Source: Actinopolymorpha singaporensis | Lineage (GTDB): Bacteria > Actinomycetota > Actinomycetes > Propionibacteriales > Actinopolymorphaceae | Assembly: GCF_900104745.1 (NCBI RefSeq) | Contig: NZ_LT629732.1 | Coordinates: 5,443,981 to 5,507,980, forward strand | Reading direction: 5' to 3' | Length of the DNA stretch: 64,000 nucleotides | Shown: positions 1-64,000 of the stretch, piece after piece | Position numbering within the stretch: the first letter of the stretch is position 1 | Layout: each line of letters opens with the position of its first letter | Program-made: the position numbers and the translations under genes | The notes under the pieces: model-generated | Database searches by the model: none | Seen by the model: only the letters and a program-made list of their open reading frames with translations | Told to the model about the DNA's origin: nothing

Positions 1-918
1 CTGCTCGTCGTCGTGGGGCCGTGCTCGATCCACGACCCGAAGGCCGGACTGGAGTACGCCAGGAAGCTGGCGGCGTTCGTGCCCGAGGTGGCCGCGGACC
101 TGTGCGTGGTGATGCGGGTCTACTTCGAGAAGCCGCGTACGACGCTCGGCTGGAAGGGCCTGATCAACGACCCGGACCTCGACGGCAGCTACAACGTCAA
201 CAAGGGCTTGCGTACGGCCCGGAAGGTGCTGCTGGACGTGCTGGCCACAGGTCTGCCGGCGGGCTGTGAGTTCCTCGACCCGATCATTCCGCAGTACATC
301 GCTGACACCGTGAGCTGGGGTGCGATCGGCGCGCGGACCTCCGAGAGCCAGGTGCACCGGCACCTCGCCAGCGGCCTGTCCATGCCGGTGGGCTTCAAGA
401 ACTCCACCGGCGGCGACGTGCAGGGCGCGATCGACGCGATCGGCGCCGCCGCGGTCAGCCACGTCTTCACCGGCGTCACCGAGGACGGCGTGGCCGCGAT
501 CCTCACCACCAGCGGCAACCCCGACTGTCACGTCATCCTGCGCGGCGGGCAGACCGGGCCCAACTACGACGCAGCCGGCGTCACCGACGCTCTCGGCCGG
601 CTGGCCAAGGCGGACCTGCGCGAACACGTGGTGGTCGACGCCAGCCACGGCAACAGTGGCAAGGACCACCTGCGCCAGCCCGTCGTCGCCGCGGACGTCG
701 CCGCGCAGGTAGCCGCCGGACAGCGCGGAATCGTCGGCGTCATGCTGGAGAGCTTCCTGGAGCCGGGCCGGCAGAACCTCGTCGAGGGTGCGGCCGACAA
801 GCTGCGATACGGCCAGAGCATCACCGACGCCTGCATGGGCTGGGAGCCCACGGTCGAGGTGCTGCGGGAGCTGGCGGCCGGGGTGCGCTCCCGCCGCTCG
901 GTCGCGCGTACGAACTGA
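1..918 (+). CDS. aroG: 3-deoxy-7-phosphoheptulonate synthase (DAHP synthase), class I, 5'-truncated
   Basis: This is the 3' part of a class I (AroF/G/H-type) DAHP synthase, which condenses phosphoenolpyruvate with erythrose-4-phosphate in the first step of the shikimate pathway. The frame is open from base 1, so the N-terminus lies outside the window. Visible family motifs are GPCSIHDP near the cut, the EKPRTTLGWKG stretch, GARTSESQVHRHLASGLS, GFKNSTGG, LRGGQTGPNY, and DASHGNSGKDH with its metal-binding histidine, plus the ESFLEPGRQ metal/substrate region. About 305 residues are present of a usual 350. Many actinomycetes rely on the unrelated class II enzyme, so a class I enzyme here may be a second isozyme. 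A hairpin terminator follows the stop codon by four bases. Confidence 0.95.
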   Translation: MLVVVGPCSIHDPKAGLEYARKLAAFVPEVAADLCVVMRVYFEKPRTTLGWKGLINDPDLDGSYNVNKGLRTARKVLLDVLATGLPAGCEFLDPIIPQYIADTVSWGAIGARTSESQVHRHLASGLSMPVGFKNSTGGDVQGAIDAIGAAAVSHVFTGVTEDGVAAILTTSGNPDCHVILRGGQTGPNYDAAGVTDALGRLAKADLREHVVVDASHGNSGKDHLRQPVVAADVAAQVAAGQRGIVGVMLESFLEPGRQNLVEGAADKLRYGQSITDACMGWEPTVEVLRELAAGVRSRRSVARTN

Positions 919-922
919 CCTT

Positions 923-941
923 CCCCGCGGCCTCCGCGGGG
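923..941 (+). terminator. hairpin terminator after aroG
   Basis: A perfect 8-bp stem (CCCCGCGG / CCGCGGGG) with a 3-base loop starts four bases after the aroG stop and is followed by TT. Short GC stems with little T tract are common actinobacterial terminators. Confidence 0.6.
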
Positions 942-1012
942 TTCAGGAGGTGGGCGGATCTCCCCTACGCCACGCGAACCGGCTGTCGGTGGGCCCTGGC
1001 ATCCTCACGGCC

Positions 1013-1039
1013 CTCGACAACATCGACGACATCGACAAC
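1013..1039. repeat. three tandem 9-bp units before the DUF2786 gene
   Basis: The units CTCGACAAC, ATCGACGAC and ATCGACAAC follow each other directly and end five bases before the ATG at 1044. They occupy the position where a promoter or operator would be. No clear Shine-Dalgarno sequence precedes the ATG. Role unknown. Confidence 0.5.
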
Positions 1040-1043
1040 CTCG

Positions 1044-2363
1044 ATGTCCAACGCTCACGGGGAGATGGTCGGCGTGCGACACCAGGATCCAGCGGGATGG
1101 GTGCGGGTGCTGTTGTGGGAGACGGCGCAGCGGGCAGCAGACGGAGGGCGCGACCGGAGCGACCATGCCGCCCTCGAGCTTGCCGACCCGAGCCTGCCCG
1201 CACCGCTGGTCGACGGGGTGGTCGACGACTGTCTCACCGGTGCGGTCGGCCGACTGTGGGAGCGCGGCTGGCAGCCACAGGACGTGGCGGAGTTCGCGGC
1301 CAGGCGGTTGTCCGGGCCGGCCCGGCAGCTTGTGCTCGACGTGGTGGCGAGCCAGGCCGCTCGCTGTCCGAGGTCCACGCTCGATCCCCGCTGGCGATCC
1401 CAGCTGGAGGAGCTGGAGACCTCGCCGAGCTGGGCGGCCGACGGCGCGCGGCTGACGCCGTGGGCCACCCGGCGACGGCTGAGCCGGGTGGTGGCGCTCA
1501 GGCTGGCGCTCACGGTCCTGACCTTCCTGTACGCCGCACCGTCGCTCGCGGCGGTGCTTCCACCACCCGGGCGGGCCGGTGCCGCCGGTCAGGCAGGGAT
1601 GCCGGGCGTCGCCGGCACGGGTGAGCATGCTCGGCGAAATGACGCCGGCGAGAAGGTGCTGCACCGGATCCGGGCCCTGCTTGCCAAGGCGGAGTCGACG
1701 GAGTTCCCCGAGGAGGCCGAGGCGCTGAGCAGCAAGGCGCAGGCGCTGATGACGAAGTTCTCCCTGGACCAGGCCATGGTGGCCGACGACGTGTCGGTAC
1801 CTTCGGCCGGCGCGGCAGGTGCCCACGCGAGCGCCCGCCGGGTCTGGTTGCGGGCGCCCTACCTCAACGCCAAGGCCTTGCTGGCTCAGCTCGTCGCGGA
1901 AGCCAACCGCTCCCGCGTGGTGGCCTGCACCGGCATGGGATTCGTCACGATCATCGGCGCCGAGGCCGACCTGCAGATGGTGGAGCTGCTTCTCACGTCG
2001 CTGCTCCTGCAGGCCGACCGCGCCATGCTCGCGGCGTCACCCTCGGCACGCGCGGGCGGGCACAGCCGCACCCGCTCGTGGCGGCAGTCGTTCCTGGTCT
2101 CGTACGCCACCCGGATCGGCCAGCGGCTCAGCGCGGCGAGCGAGGCGTCCATGGCCGAGTACGACGCCGACACCTCCGGCCGGCTGCTGCCGGCGCTCAC
2201 CGCCCGCGACCGCGCCGTCCGGCAGCTGGTGACCGAGCTGTTCCCACGCATCCGGAAAACGGCCGTGTCGACGTCCAACCCCGCCGGCTGGGCGGCGGGG
2301 AAACTCGCCGCCGACCTGGCCGACCTGGGCGCGCGGCGAGGCGTCGGCCGGGCCGCCTCGTGA
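1044..2363 (+). CDS. DUF2786 domain-containing protein
   Basis: A 439-residue protein with a DUF2786 module at about residues 203-245 (KVLHRIRALLAKAEST followed by an EEAEALSSKAQALM segment), a short helical domain seen in actinobacterial and phage proteins of unknown role. The N-terminal 190 residues are Ala/Arg-rich and not recognised. The region after DUF2786 carries further conserved-looking alpha/beta sequence, including an LRAPYLNAKALL stretch. The ATG at 1044 lacks a good ribosome site; an in-frame ATG at 1065 behind GGGGAG is an alternative. It reads alone between a terminator and the convergent glnE. No function is proposed. Confidence 0.8.
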   Translation: MSNAHGEMVGVRHQDPAGWVRVLLWETAQRAADGGRDRSDHAALELADPSLPAPLVDGVVDDCLTGAVGRLWERGWQPQDVAEFAARRLSGPARQLVLDVVASQAARCPRSTLDPRWRSQLEELETSPSWAADGARLTPWATRRRLSRVVALRLALTVLTFLYAAPSLAAVLPPPGRAGAAGQAGMPGVAGTGEHARRNDAGEKVLHRIRALLAKAESTEFPEEAEALSSKAQALMTKFSLDQAMVADDVSVPSAGAAGAHASARRVWLRAPYLNAKALLAQLVAEANRSRVVACTGMGFVTIIGAEADLQMVELLLTSLLLQADRAMLAASPSARAGGHSRTRSWRQSFLVSYATRIGQRLSAASEASMAEYDADTSGRLLPALTARDRAVRQLVTELFPRIRKTAVSTSNPAGWAAGKLAADLADLGARRGVGRAAS

Positions 2364-2377
2364 AGGCCGGGTCGGGC

Positions 2378-5377
2378 TCACTCCCAGAAGACGCGCTCGA
2401 CGACCGATCGGGCATGCCGGGTGATCCGGCGGTAGTCCTCCAGGAACAACCCGGACTCCAGCGGCTCATAGCCAAGCAGCCGAGACACCGCGGCGAGGTC
2501 ACGTGGATCGCGGGGGAGGGAGTCGGAGGCCCGGTCGCGCACCAGCATCATCGCGTTGCGTGCCCGGGTGGCCAGCCGCCAGGCGGCGAGCAGGTCGTCG
2601 GCGTCCTCGCGGGACAGCAGTCCCGCGTCGGCGGCCGCCTCCAGCGCCCGCACGGTGCGGGTGGTGCGCAGTCCCGGCACCTCCGCTCCGTGCCGCAGCT
2701 GCAGCAGCTGGACGGTCCATTCCACGTCGGCAAGGCCGCCCCGGCCGAGCTTGGTGTGCGTCGTCGGGTCCGCGCCACGCGGCAGGCGCTCGGCGTCCAC
2801 CCGGGCCTTGATCCGGCGGATCTCCCGCTCGTCATCGGGTGTCAGCCCGCTGTCCGGCCAGCGGAGCCCGTCCACGAGCTCCATGAATCTCTCGCGCAGT
2901 CCTGGGTCGCCGCACACCGCGTCGGCTCGCAGCAGGGCCTGCGCCTCCCAGACGTGCGACCAGCGCGCGTAGTAGGAGGTGTACGACGCGAGCGTGCGCA
3001 CCAGCGGTCCCTGCCGACCCTCGGGCCGCAGGTCGGCGTCCACTCCGACCGGTGGGTCGGGGGCGGGCGCGGCGAGCAGCCGTCTGAGCTCGGTGACCAC
3101 CGCGGTGGCCGCGTCGGCAGCCTCCTTCTCGTCCGCGCCGTCGTACGGCTCGTGCACGAAGATCACGTCGGCGTCGCTGCCGTAGCTCATCTCGTGGCCG
3201 CCGAACCGCCCCATCGCCACGACCGCCAGCCGGGTGGGGATGGTGGACCGGCCCTGGGCGGCGACCGAACGCACCGCCGCGACCACACCGCCGCTGAGGG
3301 TGGCGGCGGCGATGTCGGTGAGCGCCTCCCCCACGGTGTCCACGTCGATCATCCCCAGGACGTCCGCCGCGGCCACCCGCAACAGCTCCCTGCGCCGGAT
3401 CGCCCGGACCGCGGCGGCGGCCGACGCCGGGTCGTCGTACCTCCCGGCGGCGGCGAGCATCTCCGTCTCCACCTGCTCGCGGGTGCGCGGGCGCAGCTCG
3501 CGGTCGTCGCCGAACATCGCCACCGCCTCCGGCGCTCGGCGGAGCAGGTCGACGACGAACTTGCTGGAGGCCAGCACCCTGGCCATGCGTTCGGCGGTGA
3601 CGCCTTCGTCGCGCAGCAACCGCAGATACCAGGGCGTGGACCCCAGCTCCTCCGACACCTGGCGAAACGCCAGCAGCCCGCCGTCGGGATCGGGCGCGTC
3701 GGCGAACCACTCCAGCATCACCGGCAGCAGCGTGCGCTGGATGGACGCCCGCCGGGAGACCCCGGCCACCAGTGCCTCGATGTGCCGCAGCGCGGCAGCG
3801 GAATCGGTGTAGCCGAGCGCGGTGAGCCGGGCCCGGGCGGCATCCGGGGTGAGCCGGGTCTCCGCTGTGGGGATGCGTGCCACGGCGGCGAGCAGCGGGC
3901 GGTAGAAGAGCTTCTCGTGCAGCCGGCGTACTTCCCGGACGTGTTTCTTCCACTCCCGGGTGAGTTCCTTGACCGGCTCCGCCCACAGCCCGAGCGAGCG
4001 GCCGAGCGCACGCAGGTCCTGCTCGTCCTCGGGAAGCAGGTGGGTACGCCGCATCCTGGACAGCTGGATCCGGTGTTCGAGCGTACGCAGGAAGCGGTAC
4101 GCCTCCGCGAGCGCGGCACCGTCGTCGCGGCCGACGTAACCACCGGCGGTGAGAGCGTCCAGCGCCCGCAGGGTCGACGAGCGGCGCAGGGAGGGGTCGG
4201 AGCGGCCGTGCACCAGCTGGAGCAACTGGACCGCGAACTCCACGTCCCGCAGGCCGCCCGGTCCCAGCTTGAGCTGCCGGTCCAGCTGGGCGGCCGGGAT
4301 GTGGTCGACCACCCGGCGCCGCATGGCCTGCACGTCGGCGACGAAGCCGTCGCGTTCGGCCGCGCGCCAGACGAGTGGGTCGATGGCTTCCAGGAAGCGG
4401 GCACCGAGCTCGTGGTCGCCGGCCACGGCGCGGGCCTTGAGCAACGCCTGAAACTCCCAGGTCTTCGCCCAGCGCTGGTAGTACGCGTCGTAGCTCGCCA
4501 CCGACCGGACCAGCGGGCCGGCCTTGCCCTCGGGCCGCAGTCCGGCGTCCACCGGCCACAGGGTGCCCTCGCCGCTGTGTTCGGAGCAGATCCGGATCAC
4601 CTGCGCGGCGAGCTGGGTCGCCGTCCGGGTCGCGTCGCCCTCCCCTGCCTGTTCGGCAGGCTCGGCGACGAACAGCACGTCCACGTCGCTCACGTAGTTG
4701 AGCTCCCGCCCACCGGTCTTGCCCATCCCGATGATCGCCAGCCGACAGGGTGTGGCGTTTCGCGGCAGCCTGGCCCGGGCCACGGCGAGCGACGCCTCCA
4801 GCGCGGCAGCGGCGAGGTCGGCGAGTTCGGCGGCCGCGTCGTCGACCCGCACCTCGTTGCCGAGATCGCGGACGGCGAGCCGGAGCAACAGCCGGTGGTA
4901 GGCCACCCGCATGGCGTCCGCGGTGCCGGGGCCGCCGTCGGCCGCTACCGGCACCTCCGCCTCGGGGTCGGCGCCCACCGTGGAGAGGAGGTCGGCGCGC
5001 AGCGCCCTGGTCGTGGGGCGGGTGCTGGACAGATGCGGGTCGGCGAGGTCGCGCCAGTGCTCCGGGTGCCGGATCAGGTGTTCGGCCAGCCCCGTGCTGG
5101 CACCCAGCAGGCGGAGGAGCCGGCGCCGCAGCGTCTCGTCGTCCACGAGCGCGGCGACCAGCGCGGGACCCTCGCGTTCGTCGTGCACCAGGTCGGCCAG
5201 GAACGCCACCGCCTGGTCGGGGTCCGCGGCTGCTCCGGTCGCGTCCAGAGCCGGGACGAGCGCCGCCGGAAGCTCGGCGATGCGGCGGAGGGCCGTCTCC
5301 GGCTCGGCGAACCCCCACCGCACCAGTTGACCCTCGCTGGGAAGCCGGCCACCTTCGGGGGTTCGCAGCTCCGTCAA
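2378..5377 (-). CDS. glnE: bifunctional glutamine synthetase adenylyltransferase / adenylyl-removing enzyme
   Basis: GlnE attaches and removes AMP on glutamine synthetase according to nitrogen status. The 999-residue protein has the expected two-headed architecture. A nucleotidyltransferase core at about residue 216 (GMGKTGGRELNY followed by SDVDVLF) forms the deadenylylation half. A second core at about residue 720 (AMGRFGGHEMSY followed by SDADVIF) forms the adenylylation half. Both acidic pairs needed for metal binding are intact, and length matches the family (about 950-1000). It lies six bases downstream of glnA2 on the same strand, so the two are almost certainly co-transcribed, the same order as in mycobacteria. 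The adjacent GlnA2 lacks the target tyrosine, so the substrate is presumably a GlnA1 encoded elsewhere. Confidence 0.97.
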   Translation of the reverse strand: MTELRTPEGGRLPSEGQLVRWGFAEPETALRRIAELPAALVPALDATGAAADPDQAVAFLADLVHDEREGPALVAALVDDETLRRRLLRLLGASTGLAEHLIRHPEHWRDLADPHLSSTRPTTRALRADLLSTVGADPEAEVPVAADGGPGTADAMRVAYHRLLLRLAVRDLGNEVRVDDAAAELADLAAAALEASLAVARARLPRNATPCRLAIIGMGKTGGRELNYVSDVDVLFVAEPAEQAGEGDATRTATQLAAQVIRICSEHSGEGTLWPVDAGLRPEGKAGPLVRSVASYDAYYQRWAKTWEFQALLKARAVAGDHELGARFLEAIDPLVWRAAERDGFVADVQAMRRRVVDHIPAAQLDRQLKLGPGGLRDVEFAVQLLQLVHGRSDPSLRRSSTLRALDALTAGGYVGRDDGAALAEAYRFLRTLEHRIQLSRMRRTHLLPEDEQDLRALGRSLGLWAEPVKELTREWKKHVREVRRLHEKLFYRPLLAAVARIPTAETRLTPDAARARLTALGYTDSAAALRHIEALVAGVSRRASIQRTLLPVMLEWFADAPDPDGGLLAFRQVSEELGSTPWYLRLLRDEGVTAERMARVLASSKFVVDLLRRAPEAVAMFGDDRELRPRTREQVETEMLAAAGRYDDPASAAAAVRAIRRRELLRVAAADVLGMIDVDTVGEALTDIAAATLSGGVVAAVRSVAAQGRSTIPTRLAVVAMGRFGGHEMSYGSDADVIFVHEPYDGADEKEAADAATAVVTELRRLLAAPAPDPPVGVDADLRPEGRQGPLVRTLASYTSYYARWSHVWEAQALLRADAVCGDPGLRERFMELVDGLRWPDSGLTPDDEREIRRIKARVDAERLPRGADPTTHTKLGRGGLADVEWTVQLLQLRHGAEVPGLRTTRTVRALEAAADAGLLSREDADDLLAAWRLATRARNAMMLVRDRASDSLPRDPRDLAAVSRLLGYEPLESGLFLEDYRRITRHARSVVERVFWE

Positions 5378-5383
5378 CGTGCC

Positions 5384-6721
5384 TCAGATCACCGGGAGGA
5401 GCCGGTCGCGTTCGAACGCCGTCACCTGCTGGCGGTACTCCTCCCACTCGGCTTTCTTGTTCCGCAGGAAGAAGTCGAAGACGTGCTCGCCCAGGGTCTC
5501 GGCGACGAGTTCGCTGTTCTCCATGGTGCGGATGGCCTCGTCCAGGCTCTGCGGCAGCGGATCGATGCCCATGGCACGGCGCTCGCCCTCGGTCAGCGAC
5601 CACACGTCGTCCTCGGCCCCCGCCGGCAGGTCGTAACCCTCCTCGACGCCCTTGAGGCCGGCCGACAGCAGGACGGCGTAGGCGAGGTAGGGGTTGGCCG
5701 CGGAGTCCAGCGAACGGAACTCGATCCGGGTCGACTGCCCCTTGTCCGGCTTGTACATCGGCACCCGGACCAGCGCCGAGCGGTTGTTGTGCCCCCAGCA
5801 GACGTAGGCAGGCGCCTCGCCGCCGCCCCACAGCCGCTTGTAGGAGTTGACCCACTGGTTGGTGACCGCGGTGATCTCCCCCGCGTGGCGGAGCAGTCCG
5901 GCGATGAAGGACCGCGCGATCTTGGACAGGTGGTACTCCGCGCCCGACTCGAAGAACGCGTTGCGGTCCCCTTCGAACAACGACATGTGCGTGTGCATGC
6001 CCGACCCCGCCCACTGCGTGAACGGCTTCGGCATGAACGACGCGTAGATCCCCTGGCCGAGCGCGACCTCCTTGACCACCACCCGGAAGGTCATGATGTT
6101 GTCGGCGGTGGCCAGCGCGTCGGCGTAGCGCAGGTCGATCTCCTGCTGCCCGGGCGCGCCCTCGTGGTGGCTGAACTCCACCGAGATGCCCATCGCCTCG
6201 AGCATGGTGATCGCCTCGCGACGGAAGTCCTGGCTCATGCCGTGGGCGGTGTGGTCGAAGTAGCCGCTGCGGTCGACCGGCGACGGCACCCGGCCCTTCT
6301 CCGGCGGGTCCTTGAAGACGAAGAACTCGATCTCGGGGTGGGTGTAGAAGGTGAAGCCCAGCTCGGCGGCCCGGCTCAGCGTGCGCTTGAGCACGAAGCG
6401 CGGGTCGGCGTACGACGGCGACCCGTCAGGCATCAGGATGTCGCAGAACATCCGTGCCGTGGCCGGGGAGTTGCCCCGCCAGGGCAGGATCTGGAACGTC
6501 GACGGGTCCGGCCGGGCCACCATGTCGGCCTCGTAGACCCGGGCGAAGCCCTCGATCGCCGAGCCGTCGAACCCGATCCCCTCCGCGAACGCCCCCTCGA
6601 GCTCCGCCGGAGCCACCGCGACCGACTTGAGGAAGCCGAGCACGTCGGTGAACCACAGTCGGACGAACCGCACGTCTCGCTCCTCGAGGGTACGGAGTAC
6701 GAACTCTTGCTGTTTGTCCAC
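5384..6721 (-). CDS. glnA2: type I glutamine synthetase, GlnA2-like
   Basis: Glutamine synthetase makes glutamine from glutamate, ammonia and ATP. The 445-residue length and the absence of the roughly 25-residue beta-type insertion fit the GSI-alpha/GlnA2 group. Visible motifs are GFDGSAIEGF near residue 50, the ATP/metal-site stretch EFSHHEGAPGQQEID near 180, and GSGMHTHMSLFEG. In the loop where beta-type enzymes carry the adenylylated tyrosine, this protein reads DDVWSLTEGER; the aligned residue is Trp374. Control by the neighbouring GlnE is therefore unlikely. The gene starts at an ATG divergent from nadE, and glnE follows after six bases. GlnA2 enzymes in related bacteria can have low activity or alternative roles, which cannot be judged here. 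Confidence 0.95.
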   Translation of the reverse strand: MDKQQEFVLRTLEERDVRFVRLWFTDVLGFLKSVAVAPAELEGAFAEGIGFDGSAIEGFARVYEADMVARPDPSTFQILPWRGNSPATARMFCDILMPDGSPSYADPRFVLKRTLSRAAELGFTFYTHPEIEFFVFKDPPEKGRVPSPVDRSGYFDHTAHGMSQDFRREAITMLEAMGISVEFSHHEGAPGQQEIDLRYADALATADNIMTFRVVVKEVALGQGIYASFMPKPFTQWAGSGMHTHMSLFEGDRNAFFESGAEYHLSKIARSFIAGLLRHAGEITAVTNQWVNSYKRLWGGGEAPAYVCWGHNNRSALVRVPMYKPDKGQSTRIEFRSLDSAANPYLAYAVLLSAGLKGVEEGYDLPAGAEDDVWSLTEGERRAMGIDPLPQSLDEAIRTMENSELVAETLGEHVFDFFLRNKKAEWEEYRQQVTAFERDRLLPVI

Positions 6722-6851
6722 TGGTCACATCTCCGCTCGGATTGCGGGGTGCCGGTCGCCACCGGATCGCAGTTAGCACGTTACCGCCTGGGTCCGCCCG
6801 GTACCGTGCGAGGCCGCACCGGCTGGCTCGGTCAGATCACCTCGCACCCAT

Positions 6852-6857
6852 TACGCT
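6852..6857 (+). promoter_or_regulatory. -10 box of a leaderless nadE promoter
   Basis: TACGCT lies six bases before the GTG of nadE, which puts the predicted transcription start at or next to the start codon. No Shine-Dalgarno sequence is present. The -35 region is not convincing. Confidence 0.5.
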
Positions 6858-6863
6858 GCGAAC

Positions 6864-8669
6864 GTGGCACAAATCCGTCTGGCGCTCGCGCAGCTCAACG
6901 TCACCGTCGGGGACATCGCGGGCAACGCCGAGGCCATCCAGAGGTGGGCCCGGCACGCCGCCGACCGCGGTGCCCATGTGGTCGCGTTCCCCGAGACCGC
7001 TCTGACCGGGTATCCGGTCGAGGACCTCGCCCTGCGGTCGTCGTTCGTGGAGGCCAGCCGGACCGCGGTGGAGGAGCTCGCCGGCAAGCTCGCCGCGGCC
7101 GGGCTCGGCAACCTCGTGGTCGTCTGCGGCTACCTCGACCGGGCCGAGGACGGCTACGAACGCACCGGCAGGCCGAAGGGCTCGCCGCAGAACGCCGCCG
7201 CGGTCATCCACCGGGGCCGCATCGTCGCCCGTGCGGTCAAGCACCACCTGCCCAACTACGGTGTGTTCGACGAGTTCCGCTACTTCGTCCCGGGCGACAG
7301 CCTGCAGGTCGTCACCGTGCACGGCGTCGACATCGCGGTGACGATCTGCGAGGACCTCTGGCAGGAGGGCGGGCCGGTCCGGGCGACGCGGGCCGCCGGG
7401 GCCGGGCTGCTGCTGACGATCAACGCCTCGCCGTACGAGCTCGCCAAGGACGACGACCGCCTCAACCTCGTCACCCGCCGGGCCCGCGAGGCAATGTGCC
7501 CGCTCGCCTACGTCAACATGGTCGGCGGCCAGGACGAGCTGGTCTTCGACGGGGACTCCCTCGTCGTCGACGAGACCGGCACGGTGCTCACCCGTGCGCC
7601 GCAGTTCACCGAGGGCCTGCTGACCGTCGACCTGGATCTCGCCGCCACGACCCGGGGAGCAGACGAGTACGCGGGGATCCGGGTCGAGCGCACGGTGGTG
7701 AGCGACACCCCGCTGCCGGCCTACGAGGCGAGCCCCTCCGGCGAGGCGCCGAGGCTGGACGAGGAGGCCGAGATCTACACGGCCATCGTCACCGGCCTGC
7801 GTGACTACGTCCACAAGAACGGCTACGAAAGCGTCGTTCTCGGACTGTCCGGCGGCATCGACTCCGCACTCGCCGCGACCATCGCCTGTGACGCTCTCGG
7901 CCCGGAGAACGTCTACGGCGTGTCCAACCCCAGCCGAATCTCCAGCGAACACTCCCGCGAGGACGCCGCCGACCTCGCCGCCCGCACCGGCCTCAACTAC
8001 CGCGTCATCCCGATCGAGCCGATGGTGTCCGCCTTCGCCGACAACATCGAGCTGACCGGGATCGCGCAGGAGAACCTCCAGGCCCGCATCCGCGGGATGA
8101 TCTGGATGGGCATCGCCAACCAGGAGGGCCACCTCACCATCGCCGCCGGCAACAAGAGCGAGCTGGCGGTGGGCTACTCCACGATGTACGGCGACGCGGT
8201 GGGCGCGTTCGCGCCCCTGAAGGACGTGCCGAAGTCCCGCGTCTGGGCGCTCGCCCGCTGGCGCAACCAGGCCGCCCTCGACCTCGGAGAGACACCGCCG
8301 ATCCCGGAGAACTCCATCACGAAGGAGCCCTCCGCCGAGCTGCGCCCAGGTCAGCGCGACACCGACTCGCTCCCGCCGTACGACCTGCTCGACCAGATCC
8401 TGGAGGACTACGTCGAGGAGGACGCCGGCGCCGCCGACATCGTGGCCGCGGGCTTCGATCCCGAGCTCGTCGAACGCATCATCCGGATGGTGGACGCCGC
8501 TGAGTTCAAGCGCCGGCAGTACCCCCCGGGCCCGAAGATCACGTTCAAGGCGTTCGGCCGCGACCGGCGACTGCCGATCACCAACGGCTGGCGCGAGGCG
8601 GTCATCGCGGGCCACGAGCCGCATGCGCCGCTACGCACCGCCCCGCCCGGCGAGGGACCACAGGCGTAG
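6864..8669 (+). CDS. nadE: glutamine-dependent NAD+ synthetase
   Basis: This enzyme converts deamido-NAD to NAD with ATP, using ammonia released from glutamine. The N-terminal half is a nitrilase-type glutaminase with its catalytic triad visible as Glu44 (FPETALTGYP), Lys126 (VKHHLPNYGVFDE) and Cys162 (TICEDLW). The C-terminal half is the synthetase, with the ATP-pyrophosphatase P-loop GLSGGIDSA near residue 328. At 601 residues it is shorter than the roughly 680-residue mycobacterial enzyme but normal for the shorter two-domain class. The GTG start sits directly behind a -10 box (leaderless), and the EamA gene follows after two bases. Confidence 0.96.
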   Translation: MAQIRLALAQLNVTVGDIAGNAEAIQRWARHAADRGAHVVAFPETALTGYPVEDLALRSSFVEASRTAVEELAGKLAAAGLGNLVVVCGYLDRAEDGYERTGRPKGSPQNAAAVIHRGRIVARAVKHHLPNYGVFDEFRYFVPGDSLQVVTVHGVDIAVTICEDLWQEGGPVRATRAAGAGLLLTINASPYELAKDDDRLNLVTRRAREAMCPLAYVNMVGGQDELVFDGDSLVVDETGTVLTRAPQFTEGLLTVDLDLAATTRGADEYAGIRVERTVVSDTPLPAYEASPSGEAPRLDEEAEIYTAIVTGLRDYVHKNGYESVVLGLSGGIDSALAATIACDALGPENVYGVSNPSRISSEHSREDAADLAARTGLNYRVIPIEPMVSAFADNIELTGIAQENLQARIRGMIWMGIANQEGHLTIAAGNKSELAVGYSTMYGDAVGAFAPLKDVPKSRVWALARWRNQAALDLGETPPIPENSITKEPSAELRPGQRDTDSLPPYDLLDQILEDYVEEDAGAADIVAAGFDPELVERIIRMVDAAEFKRRQYPPGPKITFKAFGRDRRLPITNGWREAVIAGHEPHAPLRTAPPGEGPQA

Positions 8670-8671
8670 GG

Positions 8672-9637
8672 GTGGCGACCCGGGACGTCACCGAGGTCCG
8701 CGGTCCCGGCACCCGCGGCGGCCCACCCGCACCGGGCGGTGAGGCCCGCTCAGTGGGTCTGGTGCTCGGCAGCGCGGTCTCGCTGCAGGTGGGTGCGGCG
8801 TTCGCGGTTGTCCTGCTCGGCCGGGTCGGCCCGGTCGGCGCGGTCACGCTGCGGATGGTGCTCGCCGCGGCCATCGTGTGGGCGCTGGTGCGGCCGCGGC
8901 TGCGGCACCTCCACCGGCGCGACCTGCTCGTCGGTGTCGCGTTCGGGCTGGTCCTGGTGCTGATGAACACCTGCTTCTACTCCGCGGTGGCCCGGCTGCC
9001 GCTCGGCGCCGCGGTGACCATCGAGTTCCTCGGCCCGCTCGGCCTCGCGGTGGCGACGTCGCGGCGGGTGCGAGATCTGCTCTGGGTCGGGCTGGCCGGC
9101 GCCGGGGTGTTCCTGCTGGGCGAGACCGGGTTCGAGCCGCTGGACCCGGTAGGCGTCGCGTTCGCGCTCGGCGCAGGCGTGTGCTGGGCCGGCTACATCC
9201 TGCTCGGTGCGCAGGCCGGCCGGCGGCTCGGCGGCACGAACGCCCTGGCGGTGGCCCTGGCTGTCGCCAGCGTCGCGATCGTGCCGGCAGCCGCGCTCAC
9301 CTCCGGGCCCGACCTCGTGCAACCGGATACTCTCCTGCTCGGGCTCGGCGTCGCCGTCCTGTCCTCGGCGCTGCCGTACTCCCTGGAGCTGGCCGCACTG
9401 CGCCGGATCCCGCCGCGTACGTTCGGAGTGCTGATGAGCCTGGAGCCGGTGGTGGCCGCGCTCGTCGGGTTCCTCGTCCTGCGGCAGCGGCTCAGCGGCT
9501 GGCAACTCCTCGCCGTCACGCTGGTGGTCGTCGCCAGCGTCGGCGTCACCCGCGCCGGACCGGCGTCCGCGGCGACCCGCACCGCCGAACCCGTCCCCGG
9601 CGTGGCCGGCGCGGACGCCGGGAGGTCGAAGCCGTGA
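8672..9637 (+). CDS. EamA/RhtA-family membrane exporter
   Basis: A 321-residue drug/metabolite-superfamily protein with about ten hydrophobic segments in two homologous halves. Typical EamA sequence is visible: an early AFAVVLLGRVGPVGAVTLRM segment, the LGAAVTIEFLGPLGLA stretch in the middle, and PPRTFGVLMSLEPVVAALVG in the second half, which is the RhtA-type signature. RhtA relatives export threonine and homoserine or related small metabolites; the substrate here is unknown. The GTG start is two bases after the nadE stop, so the pair is probably one transcript. The C-terminus is a short Ala/Thr-rich tail. Confidence 0.88.
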   Translation: MATRDVTEVRGPGTRGGPPAPGGEARSVGLVLGSAVSLQVGAAFAVVLLGRVGPVGAVTLRMVLAAAIVWALVRPRLRHLHRRDLLVGVAFGLVLVLMNTCFYSAVARLPLGAAVTIEFLGPLGLAVATSRRVRDLLWVGLAGAGVFLLGETGFEPLDPVGVAFALGAGVCWAGYILLGAQAGRRLGGTNALAVALAVASVAIVPAAALTSGPDLVQPDTLLLGLGVAVLSSALPYSLELAALRRIPPRTFGVLMSLEPVVAALVGFLVLRQRLSGWQLLAVTLVVVASVGVTRAGPASAATRTAEPVPGVAGADAGRSKP

Positions 9638-9822
9638 CCGAGGTCCCCGAGGGCGCGGCCATGCGGGTCGTGTGCCCGCGTTGCGGCGGAACGGGAGCGG
9701 TCACGGTCGAGCGCTCGGCGGTCGAGCTGCACGGCGACCGGACCGGGACCGGCCTGGTCCGGCGCCCCTGCGACACCTGCGACGGCGAGTTCTGGCTGCC
9801 CGGCGTTGCCGGGTTCGCCTGA
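9634..9822 (+). CDS. small zinc-binding protein with two CxxC knuckles
   Basis: A 62-residue protein that starts at a GTG overlapping the EamA stop by four bases (GTGA), so it is translationally coupled. It carries CPRCGGTG and CDTCDGEF, two knuckles like those of the DnaJ zinc-finger region, predicting one bound zinc. No other domain is present. An ATG at 9661 is an alternative start. Possibly a small zinc-ribbon adaptor; function unknown. Confidence 0.65.
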   Translation: MTEVPEGAAMRVVCPRCGGTGAVTVERSAVELHGDRTGTGLVRRPCDTCDGEFWLPGVAGFA

Positions 9823-9903
9823 GTGAGCCCGCCCGCCGGCCCCTCCGGGCAGGCTCGGCCCGAGGGCCCCCTGGGAGCATTCGCTACCGGACCTGGGGTC
9901 TCG

Positions 9904-10920
9904 TCATCGTTCGTCGCGCAGCCTGAGGATGTACGTCGCGGTGAGCGCGACCACCCGGTCCTCGTCGTACGACAGCTCCGCAAGGGCACGTGAGGCCGCG
10001 TCACCCGGAATGTCCGCGAGCGCCTGCGTCAGCCGCTGACGGGCCGGCGACCCGACATCCGGTCCGCCGAGGCGGTCGACGAGCCTGGCGACGATCCGGT
10101 CCGCCAGCGCCGGATCAGTCGCCAACGTGCTCAGCGCGTCGGCAGCATCGACGTCGTTCGCCTCCTCGACGATCATGTCCACGAGGGTCGGGATCGCGTC
10201 GGGCACTCCGCGAGCCCCGAGCGTCAGAGCCGCAGTCCTGCGGACCACGAGGTCTTCGTTCGCGAGCGCGTCCGTAAGCAGTGCGGTCGCCTCGGCGTTC
10301 ACAAGCTCGACGAGGCACTCGACGGCGCGCTTTCGCACCTCGGCCGCGGGCGAGCCGAGGCCCGCGGCCAGCAGCGCCAGCGCGTGATCGCCCCCGCCCT
10401 CCCCTGACCGCGCCAGCGCCCATCGAAGGGCCCCGGCGACGTTCGGATCCGGCTCGTTCAGCGCCGCCTCGACCAGAGCCTCCACCGGCACCGGGGCCTC
10501 ACCGGCCAAGGACAGGGCCGCGCGCTGGCGCTTCCCGGCGCTGTCGGATCCCAGCCCCTGCAGGAGAGCGACGATCCGGAGTACGTCCTCCCAGTCGGCG
10601 GGAGCCGCGGCGCCGATCCGCCGAAGGCGCGTGAGCAGCTCCGTCTCGGCGGCGACGCGTTCCCGCGTACGGCGGACGAGGTCGTCGACCAGTTCGCCCG
10701 GCCTGAAGCCGGGATCGTCCAGCGCCCGCCCGACCTCGCGCAACGAAAGCCCCAGCGACCGCAGGATCTCGACGTGGAGAATGCGCCGGATGTCCTCTCC
10801 GGAGTACTCCCGGTAGCCGGCCTGCGTACGACCTGTCGGCCGCACCAGGCCGAGCGCCTCGTAGTGACGCAGCATCCGGGCGCTGACCCCGGAGCGCCGC
10901 GCCACGTCACCGATCAACAC
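9904..10920 (-). CDS. MerR-family regulator with C-terminal HEAT repeats
   Basis: The first 70 residues are a MerR winged helix (IGDVARRSGVSARMLRHYE, then YREYSGEDIRRI), which twists promoters that have an over-long spacer. A coiled dimerisation helix follows at about 80-105. In place of a small-ligand domain, the remaining 230 residues look like HEAT/PBS-lyase-type alpha-solenoid repeats (repeated VRKRAVECLVEL, VVRRTAALTLGARG, VVALTATYILRL patterns). The GTG start has a good AAGGGG site seven bases upstream. It lies 39 bases downstream of another HEAT-repeat gene on the same strand. The sensor is therefore probably a protein-binding solenoid, perhaps contacting the upstream partner (inference). 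Confidence 0.88.
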   Translation of the reverse strand: MLIGDVARRSGVSARMLRHYEALGLVRPTGRTQAGYREYSGEDIRRILHVEILRSLGLSLREVGRALDDPGFRPGELVDDLVRRTRERVAAETELLTRLRRIGAAAPADWEDVLRIVALLQGLGSDSAGKRQRAALSLAGEAPVPVEALVEAALNEPDPNVAGALRWALARSGEGGGDHALALLAAGLGSPAAEVRKRAVECLVELVNAEATALLTDALANEDLVVRRTAALTLGARGVPDAIPTLVDMIVEEANDVDAADALSTLATDPALADRIVARLVDRLGGPDVGSPARQRLTQALADIPGDAASRALAELSYDEDRVVALTATYILRLRDER

Positions 10921-10959
10921 CGACCCACCCCTTCCCGGCGCCGCTGCCCGACCCGGCTG

Positions 10960-11697
10960 TCACTCGTCCTGGCTGGTCGTTCCCAGCGCCGCGACACGCT
11001 TCGCCTCCTCGATCGCCGACTCGAAGCCGGCATCCGGGTCGTACCACAGCCGCTCGGTGGCGATCGCGTGCTGACGCACCTGGGGGTCGGAGGCCGCCAT
11101 GGCTGCCTGCAGGGTCGGCATCATCCGCTCCCCGAGCGCGATCACTGCCCGGCTGAGACTCAGCCGCGTCTCCGGGCCCCCGCGCCCGAGCTGGGTCACC
11201 AGCACCGCGGCCAGCCCGGGTTTCTCCCTCTCGGGCACGAGGACGACCGCCGCCCGCCAGGCGGCGCGCGCCACTTCGTCGTCGGCGTCGGTCAGCAGCG
11301 CCCGGGTGATCGCCGGCCACGCCTGCCCGTCCCCGATCTTGGACAGCGTGTGCAACGCCTGGCTTCGGGCCTGGGCCCGCTCCGAGCGGAGTTCGCCGAC
11401 GAGCTTCGGCACCGTGATCGACGGTGAGTGGCGGGTGAGTGCCCAGGTGAGCATCTCCCGTACGTGGAACTCGGGCTCGACCGCGCAGCGCTCGACCAAC
11501 TTGCCGACGAAGCGTGGGTCCGGGTCCGTGCCCACCGCCAGCGCCGCCTGCACCCGTACCGACGCTCCCGCGCTCTCCAGCGCCCGGAAAGCCCGCGCCG
11601 CGTACGTCTCCTGCCCCGGCTCGTCCGGCTCCGGCTTCTGGTCCGGCTCCGGCTTCTGGTCCGGCTTCCGTTCCGGCTTGTGGTCCGGCATGGTCAT
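10960..11697 (-). CDS. HEAT-repeat protein, first gene of the MerR-HEAT operon
   Basis: A 245-residue predicted alpha-solenoid. After a charged N-terminal repeat (KPDQKPEPDQKPEPD), helical pairs such as VRVQAALAVGTDPD, VREMLTWALTRHSP, ARSQALHTLSKIGDGQAW and VRQHAIATERLWYDPDAG recur about every 30-35 residues. The sequence resembles the solenoid of the downstream MerR protein, so the two may have arisen by duplication or interact directly. I chose the ATG at 11697 because GGAGG ends eight bases before it; the longer GTG at 11706 would overlap that site. No catalytic residues are seen. The promoter carries a MerR-type palindrome, suggesting autoregulation by the second gene. Confidence 0.82.
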   Translation of the reverse strand: MTMPDHKPERKPDQKPEPDQKPEPDEPGQETYAARAFRALESAGASVRVQAALAVGTDPDPRFVGKLVERCAVEPEFHVREMLTWALTRHSPSITVPKLVGELRSERAQARSQALHTLSKIGDGQAWPAITRALLTDADDEVARAAWRAAVVLVPEREKPGLAAVLVTQLGRGGPETRLSLSRAVIALGERMMPTLQAAMAASDPQVRQHAIATERLWYDPDAGFESAIEEAKRVAALGTTSQDE

Positions 11698-11723
11698 CGG
11701 GACCACCTCCCCGCCACAGCGAA

Positions 11724-11746
11724 GACGTTGTCACCGTGTCAAGGTC
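11724..11746 (-). promoter_or_regulatory. MerR-type palindromic operator/promoter
   Basis: Read on the reverse strand, half-sites GACCTTGACAC and GTGACAACGTC flank a single central G; 9 of 11 positions are self-complementary. TTGACC sits at the left edge, and a 19-base spacer separates it from a weak TTCGCT. A long spacer with the operator inside it is the MerR-family layout. It lies just upstream of the HEAT / MerR-HEAT operon. Confidence 0.7.
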
Positions 11747-12029
11747 AAGCGGGACCAACCGGGTACGCCCGAACGCCGGCCGGCCGCCGTGACCGGCCGT
11801 CGCCTCACGCACCGGGGTCGCCCGGCACGCAACAGGACACCGGTCCACCCAGATCCAGTCCAGCCGAGCGCGGGTGAGAGCGGTCGCCCGGCACCCACGG
11901 GGGCGCGACCGTCACCCCGGCGAGGTAGTGGCCGGGCGGTGCGGCGTCGGGGCGAACGACATGGCGCCTCCTCCGCCGAACAGCCACCGGGCCCACCGTC
12001 CGCGCGTAGCTCGCGCTGGCAGGTGAGGA
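11747..12029. other. intergenic stretch between fgd-like gene and HEAT operon
   Basis: No convincing gene. On the reverse strand a 16-codon open frame (11912-11962, starting MSFAPTPHRP) has a strong GGAGGAGG site four bases before its ATG. It resembles no known peptide, and its sequence is ordinary Pro/Thr-rich high-GC DNA. Confidence 0.4.
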
Positions 12030-13025
12030 TCAGGACCAGCGGTCCCGCAGCTTCGGCAGTACGTCCCGGGTGAACAGCTCGAGGAACCGCCGCTGATCGT
12101 TGCCCGGCCCGTGGAAGACGAGCTCGGTGAAGCCGAGGTCGACGTACGGCGCGACCCGCTCGACCACCTCGTCGGCATCCGTGGTGACGATGAACCGCTT
12201 CGTCGCGATCAGCGGGTCCTCGTCGGCGAGGCGCTCCAGCTCCAGCGGGTCATCCACGCCCTGCTTCTGCTCCGCGCTCAGTCCCAGCGCCGCCCACCAG
12301 GTGCAGGCCTCCTTGGCGGCCTGCAGGTCGGTGTCGTACGACACCTTGATCTCGATCTGGTGCGGGAACTTCTCCGGGTCGCGGCCGGCCGCCCTGGCCG
12401 ACTCGGCCACCTGGCCGAGGACGTTCTCGTACAGCTCCGGCGGCTTCCCGCTGGTGGCGATCACGCCGTCACCGATGCGGCCGGCGAGCTTGCCGGCCAG
12501 CGGGCCGCCCGCGGCGACGTAGATGGGCAGCGGCACGTCGGGGCGTTCGTACACCGAGGCCTTGTCGGTCCGGTAGTACTGGCCCTCGAACGTCACGCGG
12601 TCCTCGGTCCACAGCTTCCGGATCAGCGTCACGGCTTCGGCCAGGCGGGCCCGCCGCTCCTTGCCACCCGGCCACGCCGTGCCGGTGGCGGGTACTTCGT
12701 TCATCGCCTCGCCGGTGCCCACGCCGAGGAAGACCCGGCCGGGCGCGAGCTGGTCGATCGTCCCGAACCCCTGGGCGACCACGGACGGGTGGTAGCGCAG
12801 TATCGGGGTGAGCACGCTGGTCCCCATCGTGATGCGCTCCGAAGCCTGGGCGAGGGCACCGAGCCAGCTGAACACCAACGGCGCGTGCCCTCCGTGGTGG
12901 CGCCAGGGCTGGAAGTGGTCGGAGACCGCCACGATGTCCAGGCCGAGTCGCTCGGCCAGCAGTGCGTAGCCGAGTAGCTCACGGGTGCCGAACTGCTCCG
13001 CCGACGCCTTGTAGCCGTATTTCAC
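12030..13025 (-). CDS. fgd: F420-dependent glucose-6-phosphate dehydrogenase-like enzyme
   Basis: A 331-residue luciferase-like TIM barrel that closely matches remembered mycobacterial FGD1. Shared stretches include YGYKASAEQFG at the start, VSDHFQPWRHHGGHAP, GTSVLTP, RVFLGVGTGEAMNE, the phosphate-region sequence IYVAAGGP, and HGPGNDQRRFLELF at the end. FGD oxidises glucose-6-phosphate to 6-phosphogluconolactone and supplies reduced F420. I chose the GTG at 13025, five bases after an AAGGGGA site, because the family begins right there; a longer frame upstream looks non-native. It stands alone, opposite a conserved hypothetical gene. It could use another sugar phosphate, but the assignment is strong. 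It also implies that the host makes F420. Confidence 0.93.
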   Translation of the reverse strand: MKYGYKASAEQFGTRELLGYALLAERLGLDIVAVSDHFQPWRHHGGHAPLVFSWLGALAQASERITMGTSVLTPILRYHPSVVAQGFGTIDQLAPGRVFLGVGTGEAMNEVPATGTAWPGGKERRARLAEAVTLIRKLWTEDRVTFEGQYYRTDKASVYERPDVPLPIYVAAGGPLAGKLAGRIGDGVIATSGKPPELYENVLGQVAESARAAGRDPEKFPHQIEIKVSYDTDLQAAKEACTWWAALGLSAEQKQGVDDPLELERLADEDPLIATKRFIVTTDADEVVERVAPYVDLGFTELVFHGPGNDQRRFLELFTRDVLPKLRDRWS

Positions 13026-13128
13026 TGCGCTCCCCTTCCGCCGTTCACGGTCGTCTTCCGCTGTCACGGTCGCCGCGGCGCTCGCGGCCCGCGTGATACC
13101 CCTTCGCCAGTCTGGCACGCTGGAGCCA

Positions 13129-13863
13129 ATGGACCTTCAGCAGGCGAGAGTGCTTCGCGACCTCCTGGCCGACACCCGGTGGTGGGACCGCACCCGGGCG
13201 TTCGGCACCGCGTTGCGTACGTCCACGAAAGGCCCTGGCGGCCTGCTCCTCGTCGGCCCGCCCGCCGCCGAGCCGTGGCACCTCACAGCGCACCTGGACG
13301 ACGAGGCGAGGTACGCCGAAATCCCCGAACTCTCGCCCACTCTGGTGCGCTGGAACCCCCCACCGAACGCGCCGCGGCACCTGTCGGTAGGGCTGGATCG
13401 GCTGGCCGCCGCCCGGCGCGGTGAGTCCCTGCTGGTGGTCGCCGAGGCGGCTCCTGCGTCCCTGCTCGAACGCGTCCAGGACGTACGCCGCGCGGGAGCG
13501 ACCATCTTCGCCCTGGACACCGGCCGGACCGAACTCGCCGATCTCGCTCACGAAATCCTTTCCGTGGACTCGACAATTTCCGACACAATACCTGTGGAGG
13601 ACGGGACGTTCGGCTTTCCTCCGGCAGTCCCCGGCGGTGTGGCAAATTCCGAATCGGGATGGAAATCTGCTAGCGGTTCACCGGTCTCCTTCGACAGTGC
13701 ACAGCATCTGCTCAGCATCGCCGCCGCCGAATCCGCGCCGGGCCCGCGTGGTTCGGGCGGGAGCCGGGGTAGGAGCGCGGACGGTCCGGGCAGTACGGAG
13801 GCCAGGGGAATGCGCTCCCGCCTGGCCAGACTCCTCGACCTGATCTCCGGTCCGGATTCCTGA
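13129..13863 (+). CDS. conserved actinobacterial protein of unknown function
   Basis: A 244-residue soluble protein. Its first 150 residues look like a conserved alpha/beta domain (MDLQQARVLRDLLADTRWWDR, then PGGLLLVGPPAAEPWHLTAHLDDEARY and HLSVGLDRLAAARRGESLLVV). I recall this as a widespread actinobacterial hypothetical family without assigned function. The last 90 residues are low-complexity Gly/Ser/Arg sequence ending in a possible amphipathic helix. The ATG at 13129 matches the usual family start. From about base 13560 the gene becomes noticeably richer in A/T than its neighbours, continuing into the intergenic region. Confidence 0.8.
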   Translation: MDLQQARVLRDLLADTRWWDRTRAFGTALRTSTKGPGGLLLVGPPAAEPWHLTAHLDDEARYAEIPELSPTLVRWNPPPNAPRHLSVGLDRLAAARRGESLLVVAEAAPASLLERVQDVRRAGATIFALDTGRTELADLAHEILSVDSTISDTIPVEDGTFGFPPAVPGGVANSESGWKSASGSPVSFDSAQHLLSIAAAESAPGPRGSGGSRGRSADGPGSTEARGMRSRLARLLDLISGPDS

Positions 13864-14141
13864 ACTCACGTAGCCACCACCCGTCGGCACATCGCCGGAC
13901 GACCGCGTTCGGGTAACGAGAATCCCGAGCGCCACGAGAAATACAGCAAAGCTCTGTCGGGCATAAATCGTTAATCCGCAAGAAAGCACGAGTGCGTGAC
14001 CGGCAGTCCGGAAACTGCTGTGTCCTTCGTGGTTTACGAAGCCGCCGAATGTTGCAGATCCCCTCCAGATGGCGGGGTCACGTCCTTGCCATAGCAACGG
14101 TCCGGTAATTGCCGGATGTCCCCTCAGAGGGAGGCAGTGCG
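13864..14141. other. AT-richer intergenic region upstream of the histone-like gene
   Basis: A 278-base region with runs such as GAAATACAGCAAAG and GGCATAAATCGTTAATC, unusual in this G/C-rich window. It holds a near-palindrome CCGGTAATTGCCGG at 14103-14116 about 25 bases before the GTG and a good GAGG ribosome site at 14131-14134. A promoter is likely here but its elements are not clear. Confidence 0.5.
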
Positions 14142-14954
14142 GTGCCCACCACAGCGACATCAGCAAGAAAGACCGCGGCCCGGTCCATCGCCAAGCGGAC
14201 CACGGCTGCCAAGCGGACCGCCTCGACGGTCGCGCGCAAGGTCTCCAAGCGGGTCACGGGGAAGTCGACCTCGCCGGCGGTCAAGCGAACGACAGCGAAG
14301 CGGACCACAGCCAAGCGGCCCTCCGCGGCCCGCAAGACCACGGCCAGGAAGGCGCCGGCCAAGCGCACCGCCGCCAAGCAGACGACGGCGAAGCGCGCAC
14401 CGGCCAAGCGGACCGCTGCGAAGCGGACGACGGCGAAGAAGACCACCGCCAAGCGCGCACCGGCCAAGCGGACAACCGCCAAGAAGACCACTGCTCGCAA
14501 GAGCGCGGCCAAGAAGACGACGGCGCGCAAGACGACGGCCAGGAAGGCCACCGCCAAGCGGACAACCGCCAAGAAGACCACGGCCAAGCGGGCGCCCGCC
14601 AAGAAGACCACGGCGAAGCGCACCACGAAGAAGGCCACCGCCAAGCGCGCACCGGCGAAGAAGACGACGGCGAAGCGGGCTCCGACGAAGAAGTCGACCG
14701 CCAAGCGCGCACCGGCGAAGAAGGCGGCCGCAAAGCGGACCACGGGCAAGCGGGCCACCGCCAAGCGCGCGACCGCCAAGCGCACCACGGCCCGGGGGGC
14801 GGCCGCCACCGGGACCCGGAAGACGGCGACGCGCCGACGCACCCGGGCGGCGTCGATGGACACTGCCATGCCCATCGACATGCCCGTCGACACCGACACC
14901 ATGATGCCGATGGTGCGGCCGGCGAGCTCGCCCCGCGAGTCGCGTCGAGGCTGA
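14142..14954 (+). CDS. histone H1-like Lys/Arg/Ala/Thr-repeat DNA-binding protein
   Basis: A 270-residue, extremely basic protein in which about residues 35-235 are made almost only of Lys, Arg, Ala, Thr and Pro. They are arranged as five-residue units (AKRTT, AKKTT, AKRAP, ARKTT). This is like the C-terminal tails of eukaryotic H1 and of bacterial H1-like proteins that coat and compact DNA. No folded DNA-binding domain precedes the repeats. The last 30 residues switch to an acidic, Met-rich tail (MPIDMPVDTDTMMPM), possibly a self-interaction or control segment. The GTG at 14142 is seven bases after GGGAGG. Repeat number is likely to vary between strains. A strong terminator follows. Confidence 0.85.
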   Translation: MPTTATSARKTAARSIAKRTTAAKRTASTVARKVSKRVTGKSTSPAVKRTTAKRTTAKRPSAARKTTARKAPAKRTAAKQTTAKRAPAKRTAAKRTTAKKTTAKRAPAKRTTAKKTTARKSAAKKTTARKTTARKATAKRTTAKKTTAKRAPAKKTTAKRTTKKATAKRAPAKKTTAKRAPTKKSTAKRAPAKKAAAKRTTGKRATAKRATAKRTTARGAAATGTRKTATRRRTRAASMDTAMPIDMPVDTDTMMPMVRPASSPRESRRG

Positions 14955-14965
14955 AACCGCTGCCT

Positions 14966-15002
14966 GGGTGTGGAGGCGTGACTGCTGGCACGCCCCACAC
15001 CC
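14966..15002 (+). terminator. hairpin terminator after the histone-like gene
   Basis: GGGTGTGG-A-GGCGTG pairs with CACGCC-CCACACCC, a 14-bp stem with one bulged A and an 8-base loop, twelve bases past the stop. Further CACACCC/GGGTGTG copies follow to about 15075. Confidence 0.75.
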
Positions 15003-15134
15003 ATCGGCCGCCACCACACCAATCAACCGCCACCACACCCATCGGCACGACGAGGACCCGTCGGCACGGGTGTGGCGCCTTCGCCGAATGGTGAAGGTCG
15101 GTGCGGAACCAGCCGGGTCAGCCTCCGGCGGCGG

Positions 15135-15332
15135 TCACTGGTCCTCGTCGTCGTCGGACCAGTTGGGGTCGTTGTCCCACGTCTCGTTGCGCTCGGCCAC
15201 CTTGTCCAGCGCCCGCTCCGCCTCGGCCCGCGAGGAGTAGGGGCCGAGCCGGTCGGCGGCCTTGCAGCCCTCCTGGGGCTCGACGGTGTGGTGCCGCAGG
15301 CAAAAGAACCATTCCGGGTGCTCGGTGCTCAT
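15135..15332 (-). CDS. small conserved actinobacterial acidic protein
   Basis: A 65-residue protein beginning MSTEHPEWFFCLRHHTVEP and ending in a very acidic tail (WDNDPNWSDDDEDQ). The middle reads GPYSSRAEAERALDKVAERNE, the pattern of the SPOR-like small proteins annotated next to map in many actinomycetes. The single Cys and nearby His pair could bind metal, but this is weak. It is divergent from map. Function unknown. Confidence 0.75.
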   Translation of the reverse strand: MSTEHPEWFFCLRHHTVEPQEGCKAADRLGPYSSRAEAERALDKVAERNETWDNDPNWSDDDEDQ

Positions 15333-15396
15333 GACCAGAGCTTTCCGCAGCCGGGCGGCCCCGGCAACTCCCGACGGTGCGTACCCCGAGGCGTCG

Positions 15397-15402
15397 TAGA
15401 CT
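15397..15402 (+). promoter_or_regulatory. -10 box of the map promoter
   Basis: TAGACT ends nine bases before the map ATG, giving a leader of only a few bases; GGGA just before the ATG may assist initiation. No clear -35. Confidence 0.45.
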
Positions 15403-15411
15403 CCGGGAATC

Positions 15412-16275
15412 ATGGGCAATCTCGCACCGGCCACCATCTCACCCCGTCGTTCGGTCCCCCGCACCATCGAACGCCCGGAATACGTCGACCGGAGCGGTCC
15501 GAGCCCGTTCACCGGCTCGGAGGTCAAGGACGCCGACACCATCGCCCGGATGCGGGTCGCCTGCCGGCTCGCCGCCCAGGCACTGCAGGAGGTGGGCCGG
15601 CACGCGAAGCCGGGCGTCACCACCGACGAACTCGACCAGATCGGGCACGAGTTCCTCTGCGCGGCCGGCGCCTATCCCTCCACGCTCGGTTACCGAGGTT
15701 TCCCCAAGTCGCTGTGCACCTCGGTCAACGAGGTCATCTGCCACGGCATCCCGGACTCCCGTCCGCTGGAGGACGGAGATCTGCTCAACATCGACATCAC
15801 CGCGTTCCTCGACGGCGTGCACGGCGACACCAACGCGACGTTCCTGGTCGGCAACGTGGACGAGGACAGCCGGTTGCTGGTCGAACGCACCCACGAGTCG
15901 ATGATGCGCGGTATCAAGGCGGTTCGTCCCGGTCGCCAGGTCAACGTGATCGGCAGGGTGATCGCGTCGTACGCCAGGCGGTTCGGCTACGGCGTGGTGG
16001 AGGAGTTCACCGGCCACGGCATCGGCACGGCGTTCCACTCCGGGCTGATCATCCCCCACTACGACGAGCCGCGGTTCGACACCGTGATCGAGGCCGGGAT
16101 GACCTTCACCATCGAGCCGATGCTCACTCTCGGCACGCACGAGTGGGACATGTGGGACGACGGGTGGACGGTCGTCACCAAGGACCGCCGCCGGTCGGCG
16201 CAGTTCGAGCACACCGTGCTGGTCACCGAGCAGGGGGCCGAGATCCTCACCCTGCCGGACGCTCCGGAGTCCTGA
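15412..16275 (+). CDS. map: methionine aminopeptidase, type I
   Basis: Removes the N-terminal methionine from nascent proteins. The 287-residue enzyme has the two-metal ligands in order: Asp in [10 protein letters not shown] and Asp in HGDTNATF, His in [13 protein letters not shown], Glu in TFTIEPM and Glu in QFEHTVLV. The substrate-side histidine lies in [10 protein letters not shown]. About 40 residues precede the catalytic domain. They include the Pro/Arg-rich stretch [16 protein letters not shown], which resembles the N-terminal extension of mycobacterial MapB (MetAP1c) and may contact the ribosome. Its position away from the ribosomal-protein operon suggests a second or relocated map. 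Confidence 0.96.
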
Positions 16276-16294
16276 CCGCCCGCCGGTCCCCCGC

Positions 16295-17851
16295 TCACTT
16301 CGTGGGGCGCGTCCGGCTCCACAGACTGACCCGCAGGCCGGGTACGTCCACGGTCCGCAGGTGCCGCAGGCCGGTCACGCCGGCCGGGCCGTCACGCTGC
16401 CAGTCCGGCTGCACCACCCACACCCGGCGTACGTCGTCGGGCAGCCGTCCGTCCAGCCAGGGCGGGACGCACCGGGCGTGCCGCAGGTAGTACGGCAGCG
16501 TCTGCACGGTCGAGACCGTGCGCTGCATCCCGTCACCCGGACGGCAGCCGGCCGCGACGACCTCGGCCGCGGACCGGATGTCCGGCCCGTGGCCGGTGAC
16601 TCGGCGTACCTGCGCGAGCGACGGCCAGGCGACCGCGACGGCGACGGCGACGGCCACGGCGACTCCCGTAGCCGTCGTGGAGGTGGAACTCCTCGCCGAG
16701 GGAGCCGTCGTGCGCGGGCCGTCCGGGCCCTTCGAGCCGTTCGAGCCGTCCGAGCCGTTCGAGCCGTCCGGGCCGCTCGGGGTGGCGAACGCGGACGAGG
16801 CCAGCAGCGCGAGGGCGGGCGCACACACGAGCAGGTAACGCGGCAGGAACACCGGCGTGAGCAGGCCGAGCCCCGCCAGGGCCAGCGGCGGGACGACCAG
16901 CCAGCACGCCGAGGCGACGAGGAGCCGTCCGCGGCCGGCGCGTGAGGGTCCCGGCGCCGCCCTCAGCACACCGGCCGCCGCCAGCGCGCCGAGCAGCCGG
17001 AGGTACGCGCCGCTTCCGGCCGGCGCGACGAAGCCGTCGAGGAGGCCGGACCAGCTGGTGCGCGGTATCCAGGAGACCGTCGCCCGCTGCCCGAACGCGG
17101 CGACCGCGACCACAGTGGGCAGCACCAGTCCGGCGCAGGTGGCGACAAGGTACGCCCGCCACGGTGCCCGGCCGGTTCGTCCGGACGCGGCCCGCAGCAG
17201 CAGAGGGTGGGCGGCCAGCACCATCAGCGCGACCACGTGCACGGCCCCGAGCGCGGCGACAGCGGTCGCGTACGCGATCCACCACTGCCGCGCCGACCGC
17301 AGCGACTGCGCCGACCGCGCCGCCGTCCCGGTTCGCGAGCCGGACTCGGCGGCCCGCCACAGGCACCACGCGGCGGCCACCGCGGCCAGGACGGCGAACG
17401 AGTAGGGCCGGGCCTCCTGGGCGTACCGCGACGCCATCGGCGAAACGGCCGCCAACAGAGCCGCGGCGACCCCGGCGCCGCTCCCCCACCATCTCCGGCC
17501 GAGATCGGCCAGCAGCCCGACCGCGGCCGCCATCGCCACCGCCGACGGGAGCCGCAGCCAGGCCTCGCCGTCGCCGAACCACGTCCAGCCGTGCATGAAC
17601 AGGTAGTAGGCACCCAGTCCGGCGTCGCGCTCGGCGAGGAACCCGAGCAGTGCGGCCGGCGATCGGCCGGACTCACCGGCGGTCGCGGCCTCGTCCAGCC
17701 ACAGCGCCGGGGTGCCGATCCGGAAGAGGTACAGCACCAGCGCACCGAGAGCGGGCAGCACGGCCACCGCGAACGCCTCGATGGCCGGCGAGGTCGCCGG
17801 ACGCGACGGTGCGGGCGGCGCGGGAAGCGTCCCAGCCGCCTCCCGCGTCAC
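16295..17851 (-). CDS. GT-C family membrane glycosyltransferase
   Basis: A 518-residue multi-pass protein of the polyprenyl-phosphate-dependent GT-C fold. The first periplasmic loop carries the expected acidic pair in TPALWLDEAAT, and a later loop has RYAQEARPYS, which is typical of GT39/GT83-like mannosyl- or arabinosyl-type transferases. About ten transmembrane segments can be seen. Two oddities are a Gly/Ser/Asp repeat tract (GSDGSNGSKGPDGP) and, just after it, a near-pure Val-Ala helix (GVAVAVAVAVAVAW) encoded by a trinucleotide-like repeat. It starts at a GTG behind GGAGG, 45 bases after the 50-aa gene, so it may share the LexA-box promoter. Sugar and acceptor are unknown. Confidence 0.85.
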   Translation of the reverse strand: MTREAAGTLPAPPAPSRPATSPAIEAFAVAVLPALGALVLYLFRIGTPALWLDEAATAGESGRSPAALLGFLAERDAGLGAYYLFMHGWTWFGDGEAWLRLPSAVAMAAAVGLLADLGRRWWGSGAGVAAALLAAVSPMASRYAQEARPYSFAVLAAVAAAWCLWRAAESGSRTGTAARSAQSLRSARQWWIAYATAVAALGAVHVVALMVLAAHPLLLRAASGRTGRAPWRAYLVATCAGLVLPTVVAVAAFGQRATVSWIPRTSWSGLLDGFVAPAGSGAYLRLLGALAAAGVLRAAPGPSRAGRGRLLVASACWLVVPPLALAGLGLLTPVFLPRYLLVCAPALALLASSAFATPSGPDGSNGSDGSNGSKGPDGPRTTAPSARSSTSTTATGVAVAVAVAVAVAWPSLAQVRRVTGHGPDIRSAAEVVAAGCRPGDGMQRTVSTVQTLPYYLRHARCVPPWLDGRLPDDVRRVWVVQPDWQRDGPAGVTGLRHLRTVDVPGLRVSLWSRTRPTK

Positions 17852-17896
17852 GCCCGCACCTCCACCCGTCGGCGCCTGGCAGTGCCGCCAGTGCCG

Positions 17897-18049
17897 TTAA
17901 AGCTCCGCCTCACCGCGCCGTAGCTCGGCGACGATCTGCTCGGCGTCGCGCTGGGTCATGTCCAGCCGCCGAATCCACCAGTCGCCTGCCTTCGCGTCCC
18001 AGATACCGTAGCCGTACTCGGTTTCTCGTACCTCGAATCGTTCGCTCAC
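17897..18049 (-). CDS. 50-aa small protein under a LexA-box promoter
   Basis: A 50-residue soluble protein starting VSERFEVRETEYGYGIWDAK and continuing with a GDWWIRRLD segment and a C-terminal amphipathic helix (QRDAEQIVAELRRGEAEL). The sequence has the look of a conserved small actinobacterial protein, but I do not recognise a function. The GTG is preceded by GAGGG at the right distance. The promoter about 30-55 bases upstream contains a perfect TCGAAC-N4-GTTCGA box between -35 and -10, so expression is predicted to rise on DNA damage. The membrane glycosyltransferase follows after 45 bases. Confidence 0.72.
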   Translation of the reverse strand: MSERFEVRETEYGYGIWDAKAGDWWIRRLDMTQRDAEQIVAELRRGEAEL

Positions 18050-18078
18050 CAGTCGCCCTCCCCATACCGAGTACCCCC

Positions 18079-18106
18079 AGGGTATCGAACGCGTGTTCGA
18101 ACGCAA
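18079..18106 (-). promoter_or_regulatory. SOS (LexA) box inside a promoter
   Basis: On the reverse strand the order is TTGCGT (-35, 18106-18101), the 16-base palindrome TCGAACACGCGTTCGA (18100-18085) and TACCCT (-10, 18084-18079). The palindrome matches the actinobacterial LexA consensus TCGAAC-N4-GTTCGA at every defined position and exactly fills the 16-base spacer. Repression by LexA would be by direct occlusion. Confidence 0.85.
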
Positions 18107-18308
18107 GTCCCGGATCCAAGGCCGGCCTCCGATCGCGCTGCCCGGTGGGGGCGGTGAACCACGACGAACGGCACGAGCCCATCGCACACCCGCCGCGGTG
18201 AACGACTCCGCGCGGCCCGGGGCCACCGGCCCGACGGTCACGCTCCGGACACGGTTGAACGGGAGGAGTACGCTCGGCCCGGCCTGGTCCGGTCGTACCG
18301 AACGGTGC

Positions 18309-18839
18309 TCAGTCGTCGCGGCTGGTGCTCGTGCGCGCGGCGACCAGGCGGGCGAGCTCCCGGGCCGCCGACCGTGCCCGGTCGCCGTCGGCGGACTGGA
18401 TGGCCATCACCGAGACGGTGGTCCCGTCGTCCAGGTCGAGCTGCACCCAGGGGTCGCCGCGGCGCAGGTTGACCCGTACCACCTGGGCCCAGACCAGCGT
18501 GTGCGTACGCGTGAGGTTGACGATGGTCAGCCCGGCCTCGTCCGCGCGCAGCCGCATCCTCCCGAGGCGGTACAGCCCGAACAGCAGCACCGCGAGGAAC
18601 GCCAGCAGGGTGAGCGTCTGCGGCCAGCTGAACTTCGCCCTGATCTCCGCCGGGAACGCGATCCACAGGCCCGCAGCAGCGGCCGTCAGCAGAACTCCCA
18701 TCGCCACCGCGACCACCAGGCCCAGCTGGGAACGCCAGGTGTGCGGCAGCCTCGGGACGTCCGGCCCGGCGCCGCCGCCGGCACCACCGCGGTCGCCACG
18801 GTCACCGGCGTCGCCCGGATCTGGCCGGCGTACGGACAT
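18309..18839 (-). CDS. PH-domain membrane protein downstream of hisG
   Basis: A 176-residue protein. A charged, Gly-rich N-terminus is followed by two transmembrane helices (about residues 35-80: LGLVVAVAMGVLLTAAAAGLW and LTLLAFLAVLLFGLY). A bacterial PH-like domain follows (LRADEAGLTIVNLTRTHTLVW, then VNLRRGDPWVQLDLDDG). Such proteins are commonly encoded right after hisG in actinomycetes but have no known link to histidine synthesis. The gene starts 18 bases after hisG ends, so it is co-transcribed. A GTG at 18848 is an alternative start. Confidence 0.82.
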   Translation of the reverse strand: MSVRRPDPGDAGDRGDRGGAGGGAGPDVPRLPHTWRSQLGLVVAVAMGVLLTAAAAGLWIAFPAEIRAKFSWPQTLTLLAFLAVLLFGLYRLGRMRLRADEAGLTIVNLTRTHTLVWAQVVRVNLRRGDPWVQLDLDDGTTVSVMAIQSADGDRARSAARELARLVAARTSTSRDD

Positions 18840-18856
18840 CGAGTGCACCGATCCGC

Positions 18857-19702
18857 TCACAGTCGGCAGGCGTGGATGCTGGTGACCAGGATCGCCCGCG
18901 CGCCGGCGTTCCACAGCTCGTCCATCAGCCGCTGGGCGTCCGCGCGCGGCACCATCACCCGCACCGCGACCCAGCCGGACCGATGCAGCGGGGAGACCGT
19001 CGGCCCTTCCAGCCCCGGCGCGATCCTGGACGCCTCGTCCACCCGGTCCGCTGCGATGTCGTAGTCCATGAGGACGTAGTCGCGGGCGACCAGCACGCCC
19101 TGCAGGCGGCGCAGCATGAGGTTGAACCCCTCCGGGTCGGCCGTGCCGTTGCGGCGGATCAGCACGCCCTCCGAACGCAGGATCGGGTCGCCGAACAGTT
19201 CCAGCCCGGCCTGGCGGAGCGTGGCGCCGGTCTCGACGACGTCGGCGATGGCGTCGGCGACGCCGAGCTGGATCGCGGTCTCCACCGCGCCGTCGAGGTG
19301 GGTCACGTGCGCAGTGACGCCGTTCTCGGCGAGGTAGGTCCTGATCAGCCCGGCGTACGACGTGGCGATCCGAAGGCCCTCGAGGTCGTGCACGGACTTC
19401 GCGGTTCCCGGCCGGGCGGCCAGCCGGAACGTCGACCGCGAGAAGCCGAGCTCGAGCACCTCGTCGGCGGGCGCGCCGGAGTCCAGCAGCATGTCCCGGC
19501 CGGTGATGCCGAGGTCGAGGGTGCCCTCGCCGACGTACACCGCGATGTCGCGGGGACGGAGGTAGTAGAACTCGATCTGGTTGTCGGGGTCGATCAGCAC
19601 CAGTTCGCGGGAGCTGCCGCGCTGGCGGTAGCCGGCCTCGCGCAGCATCTGGGCGGCCGGCTCGGCCAGCGCCCCTTTGTTCGGAATGGCCACACGCAAC
19701 AT
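18857..19702 (-). CDS. hisG: ATP phosphoribosyltransferase, long form
   Basis: Catalyses the first step of histidine synthesis, ATP + PRPP to phosphoribosyl-ATP. The 281-residue length marks the long, hexameric form with a C-terminal ACT-like histidine-feedback domain (about residues 205-281, ending ARAILVTSIHACRL). The catalytic part shows LRVAIPNKGAL at the start, DIAVYVGEGTLDLGITGRDML, and the PRPP-loop region GVADAIADVVETGATLRQAGL. The ATG at 19702 gives the usual family start. It lies 99 bases downstream of hisE and is followed by the PH-domain gene. Confidence 0.97.
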   Translation of the reverse strand: MLRVAIPNKGALAEPAAQMLREAGYRQRGSSRELVLIDPDNQIEFYYLRPRDIAVYVGEGTLDLGITGRDMLLDSGAPADEVLELGFSRSTFRLAARPGTAKSVHDLEGLRIATSYAGLIRTYLAENGVTAHVTHLDGAVETAIQLGVADAIADVVETGATLRQAGLELFGDPILRSEGVLIRRNGTADPEGFNLMLRRLQGVLVARDYVLMDYDIAADRVDEASRIAPGLEGPTVSPLHRSGWVAVRVMVPRADAQRLMDELWNAGARAILVTSIHACRL

Positions 19703-19801
19703 GTTCGGACGCTCTTTCCTCAAGCCTGGAAGGAAACCTGGCGGACCCTTGCGAATCCTGGCGGTACCCGGTCGTCGGTCAGGGGTGAGGGCCGCTCACC
19801 C

Positions 19802-20065
19802 CTACAGATGCGCGTAGACGTCCTCGAGCTTCAGGTCGCAGGCGAGCATCAGCACCTGGGCGTGGTAGAGCAGCTGGGAGATCTCCTCCGCGGCCCGCTC
19901 GCGGCCCTCGTGCTCGGCGGCCATCCAGGACTCAGCGGCCTCCTCGACGAGCTTCTTGCCGATGGCATGGACGCCCGCGTCCAGCGCCGCGACCGTGCCC
20001 GAGCCCTCCGGGCGGCTGGCGGCTTTCGCGGTCAGCTCGGCAAACAACTCGTCGAACGTCTTCAT
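19802..20065 (-). CDS. hisE: phosphoribosyl-ATP pyrophosphatase
   Basis: Hydrolyses phosphoribosyl-ATP to phosphoribosyl-AMP, the second step of histidine synthesis. The 87-residue all-helical MazG-like protein carries the Mg-binding pattern [11 protein letters not shown] followed by [14 protein letters not shown]. Length and sequence are typical of stand-alone actinobacterial HisE. Start chosen at the ATG that gives [11 protein letters not shown]. hisG follows downstream on the same strand, the usual hisE-hisG order. Confidence 0.96.
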
Positions 20066-20157
20066 CCGAGTGGGTTCCTGGGATCGGTTGGCGTACGGGA
20101 GTACGGGCGTACCGGCGTACGTGGACGCGCCCCAGCCTATGGGGTGAGGGAAACCGC

Positions 20158-20231
20158 GCCTCTGGCCGCCCTCTTCCGGAAATGCGGTGGGCGATGTCCC
20201 GCCTCTGGCCACCCTCTCCGGAAACCGTGGG
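20158..20231. repeat. imperfect 31-34-bp direct repeat, 43-bp period
   Basis: GCCTCTGGCC(G/A)CCCTCT..CCGGAAA..G(C/T)GG.. occurs at 20158-20191 and again at 20201-20231. It lies between hisE and the response-regulator gene and is not coding. It may be a decaying duplication or paired binding sites. Confidence 0.55.
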
Positions 20232-20251
20232 CCGGTCGGAGGTCCCGCCGA

Positions 20252-20941
20252 TCAGGCCAGCCCGCGGCGGACCGCGTACAGCGCCGCCTGGGTCCGGTCG
20301 GCCAGGCCCAGCTTGGCCAGGATGGACGACACATGCGTCTTGACGGTCTTCTCCGACAGCACCAGTGCGCGGGCGATCTCCCGGTTGGAGCGGCCATGGG
20401 CGATCTCGACCAGTACCTCACGTTCGCGTTCGGTGAGGGCGCCGCCGGCGCGTTCGGCCGGGTCGTCACCGCGGAGCAGGGCGTCGGCCACCTCGGGTTC
20501 GAGGAGCACCTGCCCCGCGTGCACGGCCCGGATCGCCTGCGCGAGCGCCTCCGGGTCGACGTCCTTGAAGAGGTAACCCGCCGCGCCGGCCCGCAGCGCG
20601 GGCACCACGGTGGCGGGTTCGGTGAACGAGGTGAGGACGAGAACGCGCACCGTGCTCCCCCGGTCACGCAGCATGCGCAGCGCGGACACGCCGTCGACGC
20701 CGGGCAGCTGCAGGTCGAGCAGCATCAGGTCCGGCCGCAGAGTCTCGGCAAGCTCCACCGCCGCGCCGCCGTCACCGGCCTCGCCGACCACCTCGATGTC
20801 GTCCTGGATGTCGAGGAACGTCCGCAGGCCGTGGCGTACGACCTGGTGGTCGTCCACGACGAGTACGCGGATCGGCCCGGCCTTCCCCGCGGCGGCCGGA
20901 ACGCCGGCGGCCGCGGCGCTGCCTGGGGCTGTGTCACTCAT
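20252..20941 (-). CDS. NarL/LuxR-type response regulator
   Basis: A 229-residue two-domain regulator. The receiver shows the acidic pair in VLVVDDHQVVRHGL, the phosphoacceptor Asp in LMLLDLQLPG, and the conserved Thr/Lys in VLTSF and YLFKD. The C-terminal LuxR helix-turn-helix reads LTEREREVLVEIAHGRSNRE followed by a VKTHVSSIL recognition region. Its ATG overlaps the histidine-kinase stop by eight bases, so the pair is translationally coupled. The output genes cannot be inferred from the neighbours. Confidence 0.93.
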   Translation of the reverse strand: MSDTAPGSAAAAGVPAAAGKAGPIRVLVVDDHQVVRHGLRTFLDIQDDIEVVGEAGDGGAAVELAETLRPDLMLLDLQLPGVDGVSALRMLRDRGSTVRVLVLTSFTEPATVVPALRAGAAGYLFKDVDPEALAQAIRAVHAGQVLLEPEVADALLRGDDPAERAGGALTEREREVLVEIAHGRSNREIARALVLSEKTVKTHVSSILAKLGLADRTQAALYAVRRGLA

Positions 20942-22181
20942 GCGGCACCTCCAGCCGGAGCGTGGTTCCCGCGCCGGGACGGGACTCGACCCGCAGCCGC
21001 CCGCCCGCCTGCCGGGCGCGCTCGCGCATCGAGGCCAGGCCGAGGTGGTGGCCCCCGTCGCGGGCCGGATCGCCGTCGAACCCCTTGCCGTCGTCGGCGA
21101 CGACGAGCACCACCTCGTGATCGGACGTACGGAGGTCGATGTCGACTGCCGACGGCTCGGCGTGCCGCAACGCGTTGTGCAGCGCCTCCTGGGCCACCCG
21201 GAACACCACGTCCTCCACCTCGCCGGGAAGCTCGCAGCGGCCGTCGCAGTTGGAGTCGAAGCGGACCCGGACCGGATGGGCACGCGAGATCACCGCGACG
21301 TGCTTGCGCAGCGCGGGCACCAGGCCGTCCTCACGCACCGCCGGCGGACGCAGCTCGGTCACCACGGCACGCAACTCGTCCAGTGCGGAGCCGGCGAGTT
21401 CTTTCACCCGGGCGAACTGTTCGCGTGCACGGTCGCGATCTCCCTTCACCGTAAGGGCTTCCGCGGCCCCGACGGTGAGGCGCAGGCTGAACAGCTTCTG
21501 CGCGACCGCGTCGTGCAGGTCGCGGGCGATCCGGGCGCGCTCCTCCACCAGGGTCAGCTCGCGGTCGCGTTCGAACATCCGGGCGCGGGTGAGCGCGATC
21601 GCGGCGTGGGCGGCGAGGATGCCGAGCAGGCGTTCGTCCTCGTCTCCGAACACCGGTGCGTCCGGGCCGTTGGCGACGTAGATGGCGCCCATGATCTCGC
21701 CCCGGTCGACGATGGGAACGCCGAGGAAGCCCCGCATCGGCGGATGGGTGGCCGGCCAGCCGGAGAAGCGCGAGTCCGCCTGGACGTCCTCGGCGCGGTA
21801 GGGCCGGGCCTGCGCCATCATCACGCTCAGCAGGCCGTGCGCACGCGGAAGCGGGCCGATCGCCCGCCACTGCTCGGGGCTGATCCCGCTGGCGTAGAAC
21901 TCCGCGAACCGGCCGCGCTCGTCCGGCAGCCCCAGCGCGGCGTACTCGGACCGGACCAGCGATCGCGCCGACTCCACGATCATCTGCAGGACCTCGCGGG
22001 TCGCGGTCTGCTCGGTGATCGCGAGCAGGGCGCGCGACAACGCCTCGAGATCGTCCCGGCCGCTGCCGTCGCGGCCCTGGTCGCGGTCGCCGCGGCTCTG
22101 GTCGCGGTCGCCGCGGTTGTCGCTGCCGGTACCGGCGGCCTGGTCGGAGAGCTGGTCGGAGGGCTGGTCGGAGGTGGACAC
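20934..22181 (-). CDS. GAF-domain sensor histidine kinase (HisKA_3)
   Basis: A 415-residue cytoplasmic kinase with no transmembrane segment. Residues 1-40 are a low-complexity tract (DNRGDRDQSRGDRDQGRDG). A GAF domain follows at about 60-200 (YAALGLPDERGRFAEFYASG through GEIMGAIYVANG and AAHAAIALTRA). The dimerisation helix carries the phosphorylated His in ERARIARDLHDAVAQKLF. The ATPase domain has the N-box VAQEALHNALRHA, DDGKGFD and GHHLGLASMRERA. The GAF sequence resembles DevS/DosT-like sensors, but a haem or redox role cannot be read off. The GTG start is leaderless behind TAGCGT. Confidence 0.92.
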   Translation of the reverse strand: MSTSDQPSDQLSDQAAGTGSDNRGDRDQSRGDRDQGRDGSGRDDLEALSRALLAITEQTATREVLQMIVESARSLVRSEYAALGLPDERGRFAEFYASGISPEQWRAIGPLPRAHGLLSVMMAQARPYRAEDVQADSRFSGWPATHPPMRGFLGVPIVDRGEIMGAIYVANGPDAPVFGDEDERLLGILAAHAAIALTRARMFERDRELTLVEERARIARDLHDAVAQKLFSLRLTVGAAEALTVKGDRDRAREQFARVKELAGSALDELRAVVTELRPPAVREDGLVPALRKHVAVISRAHPVRVRFDSNCDGRCELPGEVEDVVFRVAQEALHNALRHAEPSAVDIDLRTSDHEVVLVVADDGKGFDGDPARDGGHHLGLASMRERARQAGGRLRVESRPGAGTTLRLEVPHE

Positions 22182-22188
22182 GTTCCGA

Positions 22189-22194
22189 ACGCTA
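22189..22194 (-). promoter_or_regulatory. -10 box of the leaderless kinase/regulator promoter
   Basis: Reverse-strand TAGCGT ends seven bases before the GTG at 22181, predicting transcription to start at the start codon. Confidence 0.5.
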
Positions 22195-22303
22195 CCCGCC
22201 GCCGGCGCCCGCGGGACCGGCCCGCCGCCCCGCCGCTGGTCCTAGGTCCATCGGCGCAGACCGGTCCGATCCGCTGACCGATGGCCTGCCCCGCCGGCGC
22301 TCC

Positions 22304-22309
22304 TAGCGT
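22304..22309 (+). promoter_or_regulatory. -10 box upstream of the SDR-QueA-like pair
   Basis: TAGCGT predicts a start near 22316 and a leader of about 70 bases, with a GGAGG ribosome site just before the ATG at 22386. Confidence 0.4.
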
Positions 22310-22385
22310 CGGGACCAGAAAGACAGCGGGCGGTTCCCGGTCGACGCGGAGCCGCCGAAGATCCCGTCCCATCCGGAGGTACGCC

Positions 22386-23108
22386 ATGCCCGTCGCCCTC
22401 GTCACCGGAGCCTCCCGCGGCCTCGGGCTCGCCCTCGCCGGCGGGCTCGCCGACCGCGGCTGGTCCCTCGTCGTCGACGCTCGCCACGAGGCACCTTTGC
22501 GCGACGCGGTTGCCGAGCTGACCAGCCGGGCCGGCCCCGGCGCGCGGGTCGAGGTCCGCGCCGGGTCGGTCGGGGACGCCGCTCACCGCGCCGACCTGGT
22601 GGCGGTGGCCCGTGGGCTCGGCGGCCTCGACCTGCTGGTCAACAACGCCGGCGTGCTCGGTCCCAGCCCGCTGCCGCCGCTGGCCGCGCTCGGCGTACCG
22701 GCGTACCGGGAAGTGCTGGAGATCGGCGCCGTCGCCCCGCTGGCGCTCACCCAGCTGGCGCTGCCGTTGCTGCGCGAGCGGTCCGGCGCCGTGTTGAACG
22801 TCACCAGCGACGCCGCCGTGGAGGCCTACCCCGGCTGGGGTGGCTACGGCTCGGCCAAGGCGGCGCTGGAGCACTGGTCCCGCGTGCTCGCGGTCGAGCT
22901 CGCCGAGGCCGGCGACGACGTACGGGTGTGGTGGGTGGACCCGGGTGACCTGCGCACCCAGATGCACCAGGACGCCTTCCCCGGCGAGGACATCTCCGAC
23001 CGGCCGTTGCCCGACACGGTGGTGCCGGCGTTCGTCCGGCTGGTGGGCGAACGCCCGGACAGCGGCCGCTACCGGGCCGCCGACCTGCTCACCGAGGTGG
23101 CGGCATGA
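22386..23108 (+). CDS. short-chain dehydrogenase/reductase (SDR)
   Basis: A 240-residue classical SDR. The Rossmann motif is VTGASRGLGLALA near residue 6, the NAG motif LLVNNAGVLG is near residue 86, and the active-site pair Tyr/Lys is intact in GGYGSAKAALEHW, preceded by the catalytic Ser in NVTSDAAV. The ATG has GGAGG five to six bases upstream. Its stop overlaps the start of the QueA-like gene by four bases (ATGA), so the two are made together. Substrate unknown; the coupling suggests a shared pathway or a modified-nucleoside context. Confidence 0.88.
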   Translation: MPVALVTGASRGLGLALAGGLADRGWSLVVDARHEAPLRDAVAELTSRAGPGARVEVRAGSVGDAAHRADLVAVARGLGGLDLLVNNAGVLGPSPLPPLAALGVPAYREVLEIGAVAPLALTQLALPLLRERSGAVLNVTSDAAVEAYPGWGGYGSAKAALEHWSRVLAVELAEAGDDVRVWWVDPGDLRTQMHQDAFPGEDISDRPLPDTVVPAFVRLVGERPDSGRYRAADLLTEVAA

Positions 23109-24259
23109 GCGCCGGTACGACGACCGCGGTCCAGGCGGCCGGCACCGCTCCCAACGTTCTCCCGGCGCCCAGGGTCGACTTCGTTCTGCCGCCCGAACTC
23201 GAGGCACACGAACCGCCGGAGGCGCGGGGCCTGACCCGGGACGGGGTACGGCTGCTGCTCGGCCGTGGTGACGGGTCCGGTGACGGGCCCGCGAACGAGG
23301 TCGCCCACCACCGGTTCGTCGACCTGCCGCACCTGCTCGAACCCGGCGACGTCGTGGTGGTCAACCGGTCAGGGACCCGGCCCGCCGCCGTGGACCTGCC
23401 CACGCACCCCGAGGACACCGACAGCACCGACAGCACCGACAGCACCGGCACCACCGGGGAGGGCGAACGGCGCAGCGTGCACTTCTCCACCCTCGCCGCC
23501 GACGGTTCCTGGCTGGTCGAGCTCCGCCGCGGCGACGGCCCCGACCCCGGCGGCCGACCGGGCCGGCGGATCGACCTGCCCGGCGGTGCCTCGCTCGTAC
23601 TCCGTGAGCGGCACCGGTCCGGCCGGCTGTGGCACGCCGTGCCGATCGTTCCACCGGCCGTCCCCGACGTACCGGCCTATCTCGCCCGGTACGGCCGGCC
23701 CATCCGGTACGGCTACGTCGGCCGCGACTGGCCGCTGCACGCGTACCAGACGGCGTTCGCCACCACGCCCGGAAGCGCGGAGATGCCCAGTGCCGGGCGG
23801 CCGTTCACGCCGGAGGTGGTGACCGAACTGGTGGCGCGCGGGATCCTCGTGGTGCCGATCACCCTGCACACCGGGGTGGCGTCGGCGGAGTTCCACGAAC
23901 CGCCGTACGCGGAGTGGTTCGAGGTGCCGGCCGCGACCGCCGCCGTGGTGAACGACGCCAACGAGCGAGGCGCCCGGGTGGTGGCGGTCGGTACGACGGT
24001 GGTGCGTGCGCTGGAGTCCGCGGCGCACGGGTCCTGGGTGCGGGCGGCGTCCGGCTGGACCGAACTCGTGGTCACCGCCGAGCGCGGGGTAGCGGTGGTG
24101 TCGGGACTGCTCACCGGTTTCCACGAGCCGCAGGCGTCCCACCTGCTGATGCTGGAGGCGATCGCCGGGCCCGAGCTGGTACGCCGCTGCTACGCCGCCG
24201 CGGTGGAAGAGGGCTACCTGTGGCACGAGTTCGGCGACGTCAACCTGCTGCTTCCCTGA
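23105..24259 (+). CDS. QueA-like S-adenosylmethionine:tRNA ribosyltransferase-isomerase family protein
   Basis: True QueA transfers the ribosyl part of SAM onto the deazaguanine of tRNA to give epoxyqueuosine. This 384-residue protein keeps the fold-defining stretches RYGRPIRYGYVGRDWPL, AYQTAFATTPGSAEMPSAGRP, the long ITLHTGVA segment, VAVGTTVVRALES, and GFHEPQASHLLMLEAIAG with EEGYLWHEFGDVNLLLP at the end. The usual N-terminal LNDTRVIPARL segment is changed to VVNRSGTRPAAV, losing the conserved Asp. A DSTDSTDST repeat interrupts a loop near residue 107. No other queuosine gene is in the window. Many actinomycetes carry such divergent paralogues, so the true reaction is open. Confidence 0.85.
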   Translation: MSAGTTTAVQAAGTAPNVLPAPRVDFVLPPELEAHEPPEARGLTRDGVRLLLGRGDGSGDGPANEVAHHRFVDLPHLLEPGDVVVVNRSGTRPAAVDLPTHPEDTDSTDSTDSTGTTGEGERRSVHFSTLAADGSWLVELRRGDGPDPGGRPGRRIDLPGGASLVLRERHRSGRLWHAVPIVPPAVPDVPAYLARYGRPIRYGYVGRDWPLHAYQTAFATTPGSAEMPSAGRPFTPEVVTELVARGILVVPITLHTGVASAEFHEPPYAEWFEVPAATAAVVNDANERGARVVAVGTTVVRALESAAHGSWVRAASGWTELVVTAERGVAVVSGLLTGFHEPQASHLLMLEAIAGPELVRRCYAAAVEEGYLWHEFGDVNLLLP

Positions 24260-24335
24260 CCGAGTGCCCGTCGGGATGCGGTGCGGCGGCAGTCCAGGAC
24301 CGGACCCCGAACCCGCCGAACGGGCCGAGTCGGCC

Positions 24336-24341
24336 TAGGTT
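24336..24341 (+). promoter_or_regulatory. -10 box of a leaderless SGNH-hydrolase promoter
   Basis: TAGGTT ends seven bases before the GTG at 24349 and there is no Shine-Dalgarno sequence. Confidence 0.45.
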
Positions 24342-24348
24342 CGAACGC

Positions 24349-24975
24349 GTGAGCGTACTGACCCAGAACTCGACGGTTCTGTTCATCGGCGACAGCGTCA
24401 CCGACGGCGGCCGCGACCGTTCCGACCCGCACAGCCTCGGCCACGGCTATCCCCGGCTGGTCGCGGACACCTGCTCCCGTACCCGGCCCGGCGACGGCGT
24501 GCGGTTCCTCAACCGCGGCATCAGCGGCAACCGGGTGCGCGACCTGCGCACCCGGTGGCAGGAGGACTGCCTGGATCTCGGTCCGGACGTGGTGTCGATC
24601 CTGATCGGCATCAATGACACGTGGCGCCGCTACGACAGCGGCGATGCCACCTCGGCGGACGACTTCGCCCGCGACTACGACCACATCCTGGCCCGGACCA
24701 CCGACGCGCTGCCCGCCCGGCTGGTGCTGGTCGAGCCGTTCGTGTTGCCGGTGACCGCGGGCCAGCACGGCTGGCGGGAGGACCTGGACCCCAAGCTCGA
24801 GGTCGTCCGCCGGCTGGCCGGGGAGTACGGCGCGACGCTGGTCCCGCTCGACGAGCTGATGGCCAAGGCGGCCGCCGACCAGGACCCGGCCGAGCTCGCC
24901 GCCGACGGCGTACACCCCACCGAGGAGGGGCACGCGCTGATCGCGAGGTTCTGGCTGGAGGCAGCCGCCTCCTGA
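24349..24975 (+). CDS. SGNH/GDSL-family hydrolase
   Basis: A 208-residue serine esterase of the SGNH fold. Block I is VLFIGDSVTDGGRD with the nucleophilic Ser, block II Gly is in NRGISGNRV, block III is IGINDTW with the oxyanion Asn, and block V is DGVHPTEEGHALIA with the catalytic Asp and His. No signal peptide is present, so it is intracellular, closest in look to rhamnogalacturonan-acetylesterase-type carbohydrate or lipid deacetylases. It is the last gene of the forward run, closed by a bidirectional terminator. Confidence 0.9.
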   Translation: MSVLTQNSTVLFIGDSVTDGGRDRSDPHSLGHGYPRLVADTCSRTRPGDGVRFLNRGISGNRVRDLRTRWQEDCLDLGPDVVSILIGINDTWRRYDSGDATSADDFARDYDHILARTTDALPARLVLVEPFVLPVTAGQHGWREDLDPKLEVVRRLAGEYGATLVPLDELMAKAAADQDPAELAADGVHPTEEGHALIARFWLEAAAS

Positions 24976-24984
24976 CAAGACACC

Positions 24985-25017
24985 GGTGGGCGCCGCGCCT
25001 CGTGCGCGGCGCCCACC
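24985..25017. terminator. bidirectional hairpin terminator
   Basis: A perfect 14-bp stem GGTGGGCGCCGCGC / GCGCGGCGCCCACC with loop CTCGT lies between the converging SGNH-hydrolase and fabI genes. Confidence 0.85.
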
Positions 25018-25049
25018 TGGGAGCAGTTGCTGGTACGGAGATCCGCCGG

Positions 25050-25820
25050 TCAGGCGCCCATCGCGTGGTAGCCGCCGTCGACGTGGACGATCTCGCCGGT
25101 CGTCTTCGGGAAGAAGTCCGACAGCAGCCCGACCACCGCGCGGCCGGTGGGGCTGCTGTCGGTCGGGTCCCAACCGAGCGGCGCCCGCTCGCTCCAGACG
25201 TTCTCCACCTTCTCGATGCCGGGGATGCCGCCCGCGGCGATCGTCTTGGTGTAACCCGCGGACACCAGGTTGACCCGGATGCCCTTGGGCCCGAGGTCGC
25301 GGGCGAGGTAGCGGGCGCAGGACTCCAGCCCGGCCTTCGCCACCCCCATCCAGTCGTACGCCGGCCAGGCCACCGTTGCGTCGAAGGTGAGGCCGACCAC
25401 CGACGACCCCTCCTTCATCAGCGGCAGGACGGCCGTGGTGAGCGACTTCAGCGAGTACGCCGAGACCTGCAGCGCCGTCGCGGCGTCGGCCCAGCTGGTG
25501 TTGAGGAAGTTGCCGCCGAGCGCCTCCTGCGGGGCGAACGCGATGGAGTGCACCACGCCGTCCAGCCCGTCGACGTGGGCACGCAGCGCGTCGGCCAGCC
25601 CGGCCAGGTGTTCCTCGTTGGTGACGTCGAGTTCGAGCACCGCCGGCTCGACCGGCAGCCTCTTGGCGATCCGCCGGGTGATCGACAGTGCCCGGCCGAA
25701 GTTGGTGATGACCACCTGCGCGCCCTGCTCCTGCGCGACCTTCGCGACCGCGAAGCCGAGCGAGGAGTCCATGGTCACGCCCGCGACCAGGATGCGCTTG
25801 CCCTCGAGGATCCCGCCCAT
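25050..25820 (-). CDS. fabI: enoyl-[acyl-carrier-protein] reductase, FabI/InhA type
   Basis: Reduces trans-2-enoyl-ACP in the last step of the fatty-acid elongation cycle with NAD(P)H. The 256-residue enzyme has the FabI-type nucleotide motif LVAGVTMDSSLGFAVAKVA in place of the usual SDR Gly-rich loop. The catalytic pair is Tyr-x6-Lys in AYDWMGVAKAGLES, and the C-terminus is IVHVDGGYHAMGA. It shares features with mycobacterial InhA, the isoniazid and triclosan target. It follows fabG after three bases; this fabG-fabI order is the conserved actinobacterial arrangement. Confidence 0.95.
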   Translation of the reverse strand: MGGILEGKRILVAGVTMDSSLGFAVAKVAQEQGAQVVITNFGRALSITRRIAKRLPVEPAVLELDVTNEEHLAGLADALRAHVDGLDGVVHSIAFAPQEALGGNFLNTSWADAATALQVSAYSLKSLTTAVLPLMKEGSSVVGLTFDATVAWPAYDWMGVAKAGLESCARYLARDLGPKGIRVNLVSAGYTKTIAAGGIPGIEKVENVWSERAPLGWDPTDSSPTGRAVVGLLSDFFPKTTGEIVHVDGGYHAMGA

Positions 25821-25823
25821 GTC

Positions 25824-26528
25824 TTAGTGCCCCATCCCTAGTCCGCCGTCCACCGGGATGACGGCCCCGGTGATGTATGCCGCCTCGTCGCTTGCCACCC
25901 ACCGGATCACCCGCGCCACTTCCTCGGTGCTGGTGTACCGGCCGAGCGGGATCTGCTTGAGGTACTGCTTTTGTAGCTCCTCCGAAAGCTCGGCCGTCAG
26001 GGCGGTTTCCACAAAACCGGGGGCCACGACATTGGCGGTGATTCCCCGCGAACCCAGCTCGCGGGCGATGGATCGGGCCATGCCGACCATGCCGGACTTG
26101 CTGGCGGCGTAGTTGACCTGGCCGGCGCCGCCGAACAGGCCGACGACCGAGGACACCAGGACGATGCGGCCGCGGCGCATCCGCAGCATGCCCTTCGCGG
26201 CCCGCCGGGCGAAGCGGAAGGCGCCGGTCAGGTTGGTCTCGATGACGCTGGACCAGTCCTCGTCGCTCATCCGCATCAGCAGGGTGTCGCGGGTGATGCC
26301 GGCGTTGGCCACCAGCACCTCGACCGGGCCCTGCTTCTCCTCGACCTCGGCGAACGCCGTCTCCACCGTCTCCGGCTCGGTCACGTCGCACTTCACCGCC
26401 AGGAAGCCCTCCGGGGGCTCCCCGCCGCGGTAGGTGATCGCAACGTCGTCGCCGGCCTCGCGGAACGCCTGCGCGACAGCCAGCCCGATGCCGCGGTTCC
26501 CCCCTGTCACCAGCACCGATCGACCCAC
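25824..26528 (-). CDS. fabG: 3-oxoacyl-[acyl-carrier-protein] reductase
   Basis: Reduces 3-ketoacyl-ACP to 3-hydroxyacyl-ACP with NADPH. The 234-residue SDR has VLVTGGNRGIGLAVA, the NAG motif LVANAGITRD, the active Ser in LVSSVVGLFG and the Tyr/Lys pair in VNYAASKSGMVGMARSIA, and ends in the family signature GAVIPVDGGLGMGH, like MabA. I chose the GTG at 26528 because GGGAGG lies five bases upstream and the family begins SRSVLVTGG; an in-frame ATG at 26606 would add 26 residues, comparable to the MabA extension, so a longer form is possible. Confidence 0.95.
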   Translation of the reverse strand: MGRSVLVTGGNRGIGLAVAQAFREAGDDVAITYRGGEPPEGFLAVKCDVTEPETVETAFAEVEEKQGPVEVLVANAGITRDTLLMRMSDEDWSSVIETNLTGAFRFARRAAKGMLRMRRGRIVLVSSVVGLFGGAGQVNYAASKSGMVGMARSIARELGSRGITANVVAPGFVETALTAELSEELQKQYLKQIPLGRYTSTEEVARVIRWVASDEAAYITGAVIPVDGGLGMGH

Positions 26529-26568
26529 GTACGCCTCCCTGGTCAGCTGCGGTCCTTCGATCCCAGGC

Positions 26569-26574
26569 ACGCTA
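26569..26574 (-). promoter_or_regulatory. -10 box of the fabG-fabI promoter
   Basis: Reverse-strand TAGCGT gives a predicted start near 26562 and a leader of about 34 bases containing the GGGAGG site. If correct, it supports the shorter FabG start. Confidence 0.45.
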
Positions 26575-26711
26575 GCAGCCCGGGTGTCGATCACCGGGTC
26601 AGGCACGGCGAGCGTCGCCGTCCTGCGAGCGCGGCGGACGAGACCTCGGGCCGGCCGCAGACCGACCGCGGACGGGAGTTCGGACGTTCGGAGGAGACTC
26701 CGGACGGGACA

Positions 26712-27857
26712 ATGGCCGTCATGACCTCCGTGCCTTCCACGCCTTCCCCGGACACGCCTGTTCCCGGCGCGCAGCCTGCGGCGGCTCCCGTGGCGGCGTC
26801 CCCCGCCGTGACGGCACCACCGATCGAGCCGCGTGACCTCGAGGCGGCAGCCCGCTCGGTGCTGCCGACGGAGGTGTACGACTACATCGCCACCGGCTCC
26901 GGGGCGGAGGAGACACTGGCCGCCAACCTGGCCGCCTGGCGTGACCTGGCGCTGGCGCCGCGGGTACTGCGTGACGTGGGCGGTGTGGACGTGTCGACGA
27001 CGGTGCTGGGTACGCCGGTCAGCTCACCGGTCCAGGTCGCCCCGACCGGCTACCAGCGGCTGGTGCACCCCGACGGCGAGCTGGGCATGGCGACCGGCGC
27101 CGCACACGCGGGCTCCCTGCTGGCCCTGTCCACCCGGGCCACGACGACGTTCGAGGAGCTCGCGGACGCGGCCGGCCCGTGGTGGCTGCAGCTGTACGTG
27201 CTCCGTGACCGCGACCTGACCGCGACCGTGGTCGAACGGGCCGCTGCCGCCGGCGCCCGGGCGCTGGTGCTGACCGTGGACACGCCGTACGTCGCGAGGA
27301 AGGCGCGAGCCACCGCGTTCCCGCCCGCCGAGGTCTCGCCCGTGCTCGTCCCGGAGCTGCGCGCCCGGGCGGACGAGGGCGTGTGGCAGGACCCCGGCGT
27401 GACGTTCGCCGACCTCGCCTGGCTGGCCGAGGTGTCCGGCCGGCTGCCGCTGGTGGTGAAGGGCGTGGTGCGCGGCGACGACGCCCGCGCCTGTGTCGAC
27501 GCGGGCGCGGACGCGGTGTGGGTGTCCAACCACGGCGGGCGCCAGCTTGACGGTGCCGTACCCACCGCGCGGGCCCTGGCCGAGGTGCGGTCCGCCCTGC
27601 CCGACGAGGTCGAGGTGTACGTCGACGGCGGGATCCGCAACGGCCGCGACGTCGTCCGCGCGCTGGCCCTCGGCGCCACCGCGGCGTTCGTCGGCAGGCC
27701 CGCGGTGTGGGCCCTGGCCACCGGCGGTGCCGCCGGGGTGGGCGACCTGCTGGTGACGATGCGCGCGGACCTGGAGGAGACGCTCGCCCTGTGCGGATGC
27801 GCGTCGCTCGCCGACGTCACGCCCGACCTGCTGCGCCCGGCTCATCCTCACCGGTAG
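26712..27857 (+). CDS. FMN-dependent alpha-hydroxy-acid oxidizing enzyme
   Basis: A 381-residue member of the glycolate oxidase / lactate dehydrogenase family, which oxidises 2-hydroxy acids to 2-keto acids with FMN. Visible elements are VAPTGYQRLVHPDGELGMA, STRATTTFEEL, QLYVLRDR, LVLTVDTPYVARKAR, the FMN lysine in VVKGVVRGDD, and the active-site His/Arg pair in WVSNHGGRQLDG. The phosphate loop is VDGGIRNGRDVVRALALGA. The first 35 residues are Pro/Ala-rich and disordered. The 3' end overlaps the convergent ABC gene by ten bases. Substrate cannot be told from sequence; L-lactate is likely, mandelate or glycolate possible. Confidence 0.9.
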   Translation: MAVMTSVPSTPSPDTPVPGAQPAAAPVAASPAVTAPPIEPRDLEAAARSVLPTEVYDYIATGSGAEETLAANLAAWRDLALAPRVLRDVGGVDVSTTVLGTPVSSPVQVAPTGYQRLVHPDGELGMATGAAHAGSLLALSTRATTTFEELADAAGPWWLQLYVLRDRDLTATVVERAAAAGARALVLTVDTPYVARKARATAFPPAEVSPVLVPELRARADEGVWQDPGVTFADLAWLAEVSGRLPLVVKGVVRGDDARACVDAGADAVWVSNHGGRQLDGAVPTARALAEVRSALPDEVEVYVDGGIRNGRDVVRALALGATAAFVGRPAVWALATGGAAGVGDLLVTMRADLEETLALCGCASLADVTPDLLRPAHPHR

Positions 27858-29632
27858 GCCCGCGACTGCAGGTCGTACAGCTCGGCGTACAACCCGCCGT
27901 GCTCCATGAGCTCGGCGTGGCTGCCCTGTTCCAGCACCCGCCCGCGGGACAGCACGACGATCAGGTCGGCCATGCGTACGGTGGAGAACCGGTGCGAGAC
28001 CAGCAACGTGACGGTGCCCTGGCGCGCCCCGCTGCGTGCGGCCGCGGCGAAGCGTTCGAACATCGCGTGCTCGGTCTGCGGGTCCAGCGCCGCGGTCGGC
28101 TCGTCGAACACCACCAGCAGCGGGTCGGTGCGCATCAGGCCGCGTCCGAGCGCCAGCCGCTGCCACTGGCCGCCGGACAGGTCGACACCACCGTCCCAGG
28201 ACTTGCCGAGCTGGGTGTCCAGGCCGTTCGGCAGCGCCGTCAGCACGCCACTCGCGCCGGCGCGCTCCAGCCCGGCCAGCACGGCCGCGTCGTCGTCGAC
28301 CCGGCGCAGGTCGGCCACCCCGACCGCCTCCCGGGCGGTGAACTCGAACGGCACGTGGTCCTGGAACGCCGCGCTGAGGCGGGACCGCCACTCCTCCACC
28401 GGGAAGTCGGCGAGCGGCGTTCCGTCCACCAGGATCTGCCCCGCGTCCGGGCGGTAGAAGTCGCACAGCATCTTCACCAACGTGGTCTTTCCGGCGCCGT
28501 TCTCACCGACGAGCGCGACCACCTTGCCGGCCGGTAGCCGCAGGGACAGCCGGTCGAGCACCTTCCCGCCGGTGTCGGGGTAGCCGAACGACACGTCGCG
28601 TACCTCGATGCCCTCGCGCAGCCGGTTCGGCACCGGCGCCGGGCGGGCCGGGACGTACGCCTCGGCCTCGGCGTAGTCCTCCAGCCACACCAGCCTCCGC
28701 GCGAGCTTGAGCACGTGCATGAGACTTGTGCCGTACGAGACGGCCGTGGACACGATCCAGGTCAGCTGCGCGGCCAGGCCGATGGCCAGCACCACGTCGC
28801 CGGGACCGGCATGCCCGCGTACGGCGAGGAGCAGGACGAACGCGATCGCGGCGACGTACGCGGCGGCCACGACCAGCGCGTCCACCGCGCCCAGCACCGC
28901 ACCTCGCCAGGTGGCCCGGTTGCGTTCGGCGACGACGCGACCGGCGACCTCGTCGTGGCGGGCTCGCAACTCGCCGGTGAGCCCGAAGACCCGCAGCTCC
29001 TTGCCGGCCGAGGCGGACGTGGCGACGTCGAAGAGGTGCCGGCGCAGCCGCTCGGGCTCGGTGGTCACCTCCTGCGCGGTGACGTCGAGGTCCCGTGCCC
29101 GCCGGCCGATCACGATGGACACCACGGAGACCAGCGGCAACGCGAGCAGCGCCGGGTGCACCCGGCCCAGGAGCACCCCGGTGGCCGCCAGGGACACCAG
29201 CGACCGCACCATCCCGGCGGTGGCGTTCACCATCGTCCCGAGGGACCGGCTCTCCTCGCGGATGCGCTGCACCTGGTCGAGGTACTCCGGGCGTTCGTGG
29301 TGCGCCAGGCCGTCCACCCCGCCGAGCAGCACCATCAGCCGCCGCTCCGCGTAGGCCTGGGCCCGCTCGATGACGCCGAACACGCAGTCGCAGTAGTAGA
29401 AGACGTTGACCAGGCTGACCGCGACGACACCGGCGAGCAGGCCCGCGGCCCACAGCGCCAGCGCCGGGTCGTGCTCCATGGCGGCGTCCACGACGAGTTT
29501 CGCGCCGTACGCCAGTACGACCGGCACCAGGGCCATGACCATGCCGGTGACCAGCTGGAAGGTCGCTCGCCAGGGCGCCGCGCGGAACCCGATCGCCATC
29601 GTCATGCGGTAGGCCCGCAGTGCCTCACGCAT
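27848..29632 (-). CDS. ABC exporter half-transporter (second subunit)
   Basis: A 594-residue fused permease-ATPase. About six membrane helices occupy residues 1-320. The nucleotide domain has Walker A GENGAGKTTLVK, signature VDLSGGQWQR, Walker B LVVFDEPTAALD with the catalytic Glu, and the switch His in LLVSHRFST. It overlaps the upstream ABC gene by eight bases, so the two are translationally coupled and probably form a heterodimer in the plasma membrane. Both ATP sites look competent, unlike many heterodimeric exporters. Substrate unknown. Its 3' end overlaps the hydroxy-acid oxidase by ten bases. Confidence 0.93.
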   Translation of the reverse strand: MREALRAYRMTMAIGFRAAPWRATFQLVTGMVMALVPVVLAYGAKLVVDAAMEHDPALALWAAGLLAGVVAVSLVNVFYYCDCVFGVIERAQAYAERRLMVLLGGVDGLAHHERPEYLDQVQRIREESRSLGTMVNATAGMVRSLVSLAATGVLLGRVHPALLALPLVSVVSIVIGRRARDLDVTAQEVTTEPERLRRHLFDVATSASAGKELRVFGLTGELRARHDEVAGRVVAERNRATWRGAVLGAVDALVVAAAYVAAIAFVLLLAVRGHAGPGDVVLAIGLAAQLTWIVSTAVSYGTSLMHVLKLARRLVWLEDYAEAEAYVPARPAPVPNRLREGIEVRDVSFGYPDTGGKVLDRLSLRLPAGKVVALVGENGAGKTTLVKMLCDFYRPDAGQILVDGTPLADFPVEEWRSRLSAAFQDHVPFEFTAREAVGVADLRRVDDDAAVLAGLERAGASGVLTALPNGLDTQLGKSWDGGVDLSGGQWQRLALGRGLMRTDPLLVVFDEPTAALDPQTEHAMFERFAAAARSGARQGTVTLLVSHRFSTVRMADLIVVLSRGRVLEQGSHAELMEHGGLYAELYDLQSRAYR

Positions 29633-31652
29633 GGGTCCCCATCCCTTCTCCGGTGGCTCCTGTGGACGTGTCGGAAGGAAGCCGGTGCCCGCCGGCCGAG
29701 CGCGCCGGCTGCTCGTCGAGGAACCGCGACGCCTGCAGGGTGAACATCTCGGCGTACCGGCCGCCGAGGTCCATCAACCCCTCGTGGCTGCCGTCCTCGA
29801 CCACGCCGCCGTCGGCGAGTACGACGATCCGGTCGGCCCGGCGCACCGTCGAGAAGCGGTGCGATATCAGGCAGGTGGTCAGGCCCTCGGTGAGCTCGAG
29901 GAACCGCTCGTAGAGCTCCGCCTCGGCTCGTACGTCCAGCGCGGCGGTGGGCTCGTCCAGGATCAGCAGCCGGGCGCCGGCCTGCACCGCGAACATCGCC
30001 CGGGCGAGCGCGATCCGCTGCCACTGGCCACCGGACAGGTCGACGCCGCCGGTGTACTCCCGCGACAGCACGGTGTCGAAGCCGTGCGGCAGCGACTCGA
30101 CCAGGTGGAGTACGCCCGCCTTCCGTGCGGCCAGCCGCAGCCGGTCCTCGTCGTGTGCGTACGCCGGCGCGCCCAGCCCGATGTTGTCGCGTACGGGCAG
30201 GTGGTAGCGCGCGAAGTCCTGGAAGAGCACGGCCACCTGATCCCGCCACGCCGCGGGGTCCAGGTCGGCGAGGTCGTTGCCGTCCACCAGCAGCCGGCCC
30301 CGCGTCGGTGCGTACAGGCCGCACAGGAGCTTGACCAGCGAGGTCTTTCCGGCGCCGTTCTCCCCCACGATGGCCAGCGACCGGCCGGCCGGGATGGTGA
30401 GGTCGAGCCCGCACAGGGCGGTGCGCTCGCTGCGTGGGTACCGGAACGTCACGCCGTCGAACCGGACGCCGTGACGCGGCAGGCCGGGTGCGGCCGCCGG
30501 CCTCGGCAGCTCGGCGACGGACACGGGGCCACCGGACACGCGGCCACCGGACACGCGATCACCGGACACGGGCGCGGCGGACACGGGCGCGGAGTAGCCG
30601 CCCGAGCCGCCCAGCCGGGCGTCCAGCGCGAGCACCTTCGGCACGGTCACCGCGGCGTAGGACAGGTAGACGTTGCGGTCGTCGAAGGCGGTGTAGGAGT
30701 TCACCCCCGCCAGCGCCTGGGTGTAGATCGCCACCGCCGCGACGGACAGGTCACCACGGGCCGCCGCCCAGCCCAGCAGTCCGTACGACACGGCGTTGAC
30801 CGCCAGCACCGCCCCGCTGGCACCGAACAGCACGCTCCCCCGCGGGCTGCGCACCTTCCACACCGGCGCCATCGCGGTGTACCACGCGCGTTCGAACGCG
30901 TCGATCAGCCAGCCGAGCATCCCCCACACGCGTATCTCCTTGCCGGCGGCCGGTCCGAGCGCGACATCGCGGAGGTACTCGGCGCGGCGCAGCGCGTCGC
31001 TGCGGCCGTAGCCGATCTCCCCGACGCGGAGGTACTCCTGCTGCATCGCGAACACCACGATCGGCCAGACCACCAACCACAGCAGGCCGATCCACCAGGA
31101 GAAGAACAACAGCACCACGGCCGAGCCCAGCGCCTGCAGCCACGACGGCAGGACGTACCCCAGTCCCTCCACCGCGAGGCCGGGACGTTGCGCGTCCGCG
31201 CCGAGCCCCTTGACCAGGCGTACGTGCGCAAGGATGTCGGGGTCCTCCAGATGGGCGATCCCACCCGGCCGGCCGACCGCGGCGAGTACGCGGTCCTGGA
31301 GGTAGCGGTCGGTCTCCCGGCCGAGCGTCATCGACACCGCGCGCAGCATCGGGGCGACGAGGCGCTGTGCCACGACCAGCGCGCCGACGGCGACGAGCAG
31401 GTCGAGGGTCCGGTGGCCCGCCGCGGAGTCCAGGCCGCCCCGAACCGCGTCCGGGATCGAGCCGACCAGCAGGCCGGTCAGGGCGACGGCCGCGACCGGG
31501 AGGGCCGCGGTCAGCAGGACGCCCACTCCCAGCAGGGCGGACTGGCGGCGGCTCACCGAGGGCAACAGGCGCAACAGGATCGGAATGCCCCGGATCGACT
31601 CGAAGCCGGGCCAACGGCGCGGGAGGGCACGAACTCGTTCAGCCAAAGTCAT
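29625..31652 (-). CDS. ABC exporter half-transporter (first subunit)
   Basis: A 675-residue permease-ATPase. The membrane part (about residues 30-330) is followed by a linker carrying the repeat VSGDRVSGGRVSGGPVSV. The ATPase domain has Walker A GENGAGKTSLVK, signature VDLSGGQWQR, Walker B LLILDEPTAALD and the switch His in LISHRFSTV. It is the first gene of a two-gene operon. The ATG at 31652 lies within a near-perfect palindrome, with promoter elements placed so that transcription would begin at or one base before the ATG; expression is probably controlled by a repressor encoded elsewhere. Confidence 0.92.
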   Translation of the reverse strand: MTLAERVRALPRRWPGFESIRGIPILLRLLPSVSRRQSALLGVGVLLTAALPVAAVALTGLLVGSIPDAVRGGLDSAAGHRTLDLLVAVGALVVAQRLVAPMLRAVSMTLGRETDRYLQDRVLAAVGRPGGIAHLEDPDILAHVRLVKGLGADAQRPGLAVEGLGYVLPSWLQALGSAVVLLFFSWWIGLLWLVVWPIVVFAMQQEYLRVGEIGYGRSDALRRAEYLRDVALGPAAGKEIRVWGMLGWLIDAFERAWYTAMAPVWKVRSPRGSVLFGASGAVLAVNAVSYGLLGWAAARGDLSVAAVAIYTQALAGVNSYTAFDDRNVYLSYAAVTVPKVLALDARLGGSGGYSAPVSAAPVSGDRVSGGRVSGGPVSVAELPRPAAAPGLPRHGVRFDGVTFRYPRSERTALCGLDLTIPAGRSLAIVGENGAGKTSLVKLLCGLYAPTRGRLLVDGNDLADLDPAAWRDQVAVLFQDFARYHLPVRDNIGLGAPAYAHDEDRLRLAARKAGVLHLVESLPHGFDTVLSREYTGGVDLSGGQWQRIALARAMFAVQAGARLLILDEPTAALDVRAEAELYERFLELTEGLTTCLISHRFSTVRRADRIVVLADGGVVEDGSHEGLMDLGGRYAEMFTLQASRFLDEQPARSAGGHRLPSDTSTGATGEGMGTHA

Positions 31653-31688
31653 GACGGCATCATGGCGTCATGAAGACGTCATGTCAAT
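31651..31688 (-). promoter_or_regulatory. promoter with palindromic operator over the ABC start codon
   Basis: Reverse-strand TTGACA (31688-31683) and CATGAT (31665-31660) are separated by 17 bases. A 21-base palindrome at 31651-31671 (half-site ATGACGSCAT, 18 of 21 positions symmetric) covers the -10 box, the predicted start and the ATG at 31652. A GACGTC palindrome lies just upstream. The layout suits a dimeric TetR- or MarR-type repressor. Confidence 0.65.
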
Positions 31689-31844
31689 GCATTGCGGCGT
31701 CAGTACGGCGTCAGGTCGGCGTCGGAAGCGGCGTCAAGGCTCCGGGGCGACCTTCGGGCGACGGACCTGACCTCGGCAGAAGGCATGGTGACCAGGGGCG
31801 GACAACGGGTCGGCGGGACCGAAGGCCCTCGGATGCGGCGAACG

Positions 31845-31850
31845 TAGGCT
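31845..31850 (+). promoter_or_regulatory. -10 box of a leaderless CocE-like promoter
   Basis: TAGGCT ends six bases before the GTG at 31857; no Shine-Dalgarno sequence is present. Confidence 0.5.
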
Positions 31851-31856
31851 CCCCAC

Positions 31857-33482
31857 GTGACCCCGCCTTCGCGTGTCCTCACCCTCGACACCACCGTCAC
31901 CGCCGCCGACGGCGCCGCGCTGGCGACCGACGTCACGGTCGCCGACGACGGCCGGCGGCACCCGGTGGTGCTGGTCCGCACCCCGTACGGCCGGGCCTCC
32001 GCGCGGGCCGCGCACGACGCGATCGGCCTTGCCCGGCTCGGGTTCGCGGTCGTCACCCAGGACGTACGCGGACGCTGGGACTCCGCCGGGCAGTTCACGC
32101 CGTTCCGGTCCGAACGCGACGACGGCGCGCGCACGGTCGCCTGGTGCGCCAACCAGCCGTGGTCGGCCGGCGCGGTCGCGATGATCGGCGCCTCCTACAA
32201 CGGCTTCACCCAGTGGCTCGCCCTGGCCGACCGGCCCGCCGGCCTGCGGGTGGTCGCGCCGGCCGTTGCCGGGCCGCGGATCCGGTCGGTCGCGTACGAG
32301 GGCGGCGCACTCCAGCTCGGCGTCTTCTCCTCCTGGACACTGGGACTGGGTGCGCTCGGCAACAACCTCGACGACGACATACGGCAGGCGGCCATCGAGG
32401 CGCTGGACACCTGGCCGGCCTCACTCCCCCGGGCCGAGAAGACCCTGGCCGAGATCAGCCCGGAGTGGCAGCGCTGGGTGCGCCCTGCCGGTTCGGGAGG
32501 ACAGCCGGTCGCCGCCGGGGAGGACCCGTGGGCCGAGTTCGACGCCACCCCGGCCCTCGACGGGGCCGGCACCGACGTCGCCGGCTACCACCTCGCCGGC
32601 TGGCACGACCTGTTCTGCGAGAACACCATCGCCGGCTACTCCCTGCTGGCCGGCCGCGACGGGCGGGCCGCCCACCGCCAGCGGCTGGTCGTCGGCCCGT
32701 GGTCGCACCTGTCGATGCTGCGGCGGACGACCGGGCAGCTCGACTTCGGCGTCGCCGCCATGGGCGACCTCAACGGGCTGTACGAGGAGCAGGTCGGGTT
32801 CCTGAGCGCCGGCCTGGCCGGCAGGGAGGTGTCGCACGGCGTACGCGTGTACGTCATGGGGAGCAACCGGTGGCTGGACCTCGAGGCCTGGCCGCCACCC
32901 GCGCACGAGACCGCCTTCCACCTCGCGGCAGACGGCAGGCTGGAGCGGCCCGTACCGCAGGAGTCGGGCACCGACCGCTACCGCCACGACCCTGCCGACC
33001 CGGTGCCCACCAACGGCGGGCGCACCCTGCATCCCGTACTCCCCGAGGCCGGTCCGCGCGACCAGCGCGACGTGGAGCGCCGGGACGACGTACTCGTCTA
33101 CACCGGCGACGTGCTCGGCCAGGACCTCACGGTGCTCGGCGAGGTCCGCGCGCACGTGGTCTTCGAGTCGACCGCGCCGGTCGCCGACGTCGCGGTGAAG
33201 CTGGTGGACGTCCACCCCGACGGAACAGCGATGTCGGTGGTCGACTCGGTTCGCCGCGTGGAGGCACCGTACGGGCAAGCCCCCGGAGAGGGCACGGAGG
33301 TGGAGGTGACCGTCGGCTCGACCGCGATGACCTTCCGGGCCGGCCACCGGATCCGGGCGGAGATCGCGTCGTCCAACTATCCGAGGTTCGACCTGTGCCC
33401 GGCCGGCGACCAGACCGTCCACCGCGGCGGGCGGGCGGCGTCGCGGATCGTCCTGCCGACGTACGCCGGAACGCCTTCCTAG
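31857..33482 (+). CDS. CocE/NonD-family serine hydrolase
   Basis: A 541-residue X-Pro dipeptidyl-peptidase/cocaine-esterase-type hydrolase. The N-terminal alpha/beta-hydrolase shows RTPYGR, the strand VTQDVRGRWDS, the nucleophile elbow MIGASYNGF with the catalytic Ser, and the His in VVGPWSHLSM. The C-terminal jelly-roll domain (about residues 340-541) includes DVLVYTGDVLGQDLTVLG and IRAEIASSNYPRFD, as in CocE. No signal peptide is seen, so it is probably cytoplasmic. Family members cleave esters or amides; the natural substrate is unknown. It sits between the ABC exporter and the DesKR-like operon but is transcribed alone. Confidence 0.92.
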   Translation: MTPPSRVLTLDTTVTAADGAALATDVTVADDGRRHPVVLVRTPYGRASARAAHDAIGLARLGFAVVTQDVRGRWDSAGQFTPFRSERDDGARTVAWCANQPWSAGAVAMIGASYNGFTQWLALADRPAGLRVVAPAVAGPRIRSVAYEGGALQLGVFSSWTLGLGALGNNLDDDIRQAAIEALDTWPASLPRAEKTLAEISPEWQRWVRPAGSGGQPVAAGEDPWAEFDATPALDGAGTDVAGYHLAGWHDLFCENTIAGYSLLAGRDGRAAHRQRLVVGPWSHLSMLRRTTGQLDFGVAAMGDLNGLYEEQVGFLSAGLAGREVSHGVRVYVMGSNRWLDLEAWPPPAHETAFHLAADGRLERPVPQESGTDRYRHDPADPVPTNGGRTLHPVLPEAGPRDQRDVERRDDVLVYTGDVLGQDLTVLGEVRAHVVFESTAPVADVAVKLVDVHPDGTAMSVVDSVRRVEAPYGQAPGEGTEVEVTVGSTAMTFRAGHRIRAEIASSNYPRFDLCPAGDQTVHRGGRAASRIVLPTYAGTPS

Positions 33483-33493
33483 GGGAAAGCCCC

Positions 33494-34108
33494 TCAGAGC
33501 CAGCCGTTGGCGTCTGCGATCCGGACCGCCTCGGCGCGGGTACGCGCACCTGTCTTGCCGATCGCGCTGGACAGATGGTTGCGGACCGTCCCCTCCGACA
33601 GCACCAGCGCCCGCGCGATGTCGGCCACCGTCCCGCCGCCGCGGGTCTCCAGGAGCACGTCGCGTTCCCGTGCGGTCAGCGGGCTCTCCCCCGAAGTGAG
33701 TGACTCCACCGCCAGCGTCGGGTCCACCACCCGCAGGCCCTGGTGCACCCGCCGGATGCTGTCGGCGAGCTGGGACGCGGGGGTGTCCTTCACCACGAAG
33801 CCGCTCGCACCGGCGGCCAGCGCCCGGCGAAGGTAGCCGGGCCGGCCGAACGTCGTGACCACGAGCACCCGGCAGTCCGGCAGCGCCGTCCGCAGGTCGC
33901 GGGTGGCGGTGATGCCGTCGGCGCCGGGCATCTCCACGTCCAGCAACGCGACGTCGGGCGTGGTCTCCCGTGCTCGGGCCACCACCTCGTCGCCCCGCCC
34001 CACCTCGCCCACCACCTCCAGGTCGGCCTCCAGGGACAGCAGGGCGGCGAGCGCTCCGCGGACCAGGTGCTGGTCGTCGGCGAGCAGGATCCGGATCGAC
34101 TCGCTCAC
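33494..34108 (-). CDS. DesR/YvfU-like response regulator
   Basis: A 204-residue NarL-type regulator. The receiver domain reads RILLADDQHLVRGAL, with the phosphoacceptor in VALLDVEMPGADG, VTTFGR and FVVKDTPAS. The HTH region is LTARERDVLLETRGGGTVADI followed by TVRNHLSSAIGKTGARTR. The length and the ADGITATRDLR stretch resemble the DesR group. The GTG overlaps the kinase stop by four bases. It is the last gene of the four-gene ABC-2/DesKR operon and is the likely binder of the 21-bp-spaced direct repeats upstream of the operon. Confidence 0.92.
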   Translation of the reverse strand: MSESIRILLADDQHLVRGALAALLSLEADLEVVGEVGRGDEVVARARETTPDVALLDVEMPGADGITATRDLRTALPDCRVLVVTTFGRPGYLRRALAAGASGFVVKDTPASQLADSIRRVHQGLRVVDPTLAVESLTSGESPLTARERDVLLETRGGGTVADIARALVLSEGTVRNHLSSAIGKTGARTRAEAVRIADANGWL

Positions 34109-35400
34109 GCGGGCACCTCCGCCCGCAGCGCGAACCCGCCACCGGGCAACGGGCCGGCGGACAGGCTGCCACCGGCGGCGCGCACGCGTTCGGCCAGGCC
34201 GACCAGCCCGTGTGAGGAGGCCGGGTCGTCGAACCCGTCGGAGAGGTTGAACGGCGGCTCGACCGGTGCGGGGCCGTTCGCTGCGTGGCCGTTCCAGCCC
34301 CTGCCGGGACGCCGACTGGTTCCGTCGTCGACGACCTCCACGCTGGTGGGGGTCAGATGTACGGTGCAGGTCGCCGCTCCGCTGTGCCGTACGACGTTGG
34401 TCACGCCCTCGCGCACGACCCACCCGAACACTTCCCGCGGCGGCCCGGTCACCTCGTCGGCGGAGCTCGGCAGCACCGCGGTGATGCCCGCGGACTCCAG
34501 GGCATACCGGGCCTGGCTGAGCTCGGCAGCCAGGCTGGTGGCGCGGTAGCCCGCGACCGTGGCCCGGACGTCGGCCAGCGCCTCCCGGGCCAGGCGTTCG
34601 ACGTCGGCGATCTCACCGGCTGCGCGTTCGGGCCGCTGCTCCAGCAGCCGGCCTGCCAACTCCGCCTTGACGGTGATGACGGTGAGGCTGTGCCCGAGGA
34701 TGTCGTGCAGGTCCCTGGAGAAGCGCAGCCGCTCGTCCGCTACTGCCAGCCGGGCGATCTCGCCCTGGGCCTCGCGCAACTCCCAGTTGCGCCGCAGCAG
34801 GCTGACGAACGCCGAGGAGGCCAGCGCACCCAGCAGCACAGACATCGTGCCCTCCGGGGTGATGTTCCACCCAGGGACGGCCAGCGGCGCGACGACGGTC
34901 GCCGCGACACATCCACCCGTCCACCAGGCCGACGTGCGCGCCGGGAGCGCCGCGGCACCGCCCGCGGCGACGTAGACCAGGCAGAACATGCCGTCCTCGC
35001 CCGCGAGCAGGCAGAACGCGCCGCAGAGCACCGCCAGCGTCGCCAGCCACACCAACGAGTGGCGGCGGTCGGCGTCGCGGCGCACCAACCGGAAGATCAC
35101 GACGTAGGTGGCGCAGAACCCCACGGTGACCGCGGCGACGAGCAGCTGCCACTCCCAGGAGGGATTCCGCTTCAGGGCCGACGACACCGGCGAGACGATG
35201 AAGACCAGCCAAAGGGCGGCTCCAAAGATGCCCCGCCACCGCCTCCGGCGGTCTCGTCGCGTGAGCTCGGGCTCCCTCGGTTCGGCGGTCCCCGGGACGA
35301 CCGGGGAGCCGGCGTCGAAGGAGACGGCCACCGCGCGGCCGCTGTCCGGCCGGTCAGGTGCCGTGTCCTCGCCGGGCACGGCGTTCGGGGTCACGCTCAT
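34105..35400 (-). CDS. DesK-like membrane sensor histidine kinase
   Basis: A 431-residue kinase with a basic N-terminus and about four to five transmembrane helices (residues 55-215). The cytoplasmic part has the phosphoacceptor His in RFSRDLHDILGHSLTVITVKAELA, very close to the DesK H-box. The N-box is VREGVTNVVRHS and the G-box is SSHGLVGLAERVRAAGG. DesK-type sensors read membrane fluidity or envelope state through their membrane helices. The gene lies 65 bases after the ABC-2 permease, and the cognate regulator overlaps its end. The organisation matches Bacillus yvfRSTU-type ABC/two-component sets (from memory). Confidence 0.92.
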   Translation of the reverse strand: MSVTPNAVPGEDTAPDRPDSGRAVAVSFDAGSPVVPGTAEPREPELTRRDRRRRWRGIFGAALWLVFIVSPVSSALKRNPSWEWQLLVAAVTVGFCATYVVIFRLVRRDADRRHSLVWLATLAVLCGAFCLLAGEDGMFCLVYVAAGGAAALPARTSAWWTGGCVAATVVAPLAVPGWNITPEGTMSVLLGALASSAFVSLLRRNWELREAQGEIARLAVADERLRFSRDLHDILGHSLTVITVKAELAGRLLEQRPERAAGEIADVERLAREALADVRATVAGYRATSLAAELSQARYALESAGITAVLPSSADEVTGPPREVFGWVVREGVTNVVRHSGAATCTVHLTPTSVEVVDDGTSRRPGRGWNGHAANGPAPVEPPFNLSDGFDDPASSHGLVGLAERVRAAGGSLSAGPLPGGGFALRAEVPA

Positions 35401-35465
35401 CGACCTCAGTTTCCGGTAGCTGTTCGCCGGCGGCTCGGCGGGTGCCGGATCCGGGCGTTCGTACT

Positions 35466-36197
35466 TCACGCCCGGGCGGTGTCGACGCGGTACCGCCGCA
35501 CCACGATCAGTGTGAGCACTGCCGTCCAGGCCAGCAACACGGGCACCGCCTGCCACTCGAACCCGGACAGGCCGAGCGGGCTGCGGCCGATGATTCCCAG
35601 CCAGTACGACGGAAGCAGCTGCGCCAGGTTCGCCATCAGCCTGGGCATCGCCTCGACCGGGATGAAGATGCCGCCGAACAGGGACAGGACCATGAAGGTG
35701 GCCGGATAGATCGCCTGGGCGCTGTCGGGCGAGGCGACGTACCCGATGACGATCCCGATCACCGCGAACGGGATCAGGGCCAGCCACAGCCCGACGGCCG
35801 ACATCGCCCACTCCTGTGGAGCGAGCCGGACGTGCGCGGCCAGCCCGCCCGCGCCGTAGACCAGGACCACGGAGGGCACGGCCACCAGCATGGCCACCGC
35901 GGCCTTGGCCACGAGGTAGGAGAGCGGCTTGAGTGGCGTCAGCCGGAGCTGGCGGTTCCAGCCGCTCTGGCGTTCCAGCGCGATCCGCGAGCCGGCCGAC
36001 ATCGCGGCGCTCATCGAGCCGAACGCCGCCATCGAGACCATGAGGTACGCCCGCACGTCCACGCCGTTGATGTGCCCCTTGCCGTACATCTGGACGTAGA
36101 CCAGGAACAGCACCACCGGCATCGCGAGGGTGAAGATGAGGAACCGCTTGTTCCGGTAGGCGCGGCGCGCCTCCAACATGAGGTAACGCGTCGTCAT
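35466..36197 (-). CDS. ABC-2 type transporter permease
   Basis: A 243-residue membrane protein with six predicted helices (YRNKRFLIFTLAMPVVLFLVY first, VPVLLAWTAVLTLIVVRRY last) and the ABC-2 family stretch FGGIFIPVEAMPRLMANLAQ followed by LPSYWLG. It overlaps the ATPase gene by four bases (ATGA), so the two form one exporter. Such exporters beside DesKR-like pairs often move lipids, antimicrobial peptides or drugs; the substrate is not known here. Confidence 0.9.
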   Translation of the reverse strand: MTTRYLMLEARRAYRNKRFLIFTLAMPVVLFLVYVQMYGKGHINGVDVRAYLMVSMAAFGSMSAAMSAGSRIALERQSGWNRQLRLTPLKPLSYLVAKAAVAMLVAVPSVVLVYGAGGLAAHVRLAPQEWAMSAVGLWLALIPFAVIGIVIGYVASPDSAQAIYPATFMVLSLFGGIFIPVEAMPRLMANLAQLLPSYWLGIIGRSPLGLSGFEWQAVPVLLAWTAVLTLIVVRRYRVDTARA

Positions 36198-37138
36198 GAC
36201 CGGCTCTCCTGGTCGTTCCGGCTGTGGGTCGGGTCGGTGGGCGCGGCGGTGCCCTGGTCGTCGGCCGCGGAGGTGAGGGCCACCACGGCGTCCTCGAGGT
36301 CGACGCTGCGGACCTCCAGGTCACGGGCCTGCTCATACGCCGACAGCAGCGCGCGCAGCGCGGCGTCCGCGTCGGTGCAGTGCAGCGTCACGCGGTCACC
36401 GCGGACCGCGACGTCGAAGACGCCGGGCAGGGCACGCAGCCGGGCCTCGTCCGCACCGGGAAGCCGCGCACCGATCCGCCGGCCGCTCACCTGGTTCTTG
36501 ATCGCGGCGGCGGTCCCGTCGGCGATGATCCGGCCGGACCGCATCAGCACCACCCGGTCGGCGTAGTCGTCGGCCTCGTCGAGGTAGTGGGTGGCGAACA
36601 ACACGGTCCGGCCGGCCGCGGTGAGGTTGCGCATCGCCGCCCAGAACGCGCGCCGGGACTCCACGTCCATCCCGACAGTGGGTTCGTCGAGGACGAGCAG
36701 GACGGGGTCGGGTACGACCGCCAGGGCGAACCGCACCCGCTGTGCCTGCCCGCCGGACAGCTTGCCGGTGGGCCGGTCGGCGAGGTCGGCGATGCCTGCA
36801 CGCTCCAGCGCCTCCTCCACCGGCAACGGCGCGCGGTGCAGGGCGGCGAACATCGCGACCAGCTCGCCCACGCTCGCGTCCGGCAGCAGCGACCCGGCCT
36901 GCAGCATCGCACCGACGTGCCCCTGCGCCACCGCCTGACGGGGTTCGGCGCCGAACAACGCGACCGTGCCCTGGTCGGGCCGGGCCAGGCCGAGCAGCAT
37001 GTCGACGGTGGTGGACTTGCCGGCGCCGTTGGGGCCGAGCAACGCCACCACCTCACCGGGCGCGATGTCGAGGTCGACACCGCGGACGGCGTGGACGTCG
37101 CCGTAGCTCTTCACCAGTCCGGACAGGTGGACCGCCAT
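36194..37138 (-). CDS. ABC-2 type transporter ATPase
   Basis: The 314-residue ATPase partner of the permease that follows. Walker A is GPNGAGKSTTVD, the Q-loop is near AMLQAGSLLPD, the signature is LSGGQAQRVRFA, Walker B is LLVLDEPTVGMD and the switch His is in LFATHYLDEAD. A C-terminal 90-residue extension (from about AAIKNQVSGRRIG) is typical of drug/lipid exporters of the DrrA/NodI type. I chose the ATG at 37138 (MAVHLSGLVKSYG) because it matches the family start; the frame stays open to 37315 but that stretch is Arg/Thr low-complexity. First gene of the operon. Confidence 0.92.
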   Translation of the reverse strand: MAVHLSGLVKSYGDVHAVRGVDLDIAPGEVVALLGPNGAGKSTTVDMLLGLARPDQGTVALFGAEPRQAVAQGHVGAMLQAGSLLPDASVGELVAMFAALHRAPLPVEEALERAGIADLADRPTGKLSGGQAQRVRFALAVVPDPVLLVLDEPTVGMDVESRRAFWAAMRNLTAAGRTVLFATHYLDEADDYADRVVLMRSGRIIADGTAAAIKNQVSGRRIGARLPGADEARLRALPGVFDVAVRGDRVTLHCTDADAALRALLSAYEQARDLEVRSVDLEDAVVALTSAADDQGTAAPTDPTHSRNDQESRS

Positions 37139-37171
37139 GCCGTTCGCGGCCGGGGGCGGGTTCGAGGGCGC

Positions 37172-37231
37172 CGTACGCCGGTGGGACGTACGGGGGGAAT
37201 TCGTACGAGCCGTACGGGACCGTGCCGTACG
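37172..37231. repeat. cluster of five GTAC sites upstream of the ABC-2 operon
   Basis: Five (C)GTAC(G) elements fall within 60 bases between the ATPase gene and the operator region. Read in one reverse frame they spell a Tyr/Pro/Gly-rich string (PYGTVPYGSYEFPPY), so this could be a remnant or alternative N-terminal linker, not a binding array. A similar cluster lies at about 20094-20130. Confidence 0.35.
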
Positions 37232-37316
37232 GGATGGTGTCGTCTGCACGGAGTCCACGGTGCCGGTCCGGTGGTGCGCCGCACTGCGCCGGTGATCCTG
37301 GTCCGGGCATGACATC

Positions 37317-37349
37317 TGTCACGTTCGGCCCGGCCGGTGTCACGTTCGG
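37317..37349 (-). promoter_or_regulatory. tandem 12-bp direct repeat, 21-bp period, upstream of the ABC-2/DesKR operon
   Basis: TGTCACGTTCGG occurs at 37317-37328 and again, identical, at 37338-37349. The 21-base period is two helical turns, so both copies face the same side of the DNA, as expected for two NarL/DesR-type regulator dimers or a head-to-tail dimer. It lies about 180 bases before the ATPase ATG. The rest of the 347-base gap to the divergent DUF3099 gene holds a GTAC cluster and no gene. Confidence 0.6.
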
Positions 37350-37485
37350 GCGCGCCGAGTGGTCCTGAGGGGGTAGGTCCACCGGGATCGGGAGAGCCGG
37401 TGGGCTGTCAGGGCCGTCGGAACGCCACTCGCCGGTGGGAACTGTCGGTGGGCGCGCGTACCGTGGATCGAGTGCGGGAGGTGGA

Positions 37486-37815
37486 ATGAGCCAGAAGTCG
37501 GATCAGGATGTATTCCGGATCTCGGGAGCTCCGCGCAGTCTGAAGGCCGACGTGCGGTCCCGGGAGGTGCGATACCTGATCTCCATGGGGATACGAACGC
37601 TCTGCTTCGTGGGTGCGTTCGTCACTCAGGGCATCGTCCGATGGCTGCTCATCGTGGCGGCGTTCATCCTCCCGTACGTCGCCGTCGTGATCGCCAACGC
37701 CGGTCGAGAGCGCACCAAGGCTCCGCCACCCGCCTACCTGCCCGATCATCGGCTGGAGCTTCCGGCACCTCCGGAGCGCCCTGTCCCGCCGCAAAATAAC
37801 GCGAGGACCGGCTAG
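37486..37815 (+). CDS. DUF3099 membrane protein
   Basis: A 109-residue protein with the DUF3099 signature DVRSREVRYLISMGIRTLCF followed by two transmembrane helices (FVGAFVTQG and RWLLIVAAFILPYVAVVIAN) and a Pro-rich cytoplasmic tail. The ATG at 37486 has GGGAGG four to five bases upstream. DUF3099 proteins are small actinobacterial membrane proteins of unknown function, often near SURF1 and moaA, as here. A two-hairpin RNA with a terminator follows directly. Confidence 0.9.
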   Translation: MSQKSDQDVFRISGAPRSLKADVRSREVRYLISMGIRTLCFVGAFVTQGIVRWLLIVAAFILPYVAVVIANAGRERTKAPPPAYLPDHRLELPAPPERPVPPQNNARTG

Positions 37816-37844
37816 ACCTACCTGGTGCCTTCGTGCCAGACTCG

Positions 37845-37932
37845 TTCTGCGCGCTCCGCTTCCCCCGTCGGAGTGCGACGTGATGCGATGCCGGGCGGCT
37901 TCCCCCGTGGCTGCCCGGCATCGCTTCTTGTT
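37845..37932 (+). ncRNA. 6C-like small RNA (two C-loop hairpins, the second a terminator)
   Basis: Hairpin 1 has a 9-bp stem (37850-37858 with 37869-37877) and the loop CTTCCCCCGT. Hairpin 2 has a 15-bp stem (37885-37899 with 37910-37924, one G-T pair), the loop TTCCCCCGTG, and then TTCTTGTT. Two consecutive hairpins exposing C-runs, the second a terminator, is the defining layout of the actinobacterial 6C RNA family; here each loop has five Cs, not six. C-rich loops can pair with Shine-Dalgarno sequences. The 5' end is uncertain: it may have its own promoter near 37813 (TAGACC) or derive from the DUF3099 3' end. Confidence 0.6.
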
Positions 37933-38096
37933 ATCTACGGACCGTTAATTATGACTCAGCGTGAGCTAATCCGCCGGATGTCGCCACTCTCGGCTACTCC
38001 ACGCAGTCAGGCCGTCCGGAGCCCCCAGCGGACCCACCGGCCCGGGGGCGCGGGTCCGGCTTCTCAGGCGCGGCGGTCGCGCGGTGAGGTGGAGTC

Positions 38097-38309
38097 GTGA
38101 CCGAGCCTGTGGTCGAGCCCGAGCCGATCTGTTCGGCCAGGGGGTGCAGCGCGCCCGCCGAGTGGGCGTTGCGCTGGAACAATCCGCGCATCCACCCCGA
38201 GGAACGCCGCAAGACCTGGCTCGCGTGTGAGGCCCACCGCGCCCAGTTGTCCGACTTCCTGTCCGCCCGCGGCTTCCTGCGCGAGGTGGAGCCCTTCTCC
38301 CCCGACTGA
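38097..38309 (+). CDS. small conserved actinobacterial zinc-ribbon-like protein
   Basis: A 70-residue protein with a CSARGC pair near residue 12, a WALRWNNPRIHPEERRKTWL stretch, and a CEAH motif near residue 44. Together these give three Cys and one His, suitable for one zinc. Homologues are common beside DUF3099/moaA in actinomycetes and are sometimes misnamed in databases. GTG start at 38097. Function unknown. Confidence 0.8.
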   Translation: MTEPVVEPEPICSARGCSAPAEWALRWNNPRIHPEERRKTWLACEAHRAQLSDFLSARGFLREVEPFSPD

Positions 38310-38346
38310 TCGACAACGCAGCCGGTCGTGATGCGGGGGCAGCGTG

Positions 38347-39345
38347 CTAGCCGCCGATGGCGGACATGGGGCGGGAGGGTTGCAGGAAGCTCGGGTCGTC
38401 GATGCCGTGACCGGGCAGTTTGCCGGCCATCGCGGCCTGCCAGCGCCGGGCGAGTTCGGCGTCGTCGGCCCCTGAGCGCAGAGCGGTGCGCAGGTCGGAC
38501 TCCGACCGCGCGAACAGGCAGTTGCGGACCTGACCGTCGGCGGTGAGCCGGACCCGGTCGCAGTCGCCGCAGAACGGCCTGGTCACCGACGCGATCACCC
38601 CGACCCGGCCCGGGCCCCCGTCGACGAGGAACGACTCGGCGGGCGCGCTGCCCCGCCGGCTCGGGTCGTCGGGCACCAGAGTGAACCGGGTTTCCAGCCG
38701 CTCGATGATCTCCTCGGCGGTCACCATGGTCTGCCGGTCCCAGCCGTGCTGGGCGTCCAGCGGCATCTGCTCGATGAACCGCAGCTCGTATCCACGCTCC
38801 AGGCACCAGGCGAGCAGGTCGGGCGCCTCGTGGTCGTTGGTGCCGCGCATCAGCACCGAGTTGACCTTCACCGGCGTCAGTCCGGCCTCCGCGGCGGCCG
38901 CGAGCCCGGCGACCACGTCGTTCCACCGGTCGCGGCGGGTGAGCCGGGCGAACGTGTCGGGGCTCAGGGTGTCGAGGGAGACGTTGATGCGGTCCAGCCC
39001 CGCCTCGCGCAGGGGCGCCGCCAGCCGGGTGAGCCCGATCCCGTTGCTGGTCAGCGAGATCTCCGGGCGGGGCGAGAGTCGCGCCGTACGGGAAACGATG
39101 TCGACCAGGCCGCGCCGGACCAGTGGCTCGCCGCCGGTGAAGCGGACCTCGCGCACCCCGAGCCGGCACACGGCGACCTCGACCAGCCGGGCGACCTCGT
39201 CGTCGGTGAGCAGCTCGGGCCCGGGCAGCCAGGCGAGCCCCTCGGCCGGCATGCAGTAGGTGCAGCGCAGGTTGCAGCGGTCCGTCAGGGAGACCCGCAG
39301 GTCGGTTGCCACCCGGCCGAAGGAGTCCACTAGTTGCGCGACCAT
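38347..39345 (-). CDS. moaA: GTP 3',8-cyclase
   Basis: This radical-SAM enzyme starts molybdenum-cofactor synthesis by cyclising GTP. The 332-residue protein has the SAM-binding cluster CNLRCTYC near residue 22, the TGGEPLVRRGL stretch and the second cluster Cys residues in RPFCGDCDRVRLTADGQVRNC. It ends in the essential Gly-Gly (SAIGG). The ATG at 39345 is six bases after a TAGGCT box, so the mRNA is probably leaderless. It is divergent from SURF1. No other moa gene is in the window. Confidence 0.96.
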   Translation of the reverse strand: MVAQLVDSFGRVATDLRVSLTDRCNLRCTYCMPAEGLAWLPGPELLTDDEVARLVEVAVCRLGVREVRFTGGEPLVRRGLVDIVSRTARLSPRPEISLTSNGIGLTRLAAPLREAGLDRINVSLDTLSPDTFARLTRRDRWNDVVAGLAAAAEAGLTPVKVNSVLMRGTNDHEAPDLLAWCLERGYELRFIEQMPLDAQHGWDRQTMVTAEEIIERLETRFTLVPDDPSRRGSAPAESFLVDGGPGRVGVIASVTRPFCGDCDRVRLTADGQVRNCLFARSESDLRTALRSGADDAELARRWQAAMAGKLPGHGIDDPSFLQPSRPMSAIGG

Positions 39346-39351
39346 TCGCCC

Positions 39352-39357
39352 AGCCTA
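39352..39357 (-). promoter_or_regulatory. -10 box of a leaderless moaA promoter
   Basis: Reverse-strand TAGGCT ends six bases before the ATG at 39345. No ribosome site is present. Confidence 0.5.
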
Positions 39358-39485
39358 GGACACACCTCCGACAGTCGCCCCCTCTCGAAGCCAGACTCGG
39401 GCGGCGGCGCACGGAGCCGCGCCCGGATCCGTGCCCGAAGACGGCCGTCGACACCCCGATGGGAGGGCCGCCGGGCTGGTTCGGT

Positions 39486-39491
39486 TAGCGT
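39486..39491 (+). promoter_or_regulatory. -10 box of a leaderless SURF1 promoter
   Basis: TAGCGT ends eight bases before the GTG at 39500, the family start of SURF1. No ribosome site is present. Confidence 0.45.
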
Positions 39492-39499
39492 CATTCATC

Positions 39500-40438
39500 G
39501 TGTACCGCTTCCTGTTGCGGCCACGCTGGCTCGCCATGATGGTCGCGGTCGTGATCGCGGCCGCCGTGTGCGTCGAACTCGCCGGCTGGCAGCTGCACCG
39601 CCTGGAGGCGCGCCGCGCACACAACGCCCTGGTCACCAGCAACTCCGGCGTGTCCGCCCGACCCGTCGGCGACGTGCTCGCGCCGGGCCGGTCGGTGGGC
39701 CCGGGCAAGGAGTACGCCCAGGTGAAGGCCCGCGGCACCTACGACGCCCGGCACCAGATCCTGGTCCGGTACCGCCCGCTGCAGGGCGAGCCCGGCTTCA
39801 ACGTCCTCACTCCGCTGCGGCTGGCCGGGTCGAGGAACGCCGTCCTGGTCAATCGGGGCTGGATTCCCAGCCTCCGGTCCACCGACGCACCCAGGGCACC
39901 CGCCCCGCCCGCCGGCGAGGTCACGGTGATCGCGCGGGTCCGGGCCAGCGAGGCAGCGGACCGGCCGGAGAAGGTGATCGACGGGCAGGTCCGGTTCATC
40001 CAGGTCCGGGCGATCTCGGCGGTCGTGCCGTATCCCCTGCTCGGCGACTACGTCGAACTCGCCCGTCAGATCCCCGCCCAGCGATCCGACCTCCCGCGGA
40101 TGCTCCCGCCGCCCGAACTGTCGGAGGGGCCGCACCTGGCGTACGCGTTCCAGTGGTACATGTTCGCGCTGATCGCGGTCGCCGGCGGAATCTTCCTGGC
40201 GTACGACGAGGCCCACGACGGCAGGCTGCGCGAACGGCTCCGGAATATGCGGGTCGAACCCAACGAACCCCGCCAACCCCGCCAATCCCCCGGACGCACG
40301 TCGCCCGGCCGTACGCCCCCGGCGCGAAGCCCCGGGCCGCCCGAGCGCCCCGGCCCCGCCGGTCCGACGGGCACTCGCGGGCACTCGGGCACGAGCGCGA
40401 CACTGGAGAACGAGGACAGCGCGCGGCGTCCCACCTGA
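39500..40438 (+). CDS. SURF1-family cytochrome oxidase assembly protein
   Basis: A 312-residue membrane protein thought to help haem a3/copper assembly of aa3-type cytochrome c oxidase. It has the SURF1 layout: an N-terminal helix (PRWLAMMVAVVIAAAVCVELAG), then the WQLHRLEARRAHNAL motif, a periplasmic domain with the typical VNRGWIPS stretch, and a second helix with HLAYAFQWYMFALIAVAGG. A disordered Pro/Arg/Gly-rich tail of about 70 residues follows. I chose the GTG at 39500 (VYRFLLRPRW) because homologues begin there; the frame extends upstream to 39431 without family similarity. Confidence 0.92.
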   Translation: MYRFLLRPRWLAMMVAVVIAAAVCVELAGWQLHRLEARRAHNALVTSNSGVSARPVGDVLAPGRSVGPGKEYAQVKARGTYDARHQILVRYRPLQGEPGFNVLTPLRLAGSRNAVLVNRGWIPSLRSTDAPRAPAPPAGEVTVIARVRASEAADRPEKVIDGQVRFIQVRAISAVVPYPLLGDYVELARQIPAQRSDLPRMLPPPELSEGPHLAYAFQWYMFALIAVAGGIFLAYDEAHDGRLRERLRNMRVEPNEPRQPRQSPGRTSPGRTPPARSPGPPERPGPAGPTGTRGHSGTSATLENEDSARRPT

Positions 40439-40461
40439 CGGCGCCTTGAGGAGCGTGGGAC

Positions 40462-42279
40462 ATGGCGGCACCCATCGAGGACTACGCCATCGTCGGCGAC
40501 ATGCAGACCGCCGCCCTGGTCAGCAGGTCCGGCTCCATCGACTGGTTGTGCTTCCCCCGCTTCGACTCCGGCGCGTGCTTCGCCGCCCTGCTCGGTGACA
40601 ACGACAACGGGCACTGGACGATCAGGCCCCGCGGCGGCTCGAGGCGCGCGGCGCGGCGGCGCTACCGCGGCGACACGCTGGTCCTGGAGACCGAGTGGGA
40701 GCTCCCCGAGGGCGCGGTCCGGGTGATCGACTTCATGCCTCCCCGCAACCAGGCGCCCGACATTGTCCGCATCGTCGAGGGCATCTCCGGGAGAGTGCCG
40801 ATGCGCAGTTGCCTGCGGCTGCGGTTCGACTACGGCGCCGTCATCCCGTGGGTCCGCAAGATCGACCAGCAGACCGCCGCGGTCGCCGGTCCGGACGCGG
40901 TCTGGTTGCGCTCCGACGTACCCACCTACGGCCGGGACTTCGCGACGTACGCCGACTTCGACGTGCGCGCGAACGACCGGGTGCGGTTCGTGCTGACCTG
41001 GCATCCGTCCCACCTGCCGCCGCCCACCCCGGTCGACGCCGACGAGGAACTCGCCGAGACCGAGGCGCTGTGGAAGGAGTGGTCGGGGCAGTCCACCTAC
41101 GACGGTCCGTGGCGGGAACCGGTGCAGCGTTCGCTGCTGACGTTGAAGGCACTGACGTACGAACCGACCGGCGGCATCGTCGCCGCGGCCACCACGTCAC
41201 TGCCCGAGGACCTGGGCGGCAGCCGCAACTGGGACTACCGCTACTGCTGGCTGCGCGACGCGACCATGACGTTGTCCGCGCTGATCCGCAGCGGGTACGA
41301 CGAGGAGGCGGCCGCGTGGCGGCAGTGGCTGCTGCGCGCGGTCGCCGGTTCTCCCGCCGACCTGCAGATCATGTACGGCGTGGCCGGTGAACGCCGGCTG
41401 CTGGAGTACTACCTGCCGTGGCTTTCCGGCTACGAGAACTCCCGCCCGGTCCGGGTCGGCAACAAGGCGGTCGACCAACTGCAGCTGGACGTGTACGGCG
41501 AGGTGGTCGACGCCCTCGCGTTGGCCCGGCAGGCCGGGCTCGACCCACACGAGGAGTCGTGGCCGCTGCAGGCGGTGCTGATCTCCCACCTCAGCGAGCA
41601 CTGGCACGAGCGGGACGAGGGGATCTGGGAGGTACGCGGCCCGCGGCGGCCGTTCACCCATTCCAAGGTGATGGCCTGGGTGGCGATGGACCGCGCGGTG
41701 AGGGCGGTCGAGGAGTACGGGCTGCGCGGGCCGGTCGGGAAGTGGCGGGCCGTCCGGGACGAGATCCATCGCGAGGTGTGCGCGAAGGGGTACGACGCCG
41801 ACCGCAACACCTTCACCCAGTCGTTCGGGTCCCGCGACGTAGACGCGGCGCTGCTGCTGATCCCGCAGGTCGGCTTCCTGCCGCCGGACGACCCGCGCGT
41901 CGTCGGAACCATCGAGGCAGTCCAGCGCGAACTCACCCGCGACGGACTGGTGATGCGCTACCCCACCGACGAGGGTGGCGAACCAGGCACCGACGGCATG
42001 CCGGGCACCGAGGGCACCTTCCTCGCGTGCACGTTCTGGCTGGCCGACGACCTGGCCATGATCGGGCGTATGCGGGAGGCGCGCGACCTCTTCTGCCGCC
42101 TGCTGGACCTGCGCAACGACGTCGGCCTCCTCGCGGAGGAGTACGACCCGCGCCACCGCCGGATGGCGGGGAACTTCCCGCAGGCGTACAGCCACATCGC
42201 GTTGATCAACTCGGCCCTGCACCTGGACGGCAACACCCCGGTGCGCTGCGACCCGAACCACACCCGTCCCCCGGAGTGA
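40462..42279 (+). CDS. glycoside hydrolase family 15 enzyme (glucoamylase/trehalase type)
   Basis: A 605-residue cytoplasmic GH15 protein. The N-terminal beta-sandwich begins IEDYAIVGDMQTAALVSRSGS and SIDWLCFPRFDSGACFAALLG, typical of actinobacterial GH15. The (alpha/alpha)6 barrel carries NWDYRYCWLRDATMTLSAL, the first catalytic Glu in HERDEGIWEVRG, and a second acidic segment PGTEGTFLACTFWLADDLA. Closest in look to mycobacterial GH15 trehalases, which split trehalose into two glucoses; glucoamylase-like activity on alpha-glucans remains possible. The ATG has GAGGAG at a suitable distance, and the gene ends at a strong bidirectional terminator. Confidence 0.92.
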   Translation: MAAPIEDYAIVGDMQTAALVSRSGSIDWLCFPRFDSGACFAALLGDNDNGHWTIRPRGGSRRAARRRYRGDTLVLETEWELPEGAVRVIDFMPPRNQAPDIVRIVEGISGRVPMRSCLRLRFDYGAVIPWVRKIDQQTAAVAGPDAVWLRSDVPTYGRDFATYADFDVRANDRVRFVLTWHPSHLPPPTPVDADEELAETEALWKEWSGQSTYDGPWREPVQRSLLTLKALTYEPTGGIVAAATTSLPEDLGGSRNWDYRYCWLRDATMTLSALIRSGYDEEAAAWRQWLLRAVAGSPADLQIMYGVAGERRLLEYYLPWLSGYENSRPVRVGNKAVDQLQLDVYGEVVDALALARQAGLDPHEESWPLQAVLISHLSEHWHERDEGIWEVRGPRRPFTHSKVMAWVAMDRAVRAVEEYGLRGPVGKWRAVRDEIHREVCAKGYDADRNTFTQSFGSRDVDAALLLIPQVGFLPPDDPRVVGTIEAVQRELTRDGLVMRYPTDEGGEPGTDGMPGTEGTFLACTFWLADDLAMIGRMREARDLFCRLLDLRNDVGLLAEEYDPRHRRMAGNFPQAYSHIALINSALHLDGNTPVRCDPNHTRPPE

Positions 42280-42321
42280 GATCCGGACTGGGGTTCGCCG
42301 GGGCTCGCGCTCCGAGGACCG

Positions 42322-42376
42322 CGACGAGGTGGGAAGACCTGTGGGTACAGCACCAGTACGTCTTCCCACCTCGTCG
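42322..42376. terminator. bidirectional hairpin between GH15 and alaS
   Basis: A perfect 17-bp stem (42322-42338 with 42360-42376, CGACGAGGTGGGAAGAC) with a 21-base loop that itself contains CTGT-GGGT-ACAG. It separates the two converging genes. Confidence 0.85.
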
Positions 42377-42415
42377 ATCCGCGGCCGGCCGGGTAGTGGG
42401 AGCCCCGGGCAGCGC

Positions 42416-45277
42416 TCAGGCGCCGGCGGTCGCGTCGAGATGCTCGGTCAGCCGGTCGGTCGCCAGCGCGAGCGCGGTGTCCAGCCGGTCGACCTCGCGG
42501 CCACCCGCGTGCGCGAACGACCCGTTGCCGCCCGCTCCGCCGCCGATCGCCCGTCCGGCGGGTGTCAACAGCTCCTTGGCAGCGCCGCGGCCCGCCGGCG
42601 ACGGGTCGACCGCCAGCACCAGCTGCGCCCTCCCGTCGACCGCGCGGGCGAGGACGACGCCCGCGGGCCGGTCCCGCGGGCCGCGTTCCAGCACCGCCTG
42701 CGCCAGTTCACGCAGGTCGAGGTCACGCAGGCCCGAGCCACGCAGGCCCGAGCCACGCAGGCCCGAGCCACGCGGATCCACGCCACCGGCCTCGACACCT
42801 GGCTCGTCCACCCGGCTCGCCACCAGCCAGCCACCGGACGCGGTGTCGCGGCGACGGCCCAGCAGGCAGTCAGCGCCCGCCAGCAGGTCTGCCCGCCGGC
42901 GTCGGCCGAGTTCGCGTTCGGCGTCGGCCAGGTCGGTGAGCCGGCGCCGGAGCTGGTCGAGTATCCGGTCCGGGGACCGTCCCGGTCCAGCGGAACCCGG
43001 CCTACCGGAGCCCGGCCGGCCGGACCCGCCGAGCAGGTCCTGGATCTGTTCCAGCAGCCGGTGTTCGTGGTCGGCGTACCGCAGCGCGTCCACGCCGGTC
43101 AGCGCCTCCAGCCGGCGTACCCCCGCGCCGACCGAACTCTCCCCCACGATCCGCACCGGGCCGGCCGCGCTCGCGTGCCCGACGTGCGTGCCGCCGCACA
43201 GTTCGCGGGAGTAGTCGCCGATGTCCACGACCCGGACCACCTCGCCGTACGTCTCGCCGAACAGCGCGATCGCTCCCGCGGCCCGCGCCTCGTCCTGGCT
43301 GGTCTCCCACACGCGCACTTCCGGGTCGGCCAGCAGCCGCTGGTTGACCTCCTCCTCGACGGCACGCACCTGGCCGGGGTCCAGGGGCGCGAAGTGCGAC
43401 ACGTCGAACCGCAGCCGTCCGGGCGCCACCAGCGAACCCTGCTGGCGAGCGTGGTCGCCGAGGTACTCCCGAAGCACCGCGTGCAGGACGTGCGTCGCGC
43501 TGTGCGAACGCGCGGTCGCCTGCCGCCGCTGCACGTCGACGGTCGTCCGCGCCGGCTCACCCGGCCGGAGTTCGCCGTGGACCACCTCGACCTCGTGGAC
43601 GTGCAGCCCTCCGGGCCCGCGCCGGGTGTCCAGCACCCGCAGGCGGGCGTCGTCACCCGACCGCGACGACCCGGACGAAACGCGGATCGTCCCGGTGTCA
43701 CCCACCTGGCCGCCGGACTCCGCGTACATCGGCGTGCGATCCAGCACGAGCGTGCACCGCTCCCCCTCGGTCGCCACCGCGAGCTCACGGCCGTCACGCA
43801 GCAACGCCAGCACGGTGCCGTCCGACTCGTGCCGGTCGTAGCCGACGAACCGGGTCGGCCCGTGCCGTTCGGCGAGTATGCGGTACGAGACGTCGACGTC
43901 GCCCGGTGCCGAGGTGCGCGCCTGCCGCGCGCGCTCACGCTGGTCCTCCATCAGCGCCGCGAACCGGTCGGTGTCGACCGTGAGCCCGGCCTCCGCCGCC
44001 ACCTCGACGGTGAGGTCGACGGGAAAGCCGTACGTGTCGTGCAGTTCGAACGCCGTACGCCCGGACAGCGCGGGCCGCCGGGACGATCCCGAGGGGCCCG
44101 AGGACTCGGAGGACTCGGAGGACTCCGAGGACTCCGGCGTCCTCGTCTCCGCCCGCGCCCGCCGGATCGCGGTGTCCAGCAGCCGGGTCCCGTGCGTCAA
44201 CGTCCGGCCGAACGCCTCCTCTTCGTGCGCGACGGCCTGCCGGACCAGTGCGCGGTGCCCGGACAGCTCCGGCCAGGACTCCACGTGGGTGTCGATCACC
44301 TGGTCCGCGAGGTCGGCGAGGATCGGCGAGCCGACCCCGAGCAGGCGCGCGTGCCGGACCGCCCGGCGCACCAGCCGGCGCAGCACGTAACCGCGTCCGT
44401 CCGGGCCGGGCAGTACGCCGTCGGCGAGCAGGAACGCCGCCGCCCGCACGTGGTCGACGACGATCCGCGCGGACAGTTCCGGCGACCGGCTGCGCGTCCC
44501 CGCCGCCCGGCCCAGCACGTTCGACAGCACCGGCAGCAGCGCGTCGGTGCGGTGGATGTGGGGCACGTCCTGCAGCACCACCGCTGCCCGCTCGGCCCCG
44601 AGCCCGGACTCCACGCACGCCTGCGGCAGGTCACCGACGACCGGGAAGTCGTCGTCGGTCCCGCCCTCGCCGCGTACGTACCGCATGAAGACGAGGTTCC
44701 AGACCTCGAGGAACCGGTCGGGGTCGGCCGCAGGCCCGCCGTCCCGGCCGAACTCCGGGCCACGGTCGTAGAAGATCTCCGTGCACGGCCCGCACGGTCC
44801 GGGGCCGCCGGTGGACCAGTAGTTGTCGGCCATGCCGAGCCGCTGGATGCGCTCGGGCGGGATGCCGAGCCGCTGCCAGCGGGCCGGGGTCTCGTCGTCG
44901 TCGCGGTAGACGGTCGCCCACAGCCGGCCGGGGTCCAGGCCCAACCGCTCGGTGAGGAACTCGTACGCCCACGGCACCACCTCGTCCGGACCGTAGGAAC
45001 CGAAGGAGAAGTTGCCGAGCATCTCGAAGAACGTCGTGTGCCGGTCGGTGCGGCCGATTCCGTCGATGTCGACGGTCCGCACACATTTCTGCGCCGACGT
45101 GAGCCGGGACGCGGGCGGGGCGGAGGTGCCGAGGAAGTACGGCTTGAACTGCACCATGCCCGCGGTGGTGAACAGCATGGTGGGGTCGTCGGTGACGAGG
45201 GAGGAGGACGGCACGACCTGATGGCCGCGGTCGGTGAAGAAGTTCAGGAAGGTACGGCGAATGTCGACGGTGCGCAC
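42416..45277 (-). CDS. alaS: alanyl-tRNA synthetase, divergent copy
   Basis: Charges tRNA-Ala. The 953-residue protein keeps the catalytic domain (VDIRRTFLNFFTDRGH, FFEMLGNFSFGSYG, STGGPGPCGPCTEIFYD). It also keeps the tRNA-binding and editing domains: editing zinc ligands HSATHVLH near residue 592 and CGGTHVGH near 692. Several low-complexity insertions are unusual: SSESSESSESS near 386, GSGRPGSGRPGSAGPG near 765, and a four-fold RGSGL repeat near 835. In the C-terminal DHHA1 domain the usual GGGKPDMAQAGG reads GGNGSFAHAGG. Normal length is about 890. The GTG follows GAGGG. It lacks the usual alaS neighbours, so it may be a second copy; whether it is the only alaS cannot be told here. Confidence 0.92.
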   Translation of the reverse strand: MRTVDIRRTFLNFFTDRGHQVVPSSSLVTDDPTMLFTTAGMVQFKPYFLGTSAPPASRLTSAQKCVRTVDIDGIGRTDRHTTFFEMLGNFSFGSYGPDEVVPWAYEFLTERLGLDPGRLWATVYRDDDETPARWQRLGIPPERIQRLGMADNYWSTGGPGPCGPCTEIFYDRGPEFGRDGGPAADPDRFLEVWNLVFMRYVRGEGGTDDDFPVVGDLPQACVESGLGAERAAVVLQDVPHIHRTDALLPVLSNVLGRAAGTRSRSPELSARIVVDHVRAAAFLLADGVLPGPDGRGYVLRRLVRRAVRHARLLGVGSPILADLADQVIDTHVESWPELSGHRALVRQAVAHEEEAFGRTLTHGTRLLDTAIRRARAETRTPESSESSESSESSGPSGSSRRPALSGRTAFELHDTYGFPVDLTVEVAAEAGLTVDTDRFAALMEDQRERARQARTSAPGDVDVSYRILAERHGPTRFVGYDRHESDGTVLALLRDGRELAVATEGERCTLVLDRTPMYAESGGQVGDTGTIRVSSGSSRSGDDARLRVLDTRRGPGGLHVHEVEVVHGELRPGEPARTTVDVQRRQATARSHSATHVLHAVLREYLGDHARQQGSLVAPGRLRFDVSHFAPLDPGQVRAVEEEVNQRLLADPEVRVWETSQDEARAAGAIALFGETYGEVVRVVDIGDYSRELCGGTHVGHASAAGPVRIVGESSVGAGVRRLEALTGVDALRYADHEHRLLEQIQDLLGGSGRPGSGRPGSAGPGRSPDRILDQLRRRLTDLADAERELGRRRRADLLAGADCLLGRRRDTASGGWLVASRVDEPGVEAGGVDPRGSGLRGSGLRGSGLRDLDLRELAQAVLERGPRDRPAGVVLARAVDGRAQLVLAVDPSPAGRGAAKELLTPAGRAIGGGAGGNGSFAHAGGREVDRLDTALALATDRLTEHLDATAGA

Positions 45278-45357
45278 GAGAAGCCCTCAGTTCTTGCGTC
45301 GGCGGGGCGAACGGGGATCGCGTTCACGCCGAGCCGGACCGAGGGCCGGTCGAGGAG

Positions 45358-45417
45358 TCAGCGAAGACGGACCTCGGCGCCCAGCTCGGCGCACGTAGCT
45401 CGCTGTCCGACCCGCAT
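45358..45417 (-). CDS. possible 19-aa leader peptide upstream of alaS
   Basis: Within the 288-base gap before alaS, an ATG at 45417 follows AAGGG with a 6-base space and opens a 19-codon frame (MRVGQRATCAELGAEVRLR). Three of its codons are Ala. It stops 80 bases before the alaS GTG. A short, well-initiated peptide here could couple alaS expression to Ala-tRNA supply, but I find no clear terminator/antiterminator pair and no T-box sequence. Confidence 0.3.
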   Translation of the reverse strand: MRVGQRATCAELGAEVRLR

Positions 45418-45565
45418 CGTCGACCCTTCTCGCTCACGTCGTTGCTGATGCTTGCTCACACGCCGCCCGGCCGGTGCGGTACGCCGAACCCGCGGACGGC
45501 TCTCGTCCGTGACCAGTATGCCGAGCCGGACCGGCCGCCTCCAGCGGGTTTTCCGAGGCCCCAGC

Positions 45566-46900
45566 TCACCTCGCGGGCGCGTCGACCTTCTGTGCGGAGA
45601 TGTCCGGTTGCTCCTCCAGAACCGGCGCCCGGGTCACTCCGGTCCGGTGCGCGGTGACACCGGCCAGCGCGGCGCCTGCTCCGGTGAGCCGGATCTCCAG
45701 CCGGTCGGCGGTCACCTCGTCGAACGCGTGGATCCGGCGGACCCCGATGGTGCCACCGGCCGCCACCACCGCACCGTCGACGAGCACCTCGTGCCGGGTG
45801 ACATGCTGCCCCGCCGTGAGTTCCTCGCCGAGGACCACGTGGTCGAACGACATCCGCGCGCCGAGGTCGACCCGGACCACCGCCGTACCCGCGTCCGTGG
45901 GGCCGCCCGGACCGGTCGCCGCGTCCGGCTCGGCGGTCAGCACGCCCGGCCGCCCCGACCCGAACCGGCGCCGCAGCTCCGCACCGAACTCGGCCAGCCG
46001 GGCACGGTCGTGCTCGTCGAGCAGCCCGCGCCGGTCCGGCGGGACGTTCAGCAGCAGGCCGGCGCCGAGCCCCACCGAGCGGTGGTGGATCGCCAGCAGG
46101 TGCTCGAGGCTCTTCAGCGTCGCCAGGTCGTCGGTCTGCCAGAACCAGTGCCGTCGGATCGGCACGTCGCACTCCGGCGGCAGATAGCGGCCCTCGCCGA
46201 GCCACGCCCGGTCACCGCCCTCGCTGCCGGTGTCACCCTCGACCGCGGAGACGACGTACTCGCACGGGTCGGCGGCCAGCCCGTCCTCGTTGCCCACCCA
46301 GCGGATCGTGGGGCGGCCCATGTTGAACACCATCGCGTCCGGCTGGTGCTCGTCGACCACGTCCATGATGCGGCCCCAGTCGTACACCCGACCCTCGGAG
46401 CCGGCGCCGTCGAACCACACCTCGAACAACGGGCCGTACCTCGTGCAGAGTTCGGTCAGCTGACGGACGTAGAAGTCGTCGTAGGCCGCCGGGTCGGCGT
46501 AACAGGCGGCGTTGCGGTCCCACGGTGAGAGGTAGAGCCCGAGGCCGAGCCCCGCGTCGCGGCACGCTTGGGCGAGCTCCTCGACGACGTCGCCTCGCCC
46601 GCCCCGCCACGGCGAGGACCGAACCGAGTAGTCGGTGGTGTCGGTCGGCCACAGGCAGAACCCGTCGTGGTGCTTGGCGGTGAGCACGACGTATCGCATG
46701 CCGGCGTCGGCGGCGGTGTCCACCCACTGCCGCGCGTCGAGCTCGGTCGGCGCGAACCCCGAAGCCGGCAGCGTGCCGTCGCTCCACTCCTTGTCGAAGA
46801 ACGTGTTGATGCCGAAGTGGCAGAACATCCCCATCCCGGCGCGCTGCCAGGCCAGCTGGGCGGGCGTCGGTCGTCGGCTGGAGGACACGGCGTGCGTCAT
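45566..46900 (-). CDS. alpha-L-fucosidase, glycoside hydrolase family 29
   Basis: A 444-residue GH29 enzyme that releases terminal alpha-L-fucose. The TIM-barrel shows MGMFCHFGINTFFDKEW, the conserved YVVLTAKHHDGFCLWP (active-site His pair), LGLYLSPWDRN, and the nucleophile Asp in FEVWFDGAGSEG. A C-terminal beta-sandwich of about 110 residues (VVRVDLGARMSFDHVVLGEEL) resembles an F5/8-type carbohydrate-binding module. No signal peptide is present, so it acts on imported oligosaccharides or intracellular glycosides. The ATG has GGGAG upstream and a TAGGGT box about 70 bases away. alaS lies 288 bases downstream on the same strand. Confidence 0.92.
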   Translation of the reverse strand: MTHAVSSSRRPTPAQLAWQRAGMGMFCHFGINTFFDKEWSDGTLPASGFAPTELDARQWVDTAADAGMRYVVLTAKHHDGFCLWPTDTTDYSVRSSPWRGGRGDVVEELAQACRDAGLGLGLYLSPWDRNAACYADPAAYDDFYVRQLTELCTRYGPLFEVWFDGAGSEGRVYDWGRIMDVVDEHQPDAMVFNMGRPTIRWVGNEDGLAADPCEYVVSAVEGDTGSEGGDRAWLGEGRYLPPECDVPIRRHWFWQTDDLATLKSLEHLLAIHHRSVGLGAGLLLNVPPDRRGLLDEHDRARLAEFGAELRRRFGSGRPGVLTAEPDAATGPGGPTDAGTAVVRVDLGARMSFDHVVLGEELTAGQHVTRHEVLVDGAVVAAGGTIGVRRIHAFDEVTADRLEIRLTGAGAALAGVTAHRTGVTRAPVLEEQPDISAQKVDAPAR

Positions 46901-47029
46901 GGGCGCTCCCAGGGTCCGTCAGGGTCTCTTCTGCTGCGGTCTTCGCCAGGCGCGTCGAACCCTAGGGCATGCCTCCGACAGGCAGTTCCCAGGACGTTCC
47001 CAGGACATTCGCCGGAGCCTGCGAGGTGC

Positions 47030-47111
47030 GGGTCAGAGCCGGCTTCGACCCGTCGCCTCCTCGGCCAGCCGGGTCAGAGCCGGCTCCGGCCCGTCGTCTC
47101 CTCGGCCAGCC
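47030..47111. repeat. 41-bp tandem duplication at the 3' end of the sirtuin gene
   Basis: 47030-47070 and 47071-47111 are adjacent copies matching at 38 of 41 positions. The right copy encodes the sirtuin C-terminus (RLAEETTGRSRL and stop); the left copy would encode the near-identical RLAEEATGRSRL and lies just past the stop. Confidence 0.85.
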
Positions 47112-47877
47112 GGGGCAGGACCTCGCCGATGGGAGTACGCAGGACCGCGCAGGCCACCTCGTCGTACGGCGTGGGCTGAGCGTTGACCACGACCAGCCGG
47201 GCACCCGCCCGCAACGCGACGTCGCACAGACCGGCCGCCGGGTGGACCTGGAGCGACGTACCGATCGCCAGCAGCAGGTCACAGGCGCGCGCCGCCTCCT
47301 GCGCGGCCAGCAGCACCGCGCGGTCCAGCGCCTCCCCGAAGGAGATGGTGGCCGACTTCTGGATGCCGCCGCAGCTCAGGCACCGGGGGTCGGCCTCGCC
47401 GGCCTCGACCCGGGCGAGCACGTCGCGCATCGGCGTACGAAGTCCGCACTCCACGCAGGTGACCCACCAGATCGTGCCGTGGATCTCGATCACCCGCCGC
47501 GATCCCGCGCGCTGGTGCAGCCCGTCGATGTTCTGCGTGACGACCGCCGCGACGAGATCCGCCTCCTCCAGCCGGACCAGTGCCTCGTGGGCGGGGTTGG
47601 GGCGTGCCGACCAGGCCGGGTGGTCGAGCCGCCGCCGCCATGCCTCGGCGCGTACCTCCGGATCGGCGAGGTAGTCCTCCAGGGTGGACAGCCGCTCGGC
47701 TCGCGGCTCGCGGGTCCACACGCCGTTCGGGCCGCGGAAGTCCGGGATGCCGGAGTCGGTGGAGATGCCGGCGCCGGTGAGGACGGTGACGGCGCCGGCC
47801 GTACGCAGCCACGCGCCCACGGTGCGGTCTTCGTGGGACCTCTCACCAGACGTGCCACCAGACCTGCCACCAGACAT
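47074..47877 (-). CDS. Sir2-family NAD-dependent protein deacylase
   Basis: A 267-residue sirtuin that removes acyl groups from lysines using NAD. The NAD motif is VLTGAGISTDSGIPDFRG near residue 32, then TQNIDGLHQRAG, the catalytic His in IEIHGTIW, the zinc ligands in CVECG and CLSCGG, and GTSLQVHPAAGL and VVVNAQPTPYDE in the second Rossmann half. It lacks the Tyr/Arg pair typical of CobB-type desuccinylases at the expected place, as far as can be judged, so deacetylase activity is most likely. The ATG lies within a 12-bp tandem repeat (47843-47884) that adds Ser/Gly residues at the N-terminus. A TACGGT box seven bases upstream makes it leaderless. Confidence 0.93.
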   Translation of the reverse strand: MSGGRSGGTSGERSHEDRTVGAWLRTAGAVTVLTGAGISTDSGIPDFRGPNGVWTREPRAERLSTLEDYLADPEVRAEAWRRRLDHPAWSARPNPAHEALVRLEEADLVAAVVTQNIDGLHQRAGSRRVIEIHGTIWWVTCVECGLRTPMRDVLARVEAGEADPRCLSCGGIQKSATISFGEALDRAVLLAAQEAARACDLLLAIGTSLQVHPAAGLCDVALRAGARLVVVNAQPTPYDEVACAVLRTPIGEVLPRLAEETTGRSRL

Positions 47878-47884
47878 GCCACCG
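47843..47884. repeat. 12-bp tandem repeat spanning the sirtuin start codon
   Basis: Three and a half copies of (C/T)CACCAGAC(G/C/A)TG run through the start region. The ATG of the gene arises from one variant unit, so repeat changes would alter the N-terminus or the start itself. Confidence 0.6.
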
Positions 47885-47890
47885 ACCGTA
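47885..47890 (-). promoter_or_regulatory. -10 box of a leaderless sirtuin promoter
   Basis: Reverse-strand TACGGT ends seven bases before the ATG at 47877. Confidence 0.4.
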
Positions 47891-48063
47891 CGCGAGGACG
47901 GCGCGAACCGGCGACCGGCCGCAGCGGACCGCCCCTCACCCCCGCCCCGAAGCGCACCCGGCGTGACGATGTCCGGCCCGGCGCTCCGGGATCACCACAC
48001 TGGTCGGACCACCCAGCGTGTCAGTACGCATGGCGTCACCGTCATGAGGAAAGATGAGGCATC

Positions 48064-48822
48064 GTGGATCTTGGCGTACGGGACCGAGTGTTCCTCCTCA
48101 GTGGTGCGAGTCGTGGGCTGGGCCGGGCGGCGGCGGAGGTGCTGGTCGCGGAGGGTGCCTACGTGGTGATCTCCGCGCGCAGCGAGGAGGGCGTGCAACG
48201 CGCCGCCGCGAGCCTGGGCACCGCGCGTGCCGTCGGGGTCGCGGCCGACAACGCCGAACCCGCCTCGGCCGAACGCCTGGTCGCCACCGCGATGGCCAAG
48301 TGGGGGCGGCTGGACGGCGCGCTCATCAGCGTCGGAGGGCCCGCTCCCGGCACCGCCATGGACGCCCAGGACGAGCAGTGGCGGTCAGCCTTCGAGTCGG
48401 TGTTCCTCGGAGGCCTGCGGCTGGCCCGCTCGGTCGCCGCCGCCTGCCGGGACGGCGGCTCGATCGCGTTCGTCCTGTCGAGTTCGGTACGCGCGCCGAT
48501 CCCGGGCCTGGCGATCTCCAACGGCCTGCGCCCGGGTCTCGCCGGGCTGGCCAAGACACTCGCCGACGAGCTGGGGCCGGCCGGCGTCCGTGTCAACGCC
48601 CTGTTGCCGGGCAGCTTCGACACCGAGCGCACTCGCGAGATCGCCGACCAGAGCCCGGACCCGGAGGCCTACCGCCGCCGGCGTGAGGCGGAGATCCCGC
48701 TGCGGCGGTACGGCGCGCCGCTGGAGTTCGGCCGGGTGGCGGCGTTCGTGCTCGCCCCGGTGGCCTCCTACATGACGGGTACGACGGTCTCCGTCGACGG
48801 CGGCGCCACCCGCGCGATCTGA
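48064..48822 (+). CDS. SDR-family protein lacking the catalytic Tyr/Lys
   Basis: A 252-residue Rossmann-fold protein that keeps the cofactor loop LLSGASRGLGRAAAEVL and the C-terminal TVSVDGGATRAI. Where classical SDRs have YxxxK, it reads PIPGLAISNGLRPGLAGLAK: no Tyr and a Leu at the Lys position. The NAG motif is also changed (ISVGGPAPG). The preceding Ser (LSSSVRAP) remains. I recall this variant as a recognisable subgroup in actinomycetes and firmicutes, so the change is probably ancestral, not random decay. It may bind NAD(P)H without classical catalysis or use another base. GTG start with GAGG four bases before it. Confidence 0.85.
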   Translation: MDLGVRDRVFLLSGASRGLGRAAAEVLVAEGAYVVISARSEEGVQRAAASLGTARAVGVAADNAEPASAERLVATAMAKWGRLDGALISVGGPAPGTAMDAQDEQWRSAFESVFLGGLRLARSVAAACRDGGSIAFVLSSSVRAPIPGLAISNGLRPGLAGLAKTLADELGPAGVRVNALLPGSFDTERTREIADQSPDPEAYRRRREAEIPLRRYGAPLEFGRVAAFVLAPVASYMTGTTVSVDGGATRAI

Positions 48823-48864
48823 CACCGGGAGTACGCCGGGAGTACGCCGGAAGAAGCCGGCCCG

Positions 48865-50760
48865 CTACAGCGTCCCCTGCGCCTCGGCCTGAGGGCGGAA
48901 CTGCGTTCGGTAGAGCTCGGCATAGAGACCACCGGCGGCCAGCAGCTGCTCGTGCGTGCCGCGCTCGGCGATCCGGCCCTCGTCCAGCACGACGATGAGG
49001 TCGGCGTCCCGTACGGTCGACAGCCGGTGGGCGATCACCAGGGACGTCCGGCCGGCCAGCGCGGTCGCCAGTGCCTTCTGGACCGCGGCCTCCGACTCCG
49101 AGTCCAGGTGCGCCGTCGCCTCGTCCAGGACGACGATCCGGGGCGCCTTCAGCAGCAGACGGGCGATCGCCAGCCGCTGCTTCTCCCCGCCGGACAGGCG
49201 GTAGCCGCGTTCGCCGACCACGGTGTCCAGACCGTCGGCCAGGCTGGCGACGAGTGTCCAGATCTGCGCCGCCCGCAGCGCCTCGACGAGCTCGTCCTCG
49301 GTGGCGTCCGGCTTGGCGTACAGCAGGTTGGCCCGGATCGTGTCGTGGAACATGTGCGGGTCCTGGGTGACCACGCCGATCGCGTCCCGCAGCGACTCCA
49401 GCGTGAGGTCGCGCACGTCGATCCCGCCCACGCGCACCGCGCCCGCGGTGACGTCGTACATCCGGGTGACCAGGTGGGTCATCGTCGTCTTGCCCGCACC
49501 GGACTGCCCGACCAGCGCCACCAGCTGGCCGGCCTCCGCCCGGACCGACACCTCGTGCAGCACCTGGGTGGAGACGGTCTGGTCGAGCACGGCGACCGTC
49601 TCCAGCGAGGCGAGGGACACCTCGGCGGCCCGCGGGTACTCGAAACTCACCCGGTCGAACTCGATGCTCGCGGGCACCTCCGCCGGCAGGTCGCGGGCGC
49701 CGGGGAGGTTCTTCACCAGCGGCTCCAGGTCCAGCACCTCGAACACCCGCTCGAAGCTCACCAGCGCGGTCATGATGTCGACGTGCACGTTGGACAGCGC
49801 GGTCAGCGGGCCGTACAGCCGGGTGAGGTACGCCGTCAGCGCCACCAGCGTTCCGACACTCAGCGCACCGGCCACGGCCTGGACGCCGCCCCAGCCGTAG
49901 ACCAGCGCCACCGACAGCGAGGCGACCAGCATCAGCGCGGTGAAGAACACCCGGCTGTACATCGCCTGGGTGACGCCGATGTCGCGGACCCGGGCCGCCC
50001 GCTGCCCGAACGCCTCGTCCTCCACCTCGTGCCGGCCGAACAGCTTCACCAGCAGGGCTCCGGACACGCCGAGCCGCTCGGTCAGCATGGCGTTCATCTG
50101 CGCATTGAGGTCGTAGGACTCCCGGGTGATCGCCTGCAGCTTGCGCCCGAGCCAGCGGGCCGGCAGCAGGAACAACGGCAGCATGACCAGGGAGACCAGG
50201 GTGATCTGCCAGGACAGGACGAACATCGCGCTCAGCGTGAACACCGCGGTGAGCAGGTTGCTCACGACGTTCGACAGCGTGGACGTGAACGCCTGCTGCG
50301 CGCCGAGGACGTCGTTGTTGAGGCGGGACACCAGGGCGCCGGTCTGGGTACGCGTGAAGAACGCCAGCGGCATCCGCTGGATGTGTGCGAACACCCGCGA
50401 GCGCATGTCGAAGATCAGGCCCTCGCCGATCCGGGCGCCGCAGTAGCGCTCGACCAGGCCCAGCGCGCCGGTCAGGATCGCGATGCCCGCGACCACCAGG
50501 GCCATCCGGACCACCAGTCCGGAGTCCTTGCCGAGCACGCCCTCGTTGATGATCTCGCGGAAGATCAGCGGGGTGACCGCGCCGGCGGCGGCGTCGACGG
50601 CCAGCAGCACCGTCAGCGTGCCGACGAACCCGGCGTAGGGACGGGCGAACGACACGATCCGCCGGGTCGTGCCGGGCGCCAGGCGCCGGCGGGCCGCCGA
50701 CCTGTCCCGGGTGAAGGACCGGATCGTGCCCCAGCCACCCCCACCACCGTGCATGCTCAA
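48865..50760 (-). CDS. ABC exporter (MsbA/LmrA type)
   Basis: A 631-residue permease-ATPase that probably works as a homodimer. Six membrane helices fill residues 40-330. The ATPase domain has Walker A GQSGAGKTTMTH, signature YRLSGGEKQR, Walker B IVVLDEATAHLD and the switch His in LVIAHRLSTV. The N-terminus MHGGGGGWG is typical of actinobacterial family members. The start may be the TTG at 50760, which has GGGAAG seven bases upstream, or the ATG at 50754. A strong hairpin terminator isolates it from the HTH gene upstream. Substrate unknown (lipid or drug). Confidence 0.92.
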   Translation of the reverse strand: MSMHGGGGGWGTIRSFTRDRSAARRRLAPGTTRRIVSFARPYAGFVGTLTVLLAVDAAAGAVTPLIFREIINEGVLGKDSGLVVRMALVVAGIAILTGALGLVERYCGARIGEGLIFDMRSRVFAHIQRMPLAFFTRTQTGALVSRLNNDVLGAQQAFTSTLSNVVSNLLTAVFTLSAMFVLSWQITLVSLVMLPLFLLPARWLGRKLQAITRESYDLNAQMNAMLTERLGVSGALLVKLFGRHEVEDEAFGQRAARVRDIGVTQAMYSRVFFTALMLVASLSVALVYGWGGVQAVAGALSVGTLVALTAYLTRLYGPLTALSNVHVDIMTALVSFERVFEVLDLEPLVKNLPGARDLPAEVPASIEFDRVSFEYPRAAEVSLASLETVAVLDQTVSTQVLHEVSVRAEAGQLVALVGQSGAGKTTMTHLVTRMYDVTAGAVRVGGIDVRDLTLESLRDAIGVVTQDPHMFHDTIRANLLYAKPDATEDELVEALRAAQIWTLVASLADGLDTVVGERGYRLSGGEKQRLAIARLLLKAPRIVVLDEATAHLDSESEAAVQKALATALAGRTSLVIAHRLSTVRDADLIVVLDEGRIAERGTHEQLLAAGGLYAELYRTQFRPQAEAQGTL

Positions 50761-50800
50761 GGCGCGGCTTCCCTTCGTCGGCGACCGGTCCGCACAGGTG

Positions 50801-50839
50801 AACCCCCTGGCCGGACAATGTCTTCCCGGCCAGGGGGTT
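50801..50839. terminator. hairpin terminator between the HTH gene and the ABC exporter
   Basis: A perfect 14-bp stem AACCCCCTGGCCGG / CCGGCCAGGGGGTT with an 11-base loop. Confidence 0.75.
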
Positions 50840-50969
50840 CGTTCGTCAGGGCGTCATGATCTCGCAGAGACCGGCCCAGCTCCCTGGTGACCCCCGCAGT
50901 CCCAAGGCCGTGGCCTGCCTCCGTACGTCTGCTCCTCGCGTCTGACGGGGTGCGTACGGCGGCGCGGCT

Positions 50970-51188
50970 TCAGGCCCGCACCTTCTTGGCCCGGGTCGCT
51001 CCGCCCCTGCTGCGAAGCCGCACCCCGGACTCGCTCAGCAACCGGTGCACGAACCCGTAGGACCGGCCGGTCTCCTGGGCGATCGTACGGATGCTCTTGC
51101 CTCCGTCGTACTTTCGTCTCAGGTCCGCGGCGAGCTTGTCCCGCTGTGGTCCGGTGACCCGAACGCCCTTCTTCAATGTCTCGACCAC
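50970..51188 (-). CDS. small helix-turn-helix protein
   Basis: A 72-residue basic protein: VETLKKGVRVTGPQRDKLAA, then a helix-turn-helix (GKSIRTIAQETGRSYGFVHRL), ending SRGGATRAKKVRA. This is a well-conserved actinobacterial family often next to ABC-F genes, probably a DNA-binding protein. I chose the GTG at 51188 since GGAGG is five bases upstream and the family begins there; the longer frame to 51257 is not supported. Confidence 0.82.
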   Translation of the reverse strand: MVETLKKGVRVTGPQRDKLAADLRRKYDGGKSIRTIAQETGRSYGFVHRLLSESGVRLRSRGGATRAKKVRA

Positions 51189-51383
51189 GCTTGCCTCCGC
51201 TGGCGAGTTGGCGGTTGCCCTGGGCTCACATGGCAGAGCCGCACGGCATTCGATCAACCCACCAATGCCCGATGATCGGCCGGACCATGCGCGTCGGCAA
51301 CACCTGATCGGACGCGATTACCGATTCGCAATCCGGCGGATGTCGCTCGAACCAGTGAAATGGGGCGACTCGGCCTCGCGCCG

Positions 51384-51414
51384 GAGCGTGGAGGACCGGA
51401 GTCCTCCCACGCTC
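51384..51414 (-). terminator. hairpin terminator at the ABC-F stop codon
   Basis: GAGCGTGG(G)AGGAC pairs with GTCCTCCACGCTC, a 13-bp stem with one bulge; the stem begins inside the stop codon of the ABC-F gene. Confidence 0.7.
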
Positions 51415-53026
51415 AGGCGAGCGAGACCAGGTCGGCGTAGTCGGCGTTCCAGAGGTCCTCGACACCGTCGGGGAGCAGCAGGACGCGTTCGGGTTCGAGC
51501 GCCGCGACCGCGCCCTCGTCGTGGGTGACGAGCACGATCGCACCCTTGTACGACCGGATCGCGCCCAGGATCTCCTCCCGCGACACCGGGTCGAGGTTGT
51601 TCGTCGGCTCGTCCAGCAGCAGGACGTTGGCGCTCGAACACACCAGCCGGGCCAGCGCCAGCCGGGTCTTCTCCCCACCGGAGAGCACCCCCGCCGGCTT
51701 GTCCACGTCGTCGCCGGAGAACAGGAACGAGCCCAGCACCTTGCGCGCCTCGGTGTCGGTGAGGTGCGGAGCCTCGGCCAGCATGTTCTCCCGGACGGTA
51801 CGCGTGGTGTCGAGTGTCTCGTGCTCCTGGGCGTAGTAGCCGAGCCGGAGGCCGTGGCCCGGCACCACCTCGCCGGTGTCGGGCCGCTCGACCCCGGACA
51901 GCACCCGGAGCAGGGTCGTCTTCCCCGCACCGTTCAGCCCGAGGACGACCACCCGGCTGCCCTTGTCGACGGCCAGGTCGACGTCGCTGAAGACCTCCAG
52001 CGAGCCGTACGACTTCGACAGCTCGCGCGCTGTCAACGGCGTCTTGCCGCAGGGAGCGGGCTCGGGCAGCCGGATCCGGGCCACCCGGTCGGCCTTGCGC
52101 TCGGCCTCCAGCCCGGAGACCATCCGCTCGGCCCGGCGGGCCATGTTCTTGGCCGCGGTCGCCTTCGTCGCCTTGGCCCGCATCTTGTCGGCCTGGGCCA
52201 TCAGGGCGCTCGCCTTGCGCTCGGCGTTGGTGCGCTCGCGCCTGCGCCGCCGGTCGTCGGTCTCGCGCTGCTCGAGGTAGGTGCGCCAGCCGACGTTGTA
52301 GACGTCCAGCTCGGCGCGGTTGGCGTCCAGGTGAAAGACGCGGTTGACAGTCGCCTCGAGCAGGCCGACGTCGTGGCTGATCACCACCAGGCCGCCCCTG
52401 TAGGACCGCAGGTACTCCCGCAGCCAGGTGACGGAGTCGGCGTCGAGGTGGTTGGTCGGCTCGTCGAGGAGCAGGGTGTCGGAGCCGGAGAACAGGATCC
52501 GGGCCAGTTCGATGCGGCGCCGCTGACCGCCGGAGAGGGTGCGCAGCGGCTGGGACAGAACGCGCTCGGGGAGGCCAAGGCTCGCGGTGACCTGGGCCGC
52601 CTCGGACTCGGCGGCGTACCCGCCGCGGGCGAGGAACTCCTCCTCGGCCCGGGCGTACTTCCGCATCGCGCGGTCGGTGCCGGCGGTCCCGGCACTGCCC
52701 GCGCCGACGCCGGCCATCTCCAGCTCGGCGGTGCGCAGCTGGTCGACCACCTGGTCCAGGCCGCGCGCGGACAGCACGCGGTCGCGGGCGGTGACGTCGA
52801 GGTCGCCGGTGCGAGGGTCCTGCGGGAGGTAGCCGACCGAGCCGGAACGGGTGACGGTGCCGGCGGCCGGCTGGCCCTCGCCGGCGAGGATCCGGGTCAG
52901 GGTCGTCTTGCCGGCGCCGTTGCGGCCGACCAGACCCACGCGGTCGCCGGGGGCGACGCGGAAGGAGACGTCAGAAAGAAGAAGACGCGCGCCAGCACGG
53001 AGTTCGAGACTGCTTACGGTGATCAC
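51413..53026 (-). CDS. ABC-F family ATPase (ribosome-associated type)
   Basis: A 537-residue soluble protein with two ABC domains and no membrane segment, the ABC-F layout. Domain 1 has GRNGAGKTTLTR, LSGGQRRRIELARIL and LLLDEPTNHLD. Domain 2 has GLNGAGKTTLLR, LSGGEKTRLALARLV and LLLDEPTNNLD. A charged linker lies between them (about residues 245-310: RRRRERTNAERKASALMAQADKM, the P-site tRNA interaction motif region). ABC-F proteins act on stalled ribosomes or protect them from antibiotics; the housekeeping EttA-like role is more likely than resistance here, but this is inference. GTG at 53026 chosen on family length. Confidence 0.92.
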   Translation of the reverse strand: MITVSSLELRAGARLLLSDVSFRVAPGDRVGLVGRNGAGKTTLTRILAGEGQPAAGTVTRSGSVGYLPQDPRTGDLDVTARDRVLSARGLDQVVDQLRTAELEMAGVGAGSAGTAGTDRAMRKYARAEEEFLARGGYAAESEAAQVTASLGLPERVLSQPLRTLSGGQRRRIELARILFSGSDTLLLDEPTNHLDADSVTWLREYLRSYRGGLVVISHDVGLLEATVNRVFHLDANRAELDVYNVGWRTYLEQRETDDRRRRRERTNAERKASALMAQADKMRAKATKATAAKNMARRAERMVSGLEAERKADRVARIRLPEPAPCGKTPLTARELSKSYGSLEVFSDVDLAVDKGSRVVVLGLNGAGKTTLLRVLSGVERPDTGEVVPGHGLRLGYYAQEHETLDTTRTVRENMLAEAPHLTDTEARKVLGSFLFSGDDVDKPAGVLSGGEKTRLALARLVCSSANVLLLDEPTNNLDPVSREEILGAIRSYKGAIVLVTHDEGAVAALEPERVLLLPDGVEDLWNADYADLVSLA

Positions 53027-53308
53027 GGGAGAACGCTCCGGAGTCGAACGGACACAGGGGACACGTGGGCAACGGAGTGTCCAGTCACGCAATCCGGATG
53101 AGCATGCCTGCCAGTGTAGAGGGCACTCCCGGGTGGCCGCGACCCGGTTGCCGGGGCCCCGGCTGCGGGGTCGCACCGATTGTGGGGTCACGCCAAGCGG
53201 CAGGACCGGACGTTGGCGCGGAAGGCAGGTCGGACCGGCGGGCCGGCCGCATACCCTCGATGCGGCCCCGCCTCCGCGCCGGGCCGACCGAACCACGAGG
53301 AGTTCCAC

Positions 53309-53983
53309 ATGGCAGCACCGGCACCGGTCCGCCGGCTACCCACCCGCGACCTGGCGCTGATCGCGCTGTTCGCGGCCCTGATCGCGGTGCTCGGCTTGCC
53401 GGGATCCATCGCGCTGTTCGGCAGCACCGTCCCGATCACCGCGCAGTCGCTGGGGCCGATGCTGGCCGGGTCGATCCTGGGTGCGCGCCGCGGCCTGCTG
53501 GCCACGCTGACGTTCTGCGCGCTCGTGCTCGCCGGGCTGCCGCTGCTGGCCGGCGGCCGGGGCGGGCTGGGCGTACTGGCCGGTGCGTCGGCCGGCTACT
53601 TCGTGGGGTTCCCGCTGGGCGCCTGGGTGACCGGATGGCTGACCGAGCGCCTGCTCCCCCGCTACAGCATCCCGGCCGGGCTGGTCGCCAACATCGTCGG
53701 CGGCATCGTCGTGGTGTACGCGGTGGGTGTTCCGGTACAGGCGTGGCGGTCGGGTACGACCGGACTGGTCGCCACGTTGGTAGCTGCGACGGTGTTCCTG
53801 CCCGGCGACCTGATCAAGGCGGTGATCGCGACGCTGGTCGCCCGCGGGGTCCACGCGGGCTACCCGACTCTCGGTTCGGCCGAGGCCGGCGGACCAGCGG
53901 CCGAGCCTGACGGCCCCGGTGGCGAGCCCGCCGACCCGGCTGGCGGGAAGCCGAGCGGGTCGAAGCGGCGAGCGCGGCGGTAG
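53309..53983 (+). CDS. bioY: biotin ECF transporter substrate-binding protein BioY
   Basis: The membrane S-component that captures biotin for the energy-coupling-factor transporter. The 224-residue protein has six helices and BioY hallmarks: PTRDLALIALFAALIAVLG, VPITAQSLGPMLAGSILGARRG, LAGLPLLAGGRGGLGVLAGASAGYFVGFPLGAW, and VFLPGDLIKAVIATLVA. The C-terminus is a Gly/Pro-rich tail. The ATG follows GAGGAG by six bases. It is first in a five-gene run whose last two genes are the transporter's ATPase and T-component; 11 bases separate it from the ligase gene. Confidence 0.94.
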   Translation: MAAPAPVRRLPTRDLALIALFAALIAVLGLPGSIALFGSTVPITAQSLGPMLAGSILGARRGLLATLTFCALVLAGLPLLAGGRGGLGVLAGASAGYFVGFPLGAWVTGWLTERLLPRYSIPAGLVANIVGGIVVVYAVGVPVQAWRSGTTGLVATLVAATVFLPGDLIKAVIATLVARGVHAGYPTLGSAEAGGPAAEPDGPGGEPADPAGGKPSGSKRRARR

Positions 53984-53994
53984 CGTTCGCCTCG

Positions 53995-55290
53995 ATGCCC
54001 ATCTCCCGCGACGTACGCCGCCGGGCGGCCGCCGAGCCGGACCGGCCGGCGCTGGTCGGTCGCTCCGGGACGGTCGGCTACGGCGAACTGGCCGCCCGCG
54101 CCGAACGCCGGGCCGAGACGCTCGCCGCCTCCGGAGTCGCAGCCGGGCACGCCGTGGTCTGTGCCGACCCGGACCCGGCCGACCTGCTGGCCGCCGTAGT
54201 CGCGGCCGACCTGCTGGAGGCGGCCGCTGTGGTCGCCGACGCCGACTGGCCGGACGCCGTCCGCGAGCCGGCCGCGGCCTCCGCCCGCGCACTGGTGGAC
54301 CGGCACGGCACCGCCGTGAGCCTGGTGGTGTTCACCTCCGGCAGCACCGGCACTCCCCGGCCGGTGGCGCGGACCCGCCGGTCGTGGACGTTCAGCTTCC
54401 CCACGTTCTCCGCCCTCACCGGTGTCGGTGCGCAGGACACGGTGCTGGTGCCCGGCCGGTTGTCCGGAAGCCTGTTCCTGTACGGCGCCCTGCACGCGCT
54501 GACCGTGGGTGCCGCGGTGCACGCCCTGCCGTCCTGGTCGCCCGCCGACGCCGCCCGGGCCTGCGAGTCCTGCACCGCCGTGCACCTGGTGCCGAGCATG
54601 CTCACCGAACTTCTGGACCGGCTCGGCCCCTCCGCCGGCCGGCTGCGGACCGTCGTGTGCGGGGGCGCCCACCTCGACCCCGGCGTACGCGCGAAGGCCG
54701 CGGCGGCCGGAATGGAGGTCGTCGACTACTACGGCGCGGCCGAACTCTCCTTCGTCGCCATCCGCAGGCCGGGCCTGCCGCCGGATCGGTTGCGGCCGTT
54801 CCCCGAGGTGGACGTCGACGTCCGCGACGGCGTGATCTGGGCCCGCGGCCCCTACCTCGCGCTCGGGCTGGACCGCGACCCCGACGGGTTCGCCACGGTC
54901 GGCGACCACGGTGTACGCCACGACGACGGAACGCTGTCGGTCCACGGGCGCGGCGACGCGGCGATCACCACCGGCGGCGCGACCGTCCTCGCCGAGGCGG
55001 TCGAACACGTGCTGCGGCAGGTGCCCGGGGTGGCCGAGGTCGCCTGCGTCGGTACGCCGCACGAACGGCTGGGCCAGGTCGTCGCCGCGGTCGTCGAACC
55101 CCGGCCGGGCTGCGCACCCACCCTGGCCGAGCTGCGGGCGGCCGCGGCGGTGGGCCTGGCGGCCACCGATCGGCCGCGGCTCTGGTACGCCGTGGACCGG
55201 CTCCCCCGTACCCCCGGCGGCAAGGTGCCGCGAGCCGAGGTCCACGCCGGCCTGCGCGACGGCTCGCTCGGCGCCCGGGTGCTGACGTGA
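53995..55290 (+). CDS. AMP-forming acyl-CoA synthetase-like enzyme of the biotin-transport operon
   Basis: A 431-residue ANL-superfamily ligase, short like MenE. The ATP loop reads VVFTSGSTGTPRPVART (the usual Lys is Arg), then VVDYYGAAELSFV in place of YGxTE, GDHGVRHDDGTLSVHGRGD with the ribose-binding Asp, and RTPGGKVPRAE with the catalytic Lys. It should activate a carboxylic acid to an acyl-CoA. Its place between bioY and the ecf genes suggests that the acid is biotin, a biotin precursor such as a pimelate-type acid, or a breakdown product. A menaquinone role (MenE) is less likely because no men gene is near. Coupled by GTGA overlap to the thiolase-like gene. Confidence 0.85.
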   Translation: MPISRDVRRRAAAEPDRPALVGRSGTVGYGELAARAERRAETLAASGVAAGHAVVCADPDPADLLAAVVAADLLEAAAVVADADWPDAVREPAAASARALVDRHGTAVSLVVFTSGSTGTPRPVARTRRSWTFSFPTFSALTGVGAQDTVLVPGRLSGSLFLYGALHALTVGAAVHALPSWSPADAARACESCTAVHLVPSMLTELLDRLGPSAGRLRTVVCGGAHLDPGVRAKAAAAGMEVVDYYGAAELSFVAIRRPGLPPDRLRPFPEVDVDVRDGVIWARGPYLALGLDRDPDGFATVGDHGVRHDDGTLSVHGRGDAAITTGGATVLAEAVEHVLRQVPGVAEVACVGTPHERLGQVVAAVVEPRPGCAPTLAELRAAAAVGLAATDRPRLWYAVDRLPRTPGGKVPRAEVHAGLRDGSLGARVLT

Positions 55291-56531
55291 ACCCGCACCC
55301 CGGCTCAGCGCCCGTCCTGGTGGCCGCCCGGCGTACGCCCCTGGCCACCGCCGGCCGCGGGCTCGCCCACCTGTCCGCCGACGAACTCGCCGCACCGGTG
55401 CTGCGCGCGCTGTTGGCCGACCTCCGGATCCCCGTCGAGCAGGACACCGCGCCGCACTCTGTGCCGAACTCCGTGCCGAGCACCGCGGTCGCCGACGTCA
55501 TCCTCGGCAACACGATGGGTCCCGGCGGGAACGTCGCCCGGGTGGCCGCCCTGCGTGCCGGGCTCGGTCCGGCTGTGCCCGGCCTGACCGTCGACCGCCA
55601 GTGCGGCAGCGGCCTGGAGGCGGTGACGCTGGCGGCCGGACAGGTACGTGCGGGGCTGGGCGCGCTTTACCTCGCCGGCGGGGTGGAGAGCGCGTCCACC
55701 GCGCCGGTGCGGGCGTGGCGGCCGGACACCCCGGGCGAGGCACCACGCCCGTACGACCGTGCGCCGTTCGCTCCCCCGCCGTACGCCGACCCGGAGATGG
55801 GCGCCGCTGCCGACCTGGTGGCCCGCGAGGCCGGGGTGAGCCGGGAACGCCAGGACGGCTACGCCGCGCGCAGCCATGCCCGGGCGGTGGCGGCCGCGGC
55901 GGCAGGGCGGTTCGCCGCGGAGATCGTCCCGCTGGCCGGTTGCGACCGCGACGACCGTCCCCGGGCCGGGCTGGACCTGAGCAGGCTCGCCCGGCTGCGG
56001 CCGGCGTTCGTTCCCGTCGGCGAGGGAGGCACGGTCACCGCGGGCAACTCCTGCGGCGTCAACGACGGCGCGGCCGCGGTGGCCGTCGTCTCCGAACGCC
56101 TGCGCGCCGCACGTGGGTGGGCCGGGCTGCGGCTGGTCGACTGGGCGTGCACCGGCACCGATCCCGGCCGGCCCGGTCTGGGACCGGTGTCCGCCGTACG
56201 CGCCCTGCTGGACCGGCAGGGCCTCAAGCTCGCCGACGTGGGTGCGATCGAGTTCGTGGAGGCGTTCGCCGGTCAGGTGCTCGCCTGCGCCGACGCCCTC
56301 GACCTGGACCCGGAACGGATCTGCGCCGACGGCGGCGCGCTGGCGCTCGGCCACCCGTGGGGCGCGAGCGGCGCGGTCGTCCTCGTGCGGTTGTTCTCGC
56401 GGATGGTGCGCGCCGGTGGTCCCGACCTCGGGCTGGCCGCGGTCGCGGTCGGCGGCGGGATGGGGCTGGCCGCGCTGGTGGCGAGGGTGCCCGGCGAGTC
56501 TGCCCCCGACTCTGTTGGGAGCCGGTCGTGA
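55287..56531 (+). CDS. thiolase-family protein with altered active site
   Basis: A 414-residue thiolase fold. The nucleophilic Cys is kept in TVDRQCGSGLEAV (near residue 104) and the His in LALGHPWGASGAV (near 355). Two other conserved elements differ: the NEAFA motif reads VEAFAGQ (Asn lost) and the C-terminal CIGGG reads AVGGGMG (the acid/base Cys is Val). A short PHSVPNSVPST repeat sits in an N-terminal loop. Claisen condensation or thiolysis by the standard mechanism is therefore doubtful; an acyl-transfer or hydrolytic role is possible. Overlaps both neighbours by four bases, so it is stoichiometrically tied to the ligase and to the transporter ATPase. Confidence 0.88.
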   Translation: MNPHPGSAPVLVAARRTPLATAGRGLAHLSADELAAPVLRALLADLRIPVEQDTAPHSVPNSVPSTAVADVILGNTMGPGGNVARVAALRAGLGPAVPGLTVDRQCGSGLEAVTLAAGQVRAGLGALYLAGGVESASTAPVRAWRPDTPGEAPRPYDRAPFAPPPYADPEMGAAADLVAREAGVSRERQDGYAARSHARAVAAAAAGRFAAEIVPLAGCDRDDRPRAGLDLSRLARLRPAFVPVGEGGTVTAGNSCGVNDGAAAVAVVSERLRAARGWAGLRLVDWACTGTDPGRPGLGPVSAVRALLDRQGLKLADVGAIEFVEAFAGQVLACADALDLDPERICADGGALALGHPWGASGAVVLVRLFSRMVRAGGPDLGLAAVAVGGGMGLAALVARVPGESAPDSVGSRS

Positions 56532-57202
56532 TCGAACTCCGCAGCGTCTCCCACCATTACGGCCCGCGGACCGTGCTCTCCGGGCTCGACCTCGAGCTGT
56601 CCGAGCGGCGCATCGGCGTGATCGGCGCCAACGGCTCGGGCAAGTCCACGTTCGCGCGGCTGCTCAACGGCCTGGTCCTGCCGACCCGCGGTCAGGTGCT
56701 GGTGGACGGCTACGACACGCGTACGGCGGGCCGCGAGGTCCGCCGCCGGGTCGGGTTCGTGTTCACCGATCCCGACGCCCAGGTGGTGATGCCGACGGTG
56801 GCCGAGGACGTCGCGTTCGGGCTGCGCCGGTCAGGGCTGTCCCGGGCGCAGATCGCCGAGCGGGTGGAGGCGGCGCTCTCGGCGTACGGTCTCGCGGAGT
56901 ACGCCGACCACCCTGCCCACCTGCTCTCCGGCGGGCAGACCCAGCTGCTGGCGCTGGCCGGTGTCCTGGTAACCGAACCCGGCACGCTGGTCTGCGACGA
57001 GCCGACCACGCTGCTCGACCTGCGCAACGCGCGGCTGGTCACCGAGTTGCTGGCCGCGCTGCCTCAGCGGGTCGTCCTGGTCACCCATCACCTGCAACTG
57101 CTGGACGGCTTCGACCGGGTGCTGGTGCTGCACGAGGGCCGGGTGGCCGCCGACACCGACCCCGCCTCGGCGGTCACGGCGTACGAGGAGCTGCTGGCGT
57201 GA
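56528..57202 (+). CDS. bioM: ECF transporter ATPase (BioM/EcfA type)
   Basis: The 224-residue ATPase that powers biotin uptake with BioY and EcfT. Walker A is GANGSGKSTFAR, the Q-loop region is FTDPDAQVVMPTVAEDVAFG (characteristic of ECF ATPases), the signature is LSGGQTQLLAL, Walker B is VCDEPTTLLD and the switch His is in LVTHHLQLL. The GTG overlaps the thiolase stop by four bases and its own stop overlaps ecfT by four. Only one ATPase gene is present, so it should act as a homodimer, as in BioMNY systems. Confidence 0.93.
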   Translation: MIELRSVSHHYGPRTVLSGLDLELSERRIGVIGANGSGKSTFARLLNGLVLPTRGQVLVDGYDTRTAGREVRRRVGFVFTDPDAQVVMPTVAEDVAFGLRRSGLSRAQIAERVEAALSAYGLAEYADHPAHLLSGGQTQLLALAGVLVTEPGTLVCDEPTTLLDLRNARLVTELLAALPQRVVLVTHHLQLLDGFDRVLVLHEGRVAADTDPASAVTAYEELLA

Positions 57203-57867
57203 CCGCGTCCTCGTCGCCGGGCGCCTCGGTGTCGTCCGGGCTCGGGCTCTACCAGCCGGGCGGCTCGCTGCTGCACCGCGCGCCGGCGGGCGCGAAGCTC
57301 GCCGGCCTGGCGGTGGCCGCCGTCGGCGTACTGCGGATCACCACCGTGCCCAACCTCGTGCTGGCGTTCGCGGTGACGTTGCTGGCCGCCGGGCTCGCCC
57401 GGATCCCGTGGCGCGTCGGCCTGGCCCAGCTGCGGCCGGTGCTGTGGTTCGCGGTGCCGCTGCTGGCGTTCCAGTGGCTCACCGCCGGCCCGCACCGGGC
57501 GGTGCTGGTCGTCGGGCAGCTGCTGCTGATGGTCACGCTGGCCGCACTGGTGACCCTCACCACCCGGGTGTCGGCCATGCTGGACGCGTTCGAGGCCGGC
57601 CTGCGGCCGCTGCGGAGGGTGGGGGTGAGCCCGGCCCGGGTGGCGCTGGTGCTCGCGCTCACGGTGCGCTGCGTACCCCTGGTCGCCCAGACGTTCGCCG
57701 AGACCAGGGAGGCACAGCGGGCCCGCGGCCTGGAACGCAGCCCGGCCGCGCTGGTGGTCCCGCTCGTCATCCGGTTGCTCAAGCGGGCCGACGCGATCGG
57801 TGAGGCGCTGGCCGCCCGCGGTGTCGACGACGACCCCGCTGACACCGGCGGCCGGCCGCGCCGGTGA
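57199..57867 (+). CDS. bioN: ECF transporter T-component (BioN/EcfT type)
   Basis: The 222-residue transmembrane coupling protein of the biotin transporter. It has about five membrane helices (VPNLVLAFAVTLLAAGLARI, LWFAVPLLAFQWL, VGQLLLMVTLAALVTL and others) and the two Ala-Arg-Gly coupling motifs (EAQRARGLE and EALAARGVDD) that contact the ATPases. Typical start HRAPAGAKLAGLAV follows a short disordered N-terminus. Last gene of the operon; it converges on the IclR gene with no strong terminator visible between. Confidence 0.93.
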   Translation: MTASSSPGASVSSGLGLYQPGGSLLHRAPAGAKLAGLAVAAVGVLRITTVPNLVLAFAVTLLAAGLARIPWRVGLAQLRPVLWFAVPLLAFQWLTAGPHRAVLVVGQLLLMVTLAALVTLTTRVSAMLDAFEAGLRPLRRVGVSPARVALVLALTVRCVPLVAQTFAETREAQRARGLERSPAALVVPLVIRLLKRADAIGEALAARGVDDDPADTGGRPRR

Positions 57868-57951
57868 CGCCCGCCCGTCGCCGGCGAGCAGCGTCGGGTG
57901 AGCTGGGTCGGCCGAGGCGGGTCACGCGGGCGGGTCACGCCGGCGGGCGGG

Positions 57952-58866
57952 TCACCCGGGCGGCGGCTCGGCCCTGGTGAGGTAGGCCGCGACACCCTCC
58001 CGGGTGGCGCCGAGCTGTTCGGAGATCGACCACGCGGCCGCGACCACCAGCGGGGCGTACTCCTCCATGCGTTCCTCCGGCATCCGCCCGGCCGGCGCGG
58101 AGACGCTGAGCGAAGCGACGGGCAGGTCGGCACCGTCGAAGACGGCGGAGGCGACTGTGCGGATCCCCGACGTGCGCTCGGCCCGGGAGAACGCGACGTT
58201 GCGCCGGCGGATGCCGACCAGCTGCTTGCGCAGCACGTCCGGCTCGGTCGGATCGGCCGGTGACGTGGCCTGTGACGTACCCGGCGAGGTTCCCGGTGAC
58301 GTGGCCGTGATCGGCCGGGCGAGCACCGCCTCCTGTACGTCGTACGGCAGGGCGGCCAGCAGCACCTTGCCGGGCGCGCCGAGTGGCAACGGGATCGGTG
58401 CGCCGAACTCGGTGTAGGTCCGCCGCAGCGGCTGGCGGCTTTCCACCTGGTCGATGACCGCGCGTTCGCGGGTGGGCAGGAGTACGTGCAGGCCGACCGT
58501 CTCGTCCACCTCGTCGCGCAGCCGGGTCATCACCGGGCGGGCGGCGTCGAGCACGCTGGCCGGGGCGGCGCCGACCCTGGCCAGCCGCAGCAGCAGCGGG
58601 CCGAGCGCGTAGCGGCGGTCGCGGGACTGGCGTACGAGACGGTTGTCCTGCAGCGCGCTGAGCAGCCGGTGGGTCGTGCTCGTCGACAGGCCGGTGCGGC
58701 GCGCCAGGTCGCTGATACCGAGCTCGGGATGCGCGGTGTCGAAGCAGCGCAGGATCGCGACGGCGCGGTCGATGGACTGTACGCCGCGGCGCCGCCCGGA
58801 CGTCACGGACGTCACGGACGTCTCGGCCGGTTCGTTCGGCGAATCGTCGCGAGTCGTTGACCTCAC
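57952..58866 (-). CDS. IclR-family transcriptional regulator
   Basis: A 304-residue regulator. The winged helix (about residues 28-90) reads VQSIDRAVAILRCF and LARRTGLSTSTTHRLLSALQ. The GAF-like effector domain follows (VDETVGLHVLLPTRERAVIDQ, GAPGKVLLAALP, ERTSGIRTVASAVFDG, VASLSVSAPAGRM). A TSPGTSPGTSQATSP repeat interrupts the effector domain. IclR proteins control carboxylic-acid or aromatic catabolism. The target is not evident; it converges on the biotin operon and is divergent from an F420 monooxygenase, which is the best candidate. A partly palindromic AATTGCGAGCGATT lies at 58913-58926 in the divergent region. The GTG start is uncertain. Confidence 0.9.
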   Translation of the reverse strand: MRSTTRDDSPNEPAETSVTSVTSGRRRGVQSIDRAVAILRCFDTAHPELGISDLARRTGLSTSTTHRLLSALQDNRLVRQSRDRRYALGPLLLRLARVGAAPASVLDAARPVMTRLRDEVDETVGLHVLLPTRERAVIDQVESRQPLRRTYTEFGAPIPLPLGAPGKVLLAALPYDVQEAVLARPITATSPGTSPGTSQATSPADPTEPDVLRKQLVGIRRRNVAFSRAERTSGIRTVASAVFDGADLPVASLSVSAPAGRMPEERMEEYAPLVVAAAWSISEQLGATREGVAAYLTRAEPPPG

Positions 58867-59115
58867 CCTTCCGGCGGTGCGTAGGTGGTGCGCAGGTCAC
58901 GGGGTCCTGAATTGCGAGCGATTATCCCACTTGGCGGCATTACCGGCATTGGTTTCCGGCGATGACCCTCACCGGCGGCGACCGCTTCCTGCCGCGCCGT
59001 ACCCGTCGACTCGCCCGAACCCATCCGGTCGAGCGCCTCGCTCATGGGCCCGCCGGCGGATAGCCTGCGAGCGCGAACCCCGCAAAAGCCCCGCGGGGCG
59101 GTGAGAGGAGCCGGC

Positions 59116-60048
59116 GTGCACGTAGGTCTGATTCTCCCGATGGGTGATGAGCAGGAGCCCGGAGTGCCCCGCGGCTACGCCGGCATCCGCGACCTCGCCG
59201 TCCGGGCCGAGGCGCAGGGCCTGGACTCGATCTGGGTCTACGACCACCTCGTGGGTGACTCCACCGACGACAGTGCCGGCTCCCCCTGGGAGGCCTGGAC
59301 CGTGCTGACGGCGCTGGCCGAGGCCACCTCGACCGTCCGGCTGGGTGCGCTGGTCCTGTGTACGGCGTTCCGGCCGCCCGGCGTACTGGCCCGGATGGCC
59401 GACACCCTGCAGGAGGTCAGCGGCGGCCGGCTGGTCCTCGGTCTCGGCGCGGGCTGGCACGAGCCGGAGTTCCAGGCGTTCGACCTGCCCTTCGACCACC
59501 GGGTGGGGCGGTTCGACGAGGCCCTGCAGATCATCACCACGATGCTGCGCACCGGCCGGGCGACCATCGCAGGTGAGTACCACCGCGTGCAGGACGCGCC
59601 GGTCCGCGACCGGCCCGACCGGCCGGTGCCGCCGGTGCTGGTCGCGGGCGTTCGGCCGCGGATGCTCGGGCTCGCCGCGCAGTACGCCGACCTGTGGAAC
59701 CTCGCGTGGTTCGGGCTGCCCGGAGACCGCTTCCGCCAGGCGAACGCTGCGCTCGACCAGGCCTGCCGCGACGTCGGCCGCGATCCGGCCACGCTGGCCC
59801 GCACCGCCGGTGTGCAGGTGGCCGCGCCGACGGCCGCCAACGCCGAGGAGAAGCCCGAGCGGCTGATCCGCGGCGACGTCGACGAGGTGGCCGCGGCGTT
59901 CGCCGCCTGGGAGGCCGAGGGGGTCTCGGAGCTGATCTGCTCACCCGACCCGGCCGACCCCGACACGGTGACCCTGATCGCCGACGCCTGCGCGCGCTAC
60001 CGCGAGAACGCCGGCCGTACGACCGACACCTCCCCGCGGGTGCGGTAG
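59116..60048 (+). CDS. LLM-class F420-dependent oxidoreductase
   Basis: A 310-residue luciferase-like TIM barrel: VGLILPMGDEQEPG, EAQGLDSIWVYDHLV, TSTVRLGALVLCTAFRPPGVLARMADTL, then RLVLGLGAGWHEPEFQAF, and PVLVAGVRPRMLGLAAQYADLWN with the cofactor-phosphate region. These are marks of F420-dependent (less often FMN-dependent) monooxygenases or reductases. Substrate unknown. The GTG at 59116 has GAGAGGAG five bases upstream; an upstream ATG in the same frame is not supported. Divergent from the IclR gene, which may regulate it. Confidence 0.88.
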   Translation: MHVGLILPMGDEQEPGVPRGYAGIRDLAVRAEAQGLDSIWVYDHLVGDSTDDSAGSPWEAWTVLTALAEATSTVRLGALVLCTAFRPPGVLARMADTLQEVSGGRLVLGLGAGWHEPEFQAFDLPFDHRVGRFDEALQIITTMLRTGRATIAGEYHRVQDAPVRDRPDRPVPPVLVAGVRPRMLGLAAQYADLWNLAWFGLPGDRFRQANAALDQACRDVGRDPATLARTAGVQVAAPTAANAEEKPERLIRGDVDEVAAAFAAWEAEGVSELICSPDPADPDTVTLIADACARYRENAGRTTDTSPRVR

Positions 60049-60064
60049 CCGGCGCGCGGTGGGT

Positions 60065-60838
60065 TCAGGCGAGCTGGTCCGGCGGAGCTTCCTGAGCCGC
60101 CTGAGCCGCCTGAGCCGGCTCGGTGAGCCGCAGCCGGACGGCACGGAACCGCTCCGGCGTCGCCCGCAGCACGGCGAGCTTCGGGTCGGGCACGTCCAGG
60201 TGCGGCCCGGTCACCAGCGCCCGCAGCGGCGCCAGTCTCGGGTCCTGCAGCACCTGGCCCACGGCTCGACGATCACCGCCGACGACCACCGCGGCCAGGT
60301 CGGAAAGATGAGGCAGCACCACCCGGGCGGCCACGTCCGCCGCCGCGGCGAACGCCTCCCGGGCCTGCTTCTCCCGGCGCCGCGCGAAGCGCTGCTGGGA
60401 CCATCCACCCGCGGCGGTGCGGCCCTGCACCAGGCGCGAGCCGACCTTCGACCTACGCAGCACGGGGCCGTCGAACACCCCCGCGGCGTAGCCGCCCATC
60501 CGCACCAGCACCACACCGACCGTGCGGTCCCGGATCACGTGCGCCACCAGCCCGGCGTACGGCAACGCCGGATCGGGGGTGAGCGGCGGGAAGGGCACGC
60601 CGACCTCCACCCGGGCACCGTCGGCCGCGCGCACGATCACGGAGGTGCCGTCGGCCGGCACCTCTGCGTCGCTTCGGGCGGCCGGGTCCGCAGGGCCGCC
60701 GTGCCGGGTGAGAAAACCCGCCAGCCAACGGTCGAGCCGATCCGGCCCGACCGTCAGCTCGCGGGTGGATTCCTCTAGGCCGGCAACGGATCCGGACTCC
60801 GGCTCGAAGGCCGGCTCAGACGTTGAAGCCGAGGGCAC
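60065..60838 (-). CDS. acVLRF1-family peptidyl-tRNA hydrolase
   Basis: A 257-residue member of the Vms1-like release-factor group (actinobacterial VLRF1), which frees peptides from tRNA on split or stalled large ribosomal subunits. The signature is GRTAAGGWSQQRFARRREKQ, with the catalytic Gln in the GxSxQRxxRR pattern, inside an eRF1-like domain. The N-terminus (VGVPFPPLTPDP) is typical of the family and the C-terminus ends in an AQAAQAAQ repeat. The only possible start is the GTG at 60838, which lies inside sufT, giving a 23-base overlap. It is the last gene of the suf run. Confidence 0.88.
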   Translation of the reverse strand: MPSASTSEPAFEPESGSVAGLEESTRELTVGPDRLDRWLAGFLTRHGGPADPAARSDAEVPADGTSVIVRAADGARVEVGVPFPPLTPDPALPYAGLVAHVIRDRTVGVVLVRMGGYAAGVFDGPVLRRSKVGSRLVQGRTAAGGWSQQRFARRREKQAREAFAAAADVAARVVLPHLSDLAAVVVGGDRRAVGQVLQDPRLAPLRALVTGPHLDVPDPKLAVLRATPERFRAVRLRLTEPAQAAQAAQEAPPDQLA

Positions 60839-61139
60839 GCAGCTGTTCCCGGCCGTCGTCGGTGATCTTGTCCGGCCCCCACGGCGGCATCCAGACCCAG
60901 TTGATCCGGAACGCCTCCACGATGCCGTCGAGGGCGACCTGCGTCTGGTCCTCGATCACGTCGGTCAGCGGGCACGCGGCCGAGGTGAGGGTCATGTCGA
61001 TGGTCGCCACGCCCTCGTCGTCCAGGCTCACGCCGTACACCAGGCCGAGGTCGACGACGTTGATGCCCAGTTCCGGGTCGACGACGTCCTTCATCGCCTC
61101 GAGCAGGTCGTCCTCGCTCGTCTTCACGGCCTCGCTCAT
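60816..61139 (-). CDS. sufT: SufT / MIP18-like metal-sulfur cluster assembly factor
   Basis: A 107-residue DUF59 protein. Motifs are KDVVDPELGINVVDLGLVYG near residue 17, the reactive Cys in LTSAACPLTDVIEDQ, and WVWMPPWGPDKITDDGREQL at the C-terminus. SufT helps mature Fe-S proteins under high demand. It overlaps sufU by four bases (ATGA) and the acVLRF1 gene by 23. Confidence 0.93.
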   Translation of the reverse strand: MSEAVKTSEDDLLEAMKDVVDPELGINVVDLGLVYGVSLDDEGVATIDMTLTSAACPLTDVIEDQTQVALDGIVEAFRINWVWMPPWGPDKITDDGREQLRALGFNV

Positions 61140-61693
61140 CGGCCGGCTCCCTTCTCGTCGTTGTCCGCATCGCCAGCGTGGTGGTCGTCGGCACCGGCCG
61201 ACGCCGTGGCACCGGACACGTCCAGCGTGCCCGCACCGTCCGGCTGGTCCACCTGTGCCTTCGCGGTCGCGTCCTTCCACGCCATCCAGGACAGCAACGC
61301 GCACTTGATCCGGGCGGGGTACTTGGAGACGCCGGCGAACGCGATGCCGTCCTCCAGCACGTCCTCGTCGGGTTCGAGCTTCCCCTTGGACTGCATCAGC
61401 GTGAGGAACTCGTCGTGCAGCCGCAAGGCTTCCTTGACAGTCTTGCCGTGCACCAGGTCGTACATCACCGATGCCGACGCCTGGCTGATCGAGCACCCCA
61501 TGCTGTCGTACGACACGTCCGCGACCCGCGCGTCGGCACCCTCGCCCTCCAGGTGCACCCGCAGCGTCACCTCGTCACCGCAGGTGGGGTTGACGTGGTA
61601 GACCTCGGCCTCGAACGGCTCCCGCAGGCCCTTGCCGTGCGGGTTCTTGTAGTGGTCCAGGATGATGTCCTGGTACAACGCCTCGACCTGCAT
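61136..61693 (-). CDS. sufU: SufU zinc-dependent sulfurtransferase
   Basis: Takes persulfide sulfur from SufS for cluster assembly. The 185-residue protein shows LYQDIILDHYKNPHGKG at the start and the three Cys of the SufU zinc/sulfur site (NPTCGDEV, DSMGCSISQAS, IKCALLSW). The roughly 19-residue SufU insertion between the second and third is present (LTLMQSKGKLEPDEDVLED). A C-terminal tail of about 35 residues rich in Asp, His and Ala (GADDHHAGDADND) is unusual and might bind metal. Lies 32 bases after sufS. Confidence 0.94.
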   Translation of the reverse strand: MQVEALYQDIILDHYKNPHGKGLREPFEAEVYHVNPTCGDEVTLRVHLEGEGADARVADVSYDSMGCSISQASASVMYDLVHGKTVKEALRLHDEFLTLMQSKGKLEPDEDVLEDGIAFAGVSKYPARIKCALLSWMAWKDATAKAQVDQPDGAGTLDVSGATASAGADDHHAGDADNDEKGAGR

Positions 61694-61725
61694 CAGGTCA
61701 GCACCGTCCTGTCGTCTGCGGCTGG

Positions 61726-63812
<2,087 letters not shown>

Positions 63813-63838
63813 GGATTCAGGCTCCAGTTCTTGCGGGG

Positions 63839-64000
63839 TCAGGCTCGGGTGTTGAGCGGGTGGTGGACGTCGACCAGCACGTCGTCGCCGTCGATCTTCA
63901 CGGGGTAGACCGGCACCGGCTCGGTGGCCGGCAGTCCGGTCGGGGCGCCGGAGTTCAGATCGAACCGCGAGCCGTGCAGCCAGCACTCGATCTCGCCGTC
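63839..64000 (-). CDS. Rieske-type ferredoxin, C-terminal part (truncated by window end)
   Basis: The last 53 residues of a small Rieske [2Fe-2S] protein: the second ligand pair is visible as CWLHGSRFDLNSGAPT, followed by EPVPVYPVKIDGDDVLVDV. Actinobacterial suf operons usually encode such a non-haem-oxygenase-type ferredoxin between sufD and sufC. The first Cys-x-His ligand pair lies beyond base 64000. Confidence 0.9.
   Translation of the reverse strand, partial: DGEIECWLHGSRFDLNSGAPTGLPATEPVPVYPVKIDGDDVLVDVHHPLNTRA

What the first reader, a model, noticed from the sequence alone, without database searches (positions are those of the whole stretch)
53309..57867. Biotin ECF transporter operon with an embedded CoA-ligase-like gene and a thiolase-like gene
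bioY, an AMP-forming ligase, a thiolase homologue, bioM and bioN are read as one unit; the last four overlap by GTGA, so the two enzymes are translationally locked to the transporter. A transporter does not need them. A ligase plus thiolase pair suggests CoA activation and chain trimming or building: shortening of the biotin side chain (biotin to bisnorbiotin-type breakdown), salvage of a biotin analogue, or making a pimeloyl-type precursor. The fixed stoichiometry favours metabolism of the imported molecule. Domain identities are seen; the pathway is inference.
Basis: partly seen in the sequence, partly recalled or inferred. Interest (0 to 1): 0.82.

Follow-up and report, generated by a model that had tools for sequence, protein, structure and literature searches.

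The report
Biotin uptake operon with orphan enzymes
A vitamin-B7 importer operon carries two extra enzymes that travel with biotin uptake genes in three bacterial phyla; one is a "thiolase" that has lost a key catalytic cysteine, and its fuller relatives suggest a way to rebuild damaged biotin, which would be new but is untested.

Summary
In detail: bioY, ligase, thiolase-like, bioM, bioN; the last four overlap by GTGA. The pair is the B. subtilis yhfT/yhfS family, known from BirA-regulated yhfUTS, and lies beside bioY in Actinomycetota, Alphaproteobacteria and Bacilli. New here: (1) the "thiolase" belongs to one clade that keeps the nucleophilic Cys and His but has lost the second, acid/base Cys (36 rows; the 76 others keep it). 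(2) 14 of 20 such Bacilli loci have a BirA-like operator in front and 7 of 28 actinobacterial ones a BioQ box, pointing to use when biotin is scarce; the window shows neither. (3) Three related Bacilli loci extend the pair to a full two-carbon elongation cycle, in genomes without bioB. The window's genome has no bioB or bioD and no bioA over cut-off, so pimelate supply is excluded here. Best explanation: activation and re-elongation of an imported short-chain biotin vitamer; the substrate is inferred. Tensions: B. subtilis YhfU imports pantothenate, YhfT is reported to act on hydroxy fatty acids, and the window's operon has no reductases.

The parts
53309..53983 (+). bioY, biotin-type S component of an ECF transporter; Arg in the loop where L. 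lactis BioY has Asn (GGRGG for GGNGG)
   Evidence: Pfam BioY 5.8e-33; only PDB match at E<=0.01 is 4dve, L. lactis BioY, E 5e-18; loop comparison
53995..55290 (+). AMP-forming acyl ligase, YhfT-like, 431 aa
   Evidence: AMP-binding and AMP-binding_C; best NCBIfam model PRK07638, 160.6 bits, below cut-off 518; predicted fold pLDDT 88.9, pTM 0.76
54334..54387 (+). ligase P-loop motif TSGSTG and family-specific R..SW (R126, W131)
   Evidence: S115, G116, R126, W131 in 40 of 40 aligned rows
55222..55224 (+). ligase Lys410 (LPRTPGGK)
   Evidence: Lys in 40 of 40 rows
55287..56531 (+). thiolase-like protein, YhfS-like, 414 aa, GTG start overlapping the ligase stop
   Evidence: Thiolase_N/_C; NCBIfam TIGR01930 334 bits over cut-off, PRK06690 314 bits below cut-off 498
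55602..55604 (+). nucleophilic Cys106 (DRQCGSG), kept
56256..56258 (+). Val324 where thiolases have Asn of NEAF
56352..56354 (+). His356 of GHPWGASG, kept
56445..56447 (+). Ala387 where thiolases have the second, acid/base Cys (C-x-GGG)
56528..57202 (+). bioM, ECF ATPase
   Evidence: ABC_tran 7e-25, ECF_ATPase_1 4.6e-58
57199..57867 (+). bioN, ECF T component
   Evidence: CbiQ family 8.1e-13

Best explanation
The operon is a biotin ECF importer with a biotin-scarcity salvage module. Proposed mechanism: BioY/M/N import a biotin vitamer whose ring system is intact but whose valeric side chain has been shortened by two or four carbons (bisnor- or tetranorbiotin, beta-oxidation products of biotin; recalled). 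The ligase adenylates its carboxylate and passes it to a pantetheine thiol (CoA or ACP). The thiolase-like protein takes the acyl group on its Cys and either condenses it with a malonyl-type two-carbon donor or hands it to the elongation machinery. Ketoreductase, dehydratase and enoyl reductase (encoded in the operon in some Bacilli, otherwise perhaps borrowed from fatty acid synthesis) complete the cycle, and a thioesterase frees biotin. Shown: gene order, family identity, loss of the acid/base Cys, operator-like sites in relatives, the full reductive cassette in related genomes without bioB, no bioB/bioD and no bioA over cut-off in this genome. Inferred: the substrate, the direction in the window's organism, and the step done by the thiolase-like protein.
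For: Pair tracks BioY (18 of 18 against 65 of 130). bioY lies in the fetched stretch of 33 of 36 no-Cys rows; an HMM made from linked BioYs found none in the 68 scan loci whose thiolase keeps the Cys. One clade, one change, SH-aLRT 99 with the Cys and Asn columns masked. In the 30 Bacilli loci held, 24 lack the Cys and all 24 have an adjacent ligase; 6 keep it and none has one within 1.5 kb. Three Bacilli loci (L176, L177, L180) run ligase - thiolase-like - two hotdog dehydratases - FabG-like SDR - ECF A, A, T - FabK-like enoyl reductase; all three genomes lack bioB while 15 of the other 16 tested have it. Partial sets: dehydratase pair in L069 and L174; FabG-like SDR in L178, L179, L181; FabK-like in L188; MDR reductase and 4HBT thioesterase beside five plasmid loci. 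An enoyl reductase favours the building direction. BirA-like sites 1-91 bases upstream of the first gene in 14 of 20 no-Cys Bacilli loci, 6 of them perfect and no perfect site elsewhere; perfect BioQ boxes at bioY in 7 of 28 actinobacterial loci, the motif being that predicted for BioQ in PMC3398298, whose bioYMN is induced by biotin limitation. Own genome: no bioB, no bioD, no bioA over cut-off, but biotin protein ligase and panC.
Against: No substrate is known. The window's operon has no ketoreductase, dehydratase or enoyl reductase and no BirA-like or BioQ-like site at up to 2 mismatches upstream. Val in place of the NEAF Asn in the window weakens an oxyanion hole (recalled enzymology), so condensation is doubtful in most actinobacterial forms. 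A review (PMC10988940, passages) says B. subtilis YhfT makes acyl-AMP from 3-hydroxy fatty acids, no CoA thioester, and passes it to ACP. B. subtilis YhfU was shown to be needed for pantothenate uptake (PMC11487621). Most Bacilli tested with the pair have bioB (15 of 19), as do 8 of 11 further genomes, so auxotrophy is not required. The three full-cassette loci are relatives (thiolase-like 93% and 83% identical to L176), so the bioB coincidence may be one event. MDR and thioesterase genes are partly on the opposite strand.
Confidence: 0.36

Rival explanations
1. Biotin-sparing lipid response: when biotin (hence acetyl-CoA carboxylase) is short, the ligase activates free or exogenous fatty acids and the Cys/His thiolase-like protein moves the acyl group onto ACP, so membrane lipids can be made with less malonyl-CoA. 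It shares a regulon, not a substrate, with BioY.
For: Reported YhfT activity on 3-hydroxy fatty acids with transfer to ACP (review PMC10988940, passages); FabG-, HadB- and FabK-like partners carry ACP-type family names, all below cut-off; loss of the acid/base Cys fits simple acyl transfer; loci L182-L186, which I take for staphylococci from genome size and layout, have the pair without bioY beside it, and 4 of those 5 have a BirA-like site upstream.
Against: Does not explain why bioY is in the fetched stretch of 33 of 36 no-Cys rows, or why the ligase occurs only in BioY-bearing genomes among 148; a dedicated elongation set in operons of biotin auxotrophs is redundant with ordinary fatty acid synthesis; acetyl-CoA based, malonyl-free elongation would need the lost Cys.
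Confidence: 0.26
2. Precursor supply: the ligase activates glutarate or pimelate and the module builds a pimeloyl thioester for biotin synthesis.
For: BirA regulon; precedent of BioZ, a thiolase-superfamily enzyme in biotin synthesis (PMC8024396, search listing only).
Against: Own genome has no bioB, no bioD and no bioA over cut-off; 13 of 18 Actinomycetes ligase genomes lack bioB; the three full-cassette Bacilli lack bioB.
Confidence: 0.08
3. Biotin catabolism: the pair opens beta-oxidation of biotin's side chain.
For: Ligase plus thiolase fold; dehydratase and SDR could run in either direction.
Against: Operator-like sites predict repression by biotin (biotin-dependent BirA binding or repression shown for B. 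subtilis yhfU and S. aureus yhfST in PMC4016012 and PMC6391492, passages); FabK-like or MDR reductases are found, and none of the 29 neighbouring proteins scanned with Pfam is an acyl-CoA dehydrogenase; the second Cys is missing.
Confidence: 0.07
4. The linked BioY imports another acid, for example pantothenate as shown for B. subtilis YhfU (PanU), and the enzymes act on that.
For: panC yhfU mutant phenotype (PMC11487621, discussion and passages read); all 43 linked BioY rows have Arg where L. lactis BioY has Asn, against 4 of 20 unlinked.
Against: Window genome has panC, one BioY and no bioB/bioD, so it needs a biotin importer; BirA/BioQ-type sites in relatives. The Arg trait has only 2 independent contrasts on supported branches.
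Confidence: 0.1

Closest known systems
B. subtilis yhfU-yhfT-yhfS operon (BirA regulon); S. aureus yhfST
   Same: Same gene families, bioY-ligase-thiolase order, biotin link. A Fictibacillus relative, L069, passes the curated cut-offs of both NCBIfam models (509 vs 498 and 538 vs 518 bits), and B. subtilis is the only one of 14 control genomes over the PRK06690 cut-off.
   Different: Window has its own bioM/bioN in the operon; window proteins fall below both cut-offs; Val for Asn in the thiolase-like protein; no BirA-like operator found. The B. subtilis sequence itself was not fetched.
Acetyl-CoA C-acyltransferases (thiolases)
   Same: Fold, nucleophilic Cys and GHPxG His.
   Different: Second Cys replaced by Ala here (Ala, Ser or Gly in the clade), NEAF Asn replaced by Val.
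BioYMN/BioMNY biotin ECF transporters (e.g. Corynebacterium glutamicum bioYMN, PMC3398298)
   Same: S, A and T components with a dedicated module.
   Different: Two enzymes inserted between S and A components; Arg in the BioY loop.
BioZ (biotin enzyme of Rhizobiales, KAS III type)
   Same: Thiolase-superfamily enzyme with a biotin role (PMC8024396, search listing only).
   Different: BioZ begins biotin synthesis; this genome lacks bioB and bioD.

Membership tests
YhfUTS-type biotin-regulon operon | bioY directly followed by PRK07638-type ligase and PRK06690-type thiolase | tested here: inconclusive
   Gene order met; PRK07638 is the best and PRK06690 the second-best NCBIfam model, but both scores are below the curated cut-offs
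YhfUTS-type biotin-regulon operon | Biotin-responsive operator upstream | tested here: not met
   No BirA-like or BioQ-like site at <=2 mismatches in about 300 bases upstream; filed as a relative of yhfUTS, not as a proven regulon member
Thiolase (acetyl-CoA C-acyltransferase) | Nucleophilic Cys and catalytic His | tested here: met
   C106, H356
Thiolase (acetyl-CoA C-acyltransferase) | Second Cys (acid/base) and NEAF Asn | tested here: not met
   A387 and V324; four own-genome paralogues keep Cys and Asn
Biotin ECF transporter BioMNY | BioY S component with A and T components together | tested here: met
Biotin ECF transporter BioMNY | Transport of biotin | not testable with these tools
   Needs an uptake assay; genome lacks bioB and bioD, so some biotin import is expected
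MenE (O-succinylbenzoate-CoA ligase) | Score over curated MenE cut-off | tested here: not met
   TIGR01923 99 bits, cut-off 330
De novo biotin synthesis accessory | bioA, bioB, bioD in the genome | tested here: not met
   bioB none at 1e-40; bioD best 21.6 bits (cut-off 83); bioA best 221 (cut-off 405); bioF not searched

The most novel reading that the evidence does not exclude
A previously undescribed vitamin-repair pathway: bacteria import side-chain-shortened biotin (bisnor/tetranorbiotin) and rebuild the valeric chain by a dedicated ATP-activated two-carbon reductive elongation, with a thiolase that has lost its acid/base Cys and become an acyl-transfer or decarboxylating condensing enzyme; yhfT/yhfS are its core.
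Probability: 0.28. Interest if true: 0.88.

Novelty: new variant of a known kind. Interest (0 to 1): 0.7.

Why it matters
yhfT and yhfS are members of the biotin regulon of Bacillus and Staphylococcus whose biotin-related role is unassigned in the papers I saw. A clade-wide loss of a catalytic Cys, linkage to biotin uptake in three phyla, and complete reductive elongation cassettes in related genomes without bioB turn this pair into a specific, cheap growth test. If right, biotin breakdown products are a recoverable vitamin source, which would change how biotin auxotrophy and cross-feeding are read.

Tried and rejected
Tested and rejected: pimelate or precursor supply in this genome; tracking with absence of bioB (5 of 18 against 19 of 65 among BioY genomes, p = 1); MenE identity; a known RNA element in the window (no Rfam match at gathering score); a BioQ-like or BirA-like site upstream of the window bioY (none). 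A BioY loop Arg shared by all 43 linked rows looked like a specificity marker, but only 2 independent contrasts stand on supported branches, so it stays a lead. The BirA pattern at up to 2 mismatches is not rare by count (20 hits in 299 kb against 13.7 in three simple base shuffles); its weight lies in position (14 of the 20 hits) and in the six perfect hits, none of which lies elsewhere. Of the actinobacterial loci, 7 of 28 looked at have a perfect BioQ box at bioY (17 regions of 330 bases, window included, and 11 more whole loci); six are Nocardia/Rhodococcus-type by layout or name and one is Mycetocola. Literature: searches listed no paper whose title or opening abstract assigns a biotin-related function to the thiolase-like protein or describes bacterial re-elongation of nor-biotins; the library holds only open-licence papers, and the 2002 regulon paper of Rodionov et al. 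was not held.

Odds changed on re-checking: best explanation 0.38 to 0.36 and novel case 0.30 to 0.28, because one search showed that the three full-cassette loci are 83-93% identical relatives; the lipid rival went from 0.25 to 0.26.

Recalled, not from any call: numbering and roles of thiolase residues (Cys89, Asn316, His348, Cys378) and effects of mutating them; Asn79 of L. lactis BioY as a biotin contact; the BirA operator pattern; bisnor/tetranorbiotin as microbial breakdown products (one review passage names bisnorbiotin as a human catabolite).
Full report
What is there. The five genes are real and placed as described. Pfam and NCBIfam identify BioY, an AMP-forming ligase, a thiolase-fold protein, an ECF ATPase and an ECF T component. 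The ligase/thiolase, thiolase/bioM and bioM/bioN junctions are GTGA overlaps, and bioY precedes the ligase by 11 bases. No Rfam family reaches its gathering score in the window.

Family identity. The ligase's best NCBIfam model is PRK07638 and the thiolase's second best is PRK06690, both below the curated cut-offs. A Fictibacillus locus, L069, with the order bioY-ligase-thiolase passes both cut-offs, and B. subtilis is the one control genome of 14 over the PRK06690 cut-off (named in 74). This ties the window to yhfU-yhfT-yhfS, an operon with BirA binding sites shown in PMC4016012 (passages read); biotin-dependent repression of S. aureus yhfST is shown in PMC6391492 (passages read). So the association is not new; the passages I saw give it no biotin-related role.

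Distribution. In 148 Actinomycetes genomes the ligase (E <= 1e-30) is in 18, all of which have BioY, against 65 of the other 130. Of the 17 outside the own genome, 16 have bioY, ligase and thiolase together; L040 has the pair alone, its genome's bioY lying about 35 kb away on the same contig. Seven of the 17 have the window's five-gene order, L037 with a further ligase after bioN; L041 has the ligase last; eight loci of one family (L025, L026, L028, L031, L033-L036) show no bioM. A tblastn of the thiolase against plasmids gave 134 records. Of the seven regions fetched, five have the pair next to bioM/bioN/bioY (Azospirillum, Sinorhizobium, Shinella, Nonomuraea, Streptantibioticus); two Rhizobium regions have it without bioY in the stretch. 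One of these two is from R. etli CIAT 652, presumably the strain called R. phaseoli CIAT652 and biotin-auxotrophic in PMC8914248 (passages read).

The thiolase is not a thiolase in the usual sense. In 112 aligned rows, 36 have Ala, Ser or Gly where thiolases have the second, acid/base Cys; 76 keep Cys. All 36 keep the nucleophilic Cys and the His. Of the 36, 25 (window included) also have Val or Thr for the NEAF Asn; 11 keep Asn, namely the alphaproteobacterial, Arthrobacter-type, Streptantibioticus and Fictibacillus rows and L040. Four own-genome paralogues keep both residues. With the two trait columns masked, the 36 rows are one side of a single branch, SH-aLRT 99, one change (quick tree, no bootstrap). 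bioY lies within the fetched stretch in 33 of the 36; an HMM built from linked BioYs, which could miss distant ones, found it in none of the 68 scan loci with Cys-bearing thiolases, some of which have short flanks. In Bacilli, 39 of 200 genomes have a PRK06690 match at 1e-100 (42 places). Of the 30 places held, 24 lack the Cys and all 24 have an adjacent ligase; 6 keep the Cys and have no ligase of this family within 1.5 kb. In the 20 fetched with wide flanks, 19 lack the Cys and 11 of these have bioY in the stretch. From established thiolase enzymology (recalled), the second Cys is needed for Claisen and retro-Claisen chemistry, so acyl transfer or decarboxylating condensation is more likely. 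The thiolase-like model has moderate confidence (pLDDT 77, pTM 0.83); the ligase model is better (pLDDT 88.9, pTM 0.76). Ligase residues S115, G116, E250, D304, R319 and K410 are the same in 40 of 40 rows.

Regulation in relatives. A BirA-like site (pattern recalled) lies 1-91 bases upstream of the first gene in 14 of 20 no-Cys Bacilli loci (L169-L188 without L187, plus L069); six match the pattern perfectly and no perfect match lies elsewhere or in shuffled sequence. At up to two mismatches the pattern is common, so only position and the perfect matches count. The BioQ box TGAAC-N3-GTTCA (predicted motif, PMC3398298, passage read) is perfect at bioY in L037, L041, L058, L059, L060, L062 and L064, 7 of 28 actinobacterial loci looked at; two further perfect boxes lie elsewhere, in L058 and L039. 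In several of these the exact bioY start is not settled. C. glutamicum bioYMN, without the two enzymes, is induced by biotin limitation in spite of the word biotin-inducible in the paper's title (PMC3398298). In the window I found neither kind of site. Expression under biotin shortage is thus predicted for relatives, not shown for the window.

The extended cassettes. In L176, L177 and L180 the pair is followed without real gaps by two hotdog dehydratase genes, a FabG-like SDR, ECF A-A-T and an enoyl reductase. In L176 Pfam gives FAS1_DH, MaoC, short-chain dehydrogenase and NMO, and the only NCBIfam match of the last at 1e-10 is FabK, 286 bits against a cut-off of 453; the SDR's best models are FabG ones, below cut-off. 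L177 and L180 were assigned by HMMs built from these. A Vut_1 vitamin transporter stands before the ligase in L176 and a 96% identical copy in L177, where L180 has bioY. L069 and L174 have the dehydratase pair, L178, L179 and L181 a FabG-like SDR, L188 a FabK-like reductase. L051, L053, L055, L056 and L057 have an MDR-type reductase and a 4HBT thioesterase next to the set, partly on the opposite strand. The other actinobacterial loci, the window's included, have none of these in the operon. Activating ligase, thiolase-fold Cys enzyme, ketoreductase, dehydratase and enoyl reductase make a complete two-carbon elongation cycle. The three genomes with the whole set lack bioB; of the other 16 Bacilli genomes tested, 15 have it. 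The three are related (thiolase-like 93% and 83% identical to that of L176), so this may be one event.

What it acts on. The own genome has no bioB, no bioD match of note and no bioA over cut-off, while it has biotin protein ligase and panC. A chain-building module in a cell that cannot finish biotin, probably used (in relatives) when biotin is short and encoded with the biotin importer, is most simply a repair of a ring-bearing, chain-shortened vitamer. That is inference. The chief rival is a fatty-acid role, backed by the review statement that B. subtilis YhfT adenylates 3-hydroxy fatty acids and passes them to ACP, and that its loss lowers surfactin (PMC10988940 and PMC7960918, passages). 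The finding that YhfU imports pantothenate (PMC11487621) is a real tension for the Bacillus operon, less so here because panC is present and BioY is single. The pair does not depend on bioB: within BioY-bearing Actinomycetes 5 of 18 with and 19 of 65 without the ligase have bioB, and 8 of 11 further genomes have it.

Verdict. Observation right, interpretation partly right: building rather than trimming, salvage rather than precursor supply, and a thiolase that is probably no longer one.

Noticed in passing
L025, L026, L028, L031, L033, L034, L035, L036: Operons of one actinobacterial family have bioY-ligase-thiolase-bioN with no bioM found in the fetched stretch; the source of the ATPase is unknown. 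L026 is cut by a contig end.
   Followed up: partly
L058, L059, L060, L062, L037: Nocardia/Rhodococcus-type operons carry a second ligase of the same family directly after bioN, while the first ligase is short (about 370 aa in L058).
   Followed up: no
L176:4246-4956, L177:4449-5159: A Vut_1 (PF02592) putative vitamin transporter takes the place of bioY before full elongation cassettes.
   Followed up: partly
L178:8746-10461: An adenine-deaminase-like amidohydrolase gene sits between the ligase and the ECF T gene of a biotin operon.
   Followed up: no
window 53309-53983 and the linked BioY rows: All 43 linked BioY rows (window included) have Arg where L. lactis BioY has Asn in the GGxGG loop; 4 of 20 unlinked ones do. 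Too few independent contrasts to count.
   Followed up: partly
L063, L066, L067: Arthrobacter-type loci have the ligase-thiolase pair tail to tail with bioY-bioM-bioN on the opposite strand rather than in one operon.
   Followed up: partly
window 57952-58866 (-): An ORF on the opposite strand just downstream of bioN looks like an IclR-type regulator from its sequence; not scanned.
   Followed up: no
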